Origin: Bacteroidota bacterium
Lineage (GTDB): Bacteria; Bacteroidota; Ignavibacteria; Palsa-1295
NCBI GenBank assembly: GCA_030706745.1
Contig: JAUZNX010000001.1
Location: forward strand, 186,001 to 250,000
Direction of reading: 5' to 3'
Length of the DNA: 64,000 nucleotides
Made by a program: the position numbers and the translations under genes. Of this stretch, positions 1 to 64,000 are shown piece after piece; positions within the stretch are counted from its first letter, which is position 1; the number at the start of each line of letters is the position of its first letter. The notes under the pieces are model-generated. The model was not told where the DNA came from. It made no database searches and saw only the letters and a program-made list of their open reading frames with translations.

Positions 1-2
1 CC

Positions 3-998
3 GATGAAGGCATGGGACGACTAGTCTATAATGCAGGGGACATCCGAGTTAGAGATGGGTTAGGCCCGGTAACGCTCATCGACTCGATCGGCAGTTTTAT
101 TCGTAACCTACAAGCGACCTTGCCATCGGTGAACACAAGTGGCGTCTGGAGTTGCGGTGACGGCCGATTCGTTTGGATTGCCGTGGACACAACTTGGCCG
201 AATGGGGTGAATGACGTAGTAGTAACCAACAATGCTGGAACCCTCAATTCGATTGTATATCAAGATTCTGGAGATGCCCTCGTGGCATTCCCAATTATTT
301 CGCCGGATGGCTCGCACGTTGCGATACTGATGCGAGGAGGTGCGCCAGCCGGAAGCAGAAGACTTCTCGTCATGACGCTGCAATCGTCCGGAGACAGCGT
401 GGTCGCGGTGGATCCACACTTCGTTTCGACATTTGTAGCACAAGCGGCAATTCCATGCTTCTCGCCAGATGGGACCAGAATTGCCTTCCTCGACAATTCC
501 GGTAGTGATCAGTGGGGCAATCTTGTGGTTAGTACGATAGATGGAAGTTCCGCGACCACGATTGCGACACATGTCATTGGCGGTGGAGATTTGGGTCTTT
601 GGACTGTCGACTGGTCCAAATTCAACAAACTCGCTTTCACCGACGGCGGGCTCGTCAGGGTGATGAATTCTGACGGCAGTTCACCTATCCTGATCGATAC
701 TGGAGTCATCCCAACCTGGTCCCCAGATGGGAAGACCCTTGCGTATTCGAGTAGTTCGTCTTCGGTTGGGGGAGATATTATGCTCACCTCGGATCTCGGT
801 GCTACCAAGATCAATCTCACGAATGATGCGCTTAATAATGCCTTCGCCTCCTGGTCGCCGGACGGCAAGAAGATCGTCTACACGCAGAACTTCACGTCGA
901 CGATCGACGTAACGCCTTCGATCGTCTCGATCAATATAGCAACACACTCGAAGAAGACGCTTGCAGCATCCGGTTATTTCCCGATATGGCTTCGGTGA
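3..998 (+). CDS. TolB-like WD40 beta-propeller protein (5' end outside window)
   Basis: The reading frame is open to the left edge, so the true start lies outside; the first internal ATG is at 12. Four copies of the WSPDGxxIAF-type blade signature are visible (ISPDG near residue 97, FSPDG near 150, WSPDG near 236, WSPDG near 281, counted from ATG 12). Such repeats are known from the TolB C-terminal propeller and related PD40 proteins, which usually lie in the periplasm or at the outer membrane. Serine- and threonine-rich blades fit an exported protein. The next gene, an outer-membrane barrel protein, starts about 30 bases downstream, so they may be co-transcribed. The exact role cannot be told from the propeller alone. 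Confidence 0.75.
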   Translation, partial: DEGMGRLVYNAGDIRVRDGLGPVTLIDSIGSFIRNLQATLPSVNTSGVWSCGDGRFVWIAVDTTWPNGVNDVVVTNNAGTLNSIVYQDSGDALVAFPIISPDGSHVAILMRGGAPAGSRRLLVMTLQSSGDSVVAVDPHFVSTFVAQAAIPCFSPDGTRIAFLDNSGSDQWGNLVVSTIDGSSATTIATHVIGGGDLGLWTVDWSKFNKLAFTDGGLVRVMNSDGSSPILIDTGVIPTWSPDGKTLAYSSSSSSVGGDIMLTSDLGATKINLTNDALNNAFASWSPDGKKIVYTQNFTSTIDVTPSIVSINIATHSKKTLAASGYFPIWLR

Positions 999-1029
999 AA
1001 CGTTGATCACATCGGAAGGTAATAACACT

Positions 1030-2676
1030 TTGACCGCTCCACACCTTTTTGTTCGACTTCCGGCGCTCCTGAAACGGGCGCCGGTTGTCCTCGTTCTGGT
1101 CTGGCTGATTTGCGCCCCTATGGCATCGATTGCCCAGCAGGACAGCCTGCACTCGTTCTCGCTCGGACCTACCATATCATACACGTTTGGGTCTCCGCTC
1201 AATGTCCATCGCGCGATCATTAATAGGTTTGGCTCGAGCGGTCTGGGTACGTCTTATGCCCACACGTTCGGCGCAGGAGCAGAGTTGGATTTCGCGTCGC
1301 TCTTCTCGCATTACATTGGCCTTTCGCTTCTCGGTCAATATGAGTCGAGCGTTGGTGAGTTCACGTCTGACGGTTACACTTCATCAGACAATTCCTTGTC
1401 CACACCCGGTACACAGCAATTTCATCTCTCGTCGCGCTATGGGACTGCGAGCCTAACCGGCCTCGCAGCCTACCATCTTTCTCCAAGTGTGGATGTTGGT
1501 CTCGGCTCGCAGATGGGATTGCGCGTGCAGAATGCGCTAACAGATTGGCGAGAGATACTCACTCCATCGGGCGCCACGTTTACAAACGGCAGCACGAGAG
1601 ATACCGTCGCGACAGGCAGCGCGATCAGCTCCGGCGCATTCCGGGTTGCGATTCCCGCATTTGTGGGATACTCTGTTTCGCTTGGTGGTGGAATCGCTCT
1701 CAAGACTCGGCTCTTTGGCTTGGCGGACATCACGGAAATACTTGCTGGCTATGCCGGCGAGAGTTTCAGTGCCGGAATTTCCGTCTCGCTTCTGTTTGGT
1801 ACGAGCAGCTCGAACGCGAGCAGGAACGCGGCCATCGCACCGAAACCAATTCAGAGATCTGTAATCGTCAGCTCCAAAGATTCTATCGTTGCGAAGCCTG
1901 TATCTGCCGATCACATTCATGCCTCGATCCATCTCGAAATCAATGGTGTCACCGCAAGGAGCGCGACCGTTCGCGAGGTCGATACCCTCATTGAAGAATA
2001 TACGGTAACTCCCGGAAAGATGCACATTCCCAAAGCGGAATCTCGACTCATTCGGAGCTACATTGTCCCTGATTTGTCTGCCTCGCGATTTGTCGAGTCC
2101 GAAGCAGGAATTAGAGGATGGTCGGTTCGAATGACGCAGGCCGGACGAATGCTCGCGGAATATTCGAACCTGGATTCAACACAATCCAACGCGAGGTCCG
2201 CTGCAATCGAACTTCGGAGCAGTGATGGAAAAGAATCCGCACATCCCGCTCCTATCGTTGCCGAGTTGACTGTCACGGATGCTCACGGCGCGGTGCGTTC
2301 GGTGAGCGACAGCCTTGAACTTGTTACGAATGTGGATCGGGTTGCATCTCGCATTCACAAACAAGAATATCTGTTTCTTAAACCAGCTACTGCAGAGTTG
2401 CACCATCAGGATTCACTCCTTCTCCGCAATCTGATTTCCTCGCTCGACACAGGAGGTACTCTGACAATTGCTCCGCTCAAGTCCGGGCCACAAATGGAAG
2501 TATGTTCCGATCGTGACTCTCTTTCCTCCTGGGTCCTCACGGCCGTGCGTCACTCAGTGCTTCGTCCTCATGTGATCGAGCTTCGGAATGAGCCCGTCGA
2601 TCTTAGCAGCCGATTGTCGAGCTCTCCAAAGCACAGTGATTGCGGAATCATCGTGAGGTATGATCGCGAACGCTGA
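1030..2676 (+). CDS. Outer-membrane beta-barrel protein with C-terminal periplasmic region
   Basis: A 548-residue protein. I prefer the TTG start at 1030 because GGAAGG lies 9 bases upstream and the product then begins with a clean signal peptide ending ASIAQ. A longer TTG start at 961 would overlap the upstream gene by 38 bases. The first 240 or so mature residues alternate hydrophobic and polar positions with many Gly/Ser/Tyr, like a small outer-membrane barrel. Residues from about 290 on are a soluble region with no motif I can name; its layout (barrel first, soluble domain last) recalls OmpA-type proteins, but the OmpA peptidoglycan-binding signature is not evident. It directly follows the propeller gene. 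Confidence 0.65.
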   Translation: MTAPHLFVRLPALLKRAPVVLVLVWLICAPMASIAQQDSLHSFSLGPTISYTFGSPLNVHRAIINRFGSSGLGTSYAHTFGAGAELDFASLFSHYIGLSLLGQYESSVGEFTSDGYTSSDNSLSTPGTQQFHLSSRYGTASLTGLAAYHLSPSVDVGLGSQMGLRVQNALTDWREILTPSGATFTNGSTRDTVATGSAISSGAFRVAIPAFVGYSVSLGGGIALKTRLFGLADITEILAGYAGESFSAGISVSLLFGTSSSNASRNAAIAPKPIQRSVIVSSKDSIVAKPVSADHIHASIHLEINGVTARSATVREVDTLIEEYTVTPGKMHIPKAESRLIRSYIVPDLSASRFVESEAGIRGWSVRMTQAGRMLAEYSNLDSTQSNARSAAIELRSSDGKESAHPAPIVAELTVTDAHGAVRSVSDSLELVTNVDRVASRIHKQEYLFLKPATAELHHQDSLLLRNLISSLDTGGTLTIAPLKSGPQMEVCSDRDSLSSWVLTAVRHSVLRPHVIELRNEPVDLSSRLSSSPKHSDCGIIVRYDRER

Positions 2677-2813
2677 TACCGGAATCTCAAAAGCCATGAT
2701 CGGCCGCGCGACGCATGCTCGGCGAGCCACATTCCGAAGCGCAATGCTAACGAGCGAGCAATAACAATTGCCCTTTGAGGGGCTGTAAGCTTTAGGGCTT
2801 CATTTAGTCATCA

Positions 2814-2836
2814 TTGGAAAGAATACATCTTTCCAA
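2814..2836. promoter_or_regulatory. Perfect 9-bp dyad, possible operator
   Basis: TTGGAAAGA and its exact reverse complement TCTTTCCAA flank a 5-base loop ATACA. No T-run follows, so a terminator is less likely than a protein-binding site. It overlaps where the -33 element of the TACCTTTG promoter candidate would lie. Confidence 0.4.
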
Positions 2837-2845
2837 ATTTCTTCG

Positions 2846-2853
2846 TACCTTTG
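2846..2853 (+). promoter_or_regulatory. Candidate -7 element TACCTTTG
   Basis: TACCTTTG matches the Bacteroidota -7 consensus TAnnTTTG. No TTG is found at the expected 19-21 base spacing, so support is partial. It would give a long leader of about 185 bases before the gene at 3043. Confidence 0.3.
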
Positions 2854-2977
2854 TGGTGGTTGCTTCGGACGACGCTCGTCCCGATGCCCGCTCTGGCCCC
2901 ATTTCGCGTTCCCGCCAGCCCTGACACCGGCTCCCTCCGCCCGTTCCGATTCGTTCACATCCTAACCATATTGAGTC

Positions 2978-3046
2978 ATGAGAAAAGCCAATAGTTTTCG
3001 GGGTGGCACTGCCTCCGCACAGCATTTGCATCCGTTCGCACCATGA
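2978..3046 (+). CDS. Possible 22-residue leader peptide overlapping the T9SS cargo start
   Basis: ATG at 2978 opens a 22-codon frame whose TGA stop (3044-3046) overlaps the ATG of the next gene (3043) as ATGA. This arrangement allows translational coupling. The peptide carries basic residues (Arg, Lys, His) and no signal-peptide core. It could equally be chance: the region is short and no conservation can be judged here. Confidence 0.25.
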   Translation: MRKANSFRGGTASAQHLHPFAP

Positions 3047-6000
3047 TTATCGCGCTCGCACTCGTTGCTGCTTGCTTTGCCGGGGCAAGAGGACAATCGA
3101 ATTCCGAATATCAATTCCGGCAGCAGTCGGTCGCGGATGGTGATAGTTGGGGCCCAACCGGCGCGACCGATCCCGTTCCGGTCTTATCCATGGACTGCCT
3201 GGCGGCGAATGCCTATGGGCAATGGACGCTGAGTTCAACCGCGAACGGCGCATCCTATCCCGCAGGCTGGTACTTGCTTGCGAATGGCCTTTACAGGCCG
3301 TCACTTAAGTTCGAACCTGCCACAAACCATCCAACCTGCATTCCGCCTGGCGTGGTGCAAAGTGCTGCGCTGGCCGGAGGAGTCGTGCCGACAGAGCCGA
3401 AGGCGACGGCCAACCTGGATGGTGCGGTATCCTATGTCTGGCCCGACGCAACGACCACCCGCACGTTCTTCGCTGTCCACGGATTCGCAAGCACCGACGT
3501 GGATATTTCGCTTTCGTTTTGTTCGAACCCCGCTCCTCCAATGAATGTGGTAACGGCGCCAGCACCTCACGTTTTTCCGCTTGTCAAAACCTGGACCGGC
3601 ACGCCCACGAACACGCATACAGTTGTGACTGCCTTACCCTATCAAGACGAGTTCGACGTTGCCTCCGATGCTCGATATCTCTATATCGCGTGGTGCTCGA
3701 CGGAGAACTTCAGTCTTGGTATTACGACGAACGAAATTTGGGTAACGGTCGTCGATCTCGCAACTCAAACCACGCTTCCTACGTGGCCGAGATCAGCAGG
3801 ACAGGGCGTGCGACCTACGATTTCCTGCGACCCGCGCCAGAACCGCAACGGCGGTACAACGCCGGCCTTCGATGTTGCCTATATTTCGGCACTGCCGACC
3901 AGCGGAATGGTCCGGTGGTTCACATGGGATAACGGCTCGGGAGCATTCAACCCCCGTCCGGTCGTGAACCAATTCCGTATGCCGGGCACGGGCGCGCTTC
4001 AAGCGTATGGATTTGTCAATCACCTTCGCGTCCTGGTCAGCAGCGTCCCGGGAAGTTTGGCAGCGCACCACGCCCTCTATGCCAATGTGGATTTTGACGG
4101 GGGGACACTCATCTTATACAATGAAGACAATCCGAATCTGCCGATTGGCTTTGCCGCGTATGTCGAAGGCGACCTGCTGAGTCCGGCATCGCCCATTCCC
4201 CCAAGCGGGAATCCCTCTGCACCGGGATGGCCGATCCTCGATAAGCCCATCGCCGCCTTCGCCAATCCGTATGATAATGGCGATAACAGTACTGACCCGA
4301 TCCCGACATGGCGCGAGTTCGATCAATTCCATTGTGTGTATCAGACCACTCCACCGGCGTTTTCGCCGCTTGAAATCGTTCGCGGTTCGGATAATGGGGT
4401 TACCCATCCCGCGCCTATCGATCCCCTCGCAGCCGATACGCGCCTGACGCTCACGCAAGACGCGAGCCATGTCTTGATCCCGGATCCCGTGACGAACTAC
4501 GTTGCCGCAGTCAACCAAATGGGCATTCACGTCCACTGGCGGACCTCAACCAACATGCATTACTATGCGCGGGATCTGAACCGCGCGTTCGATGAGGACA
4601 TCGAAGAGAACACGTTAGTGACCGATCAATGCACCGTCACCGATGGCACGGCGCATGGCGGAGCGGTGGGAGCAGCCGTCAAAGGCTTTGGAGTGATGTC
4701 CGTTTGGACCGATCCGAACTATGGGCCACCGAGCGCAGACGGATTGAGCGGTCTGTATTCTCCGAGGGCGCTTGGTCTGCACAATGAGCATGTCGGCGAA
4801 TTACAATTTGTCGGCGATGGAGTCAAGCTAACAGTGGGAAGCGCGGTAAATGAACCATGTAATGGTGGACTCACTCTACCTCCTTGCAACGCTACTCTTG
4901 CCGTCATGCCATTCTTCTACTTTGACTTCTTGGGCACAAACCAGGGAGTGACGGTCAATCCAACTTCGACCTTCGATTACTACGGTCTTTATGCCACGCA
5001 TAATTCCAGCGGAATTCAAACAGGCTCGGGTACACCCTTTACGGATGGTACGGGCGATGGCGCCGGGACTGGCACTATCGATCTTGAAGGAGCATCCGGC
5101 ATGCCAGCCATCCTCAACGTCCATGGTGGCACGGATTTTAACGTCGGGCCAAATGACGCGGGTACGGTCCAGGCTACGTGGACTCAGTATGGCGACAATA
5201 ACATTTATCAGGGTACCGGGCCAGCTGCTACGCTCATTGCCGGGGCGAGCAATACGATCCTACGGGACGCGTCAAACAATTATTGGGGCGGCCAGGACCC
5301 GAATACTCACAGTGCAACGTACTGGCCGAATTTCAACTATACGCTTACTTCTGGCACAAACTTTCTCACCTCGGCAAGCTCGTATACATTTCCATTGGAT
5401 TGTGGCGCACCATTTTCACATGATACTACCGGGCTGCAGTTTCCCGTTGGCCGCGTGGTGCCACTCTCCATAACTGCCGATACCGTGTGGGATAGTTGCG
5501 ACCTGGCCGGCGGATGGGGTGAAATTTGGGATGGTCAGCAGCAATGGCTGCTCTGCTATGACACCATGCATTGGTATCTTCAGCATTGTTATGAACTCGC
5601 GGGATACGACCAAGCCTGGCAGACGTTTGGATCTGCTGCCGGCCAACGGACCATGCACGGCTCGGATTCGAACGGCTTCATGACTCAGGACAGCCTCTAT
5701 CAACTCCGTTCCTGGTTGCTGTCCGAGCGGTTCTTGAACCCCGCCGACGGCTGGTACTGTGATTGTATCTCGGTCTTAGCTGCCGTTTGGCCTGGATCGG
5801 CCCCTGCGGAATTGTCAATTCTGAAGTTCCTTATCGATAACCCACGGTGTGGGAAGGATCCGAGCTGGTCCAGGGCGTACGACATGACCCGTCATGGTCA
5901 GGTCAGCGCGTGGTATGGCACGGTTTGGGCGAGGGACACCACGGCCAAATTCGATAGTACACTTCCATCGCTTCACGATTTGGGTTTGGACTCACTGCTC

Positions 6001-6309
6001 CAAGACGCCGCTGCTGGTGTATCCTTTGAGGCGCTCGGTCCGCAGATCATTGCGGATGCGCATGTGCTTGCTAATCCCTTCCCGAATGAGACAAGCATTT
6101 CACTCACGATTAATCGCGAGGCTTATCTTCATATCGAGCTATTCGATTTGCTTGGAAATAGGGTGCAGAAGGCGGGCTTCGAAGGCATCTTCGAGAGCGG
6201 CCAGCGCGTCGTGCCGCTCGGTATGTCCTCGCAGCCGCCCGGCACGTATTACCTCCGCATATCGACCGCAAACAACGAAGTGCGGACGATCAAGTTAGTG
6301 AAAGAATAA
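3043..6309 (+). CDS. Giant secreted protein with T9SS type A sorting domain
   Basis: 1088 residues. It starts with a short hydrophobic signal-like segment (MIIALALVAACFAGARGQ) whose n-region lacks a Lys/Arg, which is odd compared with its paralogue downstream (MKSLIIALALAG). The last 85 or so residues have the T9SS type A layout: a NPFPN turn, LFDLLGNRV, GTYYLRIS and a final KLVKE. Proteins with this ending are known to be exported by Sec, then moved across the outer membrane by T9SS and anchored or released. Residues about 463-540 are nearly identical to the N-terminal part of the next gene. The body is rich in Thr, Asn, Gly and aromatic residues and has no enzyme motif I recognise. It may be a surface adhesin or structural protein. 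Confidence 0.8.
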   Translation: MIIALALVAACFAGARGQSNSEYQFRQQSVADGDSWGPTGATDPVPVLSMDCLAANAYGQWTLSSTANGASYPAGWYLLANGLYRPSLKFEPATNHPTCIPPGVVQSAALAGGVVPTEPKATANLDGAVSYVWPDATTTRTFFAVHGFASTDVDISLSFCSNPAPPMNVVTAPAPHVFPLVKTWTGTPTNTHTVVTALPYQDEFDVASDARYLYIAWCSTENFSLGITTNEIWVTVVDLATQTTLPTWPRSAGQGVRPTISCDPRQNRNGGTTPAFDVAYISALPTSGMVRWFTWDNGSGAFNPRPVVNQFRMPGTGALQAYGFVNHLRVLVSSVPGSLAAHHALYANVDFDGGTLILYNEDNPNLPIGFAAYVEGDLLSPASPIPPSGNPSAPGWPILDKPIAAFANPYDNGDNSTDPIPTWREFDQFHCVYQTTPPAFSPLEIVRGSDNGVTHPAPIDPLAADTRLTLTQDASHVLIPDPVTNYVAAVNQMGIHVHWRTSTNMHYYARDLNRAFDEDIEENTLVTDQCTVTDGTAHGGAVGAAVKGFGVMSVWTDPNYGPPSADGLSGLYSPRALGLHNEHVGELQFVGDGVKLTVGSAVNEPCNGGLTLPPCNATLAVMPFFYFDFLGTNQGVTVNPTSTFDYYGLYATHNSSGIQTGSGTPFTDGTGDGAGTGTIDLEGASGMPAILNVHGGTDFNVGPNDAGTVQATWTQYGDNNIYQGTGPAATLIAGASNTILRDASNNYWGGQDPNTHSATYWPNFNYTLTSGTNFLTSASSYTFPLDCGAPFSHDTTGLQFPVGRVVPLSITADTVWDSCDLAGGWGEIWDGQQQWLLCYDTMHWYLQHCYELAGYDQAWQTFGSAAGQRTMHGSDSNGFMTQDSLYQLRSWLLSERFLNPADGWYCDCISVLAAVWPGSAPAELSILKFLIDNPRCGKDPSWSRAYDMTRHGQVSAWYGTVWARDTTAKFDSTLPSLHDLGLDSLLQDAAAGVSFEALGPQIIADAHVLANPFPNETSISLTINREAYLHIELFDLLGNRVQKAGFEGIFESGQRVVPLGMSSQPPGTYYLRISTANNEVRTIKLVKE
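4431..4661 (+). repeat. 231-bp segment duplicated at 6393-6623 (copy 1)
   Basis: By hand alignment the two copies differ at about 22 of 231 positions without gaps. Most changes are in third codon positions, with about five amino-acid changes, so the encoded segment is under purifying selection. Sequence similarity falls off quickly outside the block. Confidence 0.8.
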
Positions 6310-6312
6310 CTA

Positions 6313-9300
6313 ATGAAATCACTTATCATCGCGCTCGCGCTGGCCGGACTCGCTCCGGCCAGCAGCGCGGTCCCGCCCATCGATTCTCTAGCAGCCGATA
6401 CGCGCCTGACGCTTACGCAGGACGCGAGCCATGTTTTGATACCGGATCCCGTGACAAGCTACGTTGCCGCGGTCAACCAAATGGGCATTCACGTCCACTG
6501 GCGGACGGCGACCAATATTCATTACTACGCACGGGATATGAACCGCGCGTTCGATGAAGACATCGAAGAGAACACGCTGGTAACCGATCAATGCACCGTC
6601 AGTGATGGCACGGCGCACGGCGGTACTGTGGAAGCTGAGATTACGTGGCCAACAATGTCCATTTGGACCGATCCAAATTATGGCTTTTCCACAACCGACG
6701 TGAATAGCGGCTTATATCAGCCAATCGATGTCACAACGCTCAATCCATACGTGGGCCAACTCAATTTTTCTGGCGACAACGTTAAGCTTTATGTTGGCAA
6801 CGCCGATGCTGAGAACACCTCCACGCTGGCAAGCATGCCGTATGTGTACTTTAACTTTCCAGGCACCGAGCAGGGCATCGAGGTGCATGGCAAGTGGGAT
6901 TACTATGGCCGTATTGCGACTCACTCCTCTCCAACCGTGCAAACGGGACTTTACACTCCTTTCACGAATGGAACGGCAAATTCGACAGGCCCGAACAGCG
7001 GCGGAACGATCGACGTTCAGGGATCGAATTGTGGCTGCGAAGCTGGCGGATATTTCCCCGGTCATCTCATCATCCATGGCGGCGCGGATTTTTTCACCGG
7101 CGCGAACGGCAAGTTGATCGTCGGACCCTACGATGGCTCTGGCTTCCCGTCTGGCGAAGTTGATGTCAATTTTGAGGCGAATCTGTATCCATTAGCGACA
7201 TCCGCAAATCCATCGGCAACCGGACATCTGACGCTTCTCGGACGGACCCTCCTTACCGGGGATGGCTCGGGCGGTGTCGGTGGATACAATGGCGCGATGA
7301 TTGGGAATATTCCGTTCGATGGTACGAATTCCATCACTGTCTTTAGGAATTCCAAACAGGCAATCATGACGGTCAAACCTGGCTACGTAGAAGGAACGAG
7401 TGACGATCAATTTTATGCAAATGGTTTTCGATTCGAGAACACGGATCACAACGGGTTGAGCGAACTTGATTTTGGCTTCGCGAACCGCACATCTCCGGTA
7501 TTCACAAACCCACAACATTGGGACATCGAATCCTGCACTGGCATCGCCAGTCAGATTCACCTGTTGGACCCCGAGCAAACATGCACTTTCACCGTCAGTG
7601 GCAGCTCATTCGATCAGATCCGGGGCAAGTGCATATTTTTGGATAACGACCAGACCCCACTCGACGCGGCCTATGGCGCTATGGCGGTTACCTCTAACGA
7701 CTTCAAGCAGTTCGCTGGCAGCGTGTTTGGAACATATTCGAATCCACTATCGACGGACCCGCCTACGTTTGTTGACGAACCTTATGGTGTTTATGCGAAG
7801 GGCTTTGACTGGAACGACCTTGCCCGCTTTGGAGACCCAGAAATGGTAACGCCAAAAATCAACAATAATACATTCACGGAGAGTCAGTTTCATGCTGAAC
7901 TCGAAGCGGAAGCGACTAGCGACTGGAATACGCTGGGTTGGACAGACGCTGCAATCGGACTGGAGAACACGACCTCGATGGTGGTCGGAAATCTCATAAC
8001 CGATAACGGTTATCCGGCTGGAATTTCGCTCCTAACTCCCATTCCTGCCGTCGGTGGGTGGATTGGTAGCCCGCCACAGACCTATTCTGTGCTTTGCAGC
8101 AATACAATTCAAGGCATCGTAAATACGACCTATGACGGTGCAGTCGAGTATTTTGGGATAGTGGCGAACGGCTTGATCGGAGCCATTAGTCTGAATACCA
8201 TTACCGGCAATGACGTCGGAGTTGCACTCTACGATCACAATAAGCCGTTTCTGACCTATAACGACCTGACTACAAGTTTGGAAATTGCGCTCGACGTACA
8301 GAATGGAAACAACGGCCAATCGCTGGCGCGCATGTCCATCGATCCTCTTACCGCTACATTTGGAGCATTCAATAGCCTCAGCACCCAAGGCTATTATTCC
8401 GCGGAATCCGAACTCTGTTCGCCAATATGCATAGAATGCCCACACCATTCGATTGCAGGTGGTACTTTCGACATAGAGAAGGGCCAGAATAATATTACAA
8501 TAAGCTCGATTTCAGGTTCAAGCGGATTCTTTCTAATCTATGCGAATGGGTCTACCGAGGGGTACGGGGAAGTTGGGGGAAATTACTGGGCCGCAGCCAC
8601 TACCACCGTTACCCCTAAGCCCTACCCAAATGTTGTGTGGGCTACATTGGGAAGTACTCACATTGATGTAAGCAACAGTAATACTTGGACGACGGTTTAC
8701 GGACCTGCCCCTGAATCGCTGCCGCCTAACGGCAAGAACTGTCCCGCGGATGCTGGGTACGTGCCCGGTTGCATCGCAGGCAAAAAGGGGAGTCAGCCTT
8801 TGGCCGCATCTCCTGATTCGGCCTCCTGCGCTGATTTTTATAAGAGAATTCAACATTATGACGAATATCAGGAATGGCAAATCGTATACGATTCGGGAAA
8901 ACAATTCGTCGAGACCTGTTCTAATGACGCAAACGTAACCAATGTGTTCACGGAGATCACTGATGCTGCGCGTTGGCTTTCGGGAATGGATACGGGACTC
9001 CATACCAAATATAGAGATTGGCTTGAATCTGTCCTTTACTTGAATACCACGAATCCCTACTATTTTTGCATTTGCGTTCAGGAAATTGCGGCAACCGTTA
9101 ATGGATACGCAAGCGATACTGGTGAAACTCAACTCTGGAAAGATCAGAACTGCACGCTTGCGGTTTATGCCTGGCTGATGCATAATACGAGTTGTGATGC
9201 ACAGCATTTCCTTTGGGGATCATACAAGGCGACTCGTAATTCTCAGCGTGAATCGTGGTTGAACGACACGACGGTGCCATATGATACCACGCTTCCTTCC

Positions 9301-9657
9301 ATGCGGGATCTCGGTTTAGACTCATTATTGGCGATCCACTTCAAGTATGCGTGGGTTCCGAGCGGCGGGGATTTTGGGAAGCATGTCTCGTCGTACTCGG
9401 TATCGGAGAACCCGCTGCATGACATAACCACGCTTCGGTTCGATCTCTCGGACGCGGAGTATGTGAGGGTGGAGATATTCGATGTGATGGGCAACAATAC
9501 GCCATGTCCATCGCTTCAAAAAACGGGTGCAGGCCTGTTCGAATCGGGCCAGCACCAAATCCCCATCGACTTCTCGCGCTGCGCCTCCGGCACGTATTAT
9601 CTCCGCATCACGCTCGGCACCGGCGAAGTGCGGACGATCAAGCTTGTAAAAGAGTAG
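6313..9657 (+). CDS. Giant secreted T9SS cargo protein, paralogue of the upstream gene
   Basis: 1114 residues, starting three bases after the stop of its paralogue, so almost surely in one operon with it. A signal peptide ends near residue 19 (ASSA). Residues about 27-103 match the conserved block of the upstream protein. The middle (about 330-760) has Asn/Gly/Thr-rich strands of the kind NNNTFT and SLNTITGNDVG, suggesting a right-handed beta-helix. The end has the T9SS type A sorting layout: SENPLHD, VEIFDVMG, GTYYLRIT and KLVKE. Both paralogues also share a DTTLPS-x-x-DLGLDSLL segment just before the sorting domain. Probably a cell-surface or released protein; substrate unknown. Confidence 0.8.
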   Translation: MKSLIIALALAGLAPASSAVPPIDSLAADTRLTLTQDASHVLIPDPVTSYVAAVNQMGIHVHWRTATNIHYYARDMNRAFDEDIEENTLVTDQCTVSDGTAHGGTVEAEITWPTMSIWTDPNYGFSTTDVNSGLYQPIDVTTLNPYVGQLNFSGDNVKLYVGNADAENTSTLASMPYVYFNFPGTEQGIEVHGKWDYYGRIATHSSPTVQTGLYTPFTNGTANSTGPNSGGTIDVQGSNCGCEAGGYFPGHLIIHGGADFFTGANGKLIVGPYDGSGFPSGEVDVNFEANLYPLATSANPSATGHLTLLGRTLLTGDGSGGVGGYNGAMIGNIPFDGTNSITVFRNSKQAIMTVKPGYVEGTSDDQFYANGFRFENTDHNGLSELDFGFANRTSPVFTNPQHWDIESCTGIASQIHLLDPEQTCTFTVSGSSFDQIRGKCIFLDNDQTPLDAAYGAMAVTSNDFKQFAGSVFGTYSNPLSTDPPTFVDEPYGVYAKGFDWNDLARFGDPEMVTPKINNNTFTESQFHAELEAEATSDWNTLGWTDAAIGLENTTSMVVGNLITDNGYPAGISLLTPIPAVGGWIGSPPQTYSVLCSNTIQGIVNTTYDGAVEYFGIVANGLIGAISLNTITGNDVGVALYDHNKPFLTYNDLTTSLEIALDVQNGNNGQSLARMSIDPLTATFGAFNSLSTQGYYSAESELCSPICIECPHHSIAGGTFDIEKGQNNITISSISGSSGFFLIYANGSTEGYGEVGGNYWAAATTTVTPKPYPNVVWATLGSTHIDVSNSNTWTTVYGPAPESLPPNGKNCPADAGYVPGCIAGKKGSQPLAASPDSASCADFYKRIQHYDEYQEWQIVYDSGKQFVETCSNDANVTNVFTEITDAARWLSGMDTGLHTKYRDWLESVLYLNTTNPYYFCICVQEIAATVNGYASDTGETQLWKDQNCTLAVYAWLMHNTSCDAQHFLWGSYKATRNSQRESWLNDTTVPYDTTLPSMRDLGLDSLLAIHFKYAWVPSGGDFGKHVSSYSVSENPLHDITTLRFDLSDAEYVRVEIFDVMGNNTPCPSLQKTGAGLFESGQHQIPIDFSRCASGTYYLRITLGTGEVRTIKLVKE
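6393..6623 (+). repeat. 231-bp segment duplicated at 4431-4661 (copy 2)
   Basis: Second copy of the block shared by the two tandem T9SS cargo genes. It sits right after the signal peptide here but in the middle of the upstream protein, so the two proteins differ by a large N-terminal extension. Confidence 0.8.
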
Positions 9658-9694
9658 CAGACCTCAACATCGGCGCCGGAAATGCTCCGACAAA

Positions 9695-9727
9695 AAATCG
9701 CCCCTCAGAGAGGGGCGATTTGCTTTT
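9695..9727 (+). terminator. Rho-independent terminator of the T9SS cargo pair
   Basis: A perfect 12-bp stem (AAATCGCCCCTC / GAGGGGCGATTT) with a three-base loop AGA is followed by GCTTTT. It lies 38 bases after the stop codon at 9657. The A-run before the stem would let it work in both directions. Confidence 0.9.
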
Positions 9728-10026
9728 CGAGTGCTTCCATGAATTCTTCAGCCGTGCAAAGATTTTTCTTGCACTCGTGGTTTCGGTGACGTATATTGTT
9801 TCTGCCTTCAGGGGCACCATTGGCTCATTGAAAAGAAATAGAGATTCACTTTTCGAGTGCGGGCTGGGCGTTCATTAAATGACAATTCAAAAGAGAGAAT
9901 TAAAGTATTACTTTAACATTGAGCACCTATTGCAGAGGGCAAGCTGCTAAATTATCTTGGAAACGGCAGTCCGACGCTTCTTGCAAGAGGAAACGTACTA
10001 TCCAGGCTCAGCATCGATTCCGTTCG
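9728..10026. other. Intergenic region upstream of sucC
   Basis: No gene is supported between the terminator and sucC. The part from about 9880 to 9950 is AT-rich and contains the 7-bp dyad listed at 9900-9916. The 12-base word CTTTTCGAGTGC occurs twice, near 9723 and 9849, for no reason I can see. Confidence 0.5.
9900..9916. promoter_or_regulatory. Dyad TTAAAGT-ATT-ACTTTAA upstream of sucC
   Basis: A perfect 7-bp inverted repeat with a 3-base centre lies in the AT-rich stretch about 140 bases before the sucC start. The size and spacing suit a dimeric regulator, but no adjacent regulator gene points to which one. Confidence 0.4.
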
Positions 10027-10034
10027 TATTTTTG
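10027..10034 (+). promoter_or_regulatory. Candidate sucC -7 element TATTTTTG
   Basis: TATTTTTG fits TAnnTTTG and ends 24 bases before the sucC ATG. The same spacing is seen at the LamG lipoprotein gene start (55790). No TTG is found at the ideal -33 spacing. Confidence 0.5.
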
Positions 10035-10058
10035 CACGGCTCAATATTTAACCTCCGA

Positions 10059-11222
<1,164 letters not shown>

Positions 11223-11223
11223 G

Positions 11224-11400
11224 ATGATCGGACTGGCCGCACGTTTTTTTCGCGGGATTAGTATCGCGCTCGGGATTACGACGATCCCGAGCGATGCGCC
11301 ATCATCGCAAGTGCGGAAATTCGTTGCGGCATGGTTCGGGATCATTTTGTTTGTACTGGCATGGTGCGCTTTGATTGCATACTGGTTCGCGAGTTCCTGA
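11224..11400 (+). CDS. Small single-pass membrane protein downstream of sucC
   Basis: A 58-codon frame starts with ATG one base after the sucC stop codon. The product begins MIGLAARFFRG and has one strong hydrophobic segment near its end (about residues 36-55, WFGIILFVLAWCALIAYWF). Codon use resembles its neighbours and the tight spacing supports co-translation with sucC. I do not recognise the family; a small subunit or an uncharacterised membrane peptide are both possible. Confidence 0.55.
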   Translation: MIGLAARFFRGISIALGITTIPSDAPSSQVRKFVAAWFGIILFVLAWCALIAYWFASS

Positions 11401-11455
11401 GGGAAGATGCAGGTAGGGAGTCGGTTGCTTTCATCCACATAGTATTCAACCGCCA

Positions 11456-11887
11456 ATGAGGGTATTACTAACCACAGTACTCGTCGCGATGCTCGTAGCT
11501 GTTGCTGGTGGCCTTCGAGCACAATCGTGCTTTCCGATCAAGATCACCGGTCCGCATCCTCGGTTGATCGCGACGCTGAATGCCGGTCAGGCGCAAGTGA
11601 TGATGACTCCTGGCGCGAAGGGTGGAATGGATAACTACACCTCGTGCGGGAAGAACGGTGGTGCTAATCCGAATTCTGTCATTGCAAAGATCCGATTTAA
11701 GCGAGGGGTGAACTACAACGTGTGCGTGCAAGGCGCACCCGATTGCCTCAGCGCCTGGATGAACATCGATCGAGCTCCGGGTTGGACGCCGACGAAGTTG
11801 ATGTTCAAAGACAAAGGTGTGAGCGTGAGTGTTCAACTGTATGATTGCAGGACTCCCACTGGAGAGGCCAAACGGAAAAGGAAGTAG
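11456..11887 (+). CDS. Small exported protein of unknown function
   Basis: 143 residues with a clear signal peptide (MRVLLTTVLVAMLVAVAGGLRAQ). The mature part is basic, ends in RKRK, and has four or so cysteines spaced for two disulfides (SC near the start, SCG, VCVQGAPDC, DCRT). I recognise no family. It probably acts in the periplasm. It converges with the lipoprotein gene on the other strand, 35 bases away, with no clear terminator between. Confidence 0.6.
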   Translation: MRVLLTTVLVAMLVAVAGGLRAQSCFPIKITGPHPRLIATLNAGQAQVMMTPGAKGGMDNYTSCGKNGGANPNSVIAKIRFKRGVNYNVCVQGAPDCLSAWMNIDRAPGWTPTKLMFKDKGVSVSVQLYDCRTPTGEAKRKRK

Positions 11888-11922
11888 GTGTTCTAAAATG
11901 GTTTGACGCGCTTGGATATTCG

Positions 11923-12708
11923 TCAGGGCTTCAGCCTATAGAAACGCGTATTGTGGCCCGAAGCTTCGAATCCATACACGTAATCCCCAACATGCACGCT
12001 GTCACCGCGCGCCCACATGATCTGAATCATGAGCTTTTCTGGCTTGAACGATTTAATATAATCAAACACCTTGAGCGGTGGGATAACATACCTGCCGCCA
12101 TTCTGCAGGTTGCTTTCATTCCGCACCTTATAGTAATAGGACTGTCCGGAATGTTCGGTCTTCGTTGTATCACGTTTGTAAACACAATCACCGAAGTACG
12201 AATAATGAAACAGAACACTATCGATGCTCTTCGGTGCATGATATCTGACGACAATGCTGTCAAAGGCGTTCAGAGTGTCCGCGCTTGGAGAGAAGAACTC
12301 GATTGCCGAGTCCGACTGAATTGTGCGAGTGACAGATGGATATCGGTCATTCCCAGTAATTCTCCAACTCAGCGGCTCCGGCCATCCGACCGGAACACGT
12401 TCGTCAAAACCCTTGATGCTGTGACCATTCAAAGTGACTTGAATTGTTCGTGGAACATGGTATGTGCGAGCGGTGTCATCAATATACATGCGACCGCTAT
12501 CGTTAAAAAATGTTGCGTTCGCGAAACACCTTTGCTCGGCTGCAATCTCATAGCAAGAGAAGATGGCGTCATACCGTCCCGGAGGGAGTGGGTTCAACTC
12601 CACCGTTGTGTACCGAACGATAGACCCATGCTCTCTCGTGGTATGGTGCTTGCAACCCGCGAGAGGCGCCACCAAAATGATTAATACTAGAGAGGCATGC
12701 ACATTCAT
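11923..12708 (-). CDS. Predicted lipoprotein of unknown function
   Basis: 261 residues from the ATG at 12708, chosen because it gives a signal peptide with lipobox LAGC (MNVHASLVLIILVAPLAGC); the frame is open further upstream without good reason. The mature protein is beta-rich with many Tyr, Asp and Arg, and contains several strands of the kind found in immunoglobulin-like or jelly-roll folds. No known motif is visible. It is likely attached to a membrane through its lipidated cysteine. The upstream 40 bases resemble the 3' end of paaD (see repeat at 12744-12782). Confidence 0.65.
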   Translation of the reverse strand: MNVHASLVLIILVAPLAGCKHHTTREHGSIVRYTTVELNPLPPGRYDAIFSCYEIAAEQRCFANATFFNDSGRMYIDDTARTYHVPRTIQVTLNGHSIKGFDERVPVGWPEPLSWRITGNDRYPSVTRTIQSDSAIEFFSPSADTLNAFDSIVVRYHAPKSIDSVLFHYSYFGDCVYKRDTTKTEHSGQSYYYKVRNESNLQNGGRYVIPPLKVFDYIKSFKPEKLMIQIMWARGDSVHVGDYVYGFEASGHNTRFYRLKP

Positions 12709-12743
12709 TTCACAAGCATAAACAGCCGACTTATCGACAATCA

Positions 12744-12782
12744 TTGCAGCCGCTTGAGGCGCTCGAAGCCTTGATTGCAGCC
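12744..12782. repeat. Imperfect copy of the paaD 3' end
   Basis: About 29 of 37 positions match 13656-13695, the end of paaD. Read leftward it would encode CNQGFERLKRLQ then stop, close to the PaaD ending CNDCRQGFERFKPL. The two copies flank the secreted-protein gene at 12847-13641 in the same orientation. Confidence 0.45.
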
Positions 12783-12833
12783 CAAACTGCTGCACGCAAC
12801 TTTTGGGGGTTGTCCCGTGCTATTTCTGCTGAG

Positions 12834-12841
12834 AAAGGAGG
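12834..12841 (+). promoter_or_regulatory. Strong Shine-Dalgarno AAAGGAGG deciding the start at 12847
   Basis: AAAGGAGG lies five bases before ATG 12847. It rules out the longer in-frame start at 12775, which has neither a ribosome site nor a signal peptide at its head. Confidence 0.8.
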
Positions 12842-12846
12842 CTTCT

Positions 12847-13641
12847 ATGAAGTCATTCTGGCTACTATCAGCTCTTATTGTCCCCCTCGTTGCACGGGGA
12901 CAAGACCGACTGCAGTTTCAGGCCGTGGTTACAATGCATGATACAGGGTCATGGGGCGGCTGGTCCAAGTGGGATACCATTGTCTACGGCGGCACCGAGA
13001 CGAGGACGCTTACAGTGTGGTTCGGCGATACCCTGTCGATCATTGGAGATTCGATCGCGCAGACGGTACGCGCCGGCTCACTTGACGCCTACGCAACCGC
13101 CATCTTCGATCGCACTTCCACTGCGATACGCCATCTTCGCATTACCGGCAGCGGCAGCCCGTATTATGCGACCGACCGCGAGACGTATCAATTCACGATC
13201 GCGATCGATAGTCTGCCAGTCGCACAGTCGGCTGGTCCAATCCTGACGATCGATCCCGGAAGCTATGTGTGTCAAACGACGAGTAGTTATTCCTGGAGTC
13301 ACCCGGGAGGTCCTGAGGGCTTCGGTGGTAACCTGACGCAAAGCAGTGGCAGCGGTAGCGACTCCGGACTTACTACGTTTGAGGTGTTGACAGCATCGAG
13401 TGGTGTTCGTATGCAGAATGCGAACAGCGGTATCCGCATCGTTTCAATCGCAGGCGGCGCAGTACAAATTGAAGCTGAACGCAACGGACCGAACGAACCG
13501 ATCGAGATCTTCGATGATCTTGGAAGAATCATCTACCGTGCAAACTTCGAAGGCGGGTCGGTTCAGATTATGAACCTTTGCGCTGGCTGTTATTTCGCTC
13601 GCTTGGGAGGAACGTGTGCGAAATTCATTGTGACCGAATAA
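12847..13641 (+). CDS. Secreted protein with sorting-domain-like C-terminus
   Basis: 264 residues. The signal peptide is MKSFWLLSALIVPLVARGQ and the start is fixed by AAAGGAGG five bases upstream. The C-terminal 75 residues have the layout of a T9SS-type sorting domain: IEIFDDLGRIIY, then GCYFARLGG and a final KFIVTE. The region before it is beta-rich with serine runs (SSYSW, SSGSGSDSG). The gene at 44152-45006 on the other strand has a similar size, the same GCYFARL ending and a similar opening strand pattern, so the two form a small family. Function is unknown; surface or extracellular location is likely. Confidence 0.65.
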   Translation: MKSFWLLSALIVPLVARGQDRLQFQAVVTMHDTGSWGGWSKWDTIVYGGTETRTLTVWFGDTLSIIGDSIAQTVRAGSLDAYATAIFDRTSTAIRHLRITGSGSPYYATDRETYQFTIAIDSLPVAQSAGPILTIDPGSYVCQTTSSYSWSHPGGPEGFGGNLTQSSGSGSDSGLTTFEVLTASSGVRMQNANSGIRIVSIAGGAVQIEAERNGPNEPIEIFDDLGRIIYRANFEGGSVQIMNLCAGCYFARLGGTCAKFIVTE

Positions 13642-13655
13642 GCCGCAACACTCTG

Positions 13656-14135
13656 TTACAACGGCTTGAAGCGCTCGAACCCTTGCCTGCAATCGTTGCA
13701 GTAATGGATCGAGCGGCAGAGCGTCGAGCCGAACATCGATTGCATGGAGGTGTTCGCACTGCCGCAATGTGGGCACGCTACCGATTCGATCGCTGCAAGA
13801 TCGAGCATTCCATCGATTTGCACTGGCGCGCCGAGACCAAACGCTTCGAGCAATTGACGACCGCGATCTGTGACACGATCGCTGGACCACGATAGCTCAG
13901 TCTCCATCTCCACCTCGGAGTTCGGAAATCCCGAGCGCGCGAGTGCCTCTTTGATGTTCGCGCGGATGTAACTCGTCGCGGGACACGATACAAACGTCGG
14001 TAGTAACCGGACGCGTACGCCATCATCGCTCACCTGCACGTTCGTAATCATTCCGAGATCGAGAACGGAGAGCGTCGGAATCTCGGGGTCCATAACGGTC
14101 CCGAGAACTTCATAGACTCTATCGCGCGCTTGCAT
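13656..14135 (-). CDS. paaD: Phenylacetyl-CoA epoxidase-associated protein PaaD
   Basis: 159 residues (161 from an ATG two codons earlier). PaaD is a small Fe-S maturation-type factor required for the PaaABC(E) monooxygenase that turns phenylacetyl-CoA into its ring-1,2-epoxide. The N-terminal half is a MIP18/DUF59 domain (VMDPEIPTLSVLDLGMI; conserved Cys in TFVSCPATS) and the C-terminal end has a zinc-ribbon (CPHC and CNDC). The start at 14135 overlaps the paaC stop as TAATG, the same arrangement as seen at paaB, which favours translational coupling. It is the last gene of the leftward paa operon; no paaE reductase follows in this window. Confidence 0.93.
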   Translation of the reverse strand: MQARDRVYEVLGTVMDPEIPTLSVLDLGMITNVQVSDDGVRVRLLPTFVSCPATSYIRANIKEALARSGFPNSEVEMETELSWSSDRVTDRGRQLLEAFGLGAPVQIDGMLDLAAIESVACPHCGSANTSMQSMFGSTLCRSIHYCNDCRQGFERFKPL

Positions 14136-14884
14136 TACCATATCGCCGCTGGATCTAACCGATACACTTCCGTCATCTCATCGAGGAGCGGTTGCAGATG
14201 CTCGGTGTGGTATCCATGACGCCCACCATACTTCGGCTCGATGGCAGTCGGAATCACGAGGCCAGCCCGTTCGATGATCGGCACGATCGTCTCCTGCCAC
14301 AGTACCTGCAACTTATCTTCACCGGAGAATACGCCGTTAGTGACGAGAACTTCTTCGTAATCGCACGGCTCGAACATTCCAAGCGCATACGGCCACGCTT
14401 CGGTGAGTGCCGTCTGCATGCGTGCGCGACTCTCTTCGGTGCCCTGACCGAGTTTGGAAACCCAAAGATCGGCATGGAGCACGTGATACTTGAGTTCGCC
14501 TTTGATCTTGCGAGCGAGCGCGGCAAGCGGTGCGAACGATGATACTGTCAGCATCTCGTATCGCAACATCTCGGCATGATCGAACAAGAAATGCCGTATA
14601 AGACTAAACGCGTAATCGCCAATTGGAAGCTCGGTGAACTGCGAGGAATGAAATTGCCTCTCACCCCGGCTGAATGCGATGGCGTCCGGAAGCGACTCGC
14701 CGAACTCCTCGTGCAGCAGTTGGTAGTTCGCGACTGCGTGACCGATCTGGTCCTGCGCGATGGAGCTGAACGCGATGTCCTCTTCGAGGATTGGTCCGAG
14801 TCCGGTCCACTCGCTGTTGCGATGGCCGAGCACCAGCTCGTCATCGGCCATCCGGTATAGTAGGTCTTTGATCGCTTCGCTCAT
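14135..14884 (-). CDS. paaC: Phenylacetyl-CoA epoxidase subunit PaaC
   Basis: 249 residues, the usual PaaC length. It is the structural partner of the catalytic PaaA subunit in the (PaaAC)2 core of the epoxidase. The family signatures are DDELVLGHRNSEWTGLGP near the N-terminus, DIAFSSIAQDQIGHA, and FPIGDYAF-like and YHVLHAD stretches. It begins one base after the paaB stop and an AAAGGAG sequence lies about 10 bases before its ATG. In the known complex PaaC lacks a functional metal site and stabilises PaaA. Confidence 0.95.
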   Translation of the reverse strand: MSEAIKDLLYRMADDELVLGHRNSEWTGLGPILEEDIAFSSIAQDQIGHAVANYQLLHEEFGESLPDAIAFSRGERQFHSSQFTELPIGDYAFSLIRHFLFDHAEMLRYEMLTVSSFAPLAALARKIKGELKYHVLHADLWVSKLGQGTEESRARMQTALTEAWPYALGMFEPCDYEEVLVTNGVFSGEDKLQVLWQETIVPIIERAGLVIPTAIEPKYGGRHGYHTEHLQPLLDEMTEVYRLDPAAIW

Positions 14885-14885
14885 G

Positions 14886-15302
14886 TTAGCCAGACTCCTT
14901 TTCCATCATATCAAGGTACTTGTTCGCCGCGAGTTGCTTTATTTCGTCGAGATATTTGTTGATGCGCTTGCGGACCGGATAGCCGGAGGCATCGCGGTAG
15001 GTCTTCTCCGGCGCGGTCGCGAACATATCGTCGTCCTCATGCTGGAAGGTGTAGATGTCCGACGAGCGGACAGCCCAGAGGTTCACCGTCTTCTTGCGGC
15101 GGCCGAATTGCTCCTTTGCAAAGACGAGCGCCAACTCCGGATCAGGCGCGTGGACGATGCCGACGAACTCGTGTGCCGCGCCGCGCTTATCCTGATGGAA
15201 GATCGCGTAGGTCTCCCAATGCTCGTTCTGCTCGAGGCCGCCGGAAGCAGGTGAGTGCTCCAAATCGGCGCGGCGGATGCGGGGGTCAAGACTTTGTATC
15301 AT
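14886..15302 (-). CDS. paaB: Phenylacetyl-CoA epoxidase subunit PaaB
   Basis: 138 residues. PaaB bridges the PaaAC heterodimers of the multicomponent epoxidase. The family core is seen at residues about 28-75 (WETYAIFHQ, HEFVGIVHAPDPELAL, AKEQFGRRKKTVNLWAV). It is longer than E. coli PaaB (about 95 residues) through N- and C-terminal extensions; the C-terminal KRINKYLDEIK stretch occurs in other PaaB proteins of this size. Its ATG overlaps the stop of the preceding YD-like gene (TAATG), so translation of paaB depends on that gene. Confidence 0.93.
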   Translation of the reverse strand: MIQSLDPRIRRADLEHSPASGGLEQNEHWETYAIFHQDKRGAAHEFVGIVHAPDPELALVFAKEQFGRRKKTVNLWAVRSSDIYTFQHEDDDMFATAPEKTYRDASGYPVRKRINKYLDEIKQLAANKYLDMMEKESG

Positions 15303-16342
15303 TACTGTTTCAAAAAGTCGTACTCGAAATGTTGCTCACAGCGTAGCTCACCCTTTTCATCGAACGTCCGTTCGCTCAAAGGCTGATTATCTTTCCAAAC
15401 GTACTCATTTCGCTCGTAACCAGCATCCCATGTCAGTGGGCGACCTGCAGAATCGTAAGCATACGACGACGTGAAAGTATCTAATCCTGAACCACAATCC
15501 GAATACCGTCCGGACAGGTGGGCAGAAAAAATGTAATTACCGCGCTCATCATATCTGGCCTCCTCGCAGAGGCAAGGCGGAAGCAAGTTATCGTCCGAAC
15601 ACTTCAATTCGTAAGTGACTGTCCTGACAAGTGCCCCATTGGAGTAATAGAACATGCTATCAACTCGATCTGGCCTGGAGGGCCTTGTATGATACAAGTA
15701 TGAAAGAACTAAGTGACCGTCCGCATCAAACACGTTCTTGCGCTTTTCGATGAAGTCCCACTTGTTCCAATGTTCCCTGTCTTTTAGCGTCTTGTCCTTC
15801 CGCATCTGTATGCTGCTATCAATTCTATGATGCGGACCATAATATTGAATCTCGATGCCATGAGACATCTTGCTACTATCCTTTATCGTGAGCACATTAC
15901 CCGACAAAGAATACTGCCATGCTGTAATCAGAGGACTGCCGCCGGTGACCCAGCTCTCCTCGTAAAGGTGCCTGCCCCAAGAATCGTACGTTGCGATGCT
16001 TCCTCCACCGGTCCCCAAAGCGTGTTCATAACGGACAGTGTCGTTCGAATCAAACTTCATGATGGACCGGTATGTACCGTGCGATTCTGTTGTTGTTGTA
16101 ATGATGGTGTCGCCAACAATCTCAAATGTAGTTTGCGATGTATCGATTAAGTTGGCCCGATTCCATTTTTCAATCTTTCTCACCCACTGCAATCGATGTG
16201 AACGGACCCATTTGATAACGTTAGGATTAAGCCTGAAGAAGTCTATCCCAGGCTCCACATGTTCAGGCCATTGTTGCGCACGTGTTTTGGCTGCTACAAG
16301 TAGCAAGGCACAACTGCAAGATATGAGCAAAGCCAGCCGCAT
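15302..16342 (-). CDS. Exported YD/RHS-like repeat protein inside the paa operon
   Basis: 346 residues. The start at 16342 gives a signal peptide (MRLALLISCSCALLLVAAKTRAQQ); an upstream in-frame extension runs into paaA and is rejected. The mature protein contains repeats of the kind YDxxGxxxxxxxY (for example EARYDERGNYIFSAHL, YAYDSAGRPLTWDAGY, FDEKGELRCEQHFEYD), as in MORN/YD/RHS proteins. It lies between paaA (five bases away) and paaB (overlapping stop/start TAATG). No role in phenylacetate catabolism is known for such a protein; it should be in the periplasm or outside. It may be a late insertion into the operon. Confidence 0.7.
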   Translation of the reverse strand: MRLALLISCSCALLLVAAKTRAQQWPEHVEPGIDFFRLNPNVIKWVRSHRLQWVRKIEKWNRANLIDTSQTTFEIVGDTIITTTTESHGTYRSIMKFDSNDTVRYEHALGTGGGSIATYDSWGRHLYEESWVTGGSPLITAWQYSLSGNVLTIKDSSKMSHGIEIQYYGPHHRIDSSIQMRKDKTLKDREHWNKWDFIEKRKNVFDADGHLVLSYLYHTRPSRPDRVDSMFYYSNGALVRTVTYELKCSDDNLLPPCLCEEARYDERGNYIFSAHLSGRYSDCGSGLDTFTSSYAYDSAGRPLTWDAGYERNEYVWKDNQPLSERTFDEKGELRCEQHFEYDFLKQ

Positions 16343-16347
16343 GTCTC

Positions 16348-17340
16348 TTAGGCGTACGGTACCATCCGTTTCTGCGTCGTACTCATTAGCGCCTCGCGGA
16401 CCCAGCGGCCGTTCTCCTCGGCGTAGCGGCGGACGGCCAGGCGCTCCTTGTTGCACGGGCCATCGCCATTGATGACGCGGAAGAATTCATCCCAGTCGGG
16501 CTGCGTGTATTCCCACTTGCCGGTCGCTTCGTCCTTGCGGAGTGCGGGGTCGGGCAGTGTCATTCCAAGCTCCCAAATCTTCGGCACATACTGCTCGATG
16601 AAGTCCTGCCGCATCTCTTCGTTGCTCGCCATCTTCACTTTCCAGCGCATCAGCTTTTCGGTGTGGACCGAGATCGTGTCCGGCGGACCGAAGAAGTGCA
16701 TCATCGGCGGAAACCACCAGCGGTTCAGCGCGTCCTGCAGCATCTCGCGCTGCACCGGCGTCCCGACTGCCAGCGCGACGAACGCATCGTAGCCTTGCTT
16801 GAGATGAAAAGACTCTTCATAGCAGATTCTCTCAAGCGCGCGGCAGTATGGGCCGTAGCTGCCCTTCGCGTTTGCAAGCTGGTTGACGATCGCGCCGGCA
16901 TCGACCAAAAAGCCGATCACGGCAATGTCGGCCCACGTCTTCGCGGGATAGTTGAAGATATTGCTATACTTCGACTTGCCCGAAATGAGATCGTTGATCA
17001 TCGCCTCGCGCGTTTTGCCGAGCGTTTCGGCGGCGGAGTAGAGCAAGTGCCCGTGCCCGACTTCATCCTGCACTTTGGCAATCAGCGCGAGTTTGCGCTT
17101 GAGCGTTGGCGCGCGTGTGATCCACGTCCCTTCCGGCAGCGCGCCGATGATCTCGGAATGGGCGTGCTGCTCGATCATGCGCAGAAGTTGGCGGCGATAT
17201 TCCGCGGGCATCCAGTCGTCCGGCTCGATCTTTTCGCCACGCGCAATGCGAGCTTCGAACTCGGCTAACTTAGCGGGATCTTCGGCCTGTCCATTCTGAG
17301 CAGGCTTTGCATCTGGTTCGATGTAGGCGTTTCCGTACAT
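16348..17340 (-). CDS. paaA: Phenylacetyl-CoA epoxidase catalytic subunit PaaA
   Basis: 330 residues (E. coli PaaA is about 310). It carries the di-iron site that epoxidises the ring of phenylacetyl-CoA. Signatures: [31 protein letters not shown] near residues 40-70, [21 protein letters not shown] (a metal-ligand helix with E-x-x-H), a second ligand helix with [16 protein letters not shown], and [14 protein letters not shown]. The start MYGNAYIEP at 17340 lies two bases after the TetR gene stop, so regulator and enzyme share one transcript. Confidence 0.97.
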
Positions 17341-17342
17341 AG

Positions 17343-17915
17343 TTATCTGGCGATTATTCCTTCGATCAATATTGTGGTGATCTGGTTCAGCTCTTCCAGA
17401 GTGGGTTTCCGCTGCGTGCGATACGACTCGTATGTCCAATTGGTCGCGGAAAGGAGGGTATGGGTTGCGAGGATTGGATCGATGCGTCTGAACAAGCCGC
17501 GATCCATTCCTTCTTCAAGAATCGAACGGAACATTCGTTCGTACCGGCGCCGCATCAATTTGAAATCGGTGATGTAGGGCTCGCCCATGTGCCGCCACTC
17601 GTGCAGGAACACGGCGGAGGCATCCGCGTTAAAGGTAATCACTCCGAAGTGAGCTTCCATCGCAGCGCGGAGCTTTTCCTTTGGATCGATCGAGCTACGC
17701 ATCACGGGCTCGATTGCCGCAAAAAATGATTCGGCCATTGCGAAGCAAATGTCGCGGAGGATTTCTTCTTTCGAACCGATATGATTGTAGAGGCTCGCAG
17801 CCTCGATCCCGATCCCATCGGCAAGATCGCGCATGGATGTCGCGCTGTATCCGCGCTCGCGGAACAATGTCTGAGCTTTCAGGCGAATCTGATCTCTTCT
17901 GGCGACAGTTTTCAC
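17343..17915 (-). CDS. TetR-family repressor of the paa operon
   Basis: 190 residues. The helix-turn-helix lies at about residues 20-50 ([36 protein letters not shown]), a typical TetR N-terminus. The C-terminal part (residues 70-185) is the ligand-binding domain, most like regulators of acyl-CoA degradation pathways. It is the first gene of the leftward paa operon. A perfect 16-bp palindrome starts six bases before its start codon, so autorepression with release by an aryl-CoA intermediate such as phenylacetyl-CoA is a reasonable inference. It resembles PaaR of Thermus in role, but I cannot prove orthology. Confidence 0.88.
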
Positions 17916-17920
17916 GACAA

Positions 17921-17936
17921 TAACTAACGTTAGTTA
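17921..17936. promoter_or_regulatory. 16-bp palindromic operator of the paa operon
   Basis: TAACTAACGTTAGTTA is a perfect palindrome, followed by one more TTAG/GTTA half-site (to 17940). It sits six bases upstream of the TetR start codon, between a TTTG (minus strand, 17944-17941) and the gene. Size and place fit a TetR dimer site. Confidence 0.75.
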
Positions 17937-17972
17937 GTTACAAACCAGGGGGCTGGAAAATGGTTCTCTAAT

Positions 17973-18893
17973 CTATAGCAAGCCAGTGAACCGTGAGAAA
18001 AGCGGCAACACATAGCTAATTCCGACAGAGACTTCCGGCAAGCGCAATCCGTGTATGAAATCTTCACTGCCAAAAACGCCGGTGAGAGGATAACCGCCAG
18101 CAATCAGCAACAGAAGAGCATGGTCGTCGTGCGTGGCAAGTGGGAGCCCGATCACAAGTCTCGGCTCCAATACAACATTCATCAGTGAAGCGCCCGCGTA
18201 TTTCGCAGTCGAGAGAGGATCGCTTCCAATGTGGGTGATCGCTTTGCCATTAATTGGCCACTCGATCGAAAGACCAAGACTTACAAGTCCGCGATAGCTC
18301 AAGCCCGGCGTGAGAGTAAGATACTGCAATATCCAGCCAGTATCGATAGCAGACCTCTCATTGAAAAATGCTCGTGTCTCATAACCGGCCGCAACGAACT
18401 CACCTAAAAAGTGGCCGAGAATGCTCGGAATGCGAATACCCAAAATCCCGACTGCCTCCCAACCGATCTCGCCCTTCATTCCCGAGTTCGGCAGCGACAT
18501 CCCACCCATAAGCACTGGAGCGAAATAGGCTTCTAACCTCGGATGCTGAATGGGTCGAAGCATCATGGGCTTGTAGAATTCGGTATCCGATACTTCCTTC
18601 CAATCCGAAACTCCTTTAACATGCGAAGCCTGAATCTCCTGTTTGAGGCCAGACTCATTAATCAAAACGACCCAATTCGAATCTCGGGAGATAACATGCC
18701 CCATAAAGGCGCCATATGGCTTCATCGAAAGCATGATGCGCCCAGTATCTGGTCCGGCGTGAACCCACAGCGCATTGGAGTCTCGCGCAACCCACTTCAT
18801 GTGCGGGTGCGGTTTTAGGGAATCAGCTTCTGTCCTTGCAAGCAGGACGACCGGAAGGAAAAGAACAAGTCCACACAGAATGCATCGTCTCAT
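17973..18893 (-). CDS. Exported protein with N-terminal SH3-like and C-terminal barrel-like region
   Basis: 306 residues with a signal peptide (MRRCILCGLVLFLPVVLLARTEA). Residues about 30-100 (VHAGPDTGRIML, GAFMGHVISRDSNWVVLIN) look like a small beta-barrel of SH3 type. From about 110 to the end there are amphipathic strands with Gly/aromatic positions (GEFVAAGYETRAFF, LSLGLSIEWPI) ending SYVLPLFSRFTGLL, compatible with an outer-membrane barrel. It follows the ATP-grasp gene by 29 bases and may share its transcript. Confidence 0.55.
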   Translation of the reverse strand: MRRCILCGLVLFLPVVLLARTEADSLKPHPHMKWVARDSNALWVHAGPDTGRIMLSMKPYGAFMGHVISRDSNWVVLINESGLKQEIQASHVKGVSDWKEVSDTEFYKPMMLRPIQHPRLEAYFAPVLMGGMSLPNSGMKGEIGWEAVGILGIRIPSILGHFLGEFVAAGYETRAFFNERSAIDTGWILQYLTLTPGLSYRGLVSLGLSIEWPINGKAITHIGSDPLSTAKYAGASLMNVVLEPRLVIGLPLATHDDHALLLLIAGGYPLTGVFGSEDFIHGLRLPEVSVGISYVLPLFSRFTGLL

Positions 18894-18922
18894 ATCCCAA
18901 TAACCCAAGACACCCGAGAAAG

Positions 18923-20014
18923 TTACGCCGCTTCCCGATGCTTCGCCCGTTCCAGCGCGCTCTCGACGATGGTGCCGAGCAAATCCTTGAAGGGAATCCG
19001 CGCGGCCTTGGCGCTGCGAGCGATGCCGGTGCCTTCGGAGAGATTCGGGTTTGGATTGACTTCGAGGATAAACAACTCGCCATCTTTATTCATCCGCATA
19101 TCGACGCGCGCATAGTCGCGGGTGCCAAGTGCGTCGGTTGCTTTCATGGCCAGATCCTGGGCACGCTTGGCTGTTTCCGGTGGCAGATCGGCGGGACATG
19201 AAGGGATTGTCTTGTGGTATGCCTCGTGGAGCGTATCCCACTTCGCCTGGAAGCTAACGATTTTATAGAGGTGCTCGGGCATGTCTTCGAATGTGATCTC
19301 GGAGATCGGCAACGCGCGGCGCGAAGCGCCATTACCAAGCACAGCCACGTTCAACTCGCGACCTTCGATATATTCTTCGATCAGCACGTCCATCTTAAAA
19401 TCTTCAAGGACGAATTCGGTACGTGCCTTCAGAGCCTTCATCGAACTAACAATACTCGCGTTCTCGATGCCTCCGGAGCCATCTTCGCAAGCGGGCTTGA
19501 CGATCAGTGGATAATGAAGGTTATGCCGCGACTTGAAATCATCCATTGTGCGAATGGTGATCGAGCGCGGCGTCGGCAGATCGCGAGAGCGAAGGATCGC
19601 CTTCGCAAGCGGTTTATTCTGACATAACGCGAGCGTGAACGGTGGCGCGCCAGTATAGGGAATCTCGAGTAACTCATAGAACGAAGCCACGTTCATCTCC
19701 TGCTCGGGACGCCCATGGAAGAATTCAACGAGATTAAAGACCACATCGATTTTGCGGCGCGCAAGAAACTTAAACAGCCGTTCGAACCGATCTTTCACGT
19801 TATAGCTCGCAACCTTATAGCCAGCATCGACGAGCGCCGTTTCGATATTCGCATATTCCTGCTCGGCGGGAATATCTTCAAGATCGAAATACGGCGTGAA
19901 CCCGAGTGCTTCGGCGGTCAGATCGACCGGTGCATCCGCGGACGATCGATCCTCCGCGGCAGGCGTGGATGGGATATCGTTATAAAGAAGTGCAACGACG
20001 GTCTGACGAGCCAA
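18923..20014 (-). CDS. ATP-grasp carboxylate-amine ligase, D-Ala-D-Ala ligase-like
   Basis: 363 residues. A TTG codon at 20014 is the likely start because an in-frame stop lies two codons upstream and VVALLYNDI is the first strand. Motifs: YPLIVKPACEDGSGG (about 175-189, ATP-binding loop), VLIEEYIEGRELNVAVLGNG (about 215-234), and YARVDMRMNKDGELFILEVNPNPNL (about 300-325, Mg-binding Asp/Glu/Asn). These are the signatures of D-alanine-D-alanine ligase and its relatives. The N-terminus has an unusual insertion (residues 15-45), so a different amino-acid or peptide ligase activity is possible. The cytoplasm is its likely location. Confidence 0.85.
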   Translation of the reverse strand: MARQTVVALLYNDIPSTPAAEDRSSADAPVDLTAEALGFTPYFDLEDIPAEQEYANIETALVDAGYKVASYNVKDRFERLFKFLARRKIDVVFNLVEFFHGRPEQEMNVASFYELLEIPYTGAPPFTLALCQNKPLAKAILRSRDLPTPRSITIRTMDDFKSRHNLHYPLIVKPACEDGSGGIENASIVSSMKALKARTEFVLEDFKMDVLIEEYIEGRELNVAVLGNGASRRALPISEITFEDMPEHLYKIVSFQAKWDTLHEAYHKTIPSCPADLPPETAKRAQDLAMKATDALGTRDYARVDMRMNKDGELFILEVNPNPNLSEGTGIARSAKAARIPFKDLLGTIVESALERAKHREAA

Positions 20015-20259
20015 GGGTTAAAGATGTTCTAAAATTGAGTACGTTCCTACAGATAGTGAAATCAGAAAATAGTTTGAACCGTTCGCGTTATCATTAACGA
20101 TCGATGCGCCATGTACACTCTCCCTCGCCATCGATGAATGGCATTTTAATACGTGGCGCTTGATTTCGATGTAAATTTGTGAATTGGCAATGCGATTAAT
20201 TGTGTCTCGTTACTCGTTAGCCATTATTGCTCATACTAAACTCGTTTAACACAACGCCC
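20015..20259. other. Divergent promoter region between ATP-grasp and SIMPL genes
   Basis: No gene here. It contains the TAAATTTG element for the rightward gene. No promoter of this kind is evident for the leftward gene. Confidence 0.4.
20172..20179 (+). promoter_or_regulatory. Candidate -7 element TAAATTTG for SIMPL gene
   Basis: Matches TAnnTTTG; about 80 bases before the ATG at 20260. No TTG at ideal spacing. Confidence 0.35.
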
Positions 20260-20970
20260 ATGCATACACGGCTTTATTGTCAAATCTTTTTGGGTCTGCT
20301 GATCGCAGCGATCTTCACAACAGAGTTCTCCAGTACCGCCAGCGCGCAGGATCGAACGCTGACGGTCCTTGCCAGCGGCTCTTCAAGCGCCGTTGCCGAT
20401 CACGTCACACTTGCGTTGACCGTTTCGAGCGGTGATGTCACGGCCACCGGCCTCTTTGTTCGGCAAAACGATGTCGTCGCACGTCTCAAGAAGGCACTGG
20501 AGGGAGCGGGTATTGCTGCGCAGGATATCACCGAGCAGCCATTTCACTTGACCCCGAACTATGAGTATGGACAGAATGGCACTCGCATTATCGGCTATCG
20601 CATTGATACGCCGTTGGAAGTCACGCTCGATCATGTCGATGATCTTGCTCGGATGATCGATCTCGCAACGGCAAGTGGAGCATCGCAAATTGCCGTTGGC
20701 AGTTTCTCGAGTGGCGGCGGCTATTCCTTGCATGGCGAAGCCGTTAAGGCCGCCATCGCAAACGCTCGCAAGGAAGCCGCCGGCATTGCGAAAGAGATGG
20801 GCAAGACGCTTGGTGATATCGTTTCTGTATCTGAAACCGAAGATGCCGCCAAGGCCGCGCCGGCTGGACGCGGCGAAGAAGAAGAGCGACGGGAGTCCCG
20901 CGCGACGGCTCCGCAGCCCAACACCATGAGTGAAAAGGCAGAACTTAAAGTAGTATTTGAACTCAAATAG
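20260..20970 (+). CDS. SIMPL (DUF541) domain periplasmic protein
   Basis: 236 residues from ATG 20260, giving the signal peptide MHTRLYCQIFLGLLIAAIFTTEFSSTASA. The SIMPL domain covers residues about 30-235: RTLTVLASGSSSAVADHVTLALTVSSGD at the start, the YRIDTPLEVTLDHVDDLARMIDLATASGAS middle, and AVKAAIANARKEAAGIAKEMG near 165. The family (YggE, BP26) is periplasmic and forms oligomers; its molecular role is not settled. The C-terminal stretch before the last strand is rich in Glu/Arg. The gene is directly followed by an inverted-repeat element. Confidence 0.9.
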   Translation: MHTRLYCQIFLGLLIAAIFTTEFSSTASAQDRTLTVLASGSSSAVADHVTLALTVSSGDVTATGLFVRQNDVVARLKKALEGAGIAAQDITEQPFHLTPNYEYGQNGTRIIGYRIDTPLEVTLDHVDDLARMIDLATASGASQIAVGSFSSGGGYSLHGEAVKAAIANARKEAAGIAKEMGKTLGDIVSVSETEDAAKAAPAGRGEEEERRESRATAPQPNTMSEKAELKVVFELK

Positions 20971-21124
20971 AACCAGGATTGCACTGATGATGCCGATTGC
21001 GCGGAATGATTTCAGGGATATGCACTCGTCCTCCGAAAGATTACGCTAAAGCAGAAAGATAATCGCCGATATTCTTCAGACGCTCATCCAATAATCAATC
21101 CGCATCATCAGCGTAATCCAGGTT
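20971..21124. repeat. Gene-boundary inverted-repeat element (GATTACG type), copy A
   Basis: Arms at 20971-20999 and 21096-21124 match in inverted orientation at about 25 of 29 positions; both begin AACC. The element starts at the base after the SIMPL stop codon and its right arm reaches the stop codon of the leftward gene at 21124. It shares AACC-x-GGATTACGCTGAT with the element at 38375-38495. Confidence 0.7.
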
Positions 21125-21456
21125 CAGAACGGAAATTCAAACTCCTCGATCGGTATCCCCTTGGCAATGTCCGGGACCGCGCGGAACCCGGGTTTCTTTG
21201 TCAGCCACTCACTGAAGATTAGTGCAAGATCGTCCGTCATTGGATTGCACTTCAAATCCAGGCGCGTTCTATCTTTGGATAGACTCATTCGGCTATCCGT
21301 CAGTATATTCAGATAGTCTTTGGCTTCTCGGCTGTCCAACCGATGAAGTCCATAGGAGCGTTTGAATTCCTCGAGAGTAGTCAAGAACAGCCCGCCGGTA
21401 TCCAAAATGAACAGAGGATATTTGCGACCGTTTCGAGATAGTTGGTAGGCTTTCAT
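21124..21456 (-). CDS. Small hypothetical protein
   Basis: 110 residues from ATG 21456 (117 from a TTG at 21477). No signal peptide and no membrane segment are seen. The sequence is mixed charge, with a YPLFILDTGGLFLTTLEEFKRSYGL stretch near the start and an acidic/aromatic end IEEFEFPF. No family is recognised. It is plausibly a real gene because the flanking repeat stops exactly at its end, but this is weak evidence. Confidence 0.4.
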   Translation of the reverse strand: MKAYQLSRNGRKYPLFILDTGGLFLTTLEEFKRSYGLHRLDSREAKDYLNILTDSRMSLSKDRTRLDLKCNPMTDDLALIFSEWLTKKPGFRAVPDIAKGIPIEEFEFPF

Positions 21457-21625
21457 GTGCTTGCGCTTCTCGATCAACTGGAAACCGGAAGCTGGATCAT
21501 TGGATGCAAACGGAACGCCAATCGCTCTGTCTGTAAAGCTCCTGATCTTTCATTTATACAATAGGGTTGAGCCTTGCGAAATCATGAATGGGATTCTTCA
21601 ATACTCTGACTGTGGTTGAAGGTTC

Positions 21626-22759
21626 ATGATGGGCACTTTGTCTTTTCGGGCTCGAATTGGAAAGGAACTGCTAGCTTTTTTCTGGATGCTGCTTATTCCC
21701 TTCAGTCTTCGAGCTTCGGATGATTCGCTCGTTGTCCGCAGCCCGGTCCAGCATGGTCGCCTTGCGGTGTACCTGATTGAATTACCTGAAAGCGGGCAGC
21801 AACACTATCTTACACTCGATGCCGCATTGCGGTCGGGGCGGGTTATCCTCCACGAGAACAATAGTCAGACGCTCTGGATCGAGAATTGCTCCGATACCGA
21901 TTTGTTCATCCAGTCCGGTGAGATCATCAAAGGAGGGCAACAGGACCGCATGCTTGCCAGTGACATGATTGTTGCCGCTCACGATACATCCCGCGAACTT
22001 CATGTCTATTGTGTTGAGCAAGGCCGATCGACGAAGCGCGGTGTCGAACCGATCGAAACATTTAGTGCTTCACCAGAAATCGCCCCGGTCCCGCATCTTC
22101 GCCAGATAGCGGAACATGAGCTTACTGCCAAACTTCTCACTCCTCATCTCAATGGCCTGACTGCGCCCGATCCCGAGCAGGCACGACTCTTCTCATCCCT
22201 CAGTGCATTGCCGGAATTCCATCAGGTTGTCGATGCAGCTCAGGAGGCCATCTGGAAGGACGTCGAAATCGTTCAATCCGGACTGACTCGCTCGTTGAGA
22301 GATAGCGTCACTCGTAATACTTCGCCCACGAGTCTTGAACTGACACTGGAACATCCTTCGCTTGCCTCTGAACGTCGCCAGTTCGAAGCCGACTTGCTTC
22401 AGATCGTTACCGATCATCCGGCAACGTGCGGCTCGATCTATGTCTTTGACGGCCATATCATAGGCGGCGATATTTATTCGAGCCACTCGCTATTTGCGGC
22501 TCTTTGGCCGAAGTTGCTCCGGAGTCTTGCGACACAATCGCTGCTCGTGCCGACCGATGCAAAGTCAAAGCCGTTGCCTACAACGGATGACATCCTCAAT
22601 TATCTGGATGCCAGCACACATGGCAACATGGCACAGCAAGCAGTGAATGAACGAACCATGACCGAGGTAACGGAATCACAATCCTGCGATCGGTTTGCGA
22701 CGCGAGATATGAAATTTCAGGACACCATTCACATCGCGCTGTTGCCGCGTTCGAACTAA
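21626..22759 (+). CDS. ARPP-1 (DUF6569) family protein, exported
   Basis: 377 residues with an N-terminal hydrophobic segment (ELLAFFWMLLIPFSLRAS) that fits a signal peptide. The ARPP-1 pattern is clear: LWIENCSDTDLFIQSGEIIKGGQQDRMLASDMIVAA followed by LHVYCVEQGRS (about residues 90-135). ARPP-1 domains are known from genome context with ADP-ribosylation and phosphatase-like proteins, but their biochemical role is not established. Residues about 265-310 (IYVFDGHIIGGDIYSSHSLFAALWPKLLRS) are the second conserved half. It converges with the next gene, only 18 bases apart. Confidence 0.8.
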   Translation: MMGTLSFRARIGKELLAFFWMLLIPFSLRASDDSLVVRSPVQHGRLAVYLIELPESGQQHYLTLDAALRSGRVILHENNSQTLWIENCSDTDLFIQSGEIIKGGQQDRMLASDMIVAAHDTSRELHVYCVEQGRSTKRGVEPIETFSASPEIAPVPHLRQIAEHELTAKLLTPHLNGLTAPDPEQARLFSSLSALPEFHQVVDAAQEAIWKDVEIVQSGLTRSLRDSVTRNTSPTSLELTLEHPSLASERRQFEADLLQIVTDHPATCGSIYVFDGHIIGGDIYSSHSLFAALWPKLLRSLATQSLLVPTDAKSKPLPTTDDILNYLDASTHGNMAQQAVNERTMTEVTESQSCDRFATRDMKFQDTIHIALLPRSN

Positions 22760-22777
22760 GCGCTTAACGCCTTCAGT

Positions 22778-23527
22778 CTACCTGATTGTCACCACTTTTG
22801 AGGAATGTATCTTCTTTCCATTTGATGGATCGGTGGCTTCGAGACGCAGAACGTACATTCCTTTCTCGAGCTTCTTGTCAGCATCGGACTTGCCATTGAA
22901 CGGCACTTCATAGTATCCCGGCGTTTTTAATTCTTCGAACGGGAATGTCCGAACCACTTTGCCGGTCATATTTTCGAGAGTCAGCTTCACATAGGCTCGA
23001 GATTTCAGACCGAACTGAAACGTCCATTGATGCTTCTTGAACTTGACAGCGGTGATGGCGGCGTCATCCGGCAGCTTCATTACCTCGGGCGGCGTCACAC
23101 CCTTGCCAGATAGCGTGAGAAGCACCGTATCGCTTTGGAAAATTGCTATGACCTTGCTGGCGTATGCTTTCGTTTCTTCGGCTTTGAAGCAGATGTTGAT
23201 ATAAAAACTTGTATTAGCACCGACCGTAATCGGCAGCATTTCGGCCGATGGAGATGAAATCGAAAAATGGCGCGGGTCCATCGAGCGGAGCTGCGTCAAC
23301 AGACGGGGATGATCGGTCGTGTTTGTGAGAGACACATTCGCGCAGTTTTCGATACCAATGCTTTGAGGCGCAAAATCCAATTTGGGCCGTTCGAATGCAA
23401 GAGTTCCCTCATCGGAGGCAATCCGAATTGGTTGTTGCGGCTGAATAAATACGCCGCCAGAGCCTTGAGCCAGAACGATCGAAGGAAATATGAAAAGGAC
23501 GAAAAAACCAATAACCGATTTACGCAT
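22778..23527 (-). CDS. Exported protein with FlgD/sorting-like C-terminal domain
   Basis: 249 residues. Signal peptide MRKSVIGFFVLFIFPSIVLAQ. Residues about 35-145 form an ASH/choice-of-anchor-D-like domain (LDFAPQSIGIENCANVSLTNTTDHP, LLTLSGKGV). Residues about 160-249 look like a FlgD Ig-like or T9SS-related domain: YVKLTLENMTGKVVRTF, GYYEVPFNGKSD, GMYVLRLEA and a final SSKVVTIR. It may be surface-exposed or periplasmic. It lies 51 bases downstream of the transglutaminase-like gene on the same strand. Confidence 0.6.
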   Translation of the reverse strand: MRKSVIGFFVLFIFPSIVLAQGSGGVFIQPQQPIRIASDEGTLAFERPKLDFAPQSIGIENCANVSLTNTTDHPRLLTQLRSMDPRHFSISSPSAEMLPITVGANTSFYINICFKAEETKAYASKVIAIFQSDTVLLTLSGKGVTPPEVMKLPDDAAITAVKFKKHQWTFQFGLKSRAYVKLTLENMTGKVVRTFPFEELKTPGYYEVPFNGKSDADKKLEKGMYVLRLEATDPSNGKKIHSSKVVTIR

Positions 23528-23578
23528 GGGTGAGTAACGAGCATTCCTCTGACGAGGTTTCTCTTCGGGCAGCGGGTT

Positions 23579-24541
23579 TTATCTTCGCCGCTTCCGCGCA
23601 ATCGCCGTAAGGATCAATAGGAGTCCACTCAATAGAACGAGGCCGAGCAGCACACGCGCACTCCAATGGATCAGGCTAAACTCGAAGTGCGGGCTGTAAG
23701 CATCCTGTACGATATAGCGCGCGTCCCTCGCGCCAAGCATCATGGTGCGCGCGCCTCGCGCGGCGCGGAGTGGCAACCGGTCAAGGAGTGGCGCAAGCGG
23801 CGTGAGGCCTCCATAGCGATGGGCATAGCGCCAAGCAAAGTCGTTGTTCGCATGCAGGATCGAGCACGGCACGAGCAACCGAAGTTCGGAAACGACGCGC
23901 ACGGGAGTCCGCTCGTTCGGATATTCGAAGTACCGAATGGCTCGCACCGATGGATCCCCAGCCACCAATGCGCGCCTTAGCGCCGCAAAGCCCGCGGGAG
24001 TATCGCTCGCACCGATGGTGTAGTAACAGTGATAGTAGGGGTCGATTGTTCGCCATGACTGGGCCGGCGCATCCCACACTTCGATAAGATTGTGTCCATT
24101 GCCGCCAAGTCCGTCCCTACCTGCCAAATCCCATAAGCGCGTGTAAAAACCAAATCGCGCAAGCAGTCGCGCAATGCCAATATCGACATTATAGCAATGG
24201 ATCGCTCGTGACTGCTGGAGCGCGCGCAAGCAACTATCGGGATCGTCCAACATCGGCAACGCATCGCCCACGACTGCCGGATGGGAGCGATCGAACACAG
24301 TCAGAATGGCAATGGCATCAGTGGCATCCTGCCGAGGAAACATTTCATTAGATATGACCGGAAGAAATCGCATGGCATCATTGTCGAGCGGCCCTGCCCG
24401 CATGACCTCCAGAGAATCGATGGATACGTACGATCCGACCGCCAACCGAATCCGATGCGGCGAGCAGAGCAAGATCGCCAGTGCTACCAGCGAGAGCACG
24501 AAACAAATGAGCAGGGGCTTTTTCAACCGCAACAGGAGCAT
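23579..24541 (-). CDS. Membrane-anchored transglutaminase-like protein
   Basis: 320 residues from ATG 24541 (329 from a TTG at 24568). There are transmembrane segments at about 8-28 and 288-312, so the bulk lies outside the cytoplasm. A transglutaminase/papain-like triad can be placed: Cys116 in AIHCYNVDIGIARLL, His150 in GGNGHNLIEVW and Asp167 in WRTIDPYYH. Known members act as cysteine peptidases or transglutaminases; the target here is unknown. It sits 48 bases after recG on the same strand. Confidence 0.65.
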   Translation of the reverse strand: MLLLRLKKPLLICFVLSLVALAILLCSPHRIRLAVGSYVSIDSLEVMRAGPLDNDAMRFLPVISNEMFPRQDATDAIAILTVFDRSHPAVVGDALPMLDDPDSCLRALQQSRAIHCYNVDIGIARLLARFGFYTRLWDLAGRDGLGGNGHNLIEVWDAPAQSWRTIDPYYHCYYTIGASDTPAGFAALRRALVAGDPSVRAIRYFEYPNERTPVRVVSELRLLVPCSILHANNDFAWRYAHRYGGLTPLAPLLDRLPLRAARGARTMMLGARDARYIVQDAYSPHFEFSLIHWSARVLLGLVLLSGLLLILTAIARKRRR

Positions 24542-24589
24542 GGCATTGTTTAACGCGATCCGGGCCAAAGAATCACAGCACGTATAGAA

Positions 24590-27019
24590 CTATCCAACAT
24601 GCAAATAGGATTCGGCATCCCGATAGAGGCGAAGAAATTCATTCCGCGTGGCCGCGTGCCCAACTTCGCGTAGCTCGGGATCCTCATGGACGAGCGCATC
24701 GGCATCCCGAAGCGTCTGCTCTACGATAGCGATGTCGGTCGTGAGGTTTGCCATCTTCAACATGACTTTACCCGACTGCTTGACGCCGAGAATCTCGCCG
24801 GTCCCACGGATCGCGAGATCAGCTTTCGCAATCTCGAAGCCATCCGACGTTCGGACCAACGTATTGAGTCGTTCGAGCGCGAGCGAAGATTGCTCGAGTT
24901 GCTCGCTGGTCTCCATCGAACCCTCATGTTGGTCGGGTGAAAGCTTCTCGCTTGCGACGAGCACACAAGCGGAGTCTGCGCTCCCACGGCCAACGCGGCC
25001 GCGAAGCTGATGAAGCTGTGCCAGACCAAAACGCTCGGCATGCTCGATAATCATCACGGTCGCATTTGGAACATCCACGCCGACTTCGATTACCGTCGTC
25101 GCCACGAGCACATCAAAGGCATGGTCGCGGAAGCGCTCCATCGCATCTTGCTTGTCCGCGCCGGACATCTTGCCATGCACCAGCCCCACACGGACATCTT
25201 TGAACTCACCGTGTCGCAGGACCTCATATGCTTTCTCCGCCGCCTCGGAATCGACTTTCTCGGATTTCTCACGCAGGGGGTAGACAATAAAGACTTGCTC
25301 GTTGCGTTCGCGAATCCGTCGCTTCGCCGCCTCATAAATCTTGGGGTGATCATGTTCGAAAAAGAGCATGGTCTTGATCGGCTTCCGTCCGGCTGGCATT
25401 TCGCGGATGGTACTCACGGCCATATCGCCATATAGCGTTAGCGCCAGCGTGCGTGGGATGGGTGTGGCGGACATGATAAGTACATCGGGAGTCACAGGCG
25501 GCAGGGATGAAGTACGAGGAATAAGGGATGAAGGTACAGTGCTTTCATCCGCCACTCGGGCATTGTGATCATGGAAGGCCTTTTCGATCAGTGCTTTGCG
25601 CTGCGCGACTCCGAAGCGGTGCTGTTCATCGGTGACGATAAATCCGAGATGCTCGAAGCGCACACCTTTTTCAATCAGCGCGTGGGTACCGATTGCGATG
25701 TGTGCCTGGCCACTCACGATAGCGTTCAGAGTGCTCTTGCGAAGCTTCGCGCCCTGTCCACCAACGAGGAGTACACATTCGATGGATGTATCCTTCAGCA
25801 GATTGGTGAGCGTTGCATAGTGCTGTTGCGCGAGCACTTCGGTGGGCGCCATGAACGCACACTGATAGCCTTGCTCGATGGCGGCCAACATTGCAAGCAG
25901 TGCGACGATCGTCTTGCCGCTGCCGACATCCCCTTGCAGCAGGCGGTTCATCGGGTAGTTGCGCCCGCCGGATTTCGACATATCATTCAGAATGTCGCGC
26001 AGTGATTGCTTCTGGTCGCCTGTCAACTGATAGGGCAACGTTACCAGAAGCTGCTCGGCGGGACCCGGATCGATTACCTGTTGACCATCGAGGGCGGAAA
26101 GCAATCGCGACACATCGATCTTCAAGACCGACTTCGCGGCACTCCGCACGCGACGGCGCTCGACGGCCAGCCGCAACTGGAGGAAGAATACTTCTTCATA
26201 CTTCAGTCTTCGGCGTGCGTCCTCTAATCGGTCAGGACTTTGTGGATGATGCACCTCGATGATTGCATCGGGCCGGCCGATCAGGTTCTCCCGCTCCAAT
26301 ATCTCGCGCGGCAAGATCTCCTTGAAGTGGCCCTGTGACTCGCAATATTGGACTGCCGTGTGGATAATCTCCCTAAATTGCTTGTCGCGAAATCCGGACT
26401 TACGTAGTGCGCTCGAGAGATAATAGAGCGGAAGCATCTGCCCTTCGATAAACTCTTCGGGGTGTTCCAGGTGCTCGACGAATGGAGGCTGTACGATTTG
26501 GAGCGTGCTATTAAACATGCCAACGTAACCGGCAACGAGATACTGCTGTCCCTTCTGAAACATCTTCGCGCGCCATTCGGGATAATCGAAGAACACGAGT
26601 TGCAACACACCGCCGGAATCATCCTGCAACGCAATTGCCGCGCGGGCGCGATGGCGTCCCGGAATGACAGAGGAAGCAAGCACGCGGCCACGCACACTGA
26701 CCGGCTTCATCAGATATTTGCGCAACTCTTTCAGCGGCACCAGTTGGCGTGCATCGAGATAGCGGCCGGGATAATGGAAGGCCAAGTCTTCAAGTCTTTC
26801 AAATCCCGCCTCGATCAACGCGTCGATCTTCTTGGTGCCCAACCGCGGAACAGATCGAAGCGCCACGGCCATCTCTTTACGCAAGGCAAGGCTTCCGCGC
26901 TGCGCACCTTCGACTTGCCCGAGTTTGGACTTTTGGATAGCCCATGTCAGCGCCGCCTCGGGCGTGTCCTCCATGCGGGCTGAACTGTGAGATGCGTTTG
27001 CTTGCGCGGCCTCCACCAT
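24590..27019 (-). CDS. recG: ATP-dependent DNA helicase RecG
   Basis: 809 residues, longer than E. coli RecG (693) mainly through an N-terminal extension and a Ser/Pro-rich insertion near residues 490-505. RecG remodels stalled forks and Holliday junctions in the cytoplasm. Visible: an N-terminal VPRLGTKKIDALIEAGFERLEDLAFHYPGRYLD segment, the OB wedge (about 85-190), Walker A GDVGSGKT (about 365), DEQHRFG (Walker B), SATPIPRTL (motif III), LVHGKMSGADKQDAM and QLHQLRGRVGRG (motif VI). It starts 116 bases from the divergent prolyl oligopeptidase gene. Confidence 0.96.
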   Translation of the reverse strand: MVEAAQANASHSSARMEDTPEAALTWAIQKSKLGQVEGAQRGSLALRKEMAVALRSVPRLGTKKIDALIEAGFERLEDLAFHYPGRYLDARQLVPLKELRKYLMKPVSVRGRVLASSVIPGRHRARAAIALQDDSGGVLQLVFFDYPEWRAKMFQKGQQYLVAGYVGMFNSTLQIVQPPFVEHLEHPEEFIEGQMLPLYYLSSALRKSGFRDKQFREIIHTAVQYCESQGHFKEILPREILERENLIGRPDAIIEVHHPQSPDRLEDARRRLKYEEVFFLQLRLAVERRRVRSAAKSVLKIDVSRLLSALDGQQVIDPGPAEQLLVTLPYQLTGDQKQSLRDILNDMSKSGGRNYPMNRLLQGDVGSGKTIVALLAMLAAIEQGYQCAFMAPTEVLAQQHYATLTNLLKDTSIECVLLVGGQGAKLRKSTLNAIVSGQAHIAIGTHALIEKGVRFEHLGFIVTDEQHRFGVAQRKALIEKAFHDHNARVADESTVPSSLIPRTSSLPPVTPDVLIMSATPIPRTLALTLYGDMAVSTIREMPAGRKPIKTMLFFEHDHPKIYEAAKRRIRERNEQVFIVYPLREKSEKVDSEAAEKAYEVLRHGEFKDVRVGLVHGKMSGADKQDAMERFRDHAFDVLVATTVIEVGVDVPNATVMIIEHAERFGLAQLHQLRGRVGRGSADSACVLVASEKLSPDQHEGSMETSEQLEQSSLALERLNTLVRTSDGFEIAKADLAIRGTGEILGVKQSGKVMLKMANLTTDIAIVEQTLRDADALVHEDPELREVGHAATRNEFLRLYRDAESYLHVG

Positions 27020-27135
27020 GTGTTTCGATAACAGGCGCGCGGGCGAGAGGGTGCAGTGTTACTCTGATGTTTCTTGCACGACGAACCCAACGCACGCAAC
27101 CTGTGGTTAGAGTTCATCTTAGATGTTTTTGAAGC

Positions 27136-29202
27136 ATGACCGCCGGCACAATGCAGTATCCCCAGACCCGCAAGACCGAGCAATATGACGATTACTTTGG
27201 TACAATCGTCCACGATCCCTACCGCTGGCTTGAAGCTGAGAGCGCAGAAGAGGTGGCCGCTTGGGTACGCGAGCAAAATGCACTTTCGGAGTCCTACTTC
27301 GAGGCGATTCCTGGCCGCGATACATTGCGTCGACGCATTGAGCAGCTCTTAAATTATCCAAGATACAGCGAGCCTCGCAAGATCGGCGACCGGTACTTCT
27401 TCCTGCGTAATGAAGGTCTTCAAAATCAGCCTGTTCTCTGTGTCCAAAATGATCGAGATTCGGCGCCGAGCGTTTGTCTCGATCCGAACACCTTCTCGGA
27501 GGATGGGACGAAAGCGTTGGCGTCGGTTACATATTCTCGTGACAAGCGTTATTTGGCCTATGCCGTATCAGACTCAGGTTCGGACTGGACTCAGATATTC
27601 GTTAGGGATCTGGTAACCGGTCGGGACCTTCCAGATCGAATCGAGAGAGTTCGTTACAGCCCACCGGCATGGCATCGTGATGGATTTTTCTATTGCGCTT
27701 ACGATCGCGCACCAGCCGACCTCACGGGTTTGGTCACCAGCCTGACCCAACGCCCAAAGATTCTTTACCACCGCCTCGGCACCGAGCAGTGCGATGACAT
27801 GCTGGTGTATGAGAATCCGTCGAAACCGGAGCAGGTTCTTTTGGTAAGTGCCACAGCAGATGAAACGCTGCAGTTTCTTCTCGTTTGGCAAGGCACGGCA
27901 TTCGGAAATCTTCTCTACGTTCGGGACTCGCGGATGCCGGGTGCATCGTTTGAGCCATACTGTACGGAGCCGGGGCACATCTTTAACCCGTTGGAAGAGG
28001 TCGATGGCGAGATCATCCTCCTAACGGACCATGGAGCGCCAACCTCAAAAATCGTCGCTGCGGATCCAGCCGACAGCGATCCCGCCAACTGGCGTACGAT
28101 CGTACCTGCCAGAGACGAAGCCATCGAAGATGCACGAGTTGCAGGCGGCAAGCTCATTGTGACCTATTTGAAGGATGCATCGCATCACGCCGTTGTATAC
28201 GCGCTCGATGGCACACTGTTGTACGATGTCGATCTTCCTGGGATTGGCAGTATATCCGAATTCTATGGTAGGAAAGGGGATGAGACGGTGCTCTTTGAGT
28301 TCTCCAATTTCACAACACCACGGACGATCTATGAGTATGACATCACCGCCAATGTTTCGCGCGTCTTCCTGCAGCCTAATGTGCCGTTTGGCATCGATGA
28401 CTACATAACAAGACAAATCTTTGCCACAAGCAACGATGGGACGCGAGTGCCCATGTTCGTGGTCCATCGGAATGACTTGAAGCTCGACGGTCAGAATCCA
28501 ACGATTCTGAGGGCATATGGTGGCTTCAATAATAGCCTCAAGCCTGTCTTCAGCTCTGCGATTATCGCCCTTCTCGAGCAGGGCGGTATCTTCGTACAGG
28601 CAAATGTTCGGGGGGGTGGCGAGTATGGAGCAGCATGGCATGAAGCCGGTATGAAGTGGAAGAAGCAGAATGTGTTCGATGACTTCATCGCAGCCGCTGA
28701 GCACCTCTTTCAAGCTGGATACACGTCTCCCGATCGGTTAGCAATTAAAGGAAGTTCAAACGGTGGCTTGTTGGTCGGCGCCGTCATGACACAACGGCCT
28801 GACATTTGTCGCGTTGCATTTCCATCTGTTGGTGTGCTGGACATGCTTCGCTATCATTTGTTCACCGTAGGATGGGACTGGGCCTATGAATATGGCGTTA
28901 GCTCCAATCCTGATGAATTTGAATATCTTCATCGATATTCGCCGCTGCACAATATCAAGCCCGGGGTGAACTATCCCGCCACGCTCGTTCGAACTGCCGA
29001 CCATGACGACCGGGTCGTTCCTGCTCATTCATTCAAATTCACAGCCCGCTTGCAGGAATGCCAGGCAGGGTCGGCGCCTGTTCTCATTTCGGTCGCGACA
29101 AAAGCCGGTCACGGTGCTGGTACACCTCTCTCGAGCCTCATCGGGCAGACCGCTGATGATTTTGCGTTCCTCTTTCATGCTATGAATTGCACAAAAGCAT
29201 GA
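27136..29202 (+). CDS. Prolyl oligopeptidase family serine peptidase (S9A)
   Basis: 688 residues. The N-terminal YPQTRKTEQYDDYFGTIVHDPYRWLE and the seven-bladed propeller up to about residue 420 are typical of prolyl endopeptidase. The catalytic triad is Ser541 in GSSNGG, the Asp of DHDDRV (622-626) and His659 in KAGHGAG. Known enzymes cut short peptides after proline. No signal peptide is seen, so it is probably cytoplasmic. The start could also be ATG 27151 (MQYPQTRK). Divergent from recG. Confidence 0.93.
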   Translation: MTAGTMQYPQTRKTEQYDDYFGTIVHDPYRWLEAESAEEVAAWVREQNALSESYFEAIPGRDTLRRRIEQLLNYPRYSEPRKIGDRYFFLRNEGLQNQPVLCVQNDRDSAPSVCLDPNTFSEDGTKALASVTYSRDKRYLAYAVSDSGSDWTQIFVRDLVTGRDLPDRIERVRYSPPAWHRDGFFYCAYDRAPADLTGLVTSLTQRPKILYHRLGTEQCDDMLVYENPSKPEQVLLVSATADETLQFLLVWQGTAFGNLLYVRDSRMPGASFEPYCTEPGHIFNPLEEVDGEIILLTDHGAPTSKIVAADPADSDPANWRTIVPARDEAIEDARVAGGKLIVTYLKDASHHAVVYALDGTLLYDVDLPGIGSISEFYGRKGDETVLFEFSNFTTPRTIYEYDITANVSRVFLQPNVPFGIDDYITRQIFATSNDGTRVPMFVVHRNDLKLDGQNPTILRAYGGFNNSLKPVFSSAIIALLEQGGIFVQANVRGGGEYGAAWHEAGMKWKKQNVFDDFIAAAEHLFQAGYTSPDRLAIKGSSNGGLLVGAVMTQRPDICRVAFPSVGVLDMLRYHLFTVGWDWAYEYGVSSNPDEFEYLHRYSPLHNIKPGVNYPATLVRTADHDDRVVPAHSFKFTARLQECQAGSAPVLISVATKAGHGAGTPLSSLIGQTADDFAFLFHAMNCTKA

Positions 29203-29234
29203 TGGCCAGCAAGAACCATACATCCTCCAAATAG

Positions 29235-30625
29235 ATGATCCCGGAATATCTTCAGCGCGAGATTTGGAAAGACCACGAGGCATTTCTCGTCCGGCCACTC
29301 GTGCTGGCCGATGGCTCGCCGCTCTCCATCCTCGAGATAGGCCGCGAGAACGAGCACCGCGGCGGACCGGACTTTCTCGGTGCCCGGATCGCAATTGACA
29401 GCCTTGCGATCGCGGGTGATGTAGAACTCCACACCAATGCCAGCGGCTGGCACGAGCACAAGCATCACACCGATGCGCGGTATTCCAATGTCGTGTTGCA
29501 TGTTGTACTCAATGGTGAAGAACTCGAGGCCGGACCGCCAGTGCCGACGCTCGTGCTGGCGTCCAATCTCGCGCTTGACCAGACTGCGCTGTGGGATGCG
29601 CTCTTTCGAAAGATGTATGATCGATCGCCGGAGCTGCCTTGCTTTCCGCACAACCTGATCGTACCAATGCGCTATAAGCGCAAGGTGATCGAGAGTTTTG
29701 GCGAGGCGCGATTGGACGAACTCATCGATCGCGTGGCTCTGCAAGATTCCGAAATCATCAGTACATCTACCATCCTCGAACGCGTCTATCAACTCACGAT
29801 GGACGCGCTCGGGTATTCTCAAAACCGTATACCGTTTCGGGAGCTCTCGGCACTCGTGCCGCTCCAGCACCTGCAGTTCGTGCGAGCTAATTCGTTACCG
29901 CAACTGCGGCTTACATACGAAGCATTGTTTTTCGGTGCTGCCGGATTGCTCGCGAAGCCTTCCGAGGCATTCGACGCAGAAGCGAACGAATATCTTCTTG
30001 ACCTTCAGTCTCGGTGGCATACGCTCCAGGTCGTGCTGAGTTTGCCCGAAACCCTTGCGGAAAACGACTGGGCATTTTTTCGGATTCGACCGGCCAACAG
30101 TCCACGTCGACGGCTTGCGCTTGCCGCGTTGCTGGCGGAGAAATATTTTGGTCGACCAGAATGGGATTTCCGCGATGATTTCTTTGCAGGTGGTCCAACT
30201 GTGACCCTTGGCGACAGTCCATTCTGGGAGCGACGGTCATCTTTCGCAACACCTCCCTTGACGGAGGCACAATCACTTCTGGGCGAGGAGCGCTCCTCGG
30301 GGATTTGGCTGAATGTGGTGCTGCCTGCGAGAATTGCACAGGCACGGTCACAGAAGGGGGCAAGCAGGCAGTCTGCTTCGTCCACCGCCACATCCCCAAG
30401 TGAAAAGTGGCTGCGCAATCAATGGGGAGAATCACGTACCCGGAGCAGTGCCGAATATCTGAATGTCATTCGCCAGGAACTTCTCGAAGGCGAAGGCGTT
30501 GTGAACGTCCGCTCCGAACAAGGCGCCCTGCTGCTGAAGCGAAACTTCTGCGATACGGCCCGCTGTTCTGAGTGCCCTGTTGGCCACCGCCTTTCTGAAA
30601 AGGGATGGAACAAGGGCAAAATATC

Positions 30626-30635
<10 letters not shown>
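29235..30635 (+). CDS. DUF2851 family protein
   Basis: 466 residues. The family signature is at the N-terminus: PEYLQREIWKDH near residue 3-14, LEIGRENEHRGGPDFLGARI (about 33-52), GDVELHTNASGWHEHKHHTD and YSNVVLHVV. A C-terminal Cys cluster (CDTARCSECPVG) may bind a metal. DUF2851 is common in Bacteroidota and Chlorobiota; its function is not known. The last ten bases, including the TAA stop, lie inside the tRNA-Gly gene. Confidence 0.85.
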
Positions 30636-30698
<63 letters not shown>

Positions 30699-30721
30699 CT
30701 GCGCATGTGCAATCATGCTTG

Positions 30722-30748
30722 AAAGCCGCTCGAATGAGCGGCTTTTTC
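30722..30748 (+). terminator. Rho-independent terminator after tRNA-Gly
   Basis: AAAGCCGCTC / GAGCGGCTTT stem of ten pairs with loop GAAT, then TTC. It ends just before the convergent gene at 30750, and the A-run on its left lets it serve that strand too. Confidence 0.85.
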
Positions 30749-30749
30749 A

Positions 30750-32174
30750 TTAGTATCTGGACTGATCGAAATTGAACCGCACCTCGAGCTGTAAGGAAGG
30801 ATCTTTCAGTAAGTAGAGAGTCGGGTAATGTTTGTCGAGGTTCATTTCCCGATTTGTTGCCGAGGCAAAAAGGCCCGTATTCTTCGCAGGCTCCCACGAG
30901 AAGCCGACATTGTAGAATGGATAAATAATTGCCGATAGTTCTGCCGGTTTGATCAGGTTGAGATCGAGCGATGTGTTTAGCGCGAACCTGTCGTAAAAGA
31001 ACCACTTCGAGTCGAGTTGCAGGTTATAACCGGCAACATCGCGGCCTTGATATTCGGTGAAGACCGCCCACTGACTGAATGGCCGGAAGAATTGCGTGAG
31101 CGGGTAGAGATATGGCCCAATCGTGGCACCGTACCCACCACTGCGATACTTCACGTCCTCGTTGATATAATTGTCGTTGAAGAGTGCGCCATAGTAGCGA
31201 TATTCCGCGCACGCTTGAAGCGAGAATCGTTCGGACTTGAAATGATCCGACGCTCCAGCGAGCAATGCTGATTTCGAAACAAGCGTGCCAACTGGCGACA
31301 GGGGATTGCGATATCGATATTCAGAATATAAATGGAGACTGTCGTTGGCGATACCTGTGGCAAGGGTCCAGCCGGTATTGCCCATGACAAATGGTACCGG
31401 CGTGGCATGAGTCAGAATAAACTCCTCCGTATCGCCACGGATAACCGTATCTAATAATCGCGTATCCCAAGTCTGCTTGTGCCATATATTATCGTAGCGG
31501 AACAATCCTCCCTCAACCCGAGACCGCCAGCCGCCAGGTATCGGCACATCGTCCATACTTATAGTATAATCGATGGCATCGTTCGCGTTCAGGCCAATGC
31601 CTTCGAACATATCACCCATGTGGTAGTAATTGAGATGCAACGAATGCCATCCCAAGTGTCCGATAGTACCTGTTGCATCGACATTGTAGAGAAGGAGGCC
31701 ATTGAGTGCTCTGAGGTTTGTGAAATTGCCGGAGGTGATGTGAAAATCGAAGTGGTTCGCAAGAATTAATATAGAAGTATCCAACGCGAACGTGATTCGT
31801 GGATAAACGATAATATTCTTTGTCGAATAAACTCCGTACGACGACCCACGATGCTCTGCGATGATATCACCAAGAAGATGGATGCCCGGCAAGATCGTCC
31901 CATTGGCGAAGAGATCGAGTTCCTGTGCCCCATGATAGAGCGGTGCGTCGGTGGCATTATAATAATACGTTGGACCGAATGGCCCCTGACCATACGGTTC
32001 TGGGATCACCGCGGGGATAGCTTTCGCGTTTAAGATTGGTGGATATGCCGGAGCGTGTTTCAGGAGAACACCTGAAAGGGCAAATTCTATGGTTGGATGC
32101 CATGCGGTATCTTGCGCGGAGGCAAGCGAGGACAAGGAACTGATGAAAGCGGCTAGTACGAGGGTCCGATTCAT
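30750..32174 (-). CDS. Predicted outer-membrane beta-barrel protein
   Basis: 474 residues from ATG 32174, with signal peptide MNRTLVLAAFISSLSSLASAQ; an upstream extension in the frame overlaps the divergent gene and is rejected. The sequence alternates strands rich in Tyr, Gly and Trp across the whole length, and ends in a strand LEVRFNFDQSRY like many outer-membrane barrels. Strands with YNVDATGTIGHLGWHSLHLNYYH recall capsule-assembly Wzi-type proteins, but similarity is not strong enough to name. No partner gene is nearby. Confidence 0.65.
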   Translation of the reverse strand: MNRTLVLAAFISSLSSLASAQDTAWHPTIEFALSGVLLKHAPAYPPILNAKAIPAVIPEPYGQGPFGPTYYYNATDAPLYHGAQELDLFANGTILPGIHLLGDIIAEHRGSSYGVYSTKNIIVYPRITFALDTSILILANHFDFHITSGNFTNLRALNGLLLYNVDATGTIGHLGWHSLHLNYYHMGDMFEGIGLNANDAIDYTISMDDVPIPGGWRSRVEGGLFRYDNIWHKQTWDTRLLDTVIRGDTEEFILTHATPVPFVMGNTGWTLATGIANDSLHLYSEYRYRNPLSPVGTLVSKSALLAGASDHFKSERFSLQACAEYRYYGALFNDNYINEDVKYRSGGYGATIGPYLYPLTQFFRPFSQWAVFTEYQGRDVAGYNLQLDSKWFFYDRFALNTSLDLNLIKPAELSAIIYPFYNVGFSWEPAKNTGLFASATNREMNLDKHYPTLYLLKDPSLQLEVRFNFDQSRY

Positions 32175-32236
32175 AGGACAAGGGATTAGCGACGAACTGC
32201 TTTCGCAGTAAATGGTTATTACTCCTCGAATATAAC

Positions 32237-33463
32237 ATGGGTTCCACAGATCTTGCCACAGAACTGCAACAAGAGCGCTATGCGCTCTCATCGTTGCTCG
32301 AATTCGCGCGGACTCTGACGCCCGATCTTGGGCTGGAGGGCATTGTCCGTAGCGTACTCCGCACCGTGATGGGGACGTCGCTGATCAAGGAGGCATTCGC
32401 GTACCTGGCGATACAACATGATGGTCACGATTTCAAGCGTGTCGCACTTGCCGGGTTCAGCAATGAGGATTTGCCAAAGCAATTGGATGGCGATGGTTTC
32501 GATCGAATGCTCGCTGACAAGACCCGCCCCTATACGCTCGTGCCACTGGTAGGCGCGAATGGCACTGACACGATCCATACTGCAGGCTATCTTGGTGTTC
32601 TCGGACTTGGAAAATCGATCAACCCAAATCTGCGTGACGAATCCGAAGCAACCTATCTCGCATCACTTGCCACACTAACTTCGATCGCCCTGACGAACGC
32701 GCTGCTATTCGAGCGCGAGAAACAGGCTACCGTCGAGCGCGAGCGGATTGAATCCGAACTGCGTCTTGCCCGCGAGATTCAGCAGTCTCTCTTGCCGCAG
32801 ACTCTGCCACAACTTTCAGGTGCAGAACTTGCGGCAGTTAGTCGACCTTCGGAGTGGGTCGGCGGCGATTACTACGATGCTATCCAGTTGGGCGAGAATC
32901 GCATTTTGATTTGTGTTGCGGATGTAGTCGGCAAGGGCATCGGAGCAGCACTAACGATGTCGAACTTACAGGCCGCACTCCGTGCCCTGGCGGCAATGCT
33001 CCGAAAGGGACAGCTCAGTCTGGTCGACGTCGTCAAAGAACTGAATCGGCTCATGACCGAAAGCACGGCACCCGAGCGGTTCATCACCGCCGCGTTTGCA
33101 CTGCTGGATGTTGATGCTCATGAGATCGAGTCCATCGTGTGCGGCCATCCGAATCCTGCGATTGCCATGCCGAACGGCACCGTGCACAGCATGGAAAGCA
33201 CTGGTATTCCGCTTGGAATCATCGCGACGTTCCCGTATGAATCTCGGAACTACAAACTCGAGTCAGGGTCCCTGCTCTTCTTCTATACCGACGGGCTCTC
33301 CGAAGCCCGGTATAGTGGGGAGTTCGTGGGTGCAAAAGGCGTTGAAGAACTGCTGCAACACCCGGCGCTGCGTGGCGATTTGCAGCGGACACTCGAGCGA
33401 ATCGTTGCATCTCCACAACTTACGATCGAAGATGACATTACGGTTCTAGCAATTAGGGTTTGA
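32237..33463 (+). CDS. GAF-SpoIIE phosphatase (RsbU-like PP2C)
   Basis: 408 residues. The N-terminal part (about 15-165) is a GAF sensor domain, followed by a helical linker with ERERIESELRLAREIQQSLLPQ, the usual opening of RsbU-type proteins. The PP2C-type phosphatase domain (about 195-408) has VGGDYYDA, CVADVVGKGIGAALTMS, FITAAFALLD, GHPNPAI, LFFYTDGLSEAR and EDDITVLAIRV, with the metal-binding Asp residues kept. Such proteins dephosphorylate anti-anti-sigma factors (STAS domain) in stress signalling. No STAS or RsbW gene is nearby. The stop codon overlaps the start of the intergenic repeat at 33462. Confidence 0.9.
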   Translation: MGSTDLATELQQERYALSSLLEFARTLTPDLGLEGIVRSVLRTVMGTSLIKEAFAYLAIQHDGHDFKRVALAGFSNEDLPKQLDGDGFDRMLADKTRPYTLVPLVGANGTDTIHTAGYLGVLGLGKSINPNLRDESEATYLASLATLTSIALTNALLFEREKQATVERERIESELRLAREIQQSLLPQTLPQLSGAELAAVSRPSEWVGGDYYDAIQLGENRILICVADVVGKGIGAALTMSNLQAALRALAAMLRKGQLSLVDVVKELNRLMTESTAPERFITAAFALLDVDAHEIESIVCGHPNPAIAMPNGTVHSMESTGIPLGIIATFPYESRNYKLESGSLLFFYTDGLSEARYSGEFVGAKGVEELLQHPALRGDLQRTLERIVASPQLTIEDDITVLAIRV

Positions 33464-33669
33464 ACCATGACTACCCGGATTTAAGGGGATGTAGCAACCA
33501 TGGTTGCCAACTGCAGACAATTGTCGGGACGTTGTCATCCTTAAGGATTTATCTACATCACTATTCCAAAATTGTTTTGACGGCGTATTCCTCAGCGAAC
33601 TCGTGTTCTCTGAATTCACAATCCGATAGACTGTCCACATAATCCCCTTAATCAGCGAAATCGTGGTTC
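33462..33669. repeat. Gene-boundary inverted-repeat element, copy B
   Basis: The ends are GAACCATGACTACCCGG on the left and, read on the other strand, GAACCACGATTTCGCTG on the right; both run into ATTAAGGGGAT or TTTAAGGGGAT. The element starts inside the SpoIIE-phosphatase stop codon (TGA, 33461-33463) and ends inside the first codons of dxr (GTG at 33663). A 20-base internal stretch around 33499 has TAGCAACCATGGTTGC, itself a palindrome. Confidence 0.7.
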
Positions 33670-34850
33670 TCTCCTTATTTGGCTCGACTGGCTCCATCGG
33701 CGTCAACACGCTCGACGTCGTTCGTCGTAGCCCCGATCGATTTCACATGCAATATCTTGCGGCGCACAGTCGGGTTGAATTGCTGGCCGAACAGATTGCG
33801 GAATTCCGTCCGAAGGCCGTAGCCGTTGCAGATCCTGCTGCTGCTGAGCGTCTGCGCGCGATGCGTCCGAACTGCGAAATTCTCGCAGGTCCGGAAGGCT
33901 TGCGCGAGATCGCTGCTCGCAACGATTACGACACATTCGTGGGTGCGCTCTCCGGGTTTGCGGGACTCGCCGGAACGGTTGAAGCGATCAAGCAAGGCAA
34001 GCGGATTTGCCTGGCGAATAAAGAGTCGCTCGTTGTGGCTGGCGAAGTAATCACACCGCTGGCCGCACGCACCGGCAGCGAGATTCTTCCGATTGACTCC
34101 GAGCATTCTGCAATCTATCAGTGTCTCCTTGGCGAAACACCCGAGAGCATTCATCGCATCATCTTAACTGCCAGTGGTGGCCCGTTTCGAACGTGGTCGC
34201 GTGAACGCATGGAATCCGTTACGGTCACAGAAGCCTTGCGGCATCCGAACTGGGTCATGGGTCGCAAGATCACGATCGACTCGGCAACGCTGATGAACAA
34301 GGGACTCGAAGTCATCGAAGCACGTTGGCTGTTCGATGTGCCGATCTCGAAGGTCGATATCGTGGTGCATCCGCAATCGATCATTCACTCGTTCGTCGAA
34401 TTTGTCGATGGCAGCATGAAAGCACAGCTTGGCCGCCCGGATATGCGCCTGCCGATCCAATACGCGCTCGGGGCCCCGGACCGATTGCCAATTGCCTACG
34501 ACCGACTCGATCTTGCCACTTGCGGTCCACTCGAGTTCGAGCCGCCGGACGCCGAGCGATTTCCATCGCTAAAGCTTGCGCGATCGGCAGGTGAGCAAGG
34601 CGGGTTATTCCCGTGTATCCTGAATGCCGCAAATGAAGTCGCCGTTCAGGCGTTTCTGGACGGGAAACTGCGGTTTGCCGATATTCCCGTGCTCATCCAG
34701 GCTGCCCTTACAATGGCCGATGGCCTGACAGCCAATGCGCTTTCTGGCGCAAGTGCCGATCTCGCTCTGGAGCGTATTTTCGCCTGTGACGCGCGGACCC
34801 GTGGAATGGCGCTGGAACTCATCGAAACTACTTTCAGTGTCCTAACGTAG
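33663..34850 (+). CDS. dxr: 1-deoxy-D-xylulose 5-phosphate reductoisomerase
   Basis: 395 residues, a normal DXR length. It makes 2-C-methyl-D-erythritol 4-phosphate from DXP with NADPH in the MEP isoprenoid pathway. Signatures: GSTGSIGVNTLDVVRR (NADPH site), LANKESLVVAG, PIDSEHSAIYQCLLGE (metal ligands), TASGGPFR, HPNWVMGRKITIDSATLMNKGLEVIEA and the NAANEVAVQAFL segment. The GTG at 33663 is the likely start because VLSLFGSTGSIG follows immediately. It is unusual that this start codon lies inside the end of an inverted repeat element. Confidence 0.96.
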   Translation: MVLSLFGSTGSIGVNTLDVVRRSPDRFHMQYLAAHSRVELLAEQIAEFRPKAVAVADPAAAERLRAMRPNCEILAGPEGLREIAARNDYDTFVGALSGFAGLAGTVEAIKQGKRICLANKESLVVAGEVITPLAARTGSEILPIDSEHSAIYQCLLGETPESIHRIILTASGGPFRTWSRERMESVTVTEALRHPNWVMGRKITIDSATLMNKGLEVIEARWLFDVPISKVDIVVHPQSIIHSFVEFVDGSMKAQLGRPDMRLPIQYALGAPDRLPIAYDRLDLATCGPLEFEPPDAERFPSLKLARSAGEQGGLFPCILNAANEVAVQAFLDGKLRFADIPVLIQAALTMADGLTANALSGASADLALERIFACDARTRGMALELIETTFSVLT

Positions 34851-35018
34851 CACTGCTTCGATAATCTAGTAGCGCACGGACATGCCGTGGCTGCGAGGAG
34901 AGACAATTGAGTAGAAAACGCTCACCCGAACTCTTGCTTCCCCGAGAGGGATCGTCAGGTTTCGCCCTCCTCGTATTGACATGTAATCAGACATTAGTTT
35001 AGTCACCTTTCGTAACAT

Positions 35019-36446
35019 TTGGAACATTTCATCCTCGGCGAAATCGGAACACTGCTCGCGCCCACGCTTAGCGTGCTCAGCGCGATCCTCTATTTCGTCA
35101 TTACGATTTTCGTACTTGTTAGCGTTCACGAATTCGGTCATTTTATCGCCGGCCGCATTTTTGGCATGCGGGTACCGATCTATTCCATCGGCATGGGCCA
35201 GCGTGTCTTTGGGTGGAATAAGATCGACGGACTCACCTTCGGAGGACTCCGTCCGGAAACGGAAATTCAGCTCACCGCCAATACCGATTACCGCCTTTCC
35301 GCATTGCCCATCGGCGGATATGCTAAAATCGAGGGCATGATCGATGAAACTCAGAGCGAGGCACTCCCCGCCGAAATTCAGCCCTGGGAATTCCGCGCGA
35401 AGCCCTGGTGGCAGAAGACGATCGTCATTCTCGCCGGCGTGATTATGAATACGCTCCTGGCATGGGGCATTTTCGCCGGACATAACTTCGCAATTGGTGA
35501 AGACATGCGCATGACCACGACCGTTGGCTCGGTCGATCATGCCTCGCAATCGAAAGCTGCCGGTGTCATGCCCGGTGATAAAATTGTCGCCATTGATGGC
35601 AAGCCGGTCGACAACTGGGAAGAGATTGGCCGCGATGCCATTCTCCAGCATGTCGGGAAGGATTTTGCGATCACATACACACGTGATGGTCGCGAGTTCG
35701 AAGTGGCGTATCACACAGCGAAGATGGCTTCGCCAGATGATATTGCCATTGCTCTCGGACTGACACCAATCGGCTACGGTCCACCGAGTATTGGCGAAGT
35801 CCTGAAGAACACTCCTGCAGAACATGCGGGACTTAAAGCTGGTGATGTCATCACCCACATCGAGGGCGACACCGTTGCTGGATCGGAATCGCTCATCGCG
35901 CACATCAGTGCCAATCCGCTGAAGCCGATTCCGTTGGAGTGGCGCCGTGAAGGACAGGTAATGTCGACAACTATCACGCCGGATGCCACCGGCAAGATTG
36001 GCATTCAAGTGATGGGCGCCCCCTACACTGGGCCCCGCAAACACGTCGATTATTCCATCCCGCAAGCCGCTGGAATTGGGTGGACTCAGCTTTCCACGTA
36101 TGCCGCGCTCACAGTAAAAATGATCGGCACGGTCATCACAGGAAAGACGCCTGTTTCTCATGCCCTTGGCGGTCCGATCAAGATTGCACAGTTGGCATCC
36201 CAAAGCGCGCAGGGCGGCTTCGAGTCCTTCGTGCTCTTTATGGCGCTGCTGTCGCTATCGCTCGCGATGCTGAACGTCCTGCCGATTCCCGCGCTCGATG
36301 GTGGACACTTGCTCATCATTCTGGTCGAAGCCGTGATCGGTCACGAACTCTCGCAGCGGTTCAAACTCGGATTCCAACGTGTCGGAGTGGCAATTCTCCT
36401 TTCGCTGATGCTCTTTATGGTCATCAACGATATCCGAAGCCTTTAA
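35019..36446 (+). CDS. rseP: RseP-type site-2 intramembrane protease
   Basis: 475 residues, with a TTG start (no upstream ATG). It is a membrane zinc metalloprotease that in known bacteria cuts anti-sigma factors within the membrane. HEFGH (residues 37-41) lies in the first transmembrane helix, the second metal motif is LPIPALDGGHL near residue 425, and two PDZ domains are suggested by VMPGDKIVAIDGKPV and LKAGDVITHIEGDTV (about 187 and 272). The gene follows dxr, a common neighbour in Bacteroidota and many other bacteria. It may act on the sigma partner encoded at 45817, which is speculation. Confidence 0.93.
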   Translation: MEHFILGEIGTLLAPTLSVLSAILYFVITIFVLVSVHEFGHFIAGRIFGMRVPIYSIGMGQRVFGWNKIDGLTFGGLRPETEIQLTANTDYRLSALPIGGYAKIEGMIDETQSEALPAEIQPWEFRAKPWWQKTIVILAGVIMNTLLAWGIFAGHNFAIGEDMRMTTTVGSVDHASQSKAAGVMPGDKIVAIDGKPVDNWEEIGRDAILQHVGKDFAITYTRDGREFEVAYHTAKMASPDDIAIALGLTPIGYGPPSIGEVLKNTPAEHAGLKAGDVITHIEGDTVAGSESLIAHISANPLKPIPLEWRREGQVMSTTITPDATGKIGIQVMGAPYTGPRKHVDYSIPQAAGIGWTQLSTYAALTVKMIGTVITGKTPVSHALGGPIKIAQLASQSAQGGFESFVLFMALLSLSLAMLNVLPIPALDGGHLLIILVEAVIGHELSQRFKLGFQRVGVAILLSLMLFMVINDIRSL

Positions 36447-36735
36447 CCCAGATTCCGCTGACTGGGCTTAGCCAATTCCCTCAGACACGCTATATATTTT
36501 TATATTACGTTTTGGGAAATTTTTCATGAACGACTTATGGTGTGTCTCATAGGTAGTTATCTGTTTTCCCATTGCCAATAGGCCCATATTGAGCCCATTC
36601 GTAATTCGTAATTGACGAAGAGGACCCCCTCCACCTAATATAACGAGGTTCGACCCATCCGGCATCGCAATTTTTGGATGAATTCTGCAAATAATCGTAT
36701 GGACGTGCGCGGCACGTCCCTGCACTTTCACCGGC
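36447..36735. other. Intergenic region between rseP and GNAT gene
   Basis: No gene is seen. The bases after the rseP stop (AACCCAGATTCCGCTGAC) resemble one arm of the GATTACG-type element but no second arm was found. The hairpin at 36701-36719 is listed separately. Confidence 0.4.
36701..36719. repeat. Palindromic repeat GGACGTGC-GCG-GCACGTCC
   Basis: Eight paired bases with a 3-base loop, 16 bases downstream of the leftward GNAT gene. The word occurs again near 49594-49614 with one change. No T-run follows, so it is more likely a dispersed palindrome than a classic terminator. Confidence 0.55.
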
Positions 36736-37221
36736 CTACGCAGTAAGCGTTGCCAGCGCCTCTTCGGTCAGGCGATACATCGTAAATTCCTCGATGGCTT
36801 CGGCGCCGAGGCGCTTATAAAAATCGGCGGCTCGCGTGTTCCAGTCGAGCACGGCCCAGTCGAGACGGCAATACCCGCGTTCCTGTGTGATCTGCGCCAG
36901 GCGAACCAGCATGGCAAGCCCAACCCCCTTGCCACGCATCTTGGGATTGACAAAGAAATCTTCGAGATACAGGCTCGGACGACCCTGGAATGTGGAGAAC
37001 GTCGGAAAAAAGAGTGCGAAGCCCTCGGGCTTACTATCGTACTCGGCAATCAACGCTTCCGCAGCCGGACGCTCACTGAATAGATGCCGCTCGATCGCCT
37101 CCGGTGTCACGACGCACTCATCCCCCACAAAATCTGCAAGCCCATGGATGAACTCCGCGAGCCGCGCGGAATCTTCTTTTCTGGCGGGGCGAATCGTGAT
37201 CGCAGGCATTGGTCGTAACAT
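36736..37221 (-). CDS. GNAT family N-acetyltransferase
   Basis: 161 residues (157 from an ATG at 37209). Acetyl-CoA-binding motif is seen in LYLEDFFVNPKMRGKGVGLAMLVRLA (about 85-110), followed by CRLDWAVLDWNTRAADFYKRLGAEAI. The LEDFFV and LDWNTRAADFY pattern is that of the diamine/spermidine N-acetyltransferase (SAT1) branch, but the substrate cannot be settled. It follows the response regulator gene by 12 bases and is likely co-transcribed. Confidence 0.85.
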   Translation of the reverse strand: MLRPMPAITIRPARKEDSARLAEFIHGLADFVGDECVVTPEAIERHLFSERPAAEALIAEYDSKPEGFALFFPTFSTFQGRPSLYLEDFFVNPKMRGKGVGLAMLVRLAQITQERGYCRLDWAVLDWNTRAADFYKRLGAEAIEEFTMYRLTEEALATLTA

Positions 37222-37233
37222 TGAAGATGGTTT

Positions 37234-37608
37234 CTAGTGCTGACTTTCCGAAGCCCTGAACAAATCCATGACCGCAGCAACCAGCGTGGAGATATGAAAA
37301 GGCTTGAGGACACAGAGGTCGAACCCATGCGCGAGGATCTCGGCGCGTCCCTGACTGTGGCCCGTTAATGCGATTGCCGGGAAGGACTTGGTTTCTCGAA
37401 GCGTCTTGAGCACATCCCATCCATCGCCATCCGGCAGTATGATGTCAGCAACCAGAATATCGAATTCTTCGGCGATGCCAACTGTAATTCCACTCGCGAC
37501 AGACGTGGCGTTCAAAACCTCAAAGCCCTGACGTGCAAGGGCATAACTAATAGTGTGGAGTGTATCGGCGTGGTCCTCCACATAGAGAATTCTAATTTTT
37601 GGAGACAT
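37234..37608 (-). CDS. Single-domain response regulator
   Basis: 124 residues, only a receiver domain. Acidic pocket Glu11-Asp12, phosphoacceptor Asp55 in ILVADIILPDGDG, Thr82 in ALTGHS and Lys102 in CVLKPFH are all in place. It has no output domain, so it probably acts by protein contact or in a phosphorelay. No histidine kinase is adjacent. A candidate promoter lies about 40 bases upstream. Confidence 0.92.
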   Translation of the reverse strand: MSPKIRILYVEDHADTLHTISYALARQGFEVLNATSVASGITVGIAEEFDILVADIILPDGDGWDVLKTLRETKSFPAIALTGHSQGRAEILAHGFDLCVLKPFHISTLVAAVMDLFRASESQH

Positions 37609-37649
37609 GGCAAAGGCCTCGTCACATAACAGGGTTTATAAAGCCAGAA

Positions 37650-37657
37650 CAAAGCTA
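37650..37657 (-). promoter_or_regulatory. Candidate -7 element TAGCTTTG for the response regulator
   Basis: On the minus strand TAGCTTTG fits TAnnTTTG, with TTTG 23 bases further upstream, a little more than the usual 19-21. The start codon lies 41 bases downstream. Confidence 0.45.
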
Positions 37658-37784
37658 AGAAAAGAAGAAGCGCTATACCTCAAATCAAAGAGAGTGAACA
37701 GAGTTCCGGAGTAACGTGCACTGGCGAGCTGTACTCGCCGACGCGGAAAACTATCGCTTGCCACGCATCACGGTTTGCTCGACG

Positions 37785-38339
37785 CTAGAGCTGGTGATGC
37801 TGCCAGATTCTGGCCGCGACACTTGCGAGTCGTTCGCTCACAGCATGCTGCTCCATAATATCGCTGATAGTTTCGCAGCCGGCAAGCGAAGGCACAAGCA
37901 TGGCGGCGGCGAACTCATCGGCGCGGCGCTCTTCGCGAAAGTGCAGTGCGCCTTCGGTCGAATACTGATGCACGAATTGTTCGCCGTGCTGGATGCCGCG
38001 CGGTGAAAAGAAGAGATGATAGTACTCATGCCAGAAGATTTCACCTTCGGGCAGACCTGCATTTCGGTTTATGGCAATCGAGCGGACTGCGATCTTTCGG
38101 CTCGCGCCCCAAACACGAACCGACTCTCCAGGATGCGCAATGCTTTCGATGCTGGCCGGACGCAGCACATACTCGATATGCGCGAAGCCTGCATCTTTGC
38201 CGACGGGTCCATCGGTGCGAATGAGAATAATGCCGGACGCAAGCGCGGCGAAATCAATATCGAACGGATCGAAGGAGGCGCGAATCTCATCGGCCAACGA
38301 GAGGATCGATTCGCGCTGGGTCAGGAGCGCAGGATGCAT
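37785..38339 (-). CDS. ImmA/IrrE-type metallopeptidase
   Basis: 184 residues. The zinc motif HEYYH is at residues 104-108 and a downstream glutamate is seen in the helix EERRADEFAAAMLVP (about 136-150), the usual ImmA/IrrE layout. Known members cleave or activate partner XRE repressors, either in mobile elements or stress responses. It lies downstream of an XRE gene with a 31-bp inverted repeat between them. No phage gene is near, so a chromosomal regulatory pair is more likely than a prophage remnant. Confidence 0.88.
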   Translation of the reverse strand: MHPALLTQRESILSLADEIRASFDPFDIDFAALASGIILIRTDGPVGKDAGFAHIEYVLRPASIESIAHPGESVRVWGASRKIAVRSIAINRNAGLPEGEIFWHEYYHLFFSPRGIQHGEQFVHQYSTEGALHFREERRADEFAAAMLVPSLAGCETISDIMEQHAVSERLASVAARIWQHHQL

Positions 38340-38374
38340 AGGTGCCTATCAAAGAATACTCTAAGATACGCACA

Positions 38375-38495
38375 AAACCTGGATTACGCTGGTTATTTTC
38401 TGATTTCGCTGATGGCCTTCTATTGGAGTCTGTCTGCTATCGCAAAAAAACCGTCGATCATGTTAATCAGAAAATAATCAGCGTAATCCAGGTTT
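38375..38495. repeat. Gene-boundary inverted-repeat element, copy C
   Basis: Arms at 38375-38405 and 38465-38495 pair over 31 bases with a single mismatch, around a 59-base loop. The right arm ends over the stop codon of the XRE gene. It lies in the 150-base gap between the XRE and ImmA/IrrE genes, where a hairpin in the mRNA could separate their expression. Confidence 0.85.
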
Positions 38496-38871
38496 ACCAC
38501 TCTTTTCGTCGGCGAACTTCAGAGCGGATAACCGCAAGCGAGCGGCGGACCCAGTCGAGTGTTTCCTTATCCGGTCGCTCGCCATTCAAGAACCGGATCA
38601 TCGAGGCTTCGCTCGAAAGTGCGTCCTCGATCGTAATCACACTTGGCCCCGGATCCTTCGTCGGATCTTTGCGCACGACGAGATCTTCGAACGGCACCCC
38701 GATCGCTACGGCAATGCGTTTGAGCGTGTGGTCCGTCACTCCCGACTCATCGTTTTCGATGCGGCTTAGGTGAGCCTGAGTAATGTTCGCGGTTTTCGCG
38801 ACATAACCTTGCTTGAGTCCCCGCTCATCTCGTGCGCGGCGAAGGCGTTCGCCTTGTGTCTCTTGTGGCAT
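38494..38871 (-). CDS. XRE-family transcriptional regulator
   Basis: 125 residues. A helix-turn-helix of XRE/Cro type covers about residues 8-62 (GERLRRARDERGLKQGYVAKTANITQAHLSRIENDES). The C-terminal 60 residues (SVITIEDALSSEASMIRFLNGERPDKETLDWVRRSL) are likely the dimer or peptidase-contact region. Upstream lie two dyads and a promoter-like TATATTTG, so autoregulation is probable. The ImmA/IrrE peptidase downstream is its likely partner, by analogy with ImmR-ImmA and DdrO-IrrE. Confidence 0.9.
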   Translation of the reverse strand: MPQETQGERLRRARDERGLKQGYVAKTANITQAHLSRIENDESGVTDHTLKRIAVAIGVPFEDLVVRKDPTKDPGPSVITIEDALSSEASMIRFLNGERPDKETLDWVRRSLAVIRSEVRRRKEW

Positions 38872-38894
38872 AAGCGTTTGGTAGAAAAGCTCAA

Positions 38895-38912
38895 CTGAAT
38901 GTATCCATTCAG
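38895..38912. promoter_or_regulatory. Operator-like dyad CTGAATG-TATC-CATTCAG
   Basis: Perfect 7-bp arms with a 4-base centre, 24 bases upstream of the XRE start codon, downstream of the TATATTTG promoter candidate. Size and place fit an XRE dimer autoregulatory site. Confidence 0.6.
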
Positions 38913-38916
38913 CCAG

Positions 38917-38928
38917 AAATAGCTATTT
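38917..38928. promoter_or_regulatory. Palindrome AAATAGCTATTT upstream of XRE gene
   Basis: Perfect 12-bp palindrome five bases from the first dyad. May be a second regulator site. Confidence 0.4.
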
Positions 38929-38942
38929 TTTTGCTATTCGGA

Positions 38943-38950
38943 CAAATATA
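38943..38950 (-). promoter_or_regulatory. Candidate -7 element TATATTTG of the XRE gene
   Basis: On the minus strand TATATTTG is a full match to TAnnTTTG, in an AT-rich region about 70 bases before the start codon, with both dyads downstream of it. No TTG is at the ideal distance. Confidence 0.5.
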
Positions 38951-39044
38951 CCATCAATTAGAGATATAAGTTCAGCTTTTGAACAGAAACGAAGTGAAAT
39001 TATGAAATATTGGACAAATCCACGCCAATTCGGGGGAGGAAAGT

Positions 39045-39269
39045 CTATGAGAATCTTGCCAATGTTGCGGCCAAGCCGACCGCCATGACCAACGAAGCCG
39101 CCGCCACGAGGCGGAATGCCCACATCCAGAATTCAATCCGGGAGTCGGCGATCATCCGCGCCTGATCGCCGAGATAAACACTTTCGAAATACGCGAATAC
39201 GCAACCCGCGAGAAAGAGCACTGACAGTGCGAGCCGCGGAAGCACCGCGCGGAGTAGCTCGGCGCTCAT
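39045..39269 (-). CDS. Small two-helix membrane protein
   Basis: 74 residues. The ATG at 39269 overlaps the stop codon of the upstream gene (ATGA), so it is translationally coupled. Two hydrophobic segments are seen, about residues 9-27 and 48-68 (VLPRLALSVLFLAGCVFAYF and FRLVAAASLVMAVGLAATL). No family is recognised. Confidence 0.6.
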   Translation of the reverse strand: MSAELLRAVLPRLALSVLFLAGCVFAYFESVYLGDQARMIADSRIEFWMWAFRLVAAASLVMAVGLAATLARFS

Positions 39270-40081
39270 TGTGCGGATATTCTCAGCGGCGCATCCACCC
39301 ACTCGCTACCGACGCGACGTCGGACGAAGTAAGTCCCCGGAGCATCGAGCCGCAGACGAACGTCGCCATCGGCGGAGATCCGTTGCACTTCGCGGCCCAA
39401 CAGGTCCATCACGATATAAGTCGAGCGGGCGTCGCTCGAAGTTGGATGCAAGGTCGTTCCGGAGGAGGCAATAAATGGATTCGGGAAGCAGACGAAGCTA
39501 TTGCCGGATGCGAGTGGCTCACTGACGCCACCTGTCGCATGTGAGCCGGAATCCAGCGTGCCATGCTGTTTAAGCACGATGGCATTGATAAAAACCGGAT
39601 GTGCGGCAGACGCCGTATCTCGATGAATCTCGACCGTATTAAAGCCGGCGTGAAGCACGGGCATCGAATACATTTGCAGGGTATTGGTCGCGGGTTGGGT
39701 AATATAGACCGTGTCACCCGGTCCATCGGGATTGAACCAGTTCTCCGCATAGTGACGAAGGATGAACCATGCGCGCGAAGAATCGCCTGTGGACCGTTGC
39801 CAGTAGAATTCGATCGTGGAGCCAACCTGGAAGGTGACTGCCGTGTCGCTGCCGTGGTAGAATTTCGCGAACACCCAGTCGCCGGCCGTAGCGAGCACAA
39901 CATACGAATGATAGTTGAACCCCATGACGTCACTGGGGTTATCGATGCCATTCGTGTTCACCGAGTCCGTCGCGAGTGAATCGTATGTGATGAGCTTGAG
40001 TGGCTTCATCTGCGCCCGCGATTGCAGAGAAGTACCGCAAACCACTGCAAAAAGGAGAAGAATCGAGATAGGTAGTTTCAT
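39266..40081 (-). CDS. Secreted protein with T9SS type A-like sorting domain
   Basis: 271 residues. Signal peptide MKLPISILLLFAVVCGTSLQSRAQ. Residues about 45-165 look like a carbohydrate-binding-type beta-sandwich (YVVLATAGDWVFAKFYHG, FYWQRSTGDSSRAWFIL, GFNTVEIHRDTA). The last 75 residues have FVCFPNPF, YIVMDLLGREVQRIS, GTYFVRRR and a short final strand, as T9SS sorting domains do. It heads a two-gene unit with the small membrane protein. Confidence 0.7.
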   Translation of the reverse strand: MKLPISILLLFAVVCGTSLQSRAQMKPLKLITYDSLATDSVNTNGIDNPSDVMGFNYHSYVVLATAGDWVFAKFYHGSDTAVTFQVGSTIEFYWQRSTGDSSRAWFILRHYAENWFNPDGPGDTVYITQPATNTLQMYSMPVLHAGFNTVEIHRDTASAAHPVFINAIVLKQHGTLDSGSHATGGVSEPLASGNSFVCFPNPFIASSGTTLHPTSSDARSTYIVMDLLGREVQRISADGDVRLRLDAPGTYFVRRRVGSEWVDAPLRISAQ

Positions 40082-40158
40082 TGCCGTTAAATAACCACTA
40101 CTGATAAGAACTCTCGAATGCGTACAAAGTTACTGCCATTCGTCCGGTTTCTTCGGAA

Positions 40159-40662
40159 TCACTGTAGCTTTGCCTTGGAAAACAGGTCTCGTAATCGCCG
40201 CCACTGGGCGTGCATATCTTCGCTTACAACTTTTACGTCGGCAAGCACCGGAAAGAAATTCGTATCGCCATTCCAGCGCGGGACGATATGCCAGTGAAGG
40301 TGATCGTCGATTCCCGCTCCAGCCACACGCCCAAGATTCATGCCGATATTAAATCCTTGGGGCTTGGATAACTCCGCCAGTGCCTGTTCCGATACCTTGA
40401 TCAGATCCAGGCACTCGAGTTCTTCCGCGCGCGTGAGCGCCTGAAAATCCGAGGTATGCCGCACTGGGACGATCATCAGGTGTCCGCTATTATAGGGATA
40501 CCGGTTCATAATAACAAATGCATCCGAACCTCGGTGCAGGATCAGTGACTCCTCGTCATTCCTGGATTCGTATGCAGCGCAGAGCACGCATCCATCGTCG
40601 TTCGACTCGTTCGCGAAGGATGCAATATACTGACTGCGCCACGGAGAGAAGAGCTGTTCCAT
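40159..40662 (-). CDS. HIT family hydrolase
   Basis: 167 residues. The histidine triad is HLHWHIVPRW (His121, His123, His125), with a zinc-type CxxC at 25-28 and the family segment MNRYPYNSGHLMIVPVRH. It resembles the Ap4A phosphorylase-like HIT branch common in many bacteria. It starts three bases after the livM stop, at the end of the transporter operon; a functional link is not obvious. Confidence 0.9.
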   Translation of the reverse strand: MEQLFSPWRSQYIASFANESNDDGCVLCAAYESRNDEESLILHRGSDAFVIMNRYPYNSGHLMIVPVRHTSDFQALTRAEELECLDLIKVSEQALAELSKPQGFNIGMNLGRVAGAGIDDHLHWHIVPRWNGDTNFFPVLADVKVVSEDMHAQWRRLRDLFSKAKLQ

Positions 40663-40665
40663 TCT

Positions 40666-41652
40666 CTAAGCTTCAATTGGAGAGAGATCTTGCTTTTTGC
40701 GGCGCTTGAATAACTTGTCCATCGTCTTTGGACCGAGTAGCCCTTGCGGTCGCGTGATCATCAGAATAATGAGGAGCAGCGAATAGATGATCATGCGATA
40801 TTGCGGCACCGAGCGGAGCAATTCCGAAAGCGTCGTCAAAATAATGGCCGCCAGAATCACCCCGACGGTTGAACCCATCCCGCCGAGGATTACGATGACC
40901 ACAATGTCGATCGAAGTCAGGAAGGTGAAATCCAGTGGCGTGATATTGTAGTTGGAATGCGCAAACAGTCCGCCGCCTACGCCGGCGAAGAATGCTCCGG
41001 TTACGAACGCGCGGACTTTGAATTTGGTCGTATCCACACCCATCGCTTCGGCGGCGACTTCATCATCGCGCACCGCAAGGAAGCCACGACCGTAGGTGGA
41101 ATTCACCAGATTCTCGACGCAAAACACCACGATCGCCGCGGTGATAAAGACCCACACGAAGGTGGTCAGCGGCAGCACGCTAAAGCCTCGCGCGCCACCA
41201 ATATAATCGACACCGGCAATTTTGAAATCTAAATTTTGAATCAGCACCCGGATGATCTCGTTGAACCCGAGCGTGACGATCGCCAGATAGTCACCACGCA
41301 ATCGAAGACTCGGAATACCGACACCGAGACCCGCGACAGCAGCGAGCACTCCGCCGAGCAAGAGTGCGATGAGAAACATGGCGGGATCGTTACCGACCGC
41401 AATTGCGCCACCGTGCGTGCTCGCCCACGTGGTCACGACGGCGGAGGTATATGCGCCGATCGCCATGAAACCAGCATGACCCAGCGAGAATTGTCCCGTG
41501 AATCCGTTGATCAGGTTCAAGCTCACCGCCATCGAAATCATGATGCCGATATACATAATCCTGCCAAGGATATACGTATTCAGCATCGGCGTCAGGAACG
41601 ACGCGCCGATGATGACGGCAATAGCAAGGAGCAAGGCGGGGTAGGATCTCAT
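40666..41652 (-). CDS. livM: Branched-chain amino acid-type ABC transporter permease LivM
   Basis: 328 residues with about eight to ten membrane helices. Family features include RIMYIGIMISMAVSLNLINGFTGQFSLGHAGFMAIGAYTSA near the start, the loop GIPSLRLRGDYLAIVTLGFNEIIR and the C-terminal IDIVVIVILGGMGSTVGVILAA. It forms the permease with LivH in the inner membrane. The substrate may be branched-chain amino acids or another small molecule such as urea or amides; the sequence alone does not decide. No livG/livF ATPase gene is in the window. Confidence 0.93.
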   Translation of the reverse strand: MRSYPALLLAIAVIIGASFLTPMLNTYILGRIMYIGIMISMAVSLNLINGFTGQFSLGHAGFMAIGAYTSAVVTTWASTHGGAIAVGNDPAMFLIALLLGGVLAAVAGLGVGIPSLRLRGDYLAIVTLGFNEIIRVLIQNLDFKIAGVDYIGGARGFSVLPLTTFVWVFITAAIVVFCVENLVNSTYGRGFLAVRDDEVAAEAMGVDTTKFKVRAFVTGAFFAGVGGGLFAHSNYNITPLDFTFLTSIDIVVIVILGGMGSTVGVILAAIILTTLSELLRSVPQYRMIIYSLLLIILMITRPQGLLGPKTMDKLFKRRKKQDLSPIEA

Positions 41653-41777
41653 TTTGAATCCGTAACGCGTAATGGGTAACGCGTAACGCGCGGAAGTCGG
41701 GTTATGTTTTGCCTTTTCTCAGGATGGATTCGCGTAATGCGCCATTCCTTCATGGCTTACGCGTTACTCATTACCAT
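41653..41777. repeat. Inverted-repeat element between livM and livH
   Basis: The words GTAATGGGTAACGCGTAACGC on the left and, on the other strand near 41756-41777, GTAATGAGTAACGCGTAAGCC agree at about 18 of 21 positions. The left copy also holds tandem TAACGCG words. It interrupts an operon gap without a gene in it. Confidence 0.6.
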
Positions 41778-42683
41778 CTAGACCTTTTCGATTTCGCGTT
41801 TACCGAGTAAGCCACTTGGCCGAAATACCAATATTGCAATCAGGATTGCGAAAGCGATAGCATCTCGATACGTCGAAGCGCCGGTGCCGGAGACAAACGT
41901 CTCGACGAGGCCGATGATCATGCCGCCGAGCGCCGCACCGGGAATATTTCCGATCCCGCCGAGCACCGCAGCGACGAACGCCTTGAGGCCCGGCAGAATA
42001 CCCATGAGCGGCTCGATCGAAGGATACTGCGACGCATACAGCACTCCACCCGCTCCGGCAAGCGCGCTGCCAATGATAAACGTAAACGTGATCACCCGCG
42101 AAATATTGATGCCCATCAGGCTCGCCGCCTGCTGATTAAAGCTCACGGCCCGCATGGCAGTACCGATCTTTGTCTTCATCACGACGACGCGGAGCGCAAG
42201 CATCAGCGCCAGTGAAACAGCAATCACGACGACTTCCACCGTATCGATTGTGACCGATGCCGTATGCACGATCGGGTGGTTCTTGATAATCGCCGGAAAC
42301 CCGCGAGGATTGGGGCCGAACACCAGTTGGCCGGTGTATTCTAGAAACAGCGATACGCCGATTGCGGTAATGAGTACCGTGAGCTTGGGTCGATTGCGGA
42401 GCGGACGATAGGCGAGGAATTCGATCGTTGCGCCGAGCGCCGCGCAGATCACCATTGCAAGCAAGAACACGAGGATCGTATTCGGCAGCGTCCCGACCGG
42501 AAACAAATGGGAGACCCAAACTGTGGCCGCAAAATAGCCGACATACGAGCCGACCATAAACACATCACCATGCGCGAAATTGATAAACCGGAGCACACCA
42601 TAAATCATCGTGTACCCAAGCGCAATCAGCGCGTAGATCGCGCCTAAACTCACACCATTGACGAGTTGCTGTAGAAGCTGCAC
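41778..42683 (-). CDS. livH: Branched-chain amino acid-type ABC transporter permease LivH
   Basis: 301 residues with a GTG start; about eight hydrophobic helices. Family features: LLQQLVNGVSLGAIYALIALGYTMIYGVLRFINFAHGDVFMVGSYVGYF at the N-terminus, RAVSFNQQAASLMGINISRVITFTF in the middle loop, and GLKAFVAAVLGGIGNIPGAALGGMIIGLVE. Partner of LivM. It is followed by an intergenic repeat, while its upstream side has a 12-bp hairpin. Confidence 0.94.
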   Translation of the reverse strand: MQLLQQLVNGVSLGAIYALIALGYTMIYGVLRFINFAHGDVFMVGSYVGYFAATVWVSHLFPVGTLPNTILVFLLAMVICAALGATIEFLAYRPLRNRPKLTVLITAIGVSLFLEYTGQLVFGPNPRGFPAIIKNHPIVHTASVTIDTVEVVVIAVSLALMLALRVVVMKTKIGTAMRAVSFNQQAASLMGINISRVITFTFIIGSALAGAGGVLYASQYPSIEPLMGILPGLKAFVAAVLGGIGNIPGAALGGMIIGLVETFVSGTGASTYRDAIAFAILIAILVFRPSGLLGKREIEKV

Positions 42684-42717
42684 GTGTATTTTCTTGGATT
42701 ACGAAGATTCCCTATCT

Positions 42718-42743
42718 GTCATTCCCGCGACCGCGGGAATGAC
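42718..42743. repeat. 12-bp hairpin GTCATTCCCGCG / CGCGGGAATGAC
   Basis: Perfect 12-bp arms with a two-base loop AC, in the livK-livH gap. The ATTCCCGC core is a common dispersed palindrome in bacteria (REP-like). It could reduce read-through from livK to livH, giving more binding protein than permease. Confidence 0.65.
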
Positions 42744-42758
42744 AAAATCGCACCAGGA

Positions 42759-43952
42759 TCACGGAGCGAACGGGGTCAGCGCCTCGCCTTGCGGTCCAAT
42801 CCGCTGCGCGAAATGGAACTTGCCGTCAACGATCTTGATGATCGTGATCGGCTTGGAGGCGTTGCGGTTCGGATCGATCGTGATGTGGCCTGTCACGCCG
42901 GGGAAGTCCTTCGTCTCGGCGATCGCTTTGCGGAGTGCGGCGGAGTCCGTCGAGCCGGCCCGCTTCATCGCGTCGACAAGGATGCGCGCTGCATCGTAGC
43001 CCAATGCGGCCATCGCATCTGGCATCGAATGATACTTGTCCTCGTACTTCTTCACAAAGTTCTGGACCGTCGAGTCGGGATCCTCGGTCGCAAAGTGATT
43101 CGAGAAGAACGTGTTGCCGAATTCCTTTTCAGAACCTTTCGTCAGTTCCGGCGAATCCCATCCATCGCCGCCCAGGATCGGGCACTCGATGCCAAGCTCG
43201 CGCGCCTGACGAACGATCAGTGCGACTTCCGTATAATATCCCGGGACAAAGATCACATCGGGCTGATTGCCCTTGATGCTCGTAAGTGGCGCGTGAAAAT
43301 CCTTATCGCCGGTCGAATACGATTGCTCGCTGACGATCGTGCCGCCGCTCGTGGAAAACGTATGCTTGAATGCTTCATCGAGTCCGACGGAATAATCCTG
43401 TTTGACATCGATGAGCACCGCCGCGCGCTTTTTGCCAAGAGAGTTCAAGGCAAAGCGGGCCATGGTCTGTCCCTGGAATGGATCGATAAAGCAAATGCGA
43501 AAAACGTAATCGCCTTTCTTGGTCACATCCTCGTTCGTCGAGGCCGGAGTGATCATGGGCACGTGCGATTGCTGCGCGATTGGTGCACCGGCCATCGAGC
43601 GGCTCGAGGCAACTTCTCCGAGCAGCGCGACAACGTGATCCGCATTCACCAGCTTTTGCACGCTCGCGACAGCCTCTTCCGTCTTCGACTGATCGTCTTC
43701 GGTCAGCAGGTTCAGCTTCTTGCCGAGCACGCCGCCACCGGCATTAATTTCATCGACAGCGAGCACATCGCCGTTGTGGACCGACTGCCCGAAGGTCGCC
43801 GTGCCGCCTGTCAGCGATGCAAATTCGCCGATCGGAATTTCCGCGCCCGCCGGTCCGCCCGTAGTTTTACAGCCAAGGATAAACGCGCCCGAAGCGCACA
43901 ACAAAGCGAGTGAACGCACAAAAGATCGTCCCGATACCTGGTTCAGTGTCAT
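42759..43952 (-). CDS. livK: ABC transporter substrate-binding lipoprotein LivK-like
   Basis: 397 residues. Lipobox LGC (SLALLCASGAFILGCKT) marks it as a lipoprotein. The periplasmic binding fold type I is visible: IPIGEFASLTGGTATFGQSVHNGDVLAVDEINAGGGVLGKKLNL, then VVALLGEVASSRSMAGAPIAQQSHVPMITPASTNEDVT and the FVKKYEDKYHSMPDAMAALGYDAARILVDAM region. First gene of the operon livK-livH-livM-HIT. A GC-rich hairpin lies close before its start codon. Confidence 0.92.
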   Translation of the reverse strand: MTLNQVSGRSFVRSLALLCASGAFILGCKTTGGPAGAEIPIGEFASLTGGTATFGQSVHNGDVLAVDEINAGGGVLGKKLNLLTEDDQSKTEEAVASVQKLVNADHVVALLGEVASSRSMAGAPIAQQSHVPMITPASTNEDVTKKGDYVFRICFIDPFQGQTMARFALNSLGKKRAAVLIDVKQDYSVGLDEAFKHTFSTSGGTIVSEQSYSTGDKDFHAPLTSIKGNQPDVIFVPGYYTEVALIVRQARELGIECPILGGDGWDSPELTKGSEKEFGNTFFSNHFATEDPDSTVQNFVKKYEDKYHSMPDAMAALGYDAARILVDAMKRAGSTDSAALRKAIAETKDFPGVTGHITIDPNRNASKPITIIKIVDGKFHFAQRIGPQGEALTPFAP

Positions 43953-43965
43953 TCTTGCGAGTCAA

Positions 43966-44003
43966 AGGCCACCCCCTCCGGTTGCCGGAGGGGGCAGGGG
44001 GTG
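43966..44003. repeat. GC-rich hairpin upstream of livK
   Basis: CCCCCTCCGG and CCGGAGGGGG pair around TTG, and GGCCACC on the left also pairs with GGTGGTC further right. It begins 13 bases upstream of the livK ATG, inside the probable leader, and may affect translation or mRNA stability. Confidence 0.6.
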
Positions 44004-44020
44004 GTCAATATAAAGTCCTG

Positions 44021-44028
44021 TAAATATA
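44021..44028 (-). promoter_or_regulatory. Weak -7-like element TATATTTA upstream of livK
   Basis: One mismatch to TAnnTTTG on the minus strand, about 70 bases before livK. Confidence 0.25.
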
Positions 44029-44151
44029 CGGCGGAAACGGGCCTGGGCGGCTAAAACGGGCGCAGAAATATGAACTGTCGTATATTATAGAGTTGTCGGT
44101 TCACGTAGGAAGCAAACGAGTGCCCAGCCCCCCGATGACTAAGCTACGCTC

Positions 44152-45006
44152 CTACTCACGCATGAACTTCAGCAGTTGATTATCAAGCCGTGCGAAATAG
44201 CACCCGCGAGGAAACGAAAAGACTGAAACTTGAAGACTTGTTTCTCCAATAGGAATTGGCATGGTCTTCATTGCTTGTCCGAGGACATTGATAATCAAGA
44301 AGGTTTTTGGTGATTGGGTTTCCGGGAAAGAAACCCTGAGCAAATCGGGACCGTCATTTGAAATACCCAGAATGCTAACCACCTGACGAATCACCGAGGC
44401 TGAGGGAATCGGTATTACTTGAATTGAAATGCTGTCGCCTAGATATCCCTGATAACTCCATCCTCCCTGCTCCATACCATTAGCATGTTTCTCCGAATAT
44501 TGCGCCCATGCCGAAATGAAACCGGAATAATGTCCGAGCGTCGTTATGATCCCCGACTGCGAATCCAAGACAAAGGGTATTGAATCAAATGTAAATTGAT
44601 AACCGTCACCCACACTGCTCAATCCATTGTTCTTGACATCGCTGTTTCCGAAGACAACGTTTCGAAATTGGTGTAATGATCGATCGATGGTGAATCTGCA
44701 CCCCTCATTGGTACCCGCTTTTCCCGAAACTGCAACACTATTCACGTTTGCGAGTCTGCTGGTGCCATCGAAATCCAGAGAGATACCACCTGAAACCGTA
44801 TGACCGCTTCCAGCTCCAGCAGGGGTAACCGTTGTAGTGTATGAGTAAGACAGCCCCATGGCTCGCGTTCTTACCTGGACCAGGATGCTATCGGTTTGCG
44901 CCTTAACTGTACAAGGAAGCGCCGTAAGAAAGAGAACCGATAGAAACCGCCACATCATATAATGAAAGAAACGTTCAATTCTGGTGTTCATTCCGTGAGG
45001 ATTCAT
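44152..45006 (-). CDS. Secreted protein with T9SS-like C-terminus
   Basis: 284 residues. The signal peptide is best placed in MWRFLSVLFLTALPCTVKAQ (the true start may be one of the first three ATG codons). Beta-rich body of about 180 residues, then a C-terminal domain with FPETQSPKTFLIINVLGQAMKT, FPRGCYFARLDN and final KFMRE. The ending GCYFARL is shared with the gene at 12847-13641, and both proteins are similar in size, so they probably belong to one family. Divergent from the ECF sigma factor gene with 124 bases between. Confidence 0.6.
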   Translation of the reverse strand: MNPHGMNTRIERFFHYMMWRFLSVLFLTALPCTVKAQTDSILVQVRTRAMGLSYSYTTTVTPAGAGSGHTVSGGISLDFDGTSRLANVNSVAVSGKAGTNEGCRFTIDRSLHQFRNVVFGNSDVKNNGLSSVGDGYQFTFDSIPFVLDSQSGIITTLGHYSGFISAWAQYSEKHANGMEQGGWSYQGYLGDSISIQVIPIPSASVIRQVVSILGISNDGPDLLRVSFPETQSPKTFLIINVLGQAMKTMPIPIGETSLQVSVFSFPRGCYFARLDNQLLKFMRE

Positions 45007-45130
45007 TATTGACCTTCAAGATCGGTGAGTCTTTGACTTCGACACTTACTCAAGAAAAATAGCCGACTTTCCCTGCCACCTTTTCCCCGCTTGATCCTCT
45101 TACCCATTGTAACCGCGGTACACTTTACGC

Positions 45131-45820
45131 ATGGACCTAACAAAAGAGCACGGTGCATCCTCGCTGGATGATGCCGTAAGGGAAGACGATGCATCGCACC
45201 ATGGGTGCGAGCCCCGGCGCGAATTTCTCGCGCTGCTCGGGCCGTGTCTTCCCGCGCTCAACCGGTTCGCGCTGGCGATGTGCCGCGATAAACGCGTATG
45301 CGATCATGAGGCCGCCAAAGACCTCGTGAGTGAGACAGTGTTGAAGGCGTTCGAGAGTTTCGAGCGCGTCAGGGAGCACAAGGCTTTCCTCAGCTATCTA
45401 TTCACAATCGCCTTACGCATCCACCGGCACGAGCAAAAGCGACGCGCGATCTGGCTGCCGCTCGCTAAAGAGCATGCGAACCATCACGCTGAAACGAGCG
45501 CACCTGACGCCGGAGCCGATACCGCGCAGCTTTATGCCGCGCTCGCACGGTTGCCCAAAGAGCAGCGCGAAGCCATTGTCATGAGCGAGATCGTGGGGCT
45601 GAGTCTGGCAGAAGTAGCGGAGGCGCAATCTGCGTCGCTCTCGGCGGTGAAGACTCGGGTCTCCCGGGGCCGCAAACGGCTCGGGAAGCTGCTCGGAGTT
45701 GAGGATGACGCCGTACAATCTGTCACGGCGTTCGCTCCTGTCAGCACCAATGGTCTCAGCACTAACGGCAACGGCAGCTATCATGCCCGGTTGGCATTTC
45801 AGGCAAAGGAAAAATTATGA
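45131..45820 (+). CDS. ECF-type RNA polymerase sigma factor
   Basis: 229 residues. Sigma-2 region about 35-105 (DHEAAKDLVSETVLKAFESFERVREHKAFLSYLFTIALRIHRHEQKRR) and sigma-4 region about 138-192 (ARLPKEQREAIVMSEIVGLSLAEVAEAQSASLSAVKTRVSRGRKRLGKLL), which binds the -35 element. The first 30 residues and the last 35 (Asn/Thr/Ser-rich) are extra. It overlaps the next gene by four bases (ATGA), typical of a sigma factor with its controlling partner. In Bacteroidota, ECF factors such as SigP govern T9SS genes; whether this one does is an inference from its unusual partner. Confidence 0.93.
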   Translation: MDLTKEHGASSLDDAVREDDASHHGCEPRREFLALLGPCLPALNRFALAMCRDKRVCDHEAAKDLVSETVLKAFESFERVREHKAFLSYLFTIALRIHRHEQKRRAIWLPLAKEHANHHAETSAPDAGADTAQLYAALARLPKEQREAIVMSEIVGLSLAEVAEAQSASLSAVKTRVSRGRKRLGKLLGVEDDAVQSVTAFAPVSTNGLSTNGNGSYHARLAFQAKEKL

Positions 45821-47292
45821 GCGACAACTCTCTCAACGATCTTTTCAAAGCCTCACGCAATGAGGCCGTGCCGGAATTTGTGTCCGAGCGCGATGCCGAA
45901 CGCCTGCTCGCCGAGCATCCCATGCGTAGTGTACCAAGGACAATCGGGCAGAAGCTATTCCAGCGGCTGCTCTCCTCTCCACGTAAACTTGGGATCACAG
46001 CCATGACAGTAGCAGGGATTATCACGATCGGGATTCTGGCGCTTCAGCCGCATCAAACGCAGAATTCTTCGAATATCCAATCGCCGAAGGCACAATCGTT
46101 CGCCGCGATCGATACCACTTCGGCAAAGACACCAACGCGAGTCGTGCGAAAAACCCTACGATTCGCGTTTGCCGATTCTTCAGCGCTTCCCGCGTTGCCG
46201 CCGCTGCCACCCTTGCCAGCAACACCACCGATCCCACCGCTGCCAGCAGTGGCAATTCATCCGGTCGAACTCGCGCCAGAGCAGTTAGCGCAACTCGGCG
46301 TCGTGCTAAAAGACAATGGCGATATTGATTTTTATACCAAGGATAGTCTTGCAATAGATGGAGACACAGGTTATGTTAACCACTATGGCTTGCCGCCTAC
46401 CTGGGGATTGCGAATCCATTTGTTGGCACATGCCCCTCGATTGACAGCGAACGCTCTGCCTGAGCTTCACATTCTTCCGTCTCCGCCAAAGTTAATCACA
46501 GCGACAAATGGGACGAAGCGTCTCTTCTCGTTTCGAAGCAGCTTTGCTCTAAACAGGGGTCGATTTCATACGGAGACACTAAAAAGTTTTATCGGACCAA
46601 GTGGGACCTATGATGTGATCCCTGTCTTTGATGATGACAGCATCTATTCCACGCAGGTGGCGAATCAGTTGCTTAACCCGAACCACGCGTCACGCCAGTC
46701 TGAGGGGTCGATGAAAGTTGTTCTTAACCCTCAGAATGGGCCCCGCGATACTTCGGGCAACGACTTTACGAATTCTTTTGTGAAGCGCATGAACAAGCCA
46801 AACAAGGTCTTCGACGCACCTGACCCTGTGGACACGGAATACAACGCATTCATCGACAACTCGGATGCGATCAATCGCCTCATCCCGATCCACATCCATA
46901 ACGCGAACAATCCCGACCACGTGAACGACCTGATCTTCTGGTACGAGCCGACCGCTGACATTACAAATCTGGTGAAAGAGGCCGCATCACAAGAATTGAG
47001 TGTATCAGAGAACACGCACGTTGCGACTTCCCGGCAGCCACACTTCACGCTCTCGATCTTCCCAAACCCCACGAGCGGCGCGGCAAAAGTACACTACACG
47101 ATCGATGGCGGCAAAGAAGCCGAGTTCGGCGTCTACAATCTACTCGGACAAAAGCTGATCGATGCCGGCACAGCCTCCGGCACTGGCGATCTCTCGCTCG
47201 ATCTTTCGAAGCTTGAAGCGGGAGTCTATCTTCTCGTCACCTCGACAAAGGATGGCGAGCAGAGCATCGAGCGGATTGTACTGAATAAGTAG
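45817..47292 (+). CDS. Membrane-anchored candidate anti-sigma protein with T9SS-like sorting domain
   Basis: 491 residues. N-terminal cytoplasmic part about 1-55 (helical, Arg/Glu-rich), one membrane helix at about 58-76 (LGITAMTVAGIITIGILAL), a Pro/Leu-rich stalk at 122-146, an extracytoplasmic body, and a C-terminal domain at 408-491 (IFPNPTSG, FGVYNLLGQKLI, GVYLLVTS and ERIVLNK) of the T9SS type A kind. It starts inside the sigma gene stop (ATGA), so translation is coupled. Position and layout suggest an anti-sigma or sensor, but no known anti-sigma motif (such as the zinc HxxxCxxC) is present in the N-terminus. A sorting domain on a non-cleaved membrane protein is unusual. Confidence 0.75.
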   Translation: MSDNSLNDLFKASRNEAVPEFVSERDAERLLAEHPMRSVPRTIGQKLFQRLLSSPRKLGITAMTVAGIITIGILALQPHQTQNSSNIQSPKAQSFAAIDTTSAKTPTRVVRKTLRFAFADSSALPALPPLPPLPATPPIPPLPAVAIHPVELAPEQLAQLGVVLKDNGDIDFYTKDSLAIDGDTGYVNHYGLPPTWGLRIHLLAHAPRLTANALPELHILPSPPKLITATNGTKRLFSFRSSFALNRGRFHTETLKSFIGPSGTYDVIPVFDDDSIYSTQVANQLLNPNHASRQSEGSMKVVLNPQNGPRDTSGNDFTNSFVKRMNKPNKVFDAPDPVDTEYNAFIDNSDAINRLIPIHIHNANNPDHVNDLIFWYEPTADITNLVKEAASQELSVSENTHVATSRQPHFTLSIFPNPTSGAAKVHYTIDGGKEAEFGVYNLLGQKLIDAGTASGTGDLSLDLSKLEAGVYLLVTSTKDGEQSIERIVLNK

Positions 47293-47314
47293 GTCGCAAA
47301 TACAGTGCGACGGG

Positions 47315-47407
47315 ATTCCCAGGGTTCCGCTACGCTCCACCCTGGGCTACACACCAAGACAATTGTGGTCATTAGCCCAGGGTGGAGTTGAAACGGAACC
47401 CTGGAAT
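47315..47407. repeat. Inverted-repeat element between sigma-partner gene and tmk
   Basis: The left arm (47315-47350) and the reverse complement of the right arm (47371-47407) agree for most of 35 positions, with the shared words AGGGTTCCG and CTCCACCCTGGGCTA. It lies between convergent genes. It may also act as a two-way terminator, although no T-run follows. Similar sequences are, from memory, common as dispersed repeats in several phyla. Confidence 0.75.
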
Positions 47408-47433
47408 CACGAAACCGAAGATAACAGGAGTCT

Positions 47434-48138
47434 TTAACTCGCCAGCGCCTCGGCAGTTACGTCGAAGCTGAAGGCGAACGACTCAGTTGCCGGCACGCTC
47501 GCGATGTGATGAGCGTGCCGTAAGTCGTTTCCCCGCTCGTACTCCACGAGGCGATAGATTACATGATGAATGTCTTCCATCGAGTCGGTGCCATCGATAA
47601 CGTGAATGCGGTCCGGCTGCTTTTGGGCCTGTGCCATATAGCCCTGGATCACATGGTTGAAGAAGACGCGGCTTTCGGCTTCCATGCGGTCATCGCCCAT
47701 TCCTTTGCGGCGATGAACGGCCAGTTCGATCGGCACATCGATCAGGAATGTGAGGTCCGGCACCAGACCGCCGGTAGCCACATCGTTGATCGTGCGAATG
47801 TGCGCGAGCGGCAGCCCGCGGCCATAGCCCTGATAGGCAATCGTCGAATCGGTGAAGCGATCGCAAATCACGACGGCCTCGCGAGCGAGTGCGGGTTCGA
47901 TAACTTCTTTGACGAGTTGTGCGCGGCTGGCGGCAAAGAGCAGAAGTTCTGCAGTCGAGGAGAGTGGCATCGAGTGCTTCTCGTTCAAGAGAATAGAACG
48001 AATATGTTCGGAAACATCGGTGCCACCAGGTTCGCGGACTAACAGGGTTTCGATCCCCGAATCTCTCAAGCGGTCCGCGAGTAATTGGGCTTGAGATGAC
48101 TTACCACAACCATCGATACCTTCAAACGTAATGAGCAT
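47434..48138 (-). CDS. tmk: Thymidylate kinase
   Basis: 234 residues from ATG 48138. AAGGAG lies five bases before it, which rules out the longer frame to 48201. The enzyme phosphorylates dTMP to dTDP in the cytoplasm. Signatures: FEGIDGCGKSSQAQLLADRL (P-loop), VREPGGTDVSEHIRSILL, DRFTDSTIAYQGYGRGLP and TFLIDVPIELAVHRRK. The C-terminus (about 205-234) extends about 25 residues beyond the usual length of 210. Confidence 0.96.
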   Translation of the reverse strand: MLITFEGIDGCGKSSQAQLLADRLRDSGIETLLVREPGGTDVSEHIRSILLNEKHSMPLSSTAELLLFAASRAQLVKEVIEPALAREAVVICDRFTDSTIAYQGYGRGLPLAHIRTINDVATGGLVPDLTFLIDVPIELAVHRRKGMGDDRMEAESRVFFNHVIQGYMAQAQKQPDRIHVIDGTDSMEDIHHVIYRLVEYERGNDLRHAHHIASVPATESFAFSFDVTAEALAS

Positions 48139-48184
48139 GTGTTCTCCTTCTATGAGTGTTCGAAGCCTGTTGTGATCGAACCGC

Positions 48185-48257
48185 GTAGGGATTAACGGCA
48201 TTAATCCGATGGCATCAATCCCACTGTCAGAGAAGGGCTAATGCCATTAGCCCCTAC
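48185..48257. repeat. Palindromic repeat pair GTAGGGATTAA / GGGCTAATG
   Basis: GGGCTAATG-C-CATTAGCCC (48235-48253) is a perfect 9-bp palindrome. About 45 bases left lies a diverged relative, GTAGGGATTAACGGCATTAATCC. Related to the GTAGGGGC-type dispersed palindromes near 36701 and 49588. Confidence 0.55.
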
Positions 48258-48294
48258 CCAATTCGATGTCCTTTTAGAACGGTAATCCGTTCGC

Positions 48295-48344
48295 AATATT
48301 TCCTGAATATAGCACTTCTGTAGGCAAAGTTTGCAGGAAATATT
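48295..48344. repeat. 11-bp inverted repeat AATATTTCCTG / CAGGAAATATT
   Basis: Perfect arms with a 28-base loop, 94 bases downstream of the DUF3037 gene. It may stabilise the 3' end of the HipA-like/DUF3037 transcript. A T-run (TTTTT) follows on the plus strand only. Confidence 0.5.
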
Positions 48345-48437
48345 TTTGCCCTCAGACTGCCAGTGCCGCGCATGCCCTTCCTCGGATCAGCTCATCTGGT
48401 CAGTATGGGGAATAGACCGTTGGGAATTGGCATATCC

Positions 48438-48821
48438 CTACAATACCAGTATCTGCATCAGGTGATCGAGCTCAGCCGCAGGATCGGAGCAAAGTCCTGA
48501 ATGAACACTTGACATCTGAATGATCGTACTCTTCGGCGCGACAAGCCAGTGCCAGCGTTCGTGTTGTGGCAGTTGGGCGATCGGACCAGCGCCCGAAGAC
48601 CCCGCGCAGATCTTCGGTATTTGCTCGAGGTGTCGCTCAATCTCCGTGAGATCCACATTCGGCGCAAGTGCGAGCAACCGGTCTCGATCGAGTGCGACGC
48701 GCGCAGCGAGATATTTTTGTGTACGCGCGAAGACAATCACGCCGACGTTGATAAATTCTTCGCGATCGACGCGCGGCACCACACGGACCACTGCGTAATC
48801 AAATGATACTTGCTCGGGCAC
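48438..48821 (-). CDS. DUF3037 family protein
   Basis: 127 residues from GTG 48821. AGGAGG seven bases upstream fixes this start; the longer GTG at 48848 has none. The DUF3037 pattern is FDYAVVRVVPRVDREEFINVGVIVF near the N-terminus, followed by RVALDRDRLLALAPNVD. The family is often encoded beside HipA-like kinases, as here (overlap of 23 bases). Function unknown; it may be a partner or a toxin-antitoxin-like accessory, which is inference. Confidence 0.88.
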   Translation of the reverse strand: MPEQVSFDYAVVRVVPRVDREEFINVGVIVFARTQKYLAARVALDRDRLLALAPNVDLTEIERHLEQIPKICAGSSGAGPIAQLPQHERWHWLVAPKSTIIQMSSVHSGLCSDPAAELDHLMQILVL

Positions 48822-49566
48822 GAATCGCCTCCTCTTCAAAAATGTCACACGACGCCAGTCGGTGTATGAGATAATTCACATACGCCTCACGGTGCGCTTC
48901 GATGTTCGAAAATATGTTCTCCGAATCCAACCAATCATCCGGCACCAGTCCAACGATTCGTCTGATCTCGTCTTCGGCTATCATTTTTCTAGCGCCACGA
49001 ATATCGTGAGCAAATCGCAGCAGGACATGGTCCTTGATCTGCGCGAACGGGCTCCGAAATTTATCCTCGGCCGTCGGCCAGTTGTGATGGAAGAATAACG
49101 CGGCGCCATGATCGATCAAATACAGCTTCTTGTGCCAGACCAGCATATTTGTATTGCGCGCTGTGCGATCGATATTCGTGATGAACGCATCGAACCAAAC
49201 AATTGCCGATGCGAGAGCAGGATCGACATTGTTCGCGCTGGAATCGAATGAAATCGAACCCGGCAGATAATCCATTGCGAGGTTCAGTCCGGCGCTCGAT
49301 TGGATCAGCGATCGAATTTCGTAATCCGGCTCATTGCGGCCAAGGATAGGATCCAAATCCATCATCGCCAGTCGTGGCACCGGCAATCCAAGCAATCGGC
49401 CGAGCTCGCCGCAAATGAGTTCGGCGATGAGTGCCTTCTTGCCTTGCCCCGCTCCACGAAATTTCAGGACGTAGATGCCATCGTCGTCCGCCTCGACAAG
49501 CGCAGGCAGCGAGCCACCCTCGCGGAGCGGCATGACATAACGGGTGGCACGGAGCGTTTCGAGCAT
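48799..49566 (-). CDS. HipA-like kinase family protein
   Basis: 255 residues from ATG 49566 (277 from 49632, but the first 22 codons lie in a dispersed palindrome). Kinase-like features are GIYVLKFRGAGQGKKALIAELICGELGRLLGLPVPR (about 29-65, ATP loop and lysine), WFDAFITNIDRTARNTNMLVWHKKLYLIDHGAALFF (about 145-182, catalytic D-R-x-x-R-N-T-N and IDHG, a DFG-like step). HipA kinases are known toxins of type II systems, but this branch is usually paired with DUF3037 rather than HipB. No HipB-like gene is next to it. Confidence 0.8.
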   Translation of the reverse strand: MLETLRATRYVMPLREGGSLPALVEADDDGIYVLKFRGAGQGKKALIAELICGELGRLLGLPVPRLAMMDLDPILGRNEPDYEIRSLIQSSAGLNLAMDYLPGSISFDSSANNVDPALASAIVWFDAFITNIDRTARNTNMLVWHKKLYLIDHGAALFFHHNWPTAEDKFRSPFAQIKDHVLLRFAHDIRGARKMIAEDEIRRIVGLVPDDWLDSENIFSNIEAHREAYVNYLIHRLASCDIFEEEAIRARASII

Positions 49567-49587
49567 CGGGAGAATGGAACACAACAC

Positions 49588-49617
49588 GGCATAGGGACGT
49601 GCTCCGCACGCCCCTAC
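49588..49617. repeat. Palindromic repeat GGGACGTGC-TCC-GCACGCCCC
   Basis: Nine-base arms with one mismatch, close to the palindrome at 36701-36719. It sits across the region before the HipA-like start codon, supporting the shorter start at 49566. Confidence 0.55.
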
Positions 49618-49640
49618 TTCATCACAATTCAAAGATCACG

Positions 49641-52331
49641 CTACCAGGATGAGAGCGGCGTTCTTTCCCACGTGTTTGCTGCTACACAAATATAAAGGTA
49701 GTTCGCGTCATAAGCGGCATCGCCCGGCTGTCCACTTGCGGTTGAAGACGCTGGCACCGAAACCCAGTTCTTCATGTGCGAAACCCATGAGAGCACGCCT
49801 GAACCGTTCGTCGTCAGCGCTTGTCCGCTTGAGCCATCGGCGGCGGGTAGCGTGTAACTGACATCACTACTCTGCGCCGCAGCTTTGAACGAGGTAGAGT
49901 AAGCGCCTGAAAAAGTGGTCGAAGTATTCGGTGCATAGAACTTTAGCATTCGTGCTTGCCCATCGACGTTGCCGATCCACAGGTCTACATTCCCGAAATA
50001 CGCCATGGACTGGCCATATTGGAAGTTGGTATAACGCGTAGCGGAGGTGTCTCCATTGAATCCGAAGCTATTGAAGCCGATACCTAAGTTTTGTCCCCCA
50101 GGAATCGCGGAGTATTTGTTGTAGCTGACATTATTTCTCCCGCCGCCTACGGCTGAATAATCCCCCGACGCAGAGTTGTAGGCACCCCCTGCATCGACAG
50201 CATAGTTTCCCGCATAGTTTCGATGTCCACCGCCGATAAATGAGTTTGTATAGTTGCCGAAGACTCCATAATTATTGCTGTCACCCCCCACGATAACGGA
50301 GTATGACCCATTGCCGTTATTTGCGAGCCCCCCGCCGATAAAGTCCCAATCATTGCAAGAATTGTAAGCCCCACCAACGATCGTTGAATAATATCTCGGT
50401 GCCGAATTGTTCGATCCGCCGCCGATGAACGAAGAGCCATATCCTTGCGGATATCCAGTCGTATTATTAAAGCCGCCAGCAATCACACTCGAGGGACCAT
50501 AAATCCGATTTTGGTAACCACTTCCGATGAAGCTGTTATTGTGGAAAATCCAATTCTGAATTCCCCCAGCAATTGCGGAGCCATCAGTGTTTGGACCGCC
50601 ATAGATGATGTTGTTGCTGCCACCGGCAATGACGGAATTACTGGCACTGTCCAAGTTGCTATTTCCTCCGTTGACATTCGAATAATCAGCAGTAGCCATA
50701 TTGCTCCTTCCACCGGTAATCGATGTATAGTAACCGGTCGCTCTATTGTTACTTCCGCCTCCCACGAAAGAAGCAGATCCTCCCGCAATATTTACTGTTC
50801 CGCCAACCACAGCGGATAGGAAGCCCAAAGCTGTATCACCTGCTCCCCCTGTAACAGTAGCTTCATCGGATAACGCTCGATTGTGATCCCCACCCAGGAC
50901 TGCAGACCATGAGCCTTTTGCCCAGTTATCGCGACCACCGGCGACCACTGCAAAGCCTGCGGTCAGTCCAGTGTCTCCACTGACATTACCAGCGCCTCCG
51001 CCAACAGTTCCGGAATTATCCTGAACGCGATTGGGATAAAGTCCGGTCGCATAGACGGTTATTCCACCGCCACCAGCAATCGTGGCACCGCTCACACCGC
51101 TTCGAACTGAGTTTGCACTATCGCCTCCAATGATGTTTACGCCGAACTGGTGGGGTTCAAAGCGCATGGCACGTCCTCCTCTCAGGTAGTTCGTATTTGA
51201 AGACCGCCAATTATTATAAACCCGTATTTCAAACGCCTCGCTGTCCGTCGTCCCGATAAAATTCGTCCCGGCCGCAGTGCCAGCATTTCCCGTGGTGCTC
51301 CACTTGTTGCCGAGGTCGCTTGCGAGGTTTGTCACCTGGGTTTCCGGAATATTACCCAGCGACATCACTCCGTTGACACTATTATAGCTCAGCGGCGCCA
51401 TCGCCGAAATCGCGGCTCTGGCGCGCGCATCGGTGTAGTATCGGTTCGTCGAGCCTTCCGTGACCTGATCGCTGCCGTAATCGCCACTCTGCGCAACCAC
51501 ATCACCGGTCCTTCCAAAGACGCTTGTTACTGGAACGGTGAGTCCGGAAATATCGCTCGCGCTGATCGTCCCCCATGCGGGTGCGGCACTTGCCGAGCCG
51601 GTCCCCGTCTGAGTGAGAAATTTCTTGGTGCTCGAAGTATTACCCGCGAGACGAGCGCCTGTCGCATGGCCATTATCGATCGGTGTGCTACCATAAATCA
51701 TGTCGCCGAGCGCTGTCATTGGGCTGATGTTATCGAAGCCTTCATGTTGAGCATTGGCACCCTTGCTCGTCACGGACGATTCGGAAGAAAGCAAAACAGT
51801 GTTGCTCGACGGATCGAGTTCAAAACTGAGACCGGGACCACTTACGAAATGTACGTCTGTGCCAACGCCGCTCAGACGCTGCCCATTGACCGTGATCGCG
51901 CTGACATAATCGGTTGCCATTTTGTTCGCACTGACCGAGCGATCGGCAATGGCGAGCGCGTACGGTGATGATCCAAGCGGCGCGAGGGGCCGCATCACTG
52001 GTGCGTCACCGATCTGTGTTCCAATCCAGAGCGGACGGCTCATCTCCGCCGCTGTGGGAAGTGGTGCGCCACCGCCGCCGAGAGTCAGGTTAAAGATTCC
52101 ATTGGCCACGGGCGTGTTGTAACCCGCCGACCAAATTTCTTCCTTGCCGTCTGGATCGGCATAGAGATGCAAAATCACTAGATACTCCCCATCCGCAATT
52201 GGAATTCCAGTTGGCGACTGAATGGTACCTTGATAACTGATCGTATGCGGTATGTCCTGCGCACAGGCTGCCGTGCTTTGAATTACGGCGATTACTGCGA
52301 CAAAGAATCCGATTCTTAAGAACGTACTCAT
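49641..52331 (-). CDS. Large exported protein with YadA-head-like GGxxN repeats
   Basis: 896 residues. Signal peptide MSTFLRIGFFVAVIAVIQSTAACAQ. Residues about 28-120 (PHTISYQGTIQSPTGIPIADGEYLV, WSAGYNTPVANGIFNLTLGG) form an N-terminal beta domain often found in this phylogenetic neighbourhood. From about 395 to 800 there are many repeats of the kind GGxxNxAxGxxSxVxGG (for example SVIAGGSNNII, NYAVDAGGAYNSASGDYSAVGGGRNNV), like the head of trimeric autotransporter adhesins, suggesting a trimeric left-handed beta-roll. No membrane anchor domain or T9SS domain follows; the end is WERTPLSSW. Adhesin or appendage protein is likely. The promoter is one of the best in the window. Confidence 0.75.
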   Translation of the reverse strand: MSTFLRIGFFVAVIAVIQSTAACAQDIPHTISYQGTIQSPTGIPIADGEYLVILHLYADPDGKEEIWSAGYNTPVANGIFNLTLGGGGAPLPTAAEMSRPLWIGTQIGDAPVMRPLAPLGSSPYALAIADRSVSANKMATDYVSAITVNGQRLSGVGTDVHFVSGPGLSFELDPSSNTVLLSSESSVTSKGANAQHEGFDNISPMTALGDMIYGSTPIDNGHATGARLAGNTSSTKKFLTQTGTGSASAAPAWGTISASDISGLTVPVTSVFGRTGDVVAQSGDYGSDQVTEGSTNRYYTDARARAAISAMAPLSYNSVNGVMSLGNIPETQVTNLASDLGNKWSTTGNAGTAAGTNFIGTTDSEAFEIRVYNNWRSSNTNYLRGGRAMRFEPHQFGVNIIGGDSANSVRSGVSGATIAGGGGITVYATGLYPNRVQDNSGTVGGGAGNVSGDTGLTAGFAVVAGGRDNWAKGSWSAVLGGDHNRALSDEATVTGGAGDTALGFLSAVVGGTVNIAGGSASFVGGGSNNRATGYYTSITGGRSNMATADYSNVNGGNSNLDSASNSVIAGGSNNIIYGGPNTDGSAIAGGIQNWIFHNNSFIGSGYQNRIYGPSSVIAGGFNNTTGYPQGYGSSFIGGGSNNSAPRYYSTIVGGAYNSCNDWDFIGGGLANNGNGSYSVIVGGDSNNYGVFGNYTNSFIGGGHRNYAGNYAVDAGGAYNSASGDYSAVGGGRNNVSYNKYSAIPGGQNLGIGFNSFGFNGDTSATRYTNFQYGQSMAYFGNVDLWIGNVDGQARMLKFYAPNTSTTFSGAYSTSFKAAAQSSDVSYTLPAADGSSGQALTTNGSGVLSWVSHMKNWVSVPASSTASGQPGDAAYDANYLYICVAANTWERTPLSSW

Positions 52332-52388
52332 AACTCAGGCGAATAGACGTGATTGTGAAGACGACGACTCCGGAGAGAGCCTAAAGTG

Positions 52389-52419
52389 CAAAGATACAAT
52401 TATCCTTAATGAAAGTCAA
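52389..52419 (-). promoter_or_regulatory. Bacteroidota-type promoter TTG-N20-TATCTTTG
   Basis: On the minus strand TTG (52419-52417), exactly 20 bases, then TATCTTTG (52396-52389). This is the textbook spacing for the Bacteroidota primary sigma factor. The start codon of the YadA-like gene lies about 57 bases downstream. Confidence 0.8.
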
Positions 52420-52489
52420 TAGGTGCGGGAGTTCAAATACATGTTCCGAGAGAATTGCCCTGAACCCGTCGTGAGTCTATCTGACTATT

Positions 52490-54121
52490 CTATATCAATG
52501 CAGTCAGAAAGTCCGTGAGCGATTGCTCTCGCGTAAGCTCCAACTTTTTCCGAATATTGAACCGATGATTCTCGACACCACGCTCCGAGATACACATGAG
52601 TCGCGCGGCTTCGAAGGACTTCATTCCCACGCGCAAAAGCTGGCACAACCGCAACTCCTGTTGTGTGAGTGTTGGGAATTTCTCGGCAAGCGATCTTCTG
52701 AACTCGGGATGGACTGAGGTGAATTGCGTTTCGAATTTGGTCCAGTCTATTTGTTCGCACGGCAGCGCCTTCAGTTTTTCTTTTACCTGACTTAGCGCCG
52801 CACCCGGATCGCCCACATTACGAATAACAACGCGCAACTCATCTCGAAATCGCGCCAGCAGATCGGTCTGCGCCGCGAGGTTCATCGTCTTGAGCGAAAG
52901 CTCCCGCGCAATGGCATCGGATTTCGTCTTGAGAAGCGCAATCTCCTGGAAGTGGATTTTCTTTTCAAGTGCCTTGTGGTAGCCAAGGAGTGCTTCGCGC
53001 GTTCTCCGGTCAAAATCCGTCTGCAATTCCCAAAGCCTGTAGCAAATATCGAATGCTTCCGCCTTGCGGTCCAGAGCTTTGTATGTCGCAGCGAGCCAGC
53101 GATAGAGGTACATTCGCTCATTGTCCAGCAGTTCACTGTCCCGTTCGAGTGGAGTGAGGAGAGTTTCAAGAGCTAGCGAGTTATTACCCATCTTGAGATG
53201 GACTTGACCCAAAAGTATTTGAGAGTTTGCGATGAAACGAGCATTGTCCTCTTCCATCGCTACCGCGAGTGCGGTACTCGCATACTCCAGAGCTGCTTCG
53301 TACTCTCCAAGTGCGAAATGTGAATCTGCAACCCAGAGCAGTGAAAGCACACGTATTGAAGACTGACGCTGGGTATTGGTCATCAATTCGGTAGCCTTCA
53401 CAGCATATTGATGTGCTCGCTCCCATTGTTGAATGGAGGCTGCCCCAGAGCTGAGGAAGGAATACGTACTTGCAACCCAATTGAGCGAGCCCCGTTCACT
53501 CAAGATTCTTATTTGTTCGAGCCCATAATGTTCCGACTCTTCGATGCGGCCCATAAATTGGAATACCAATGCCATGGTGCCGTTTGCAAATGAAGCAGTC
53601 GATGAGAGACGATGCGCGAGTGAGATCGCCTCCTGGGAATATTCCAATGCTTCTGCGTAGCGTCCCATCAATGCATCATTCCGTCCCCGGATCGACATCA
53701 CAAGGCTCCGCACTTCATCCGAAACCTCAGGCAGGTGTTCAATCGCAAACTCTAACTTCACGACGGATTCCGGAATATTTATTGCGGATGTGAGCAATGA
53801 TGCTTCGATCGCCGCAACTCGCACCCTGGCCTCGATAGGACCTTCTGCAGCAGCCAGCCTCGCCTCCTCTATCATGGCGAGGTACCGCTCCACATCTCGG
53901 CCCACAAAATAGCAGCGAGCAGCGAGTAAATAGACTTTCGTTCGAGCTAAGAGATCCGAACCGCAAATCTCCAATAATCGCGGGACCGCTGCAGCGCAGC
54001 GGTCCATGTCGAGATCACGTTCGATCGACTCAATCGTTCGGTCGAACTCTTCCTTTCGGGTGAGAACCTCTTTCACGAAACTTCCCAAATCGGTATCTGT
54101 CTCATCGAATACTCCCTTCAA
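52490..54121 (-). CDS. TPR-LuxR transcriptional regulator
   Basis: About 543 residues from a TTG at 54121; the frame is open to 54187 but that would overlap the lipoprotein gene by 62 bases. TPR repeats cover most of the length (AALEYASTALAVAMEEDNARFIANSQILLGQVHLKMGNNSLALETL is clear). A coiled coil follows (KTKSDAIARELSLKTMNLAAQTDLLARFRDEL), then a C-terminal LuxR/GerE HTH (LTQQELRLCQLLRVGMKSFEAARLMCISERGVENHRFNIRKKL). No sensor kinase or receiver domain, so it probably senses by protein contact. The LamG lipoprotein gene just upstream suggests an outside-in link. Confidence 0.85.
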   Translation of the reverse strand: MKGVFDETDTDLGSFVKEVLTRKEEFDRTIESIERDLDMDRCAAAVPRLLEICGSDLLARTKVYLLAARCYFVGRDVERYLAMIEEARLAAAEGPIEARVRVAAIEASLLTSAINIPESVVKLEFAIEHLPEVSDEVRSLVMSIRGRNDALMGRYAEALEYSQEAISLAHRLSSTASFANGTMALVFQFMGRIEESEHYGLEQIRILSERGSLNWVASTYSFLSSGAASIQQWERAHQYAVKATELMTNTQRQSSIRVLSLLWVADSHFALGEYEAALEYASTALAVAMEEDNARFIANSQILLGQVHLKMGNNSLALETLLTPLERDSELLDNERMYLYRWLAATYKALDRKAEAFDICYRLWELQTDFDRRTREALLGYHKALEKKIHFQEIALLKTKSDAIARELSLKTMNLAAQTDLLARFRDELRVVIRNVGDPGAALSQVKEKLKALPCEQIDWTKFETQFTSVHPEFRRSLAEKFPTLTQQELRLCQLLRVGMKSFEAARLMCISERGVENHRFNIRKKLELTREQSLTDFLTALI

Positions 54122-54125
54122 TGAG

Positions 54126-55790
54126 TTAGTGCAGCCAATCAATTTGTACTGGCGGTGCACTTTGGTAGTGGAGCAATGCAGTTCCATTTACGCTTCCAGG
54201 ACAGGATAGCACCCATGGTAGCGTTGACACAGGTGACCCCTGAAGTTGTTGCCATGGCGGCTGAAGGTTCTCGACATGTCCGCCACCACTTGCATCCATT
54301 ACTCCCAAGTCGCCGCCAATTGTTCTTAATTGCACCCCAAGAATCCAAGAGTTGTCGGCTCCGCGCTCGGGAGACCATGTACCGTTCGAAGAATTGTACT
54401 GCAGGATATGACCATCATCAGTTCCAACGAGACCAGTCTCAACTCCCGAAGTCATCCGGAAATCGCAGCTTCTTATCGTGGCCGTGCCACCTGTTGGCAG
54501 TTGGTCATGTACCCAACCGTTGGCTGTAGATTTCCAGATTTCTCCTTCATCCCCAGCGACCCAACAAGCACCAGGAGTACCGTTATCATCAGTACCAATG
54601 CACTTCATGCACCGCATGGAATTCGAATTCGTATTCGATGACCAGCTGCCATTCGCGCCTGTCACGATAAAACCGATTCCGCCCGAGATCCACTCCGCAC
54701 CTCCAATAAAAACGAAATCAGTTGCATCAAAGACTTTTACACCTCTGTAATCAATTTGGGAGAGCCCTTGATTGATTAGGAGGTTGGTGGCTGAATGATC
54801 GGGATTGACGCTGATGACAGTCCCATTGTCAGTGAATTTAAATACCGCGGCATTATCACCAACAGCGAAGCCTACTCCCTGTTTGAATGAGATGGCTCTC
54901 AGGATTTCACTAGTGCCGATCCAGATCTGTGTCCAACTATTGCCCCCATCGATGGTCTTTTCAATGGTGCCGTGGGTGCCGCAGCAATACCCTGTCAGCG
55001 AATCGTCCCAGCACATCCCAAGAATGTAGGTATGCGTATCAGCAGGATTGATCATCACTCCCGGAGGCATATCGGCTAGGTTTGCCACGGAGGATCTATA
55101 CTGGTGAATGACATTTGGCAGGGTCTCCGGACACGGTCCAATAATAATCTCATCGAGGTAACCCTGGTATGTACCAAGTCCATTCGGCAGTCTTCCGATC
55201 CAGAGTGGCGCGGTGTTCATCGAGTCCGCCCGCAGGTTCGTGCCGCTGGCATGGCCTGCAACGGTGGTATCGAGGTAGAGGGTTACTCCGGCAGGCGATG
55301 CAGTCAGTGTGAGCAAATGCCACACGTTGTCGGCAACCGACTTCGTGGCTGTGATGTCCACGTTTGAACCGCTTGCCGTTATTGCTGCATGTGGATGTCC
55401 ATGCTTCAAATCCAAACGATACCCAGGGACAGCATTATTAGCGGGACCCTTGCAGACAATACCCGCATCGTTTGTATCGCGGGTTCGCACCCACGCGCTA
55501 ATCGTGAATGTGTTCGATAGTCGAAGATTCGCTGTGTCCGGAATACTCAGCGCGGTCGTTCCATTCAAATAGAGCGATTTATTCCTTTGACCGAAACGAT
55601 TCTGGCCGTACCGCGCCGTGTCGGTTGCGGTCACCTGATGATGATACACGGAGGAATCCACCAGGCTCCCATCAAACGACAGATGCACGATTTCTATGCA
55701 TAGCGGATGAGGGACTGGGCATCCTGTCAGAATCAGAAGACAGGGCGCAATCAGAAGCAGGACACCAATGAGACTGAGACGTAATTTCAT
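54126..55790 (-). CDS. LamG-domain lipoprotein
   Basis: 554 residues from ATG 55790. Lipobox LTGC in MKLRLSLIGVLLLIAPCLLILTGCP. Residues about 25-220 are a LamG/concanavalin-like sugar-binding domain (LSFDGSLVDSSVYHHQVT, SLYLNGTTALSIPDTANLRLSNTFTISAWVRTRD, GYLDEIIIGPC). Residues about 260-520 contain BNR/propeller-type repeats (GTHGTIEKTIDGGNSWTQIW, VAGDEGEIWKS, VGTDDGHILQY). Co-transcribed with the TPR-LuxR gene (about 4 bases apart). Outer-membrane or periplasm-facing location is likely. Confidence 0.8.
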   Translation of the reverse strand: MKLRLSLIGVLLLIAPCLLILTGCPVPHPLCIEIVHLSFDGSLVDSSVYHHQVTATDTARYGQNRFGQRNKSLYLNGTTALSIPDTANLRLSNTFTISAWVRTRDTNDAGIVCKGPANNAVPGYRLDLKHGHPHAAITASGSNVDITATKSVADNVWHLLTLTASPAGVTLYLDTTVAGHASGTNLRADSMNTAPLWIGRLPNGLGTYQGYLDEIIIGPCPETLPNVIHQYRSSVANLADMPPGVMINPADTHTYILGMCWDDSLTGYCCGTHGTIEKTIDGGNSWTQIWIGTSEILRAISFKQGVGFAVGDNAAVFKFTDNGTVISVNPDHSATNLLINQGLSQIDYRGVKVFDATDFVFIGGAEWISGGIGFIVTGANGSWSSNTNSNSMRCMKCIGTDDNGTPGACWVAGDEGEIWKSTANGWVHDQLPTGGTATIRSCDFRMTSGVETGLVGTDDGHILQYNSSNGTWSPERGADNSWILGVQLRTIGGDLGVMDASGGGHVENLQPPWQQLQGSPVSTLPWVLSCPGSVNGTALLHYQSAPPVQIDWLH

Positions 55791-55814
55791 AGGAGAACAG
55801 GGAAAGTTGTTATA

Positions 55815-55822
55815 CAAATATA
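55815..55822 (-). promoter_or_regulatory. Candidate -7 element TATATTTG for the LamG lipoprotein operon
   Basis: Full match to TAnnTTTG on the minus strand, ending 24 bases before the ATG at 55790. A near-TTG (TTA) sits 20 bases upstream. Confidence 0.6.
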
Positions 55823-55851
55823 CATTGATAATGAATCACTTTTAAGAAAAG

Positions 55852-55886
55852 AAGCGGCGGCGCCAACAATACTGGCGTCACCGCTT
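55852..55886 (-). terminator. Rho-independent terminator
   Basis: AAGCGG and CCGCTT plus an inner GGCGCC / GGCGTC pair make a 13-position stem with one mismatch and a 9-base loop. On the minus strand it is followed by CTTTTCTT. It ends the gene at 55894-56469. Confidence 0.7.
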
Positions 55887-55893
55887 GCTTCGC

Positions 55894-56469
55894 TTACTTA
55901 TCCAGGCAGCAACCCCATAGTTCAAGGGTGGCGGACTGGACCATCGTATCATCCTGCACGTTGAAGCTCAGGCGATGATCGGTGTTCATGTGCGCAAGTT
56001 CAGCGGGATCCAGCGTCCACGTTTTGATCGAGGGCTGCCCTGCGGCGAATGGCCAATGCGTGTAGACTGTCTCGCTGTAGCCCGGCACACTGACACCATT
56101 GCGGACGATCCCGATTGTATCGTTGCCGGCCATTGAATCCTTAAGAGACACTCCGGGGACATTTGCCTTCAGATTTACTGTAAGAATTGCACGAGTAATC
56201 TTGCAGCAATGACCTGGCGGCGTCCACTTGAACGTACACAGGAAGAATTTATCCTGGGACGGATCATTCAGTCCCATGCGTGGCGCTACGAGTGCGGCAG
56301 CGGAGAAATCTCCCGGGTAGATATTGTTCAATACGTTCTGCGGCCCGGCAGTGAACACAAGGTGCAGCGGATGCGGCTTTGGCATCGCGAATTCTGAAGA
56401 TGGGGCGGTGACCGGAGTCGGAGCGACGGCCGGAGCGGCCAATGAAGTTGTCATAGAGTTGTTGAGCAT
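55894..56469 (-). CDS. Conserved-looking protein related to part of the downstream T9SS cargo
   Basis: 191 residues. No signal peptide or membrane segment is seen; the N-terminus is Pro/Thr/Ala-rich (about 1-30). The segment FLCTFKWTPPGHCCKITRAILTVNL (about 73-98) resembles WTPPAGRSHCCFNVRYENPED in the large protein at 56612-59554, so both may carry the same small beta-sandwich domain with a Cys pair. Another start is ATG at 56454. Function unknown. Confidence 0.55.
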   Translation of the reverse strand: MLNNSMTTSLAAPAVAPTPVTAPSSEFAMPKPHPLHLVFTAGPQNVLNNIYPGDFSAAALVAPRMGLNDPSQDKFFLCTFKWTPPGHCCKITRAILTVNLKANVPGVSLKDSMAGNDTIGIVRNGVSVPGYSETVYTHWPFAAGQPSIKTWTLDPAELAHMNTDHRLSFNVQDDTMVQSATLELWGCCLDK

Positions 56470-56486
56470 CGAATGTTTACGGCGAA

Positions 56487-56501
56487 GAAAGATTATCTTT
56501 C
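56487..56501. promoter_or_regulatory. Palindrome GAAAGAT-T-ATCTTTC upstream of 56469
   Basis: Perfect 7-bp arms with one central base, 18 bases upstream of the start codon of the gene at 55894-56469. Could be an operator. Confidence 0.45.
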
Positions 56502-56564
56502 GTTGCCAGGTTTAATTGCCTTCGATTATTATCGTTGAAAGGAGTCGGGTTCATGCTCCAGAGT

Positions 56565-56593
56565 AGGCGCCACCACCAATTATGATGGCGCCT
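56565..56593. terminator. Possible hairpin terminator of the large T9SS cargo gene
   Basis: AGGCGCCA and TGGCGCCT pair with a 13-base loop, 18 bases past the stop codon at 56612. No T-run follows on the minus strand, so support is weak. Confidence 0.35.
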
Positions 56594-56611
56594 TTCTCGG
56601 GAGGATCGTGT

Positions 56612-59554
56612 CTAATGGACGATCTTCAGGTTGGAGGTATACTGTGCTTCATCCGTGCGGAGCATGAGGAAGTATGCGCCGCTCGGCAAATCCGAGGCAT
56701 TGAAGTTGACTTCGTGCAGGCCAGCCTCGAACGTCGCTGCAGTCATGATCGACTGGACGCTACGTCCCGATGCATCGAGGATTTCCAAATCCGCTCCATG
56801 CGTCAGTGTCGGAAGTACGAACCGTACTGTCCCTGTCGTACTCACGGGGTTTGGATAACTGCTCAGCAGCGATGGCGCAGAGTACACCGGCCGTTCTGAG
56901 TTATTCACGGCACTCGACGGGAGGCGATCCGTTAGGAATGCCTTACTATCGGTCAGCGTGTCGCCAGTTGCAGAGAGCGTCTTGAAGTCGATCGTGATCG
57001 ATCCGGTGTCCGGTGTAGACACCGTGATATAGATTGGACGAAATACTTCGCCAGCATAGATCTGGACGTAGTCATCGGGCGCACATTGGTAGACATAGCT
57101 TCGTCCTGTGCGGTCTCTCGCCAATGAGATGCAGGTCTTTGCACTATCCTGCGGCGGTCCGACAGCGAGAATAGCCGCCTTTCCTTCGACACCGACAATC
57201 ACGCGATCGATCGTGCCCCGTTGCGAATTGCCATTCGATACATAGATGGCGTGTGTTTGGACATGCATCGGACGATTTGTCGGACGCTCGCTCGCAATGG
57301 TGTCGCCACCCTTTGGAGCGTTCGCGAGTATCCGCTTGATGGTGCGAATATCCCACGACAAACCATCATCGAGTCGAACGCCCCGAATGTCGAAGCTATC
57401 CTTCGGCTCAGTGTACTGCGTCACGTTGATCTGAAGTCGCTGACCAGTTGGAGTCTGTATCGAATCGACTTCCCACGAGACATCAGCCGTCTGATTGGCC
57501 GCGAGCGGAATTGCGAGCAGGTCAGATTGCGCGCCTCCGGTAAGACGGATCGAGGAATCAGGCAGGACGGCGATCCCGTTGCCATGGCTTCCACCGCGGA
57601 CCCACGCCGTATAGACCGGCGGCGGCCACTTAATAATGATCCCCAGCGAGTTCAAGGAAGAGCCGTTCGCTGTCAGCGTATTGAGATTGAAATGCAGGTC
57701 GATCGGACGCGCAACACTATCGGGGTTGCCGATCGAGAACGTCCCCGTATGCGTGACGGAATCGATAATATCCACGTTTTTATGTGCGACATTATTATCC
57801 GCGATCGGATTTTGGATTGCGTCCGTGACTTGCGCCTTCAAACGATCTTCCGGATTTTCATAGCGGACGTTGAAGCAGCAGTGACTTCTGCCGGCAGGTG
57901 GCGTCCATGGAATGTTGATGATGGTTGATCCTCCCGCGGGAATCGAGGGTGTTACAACATAGTATGGACTGGGCAGCACGCTCGGCCAGTTACCATCGGT
58001 GGCACCGGGATTGTTCGGATACAGATTCGCTGCTGACGCGGAAACCGGCATCCATGTTTGAATCGGGGTGATGTACACATAGAGATGTCCTGGACTCGAC
58101 GCGACGCAGCCGCGATTGTTCAGTTGGACTCGCAGAACATTCGATGCCCCGCGCACAGGATTCTGATGCTCCATTCCTGTGGGATCGTTTACGGTATTCC
58201 ACACGCCGGGAGCACCCCACGGCAGGGTTGGATTTGGCACTGGAAGGTTGGCGATATACCCCTGGGCCGGTCCTAACGGCTCGGTACCATCGTCCGTGGC
58301 GGTCCGCTGAATCCAAACATCATGGCACGGGTCGGTGCCGGCGCATGTCACGCTGATGGAATCGAGGAAGTTGCCGCCGTTGGATGGTCCGTTACCACCG
58401 TTCGAGGAGATCGACTTGAATTCCAGATAGTAATTACCGGGCAGCAACGATTGCGGGGCAAGGGTATAGTAGCGCCACGTCGAGTCATTATCCGAATAGG
58501 TGCCGAGCGATGTGACATTGTTCGTCACCGTGTCGACAATCAGCACTTCCATCATGTCAACGCCTGGATACCGGCCACGATGTGCGAAGGAAACGGTGAC
58601 TGCAATTGGACCGGTTACTGTGAATGGCTGGTAGAGCGTCCCAACTTGCGTTGCGTTCAACTCAGCAAAGTAGAGACCAGCATACGCGGGAACGTTGCCA
58701 TAGCCGCTTCGCCAGATTTCGATCTTCTGATCCGTTGCGGTGGTGCTCCAGCCCGGAATGTTACTTTCGTCTGTCTGCACAAAGGTCGTAGGAGCCTGCC
58801 CGTTGAGGATCTGCTCGAAACCGGTATTCGTAAGCTGCACATCTTTACAGGGATCGACCGTGGCACATGTGACGGTGATCGAATCGAGGAAATTACCTCC
58901 ATCCGCCGGCCCCGCACCACTATTCGATGAGATGGACTTGAATTGCAGCGTCCATGCTCCAAGCAGATTATACGGAATCGCAAACGGTGCGGTGGTATAG
59001 TACCGCCAGGCCGTCCTGTTATCATAGTAGGTTCCGAGCACAGTGGGGTTACCGGTAGGATCGAGGAGAAGGACTTCCATTGTGTCCATTCCAGTGTACC
59101 GTCCACGGTGCGCGAAGGAAATCACGACCGAAATTGGAGCGATTGCGGTGAAGGGTTGATAGAGTGTGCCGACCTGCGTGGCATTCAGCTCCGCGAAGTA
59201 ATTACCAGAATATGCTGAGATGTTGTCGTATCCACTCTTCCATATCTCGATGTTCTGGTCGGACGCCGTTGTCTTCCAATATGGAATATTGTTTTGGTTC
59301 GTTTGAACGAAGCCAACATTATTCACGATGTTCGCTACGGTCGAGTTCGGGAGTTCCTCGAAACTCGTGTTGCCCAGGAGTACGCTCTCGCATGGACTGT
59401 GCACGCACGTATCGGTGCTTTGCGCATGCGCTATGATAGCCATGCTCAACCAAAGAAGCGCGAAGAGCGCACGCAATGCTCCGCGGTGCTTTCGCGATTG
59501 CAGGGATGGTCCGGCAGAGACTCTGGGACCCTGTTTGAAGAGTGTCGAATACAT
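56612..59554 (-). CDS. Giant secreted T9SS cargo protein with tandem repeated domains
   Basis: 980 residues. Signal-peptide core LRALFALLWLSMAIIAHAQ follows a longer-than-usual basic N-terminus (about 25 residues). Two tandem domains of about 175 residues (55-230 and 237-410) share the pattern NTGFEQ, SGYGNVPAYAGLYFAELNATQVGTLYQPFT, SFAHRGRYPGVDMMEVL and GGNFLDSITVTC, resembling secreted carbohydrate-binding modules. A domain with WTPPAGRSHCC lies near 555. The C-terminal 85 residues have SSYPNPVSTTGTVRF, LEILDASGRSVQ, GAYFLMLRT and a final basic end, typical of T9SS type A. Confidence 0.8.
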   Translation of the reverse strand: MYSTLFKQGPRVSAGPSLQSRKHRGALRALFALLWLSMAIIAHAQSTDTCVHSPCESVLLGNTSFEELPNSTVANIVNNVGFVQTNQNNIPYWKTTASDQNIEIWKSGYDNISAYSGNYFAELNATQVGTLYQPFTAIAPISVVISFAHRGRYTGMDTMEVLLLDPTGNPTVLGTYYDNRTAWRYYTTAPFAIPYNLLGAWTLQFKSISSNSGAGPADGGNFLDSITVTCATVDPCKDVQLTNTGFEQILNGQAPTTFVQTDESNIPGWSTTATDQKIEIWRSGYGNVPAYAGLYFAELNATQVGTLYQPFTVTGPIAVTVSFAHRGRYPGVDMMEVLIVDTVTNNVTSLGTYSDNDSTWRYYTLAPQSLLPGNYYLEFKSISSNGGNGPSNGGNFLDSISVTCAGTDPCHDVWIQRTATDDGTEPLGPAQGYIANLPVPNPTLPWGAPGVWNTVNDPTGMEHQNPVRGASNVLRVQLNNRGCVASSPGHLYVYITPIQTWMPVSASAANLYPNNPGATDGNWPSVLPSPYYVVTPSIPAGGSTIINIPWTPPAGRSHCCFNVRYENPEDRLKAQVTDAIQNPIADNNVAHKNVDIIDSVTHTGTFSIGNPDSVARPIDLHFNLNTLTANGSSLNSLGIIIKWPPPVYTAWVRGGSHGNGIAVLPDSSIRLTGGAQSDLLAIPLAANQTADVSWEVDSIQTPTGQRLQINVTQYTEPKDSFDIRGVRLDDGLSWDIRTIKRILANAPKGGDTIASERPTNRPMHVQTHAIYVSNGNSQRGTIDRVIVGVEGKAAILAVGPPQDSAKTCISLARDRTGRSYVYQCAPDDYVQIYAGEVFRPIYITVSTPDTGSITIDFKTLSATGDTLTDSKAFLTDRLPSSAVNNSERPVYSAPSLLSSYPNPVSTTGTVRFVLPTLTHGADLEILDASGRSVQSIMTAATFEAGLHEVNFNASDLPSGAYFLMLRTDEAQYTSNLKIVH

Positions 59555-59748
59555 TTTTGTTTTTGTTGATTGGTTGTGTTACATTCGCCGTCAGGACGTC
59601 TTCTGTCCCCGACGACGCACAAAAATGGCCGTTTGGGGCTCCAATTCATTACACAGATGAGTACACAGAAGGACTTGCTGACAGAATAACTGCTCGCTCC
59701 GGGACGGATTGAGCACTCGCATCCAAGATTGTGCGTTACTCCTCGCGC

Positions 59749-60882
59749 ATGTGGGCAAATGTGATCGGGCAATCGCGCGTCAAGCGGATTATCGCGAATG
59801 CGATTGAATCCGGCAAACTTCCGGGCGCGTATCTGTTTTCGGGACCCGAAGGCGTCGGGAAGGATGCCGCCGCGCTGGAGCTGGCGAAGGCGCTGAATTG
59901 TATTAATCCGACTGAGTCAGGCGCTTGCGATGAGTGCGAAAGCTGCGTCGGGATTCAGTCCCTGGCCTCGAACACAGTCCACTTCCTCCACGCGCTGCCG
60001 AAGAAGGAAAGTTCGGGTGATGAAGAAGTCGATCTCAAGGATATCGATGTCATCCGCGAACAGCTTGCCGCAAAATCCGCCGACCCGTATCACAACTTGG
60101 AGATTCCGCGCGCAACTGCGATTCAGATTGCTCAGATCCGCGAGCTGCGCACGGCGCTCTCTCGCTCGTTTACTGGCGGACAAAAGCGTGTCGTCATCAT
60201 CAGTGAGGCGGACATGATGAACGTGCAATCGCAAAACGCATTTCTCAAAACACTGGAGGAGCCGCACGCAAACACGCTAATTATCCTCACCAGCTCGAAC
60301 GCGCACAGACTGTTGCCAACCATTCACTCGCGCTGCCAGGATGTCCGGTTCGATGCACTTGCTGCGGAAGAAATTGCCCGCGCGCTCATTGAGCGCGAAG
60401 AGTTACCGCACGAAGAAGCGGAGTTTCTTTCTCGATTGGCAAACGGCAGTTATTCCGGCGCACGCGCGATGATCGGTGAGGACGTGAAGGAAATGCGGAA
60501 TCAGATCGTCGATTTTTTGCGGATGGGGCTTTCCAAAAGCCGATTGCGTGCCGCGCAACAGATCGATCTTTTCCTTCCACGTTCTGGTGGTGGCAAATTC
60601 TTGGAGCGTCGTCAGGCGACCGAACAGAGACTGGCTTTGCTTGCGCTCTGGTTACGTGATGCGCTCGCGCTTACAACGAAAGCCGAAGCGCAGATCGTCA
60701 ATCTTGATCAGATGGATGCGCTTGTCCGTTTTGTTGGCCGCTTTGGCGATCCTCGCGGCATTGTCCTGGCGCTTGCAGCAGTCGATCGCGCGATGCACCT
60801 CGTCCGGTTGCAGCTTCAGCTTCGTCCGGTGATGATGCAACTCGTGGTGGAGTTGGAAGAGGCGCTTGTGACTATTGGATAG
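59749..60882 (+). CDS. holB: DNA polymerase III delta' subunit (HolB-like)
   Basis: 377 residues from ATG 59749 (a GTG at 59731 is possible). It is part of the clamp loader of the replisome. Walker A is GPEGVGKDAAA (about 32-42), a zinc module is seen in CDECESC (about residues 62-68), then VVIISEADMMNVQSQNAFLKTLEEP (Walker B region, about 150-174), LTSSNAHRLLPTIHSRCQDVRF (sensor 1 and Arg finger SRC). Clear AAA+ order. Confidence 0.9.
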   Translation: MWANVIGQSRVKRIIANAIESGKLPGAYLFSGPEGVGKDAAALELAKALNCINPTESGACDECESCVGIQSLASNTVHFLHALPKKESSGDEEVDLKDIDVIREQLAAKSADPYHNLEIPRATAIQIAQIRELRTALSRSFTGGQKRVVIISEADMMNVQSQNAFLKTLEEPHANTLIILTSSNAHRLLPTIHSRCQDVRFDALAAEEIARALIEREELPHEEAEFLSRLANGSYSGARAMIGEDVKEMRNQIVDFLRMGLSKSRLRAAQQIDLFLPRSGGGKFLERRQATEQRLALLALWLRDALALTTKAEAQIVNLDQMDALVRFVGRFGDPRGIVLALAAVDRAMHLVRLQLQLRPVMMQLVVELEEALVTIG

Positions 60883-60898
60883 CAAATACTGCGAGCTG

Positions 60899-61657
60899 TT
60901 ACAGAATCATGCTAAGCAGGACTGGACTTGTGGGATTCGAAATATCATACTGCGCAATTCCCCGAACTGTATGAACGAGCAGCGTAGTTTGCGGAGTCAG
61001 GTCCATGTGATATCCTTGAATGCTACCGATCGTCGCAATGAGTACCGGACGCATTGGATCACTGAGGCTGAATATTTGCAAACCTACGGCACCATCGAGA
61101 ACGTAGAGGATATTTCCGGTGATTGCGATATCCTGTGGATCAGTTAGAGGAACCTCCGATTGCAGCGTTACCAAAGTATCGGAGAATGATTCAACATCAA
61201 GCGCATTGACGGTATCTTCCGCTTGAGCACAGAAATACATGTTACCTCCGGGATACGTCGTGTGCCGCAACATGTAAATGACCCCCGGACGATAGGCGAC
61301 GTGGCGGGGACAACCATTCAGAGCAATGTCCCGTCCATTTTGGATTTCTGTACCTAATGAATCGACACGATATCCCCAATAGAGAAATGAGTACCCCTCC
61401 GACGGTTGAGTGCTATCGACGAATGCCGTATCACCTCCGAAAGAATGGTAGCCCCCATGTGGAACGGGATTCGAAGGTTCAGTAAGGGAAAATGCGAGGG
61501 AATCGGTAAACAGGAATAAGCCATTCGTGACAAAATCATAGAGATGCCGATAACTATTGCAACCTGTCAGTTGCCCGGGCTCTGTTGAACTCAGGCAACC
61601 GGCGCAAAATGCCAAGTGCGCAATCGCAATTGCAAGCTTGAATTTCGGTCGCATCAT
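60899..61657 (-). CDS. LVIVD-repeat lipoprotein
   Basis: 252 residues. Lipobox AGC in AIAHLAFCAGC. The C-terminal half has LVIVD-type repeats (LDGAVGLQIFSLSDPMRPVLIATI, VRGIAQYDISNPTSPVLLSMI). Known LVIVD proteins form propellers and are often surface-anchored. Its ATG overlaps the stop of the preceding gene by four bases, so the two are co-translated. Confidence 0.75.
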   Translation of the reverse strand: MMRPKFKLAIAIAHLAFCAGCLSSTEPGQLTGCNSYRHLYDFVTNGLFLFTDSLAFSLTEPSNPVPHGGYHSFGGDTAFVDSTQPSEGYSFLYWGYRVDSLGTEIQNGRDIALNGCPRHVAYRPGVIYMLRHTTYPGGNMYFCAQAEDTVNALDVESFSDTLVTLQSEVPLTDPQDIAITGNILYVLDGAVGLQIFSLSDPMRPVLIATIGSIQGYHMDLTPQTTLLVHTVRGIAQYDISNPTSPVLLSMIL

Positions 61658-62157
61658 CCTAATGGTGAGATCGGTACAATGACAAGCGTATCATGCCATC
61701 CGATGACAGCTCCGCTATTGTGATAATCGCTCATTGTGCGTGGCGGCGCTGGCACTCGTAGCACATTTTGTAACCGCTTCGAGATCTTTGGACTGGATGG
61801 ATCGGAAATATCGAGCACGACCAAATCAGTCGAGTTATTGATGTAGAAGTATCCATGATTAACCGACCCATCAAGAGAGCCCGGCGCCGCGATGTAAGCG
61901 ACGCCTCGCGGAGAAGACGACGAGGTGTTATCAATAACGTACCAACCTTTATACGGATCGCTTATGAACAGGAAGTGTTCATAAGTGACAACCTTTCCGG
62001 GATGAACTACGGGCTTTGGAGGCTGGATCGTTACGGAGTGTCGGAGTGAATCCCACGAAATGACATCAGGTGCTGATTCGACAACACGATAGTTTGTGCT
62101 ACAGGCGCTAAGCAATAGCGTGCCCGAGACCAACAGTAGACATAAGCTGATATTCAT
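61654..62157 (-). CDS. LVIVD-type lipoprotein
   Basis: 167 residues from ATG 62157, which gives a signal peptide with lipobox SAC (MNISLCLLLVSGTLLLSAC). The longer open frame to 62235 crosses a terminator hairpin and is rejected. LVIVD-like strands are seen in YVIDNTSSSSPRGVAYI and DLVVLDISDPSSPKISKRL. It overlaps the next LVIVD lipoprotein gene (ATGA type), suggesting a joint function on the cell surface. Confidence 0.7.
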   Translation of the reverse strand: MNISLCLLLVSGTLLLSACSTNYRVVESAPDVISWDSLRHSVTIQPPKPVVHPGKVVTYEHFLFISDPYKGWYVIDNTSSSSPRGVAYIAAPGSLDGSVNHGYFYINNSTDLVVLDISDPSSPKISKRLQNVLRVPAPPRTMSDYHNSGAVIGWHDTLVIVPISPLG

Positions 62158-62182
62158 TGTGACTCTTGAAAAACACATTGAA

Positions 62183-62213
62183 AAGGCAGAAGTTACAATC
62201 ACTCTTCTGCCTT
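62183..62213 (-). terminator. Rho-independent terminator of the Ig-like T9SS gene
   Basis: AAGGCAGAAG / CTTCTGCCTT perfect ten-pair stem with an 11-base loop; on the minus strand it is followed by TTTTC. It separates the upstream T9SS cargo gene from the LVIVD lipoprotein pair. Confidence 0.8.
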
Positions 62214-62247
62214 CACGATTTATTGTCCTAAACATTGGCTGCTCCGC

Positions 62248-63999
62248 TCACCGCTGGATGACTATACTTCGAGTCACTATTAACCCGCCACCCGCGATGC
62301 GGAGGTGATAAAAGCCGTCCGGGAGTTGAGAGACATCAAAGCGGAGTGTAGTGCTATGCCCGTCCGATTCATGAGTCATAGAATCTGGCGCAGACAATGC
62401 GATCGAGCGGCCAAGCATATCATACATCTCGACAGCAACTCCCGAAAGCCCTGAACCCGAAACCTGAATTTCGTTTCGCGCCGGATTCGGTGCAATGCGA
62501 TCGATGTAGAACGTACCGGTCCGCAATTGATCCTGAATGAGGCGATCGGTGCAAGCAAAAACGTATCGCACACTGGAAGCCGATTGCTCCAGGGATTGCG
62601 GACAGACTCCAGAGGCAGTGCACGTATCCTCCGAAGAGATCACCGAAAGCAACAGCGGAGTCGAATCCTTACTCGCAAGAAACATTTGGTATACGATTGA
62701 AGCAACAACTCCGGCGTTGCCGCTCAACTGGAGCGTCACGTAATCGATCGTTCCATCCGCGGTGGTGCTATCGAGTTGAAGGCCCGAGCCACCAGCATAC
62801 CGAAGAAGATCGCCATCGTGCGCAATCGAAATATGAAGCTTCGTGAGACACGCCGCTACGCCTCGGACAAGACGAATCGGGAATGCAATCGTATCCTCGG
62901 CCCGTGCAGTTCTTCCGCTGTCCGGAAGCATCTCGAGCTGTACCGAAGGCGATTTGGCAATCGTATGGACCGAGAAGATCGCTGAGTCGATTCCCCCGCC
63001 AAGTGTTGCGCCGCAGGAATCCGTAAAGTAGTACGCGACATGATAATCCTTCGCGGAGCCATCCGTAACGAGCGTGTCTCCGATGCGCTGTGTCTCGTTC
63101 GGCGCAAGCACGATCGTATCCGGAATCCCGTGAAAGCCGCTGGACGTAATGGAGTGTGCAACGATCGCTTGCGTCCGAGGCAAGTGATTCGTAAATTGGA
63201 TCTGTCGCACACAACTCATGCCCGAATCGGCACAGATTGTTGTGTCACTCTGGGATGAAATCGTAACCAGCGGAGACTGCCATCGAACCGCGACCGGTTT
63301 CGAGCGCGCCGAGCAGCCATTAGAATCGGTGACAAGCACTGAATACAATCCGGTATCAGAGACAACAATCGACGACGTATTCGCGCCGTTGCTCCACAGA
63401 TATGAATTGCCACCTGTAGCCGCAATTGTCGCTGCCTGGTTAGCGCAATCTAGCGTGATGGTATCCGAAGGTGCGATCCCTGCAATCGGCAAGGGATTGA
63501 GAATAACCTGGACCGACGCGGTGTCTGTACAACCTGCTGCTTTCGAGACGATCACAGAGTACTGCCCTGAGTCACCGATCGTTATCGAGTCTTGAGCGAC
63601 CTGAATATCAGATCCGTCTTTCAACCACATGAACTGCACACCAGCGTCTGTCGATGATGCATGGATCGTGGCACTATCACCAGCGCATAGTCTTATTGGG
63701 CTATTGGCTGTGATCTGCACTTTGGGTTTCGCCGTTACCGACGCAGTAACGATTGCCGTGTCCGCACAGCCATTGGTCGTGGAAACTACAACACTGTAGA
63801 GTCCGGACTCGGAGATGACAAGCGAGTCCGAGGCAACTCCCATATCCACACCGTCCTTCAGCCACTTATGCACGAGTCCGATCGGCCGCGCGATGATGGT
63901 GCGTGTTTCGCCATCGCAGAATTCCAGCGGACCACTTGTATCGAGCTGCAAGACGGGAGGAATACACTCGCTGACATGGAATATATTTGCGGCAGCCTG
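62248..63999 (-). CDS. Ig-like T9SS cargo protein (5' end outside window)
   Basis: At least 583 residues; the frame is open to the right edge. It has immunoglobulin-like repeats with the pattern CAGDSATIHASSTDAGVQFMWLKDGSDIQVAQDSITIGDSGQYSVIVSKAAGC, each about 80 residues and ending GC. The end has IAPNPARNEIQVSG, VEMYDMLGRSIAL, GFYHLRIAGG and a final basic tail, a T9SS type A sorting domain. Probably a large surface-displayed or released protein whose N-terminus lies beyond the window. Confidence 0.8.
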   Translation of the reverse strand, partial: QAAANIFHVSECIPPVLQLDTSGPLEFCDGETRTIIARPIGLVHKWLKDGVDMGVASDSLVISESGLYSVVVSTTNGCADTAIVTASVTAKPKVQITANSPIRLCAGDSATIHASSTDAGVQFMWLKDGSDIQVAQDSITIGDSGQYSVIVSKAAGCTDTASVQVILNPLPIAGIAPSDTITLDCANQAATIAATGGNSYLWSNGANTSSIVVSDTGLYSVLVTDSNGCSARSKPVAVRWQSPLVTISSQSDTTICADSGMSCVRQIQFTNHLPRTQAIVAHSITSSGFHGIPDTIVLAPNETQRIGDTLVTDGSAKDYHVAYYFTDSCGATLGGGIDSAIFSVHTIAKSPSVQLEMLPDSGRTARAEDTIAFPIRLVRGVAACLTKLHISIAHDGDLLRYAGGSGLQLDSTTADGTIDYVTLQLSGNAGVVASIVYQMFLASKDSTPLLLSVISSEDTCTASGVCPQSLEQSASSVRYVFACTDRLIQDQLRTGTFYIDRIAPNPARNEIQVSGSGLSGVAVEMYDMLGRSIALSAPDSMTHESDGHSTTLRFDVSQLPDGFYHLRIAGGGLIVTRSIVIQR

Positions 64000-64000
64000 C

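Follow-up and report, generated by a model that had tools for sequence, protein, structure and literature searches.

Why does a gene for an exported protein stand between paaA and paaB, which encode two subunits of the phenylacetyl-CoA epoxidase? This arrangement occurs in a 64,000-nucleotide stretch of a Bacteroidota genome (assembly GCA_030706745.1, contig JAUZNX010000001.1, positions 186,001 to 250,000), referred to below as the window. In the sections of Martin and McInerney (2009, PMC2653477) that deal with this operon, paaA, B, C and D are found together in 25 of 25 cases and paaABCDE is called relatively invariable. The accessible part of a 2026 survey (PMC13186573) stresses flexible organisation, and neither 'inserted' nor 'gene order' occurs in that text. 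A narrow search of the literature on paa gene order returned no description of an insert at the paaA|paaB junction, and no papers were found on phenylacetate in Kapabacteria, a guessed class name. The interior of this supposedly invariable operon has been invaded repeatedly in one genus, and the scars left behind suggest how. With a probability of roughly 0.7, the gene is a lineage-specific passenger in a recurrently invaded junction of the paa operon and has no part in the pathway, because most relatives carry unrelated genes at the same junction. The genus was sampled with seven genomes, designated G000 (the genome of the window) to G006, and the outgroup genus g2 is represented by G007 and G011.

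An exported gene between paaA and paaB

The features of the cluster, all located on the minus strand of the window, are the following.

17343..17915, minus strand: TetR-family regulator, first gene of the cluster (Pfam TetR_N 7.5e-12, TetR_C_24 1.2e-22)
16348..17340, minus strand: paaA, phenylacetyl-CoA epoxidase subunit (Pfam PaaA_PaaC, E 1.4e-81)
15302..16342, minus strand: YD, the inserted gene, encoding an exported RHS/YD-like protein of 346 aa (strong homologues confined to G005, at this junction too)
16277..16342, minus strand: predicted signal peptide of YD, ~22 aa, cleavage A^Q (translation inspected by eye)
15300..15304, minus strand: TAATG, in which the stop codon of YD overlaps the start codon of paaB
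14886..15302, minus strand: paaB, epoxidase subunit (Pfam PaaB, E 7.4e-23)
14135..14884, minus strand: paaC, epoxidase subunit (Pfam PaaA_PaaC, E 3.7e-74)
13656..14141, minus strand: paaD, Fe-S assembly-type protein (Pfam Zn_ribbon_PaaD 1e-21, FeS_assembly_P 1.2e-14)

The gene order is thus tetR, paaA, YD, paaB, paaC, paaD, with Pfam support ranging from E 1e-81 to 1e-21 for the four paa genes. The start of paaA was set at MYGN in an ORF that is open to 17439, and a tetR gene is found directly upstream of paaA in G001, G003, G004, G005, G007 and G011 as well. The placement of an exported gene between paaA and paaB, on which the original prediction was built, is confirmed: the ATG of YD follows the paaA stop by 5 nt (TAAGAGACATG) and its TAA shares one base with the paaB ATG. 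A co-transcription of YD, or its coupling with paaB, is plausible from this spacing. Tight operon packing is an unsafe guide to function, even so, as passengers too can have a stop-start overlap. A by-eye reading of the translation gives a Sec-type signal, MRLALLISCSCALLLVAAKTRA^Q, and A^Q also closes this segment in both of the YD homologues of G005. Two other features of the window may be mentioned at this point. Its single Rfam match is a tRNA gene at 30626-30698, and two adjacent ORFs, 3043-6309 (1088 aa) and 6313-9657 (1114 aa), have a common 70-bp 3' end with 80% identity, possibly a shared C-terminal sorting tail.

YD is a real coding gene and no chance ORF, since its frame is kept in three diverged copies (the two homologues, of 339 and 408 aa, show 35% and 31% identity to the window's protein) and its codon score beats those of all five other frames. 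Its composition is atypical: among 283 ORFs, the codon use of YD falls at the 11th percentile, that of paaA at the 99.6th and that of paaB at the 100th, while its GC content is 47% and its GC3 stands at the 8th percentile. This codon use may be due to the level of expression no less than to origin, because another apparently exported gene nearby (17973-18908) sits at the 9th percentile too.

The YD/RHS-like character attributed to the protein holds only as a remote resemblance. A profile built from the three family members matches the solved Rhs-family protein 8h8a in hmmsearch (E 9e-6, profile positions 264-329). No family model, however, reaches its cut-off: Pfam gave nothing above threshold for the window's protein, and the curated limits of the RHS_repeat and YD_repeat models were not attained (RHS_repeat best E 0.0046, seen in two of the three family members; YD_repeat_2x E 0.22, in one of the three). 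The AlphaFold model is nearly all-beta, and its low confidence (mean pLDDT 55) made it serve as a hint only; a Foldseek search with this model ranked Rhs cores first (E 1e-5, TM <=0.30). The protein shares with RHS/YD-repeat proteins, such as Rhs shell domains and teneurins, the strand-turn-strand repeats with YD..GR motifs. It differs from them by its size of only 346 aa, by the absence of a visible shell or effector tip and by family scores below threshold. 'YD-like' therefore seems a fair description, whereas membership of the Rhs family would go beyond the evidence. The product is probably an exported RHS-like beta-hairpin envelope protein that evolves much faster than its neighbors: between the window and G005, identity is 31-35% for YD, 83% for PaaB and 90-91% for PaaA. 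An exported, fast-evolving envelope protein would suit YD better than a metabolic partner.

The junction in the class and in the genus

Strong homologues of YD (E<1e-150) are present in 2 of the 391 genomes of the class, that of the window and G005, and only at paaA|paaB. Matches in seven further genomes were marginal and partial (best E 8e-5), and no paralogue was detected elsewhere in the window's genome at E values up to 10. By comparison, a paaA match exists in 158 of the 391 genomes, and YD is not conserved alongside the paa genes across the class. These counts bear on the possibility that YD assists phenylacetate use as a functional accessory (an envelope sensor, a binder or an uptake aid), kept for its co-production with the epoxidase. 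The tight packing and coupling, the export and the double presence at the junction in G005 would all suit such a role. It is nevertheless improbable, considering the 2 genomes with strong homologues against 158 with paaA, the absence of YD from five congeners whose paaABCD is intact, the sister species G001 among them, and the divergence of YD between two species whose PaaA and PaaB are well conserved. No evidence for a YD role in phenylacetate metabolism was obtained here.

The original prediction also took the epoxidase subunit genes to be normally encoded side by side. Positions were listed for 138 of the 158 paaA genomes and 138 of the 143 paaB genomes, 137 genomes having both; those in which a match or its partner gene was not listed were left out of the count. 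Among these matches, paaA and paaB share a contig and a strand and are no more than 10 kb apart in 94 of the 137 genomes; in the remaining 43 they are split between contigs or strands, or a single contig has them at a great distance. In the single-contig genomes G037 and G046, ~50 and ~360 kb separate them. Adjacency of paaA and paaB is no rule in this class, since 43 of the 137 genomes with both genes have them apart. Gaps >300 bp occur, again among the matches listed, in 18 of the 94 linked pairs, that is 6 of 7 in the genus of the window and 12 of 87 outside it (p 1.4e-4 in a Fisher test that takes genomes as independent). A second genus, g18, contributes five genomes with gaps >300 bp. In the three whose inserts were examined (G027, G036 and G045), the encoded proteins are similar and 124-125 aa long; that of G027, the one scanned, matches TIGR02436, a four-helix bundle family.

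Within the genus, where the PaaA proteins of the other six genomes are 90-95% identical to that of the window, the paaA-paaB gap taken from tblastn match ends measures 1045 bp in the window, 90 bp in G001, 2855 bp in G002, 534 bp in G003, 595 bp in G004, 2270 bp in G005 and 982 bp in G006. It is 15 bp in G007 and 6 bp in G011, the two outgroup genomes. Six of the seven genomes of the genus hold differing cargo at this junction. Besides YD in the window, G005 carries two diverged YD homologues in tandem, and G006 a 95-aa ORF and a PIN-like protein (PIN_3 26.7 bits, cut-off 27). In G003 the cargo is a GIY-YIG nuclease, a similar second one being located at paaB|paaC. The insert of G002 comprises three ORFs, one of 97 aa that is weakly MazE-like, one of 181 aa that appears to be exported and one of 596 aa, and that of G004 a 191-aa orphan ORF without family match. 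The main inserted ORFs are co-directional with the paa genes; each of the antisense ORFs >=80 aa found inside the inserts (107, 84, 91, 123 and 89 aa) is contained in a longer ORF on the sense strand. The GIY-YIG genes at paaA|paaB and paaB|paaC of G003 and at paaB|paaC of G005 (paa loci L050 and L046) accompany palindromic repeats, ATTCCCGCGAACGCGGGAAT and similar ones, that have the look of a dispersed repeat family.

A conserved paaA-YD-paaB order, one of the possibilities considered, was rejected, strong YD homologues being limited to the window and G005. The order is not kept in relatives: G001, the sister species, has a spacer without any inserted gene, and four other congeners have unrelated cargo. 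A gene found only here, with odd codon use, at a place where relatives have paaA next to paaB had been named as the opposite outcome. The short gaps of G001, G007 and G011 and the atypical codons agree with that outcome, but it holds only in part because G005 has YD genes at this place too. As for the two origins proposed for YD, insertion by chance is favored by the empty junctions of G001 and g2 and by the unrelated cargo elsewhere, and the role in aromatic-compound sensing or uptake is left without a supporting tie.

The presence of YD at one junction in two species that are not sisters is unpredicted by random cargo and counts against the passenger reading. It could point instead to an old vertical resident, inherited from an ancestor of part of the genus, fast-diversifying and lost or replaced in G001, G003 and G006, in which case only the other cargoes would have been inserted. 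Indeed, G000 and G005 have YD in the same place, and the divergence among the three YD proteins is too great for YD to have passed recently from one of these two genomes to the other. Trees that rest on few genes pair G000 with G001 and G005 with G006, however, so that at least two losses are needed, and the spacer of G001 is an inverted repeat in which no YD remnant is visible. This vertical history is possible, if rather doubtful. A variable junction could also be produced by errors of metagenome assembly or binning, given that G005 at least is titled MAG and that several genomes are fragmented. Such an artefact is hardly credible: inserts are seen in six of the seven genomes, including G002 and G004 with a listed completeness of 100%, the contigs of the window and of G005 reach 605 kb and 132 kb, and reading frames and spacing are intact.

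Duplicated gene edges and a possible route of entry

In favor of the passenger reading, short copies of gene edges, named seams here, were found beside inserts by self-comparison of each locus. At the paaA|paaB junction, a copy of the paaB 5' edge lies between the two YD genes of G005 (65 bp, 95%), another between the 95-aa ORF and the PIN gene of G006 (47 bp, 85%), and a copy of the paaA 3' edge follows the MazE-like ORF of G002 (81 bp, 88%). The paaD 3' edge is repeated ~900 bp downstream in G001 (70 bp, 87%). The nuoI 5' edge is copied upstream of a small ORF and a PIN gene in G000 (58 bp, 84%); in G001 such a copy (38 bp, 97%) precedes a PIN gene. The intact gene remains in all six cases, and duplicated edges thereby offer a simple explanation for the survival of insertions within operons. 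Comparison of the window's locus with itself revealed no seam or direct repeat flanking YD. Outside the window, contig C1 of G000 contains more gene-edge copies similar in kind to the paa seams, at 21907-21986/22632-22711, 103427-103469/103664-103706 and 125966-126046/126830-126910.

In G005, the paaB copy (approximately its first 25 codons) is fused in frame to the second YD gene, and the join lies near an ATG that would also provide this gene with a plausible signal-peptide start. A fused second ORF that opens with the start of paaB is what a plain tandem duplication of YD and the paaB edge would leave, giving YD1, paaB fragment, YD2 and paaB without any insertion process. This account is unlikely: the paaB edge is 95% identical over 65 bp and YD1 and YD2 are widely different, which implies very different ages, and the same edge signature accompanies unrelated cargo in G006, G002, G000 and G001.

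The seams were also compared with the corresponding genes of other species. Three of the six are closest to their own gene (65/74 for paaB of G005, 64/71 for paaA of G002 and 37/39 for nuoI of G001). The other three resemble a foreign gene more: the paaB seam of G006 matches G005 at 46/47 positions and its own gene at 40/47, the paaD seam of G001 matches G000 at 64/70 against 61/70, and the nuoI seam of G000 matches G001 at 53/58 against 49/58. Each of these foreign-looking seams is weak when taken alone, because the foreign match was the best of several species for paa and came from the sole species compared for nuoI. Import from another species would in any case not be general, since half of the seams are closest to their own gene. 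A break in identity between the paaB genes of G000 and G001 at codon 25/26 (p 0.01, uncorrected) falls in a region that is variable in many pairs; as a sign of recombination in G000 it is weak and was dropped as evidence.

These scars can be accommodated in a single scheme. In this genus, short co-directional genes of unrelated kinds enter the paaA|paaB junction and, more rarely, paaB|paaC and some junctions in a nuo operon. Recombination close to a gene edge, or at the edge itself, would join the incoming DNA and leave the duplicated edge as a seam; insertion near the end of an operon gene would be tolerated through the surviving intact copy. The conserved genes on either side could afterwards allow related species to exchange or stack the resident cargo. 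In a variant of this scheme, the paaA or paaB of a relative supplies the homology and the cargo is stacked, as A-X-B'-Y-B or A-X-A'-Z-B, which would account both for the three seams that resemble a foreign gene more and for the pair of YD genes in G005. YD would thus be carried, and probably co-expressed with the epoxidase, while not being needed by it; as no seam is visible beside the window's YD, its entry route is inferred from relatives. A more specific picture may be offered tentatively, as speculation for the most part. Operon junctions would be shared cargo pockets, in which interspecies recombination anchored in one subunit gene ends with an illegitimate join near the other, stacking the donor cargo and leaving seams, and YD alleles would circulate only through the paaA|paaB pocket, riding on epoxidase expression. 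Capture by Ku-dependent end joining is disfavored, Ku having been found in none of the seven genomes of the genus. The DprA family is present in all seven, a distribution that alone says little on competence.

Other operons and related insertion processes

Insertion is frequent in the paa operon and in a second nuo operon, and rare in the ribosomal operon. Counted over junction-genome cells of the genus with reference to the G000 gene table, gaps >300 bp occur in 8 of 21 cells for paa, 0 of 21 for the first nuo operon (nuo1) and 1 of 129 for the ribosomal operon. In the second nuo operon (nuo2) they occur in 2 of 5 at D|H and 3 of 5 at H|I, junctions chosen because inserts had been seen there and so no random sample. 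The rarity in the ribosomal operon is as expected if strong selection removes insertions there. A hotspot restricted to paa was consequently rejected, the nuo operon showing inserts too. A seam process exclusive to this genus was likewise abandoned, gene-edge direct repeats being present in the outgroup genome G007. Local direct repeats number 10 in 400 kb of the window's contig against 23 in 400 kb of G007 after array removal, many of the latter inside repetitive genes; in both genomes some lie at gene edges, as sorted by eye.

The closest known process is insertion with long target duplication (Nobusato et al. 2000), described for restriction-modification genes in the parts of the literature consulted (PMC3031569, PMC1643837). 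As far as those parts describe it, that process resembles the present one by its long and variable direct target duplications, found by comparing related bacterial genomes; there is no transposase among the inserts examined here. A bordering target duplication is found for the inserts of G002, G005 and G006 at the paaA|paaB junction but not for the window's YD, and uninterrupted alleles exist in G001 (90 bp), G007 (15 bp) and G011 (6 bp). The cargo differs from that described in the same parts, being made of PIN, GIY-YIG, MazE-like, exported YD and orphan genes placed inside operons at gene edges. No restriction-modification gene is among it, the Pfam and NCBIfam matches of the scanned cargo being PIN, GIY-YIG, MazE-like or none. 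Also unlike that process, half of the duplicated edges are closest to the gene of another species.

A second likeness is to homology-facilitated illegitimate recombination and to merodiploids made by transformation, which, in the portion of PMC3784515 that treats them, combine pairing at homology, a join elsewhere and duplicated host sequence. The pneumococcal merodiploid duplication reported in that portion spans ~107 kb between chromosomal repeats, against 38-81 bp for the seams.

It is said, by Price, Arkin and Alm in 2006, that new genes are inserted into operons during operon evolution. The entry of a lineage-specific gene, co-directionally, into an existing operon is common to that process and to the paa junction, which differs in having been invaded repeatedly, with differing cargo and with visible molecular scars.

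Some minor observations concern the nuo operons and repeats of these genomes. In the window's genome, locus L119 (G000:C5:150228-168989, reverse strand) contains inserts in a nuo operon at ~5766-8608 in reversed-locus numbering. One of 646 bp separates nuoD from nuoH; nuoH and nuoI are separated by an 86-aa ORF and the PIN gene, with the 58-bp copy of the nuoI start in front. In several congeners the second nuo operon (L119, L122, L118) includes an ORF of ~1010-1045 aa with an apparent signal peptide between two nuo genes. Finally, G000 and G001 contain arrays of ~47-bp repeats with a 77-bp period (L117:12253-12992 of the reversed locus and L134:1887-2843), which appear CRISPR-like as judged from the repeats alone.

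Follow-up and report, generated by a model that had tools for sequence, protein, structure and literature searches.

An ECF sigma factor gene overlapping that of a putative membrane-bound anti-sigma factor with a C-terminal type IX secretion sorting domain

In the window, i.e., the whole 64,000-nucleotide stretch of DNA analyzed, the gene for an ECF sigma factor (P0001) overlaps the gene for a membrane protein (P0002) that carries a single internal transmembrane helix and ends in a type A sorting domain (CTD) of the type IX secretion system (T9SS). The pairing of an ECF gene with a CTD-ended membrane protein, made in the original prediction, is real and recurrent, and both open reading frames and their ATGA overlap lie where they had been placed. 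Judging from the position of its gene, from an N-terminal region shared with a second type of partner and from its co-divergence with the sigma factor, P0002 is, with good support, the putative anti-sigma factor of P0001. The pair may serve the cell as a sensor for the condition of its outer membrane or its T9SS.

Results

The gene pair and its surroundings

The features of the operon are as follows.

45074 to 45102, plus strand: ECF-type promoter-like motif TGCCACCTTTT-N12-CTCTTA, with its end 28 bp upstream of the sigma start codon (ATG)
45131 to 45820, plus strand: ECF sigma factor P0001, 229 aa (Pfam and NCBIfam matches)
45817 to 45820, plus strand: ATGA stop/start overlap, indicating translational coupling (sequence)
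45817 to 47292, plus strand: P0002, putative membrane-bound anti-sigma factor with C-terminal T9SS CTD, 491 aa
45817 to 45987, plus strand: P0002 N-terminal putative sigma-binding region, aa 1–57
45988 to 46044, plus strand: P0002 single transmembrane helix, aa 58–76 (hydropathy 2.22)
46177 to 46254, plus strand: P0002 Pro-rich stalk, aa 121–146, inside a low-confidence tether (sequence, pLDDT)
46264 to 47007, plus strand: P0002 predicted periplasmic domain, aa 150–240 and 337–397 (AF2 model)
47056 to 47283, plus strand: P0002 T9SS type A sorting domain (CTD), aa 414–489 (Pfam, NCBIfam, AF2)

P0001 matched Pfam Sigma70_r2 (9.9e-7, residues 40–96) and Sigma70_r4_2 (7.4e-15, residues 133–184) and scored above the cut-off for the NCBIfam sigma70-ECF superfamily; no curated family shown below the ECF superfamily level reached its cut-off, TIGR02985 giving 56.6 bits against a required 126.4. 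The two genes stand alone, as the flanking genes (44152–45006 and 47434–48201) are both on the opposite strand. The former, divergent from the operon, encodes a protein of 284 aa that looks secreted and has a degenerate CTD (E 0.17 for Por_Secre_tail, under the cut-off). Directly after the operon, positions 47312–47410 hold an inverted repeat (CCCAGGGTTCCG / CGGAACCCTGG), a terminator or a repeat element, and a gene for a HipA_2-type kinase is found at 48799–49632 on the minus strand. Elsewhere in the window, positions 35019–36446 encode RseP (M50 and PDZ domains).

The C-terminal domain of P0002 is a T9SS sorting domain

Residues 414–489 of P0002 matched both Por_Secre_tail (PF18962; 2.1e-9, 38 bits, cut-off 27) and TIGR04183 (1.2e-10, 41 bits, cut-off 23), the match stopping 2–3 residues short of the C-terminal end, and this was the only curated domain found in the protein with Pfam and NCBIfam. 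In the AF2 model, residues 410–489 form a seven-strand Ig fold with pLDDT mostly 89–95. Foldseek returned as the best match of the P0002 model the substrate CTD in the structure of the T9SS with NucA substrate (8glk_D; TM-score 0.78 by target length), the alignment profile matched 8glj_D, and the top rows of VIA-align were the CTDs of PorU and mirolase (Z 11.2 and 11.0). Since unrelated Ig folds, including complement Ig domains, came within one Z unit of these rows, the fold alone would not prove a T9SS CTD; the sequence profiles above their cut-offs, together with the best structural matches, identify it as one and rule out an unrelated Ig domain. The sorting domain expected at the C-terminus was thus found there, with a start at about 410–414 rather than at residue 408.

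All 34 CTD-ended partners collected from relatives (see below) carry one CTD at their extreme C-terminus, within about 8 residues of the end. Five of them (L078, L085, L087, L092, and L094) have two or three CTD modules each, the extra copies being internal, and these proteins contain two or three repeats of a unit made of an LVPI..WYxPTPEF motif and a CTD. A genuine T9SS signal is compatible with the terminal copy but not with the internal ones, as these cannot serve as terminal export signals, which keeps alive the view that the domain is a periplasmic sensor module; the Ig fold of the sorting domain is a common one and may have a structural role.

Topology, tether, and periplasmic domain

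P0002 has no N-terminal Sec signal peptide, and its sole hydrophobic segment (residues 58–76) comes after 57 residues. Five Lys/Arg residues lie within residues 40–57 and one in the 20 residues past the helix, and this asymmetry indicates, by the positive-inside rule, a cytoplasmic N-terminus. Both the helix and its orientation therefore agree with the original prediction, as does the Pro-rich stalk, which is evident from the sequence at about residues 121–146. P0002 contains no cysteine.

The AF2 model of the whole protein had a mean pLDDT of 67. Values fell below 50 in the tether (residues 80–124 and 135–140), ranged from 57 to 95 at residues 150–240 and were mostly 89–95 at 351–390, while residues 241–336 were of low confidence. 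The predicted periplasmic domain (150–240 and 337–397) contains the motif LIPI(H/R)..IFWYEPT, in which W375 is at least 90% conserved (nearly invariant in alignment A1, invariant in A5). A structural search gave no fold match of its own for this domain, the hits being filled by the CTD.

The N-terminal region and its putative role in sigma binding

In the AF2 model, the N-terminus of P0002 consists of helices at residues 4–16, 24–33, and 41–53. When profiles of the regions preceding the transmembrane helix were compared between CTD-type partners and the barrel-like partners described below, hhalign scored 30, against no more than 9 in 20 column-shuffled controls. The NCBIfam antisigma model matched few of the partners, and weakly; one family member matched over residues 7–100 with an E of 0.008, far below the cut-off. 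Distances between sigma factors correlated with those between partner N-termini beyond the share of the CTD (partial r 0.35), but the partial correlation for the CTD was likewise non-zero (0.27), so that co-divergence is weak evidence.

We also modeled a fused sigma/partner pair from an alignment (A7) of five naturally in-frame gene pairs supplemented with sigma-only rows. The modeled pair, L152, is of the same family, and its partner is cut by a contig end, so that its tail is not visible. The sigma factor was modeled well and the putative anti-sigma helices reached pLDDT of about 65–73, with no readable interface; a Foldseek search with this model retrieved sigma chains of ECF complexes, an outcome uninformative on binding. 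From the evidence of position, shared region and co-divergence, we infer that P0002 acts as an anti-sigma factor, with its N-terminal region as the putative sigma-binding part.

The pairing recurs in relatives

We collected 80 ECF loci from relatives and read the gene downstream of each. Of 36 partners picked by eye as CTD-ended, 34 matched Por_Secre_tail with an E of 0.01 or better, as compared with none of 28 picked as barrel-like or otherwise, and a home-made CTD profile also gave 34 CTD partners. In a tree of the sigma factors, in which some branches are long and several deep forks open, all 34 CTD-coupled members fell into a 67-row clade with support 100/99, and no CTD partner occurred among the 11 outgroup ECF rows. 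The proportion of 34 in 67 is a lower bound, since contig ends truncate four of the partners. Were the loci independent (they are not), its binomial probability would be about 1e-27, on the basis of approximately 150 CTD domains among roughly 3300 genes (the gene number being an estimate from the size of the genome). The exact four-base overlap (spacing −4) was present in 24 of the 34 CTD-type pairs. The sigma gene stays next to its partner in orthologues, as the original prediction required, and the recurrence rules out chance adjacency.

A scan of named genomes, partly the same as those of the first set, so that the counts are not additive, yielded 65 loci, about half of them with a CTD partner. 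NCBIfam supported the CTD in nearly all the loci checked, L151 missing an E of 0.01. The carriers include Candidatus Kapaibacterium (Kapabacteria), Ignavibacteria-labelled MAGs, a Roseivirga MAG, and the cultured Rufibacter latericius, Rufibacter sp., and Sabulibacter ruber, and the paired genes mostly overlap. No relatives were found in viral contigs.

Two types of tail on a common chassis

Most other partners in the 67-member clade are single-helix proteins of about 340 residues with barrel-like ends. Their assignment as barrels rests on aromatic C-termini (about half have W or F as the last residue, like outer-membrane barrels), on one member with a weak Pfam match to OMP_b-brl and on a weak match of their profile to designed beta-barrels. 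The CTD label changes ten times on the sigma tree by parsimony, at least five of these changes being forced by well-supported branches. The host genome itself has both types, namely two CTD-type pairs (that of the window and one on contig C12) and several barrel-type ones (contigs C1, C2, and C9). Similar N-termini and tail swaps within the sigma tree would be expected if either end met one and the same need, that of getting to the outer membrane; we infer that the tail has this role and can be exchanged.

At one further locus (L072:1533-3494; G015:C73), the sigma partner has a transmembrane helix, a TolB-like propeller, and a PorE / CHU_0125-like region. Its CTD match is only sub-threshold, and it represents, on this chassis, a third type of periplasmic tail.

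A promoter-like motif upstream of the sigma gene

The pattern TGC(C/G)ACCTTTT-N12-CTCTTA is common to the upstream regions of four orthologues of the window sigma gene. Its core, TGC[ACG]AC-N17-CTCT, was present in the 250 bp preceding the gene for 15 of the 34 CTD-coupled sigma genes but for none of the 39 of other types (Fisher P about 1e-6, for sequences that are related and hence not independent), and also for four of five sigma genes whose partner is cut. Motifs of this sort in front of ECF genes generally point to autoregulation. The exact fuller pattern occurs once in the host genome, at this operon, which implies either a narrow regulon or one with a more permissive pattern. With two mismatches allowed, 12 matches were obtained, as compared with 8 for a reversed control, and besides the exact site the only credible ones were upstream of two other ECF genes (C12:84452 and C1:489985). 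No T9SS gene with the motif was seen in the exact search or in the two-mismatch search of the host genome, the latter being near the control level.

The match on contig C1 (L242; G000:C1:489985-490013, minus strand), which directly precedes a barrel-type ECF gene, has the related sequence TGTGACTTTTTT...GTCACTTA and suggests a slightly different promoter for the barrel-type group.

T9SS genes and other CTD proteins of the host

The host genome encodes SprA (contig C3) and PorV-like proteins, the best at C2:370629, adjoined by a gene for a C25 peptidase of the PorU type (C2:368241), and it holds about 150 Por_Secre_tail domains. The GldM model TIGR03517 gave no match, its controls being likewise silent. 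SprA was present in 60 of the 61 genomes searched, and also in each of the four tested via named loci, including Rufibacter, Sabulibacter, and Roseivirga. Among 20 other CTD proteins sampled from the host genome, most have a clear signal-peptide-like segment within residues 1–35 (start codons are uncertain in a few), and none combines a cytoplasmic region with an internal helix at residues 55–80.

Discussion

Proposed mechanism and alternatives

The account that we favor, tentatively and at somewhat less than an even chance, is that P0002 is a T9SS-tailed counterpart of the Dual membrane-spanning anti-sigma (Dma) layout, described below. Its short N-terminal helical region would hold P0001 at the inner membrane, the chain would cross that membrane once, and the Pro-rich disordered tether with the small domain would span the periplasm. 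We hypothesize that the CTD either docks at SprA/PorV, in the T9SS machinery of the outer membrane, or is threaded through this machinery, in which case P0002 would bridge both membranes like Dma proteins with their C-terminal beta-barrel. The hypothetical signal would be a change in docking, when the translocon is jammed, absent, or busy or the envelope is damaged; this change might alter the state of the tether or its proteolysis and free the sigma factor, which would then transcribe its own operon. The sensing of T9SS state and the possible release through RseP put forward in the original prediction are likewise hypotheses. A bolder proposal, which we regard as rather doubtful, is that the T9SS tail of the inhibitor competes with cargo for PorV/SprA, so that translocon occupancy, relayed across the periplasm, sets sigma activity, and that barrel and CTD are exchangeable outer-membrane probes on a single sigma/anti-sigma chassis.

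P0002 could also be an anti-sigma factor whose CTD never meets the translocon and acts as a periplasmic Ig-type sensor or interaction module, sensing an envelope ligand together with the periplasmic domain. The repeated motif-plus-CTD units of the five multi-CTD partners and the nearly equal structural scores of Ig folds unrelated to T9SS speak for this possibility, which we nevertheless consider somewhat unlikely, as the sequence profile matches are specific to T9SS type A CTDs and exceed their cut-offs, a copy occupies the very C-terminus in every case, and SprA is present in the tested genomes that carry such pairs. That P0002 behaves as ordinary cargo is improbable. Its C-terminal part would then be exported as a surface protein and its CTD cut by PorU, and this cleavage followed by RseP-type proteolysis would free the sigma factor once. 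PorU normally cleaves CTDs, and both PorU-like C25 peptidases and RseP are encoded, but P0002 lacks a signal peptide and is predicted to stay anchored with its N-terminus inside. Least of all do we expect that P0002 is not an anti-sigma factor, the genes being merely co-transcribed and P0002 being either under the control of the sigma factor or a T9SS-related protein anchored in the membrane. The modest pLDDT of the N-terminal helices in the fused model and the few, weak antisigma matches would be in line with this, whereas dozens of loci repeat the pairing with tight spacing, and the N-terminal region is common to two partner types and diverges along with the sigma factor.

Relation to known systems

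Little is settled on how Bacteroidota keep watch over their outer membrane and T9SS, the known route being PorXY-SigP in Porphyromonas (PMC7712824). A family of T9SS-tailed anti-sigma factors would fill part of this gap and provide a direct wire from the cytoplasm to the cell surface, and would be testable in the cultured genera Rufibacter and Sabulibacter. In the literature searched (open-licence papers only), we found no description of an anti-sigma factor with a T9SS sorting domain. PorA of Porphyromonas gingivalis, a CTD protein whose CTD binds PorV and which feeds an ECF pathway via PorXY-SigP (PMC7712824), resembles P0002 in linking a CTD protein to ECF sigma signaling; unlike P0002, it is neither membrane-anchored nor encoded beside the sigma factor, but is a distinct surface protein that signals via a two-component system. 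The classical membrane anti-sigma factors RseA, RsiW, MucA, and CnrY are, like P0002, membrane-bound and encoded beside an ECF sigma factor, but have no outer-membrane or T9SS part. T9SS type A cargo shares with P0002 the C-terminal Por_Secre_tail, whereas P0002 has an internal membrane helix after a cytoplasmic region in place of an N-terminal signal peptide. The class I anti-sigma domain, of about 100 aa and four helices, was near only 6% of Bacteroidetes ECFs in one survey (PMC7406223); with about 57 aa and three short model helices, the N-terminus of P0002 is nearer to the short class II.

The original prediction mentions neither the barrel-like partners of the same sigma clade nor the closest known design. 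The latter is the Dma family, with an N-terminal anti-sigma domain, a transmembrane segment, a disordered tether, and a C-terminal beta-barrel (PMC13088901), to which we liken P0002 by layout alone, claiming no family membership. Both come from Bacteroidota and are encoded next to an ECF gene, and P0002 is predicted to combine, like Dma proteins, a putative N-terminal anti-sigma region with one transmembrane helix and a disordered tether. The partner of Dma is a sigma factor of the ECF21 group. P0001 reaches the cut-off of no curated family shown below the ECF superfamily level. In both, the C-terminal part is expected at the outer membrane, as a beta-barrel in Dma and as a T9SS CTD with a periplasmic domain in P0002.
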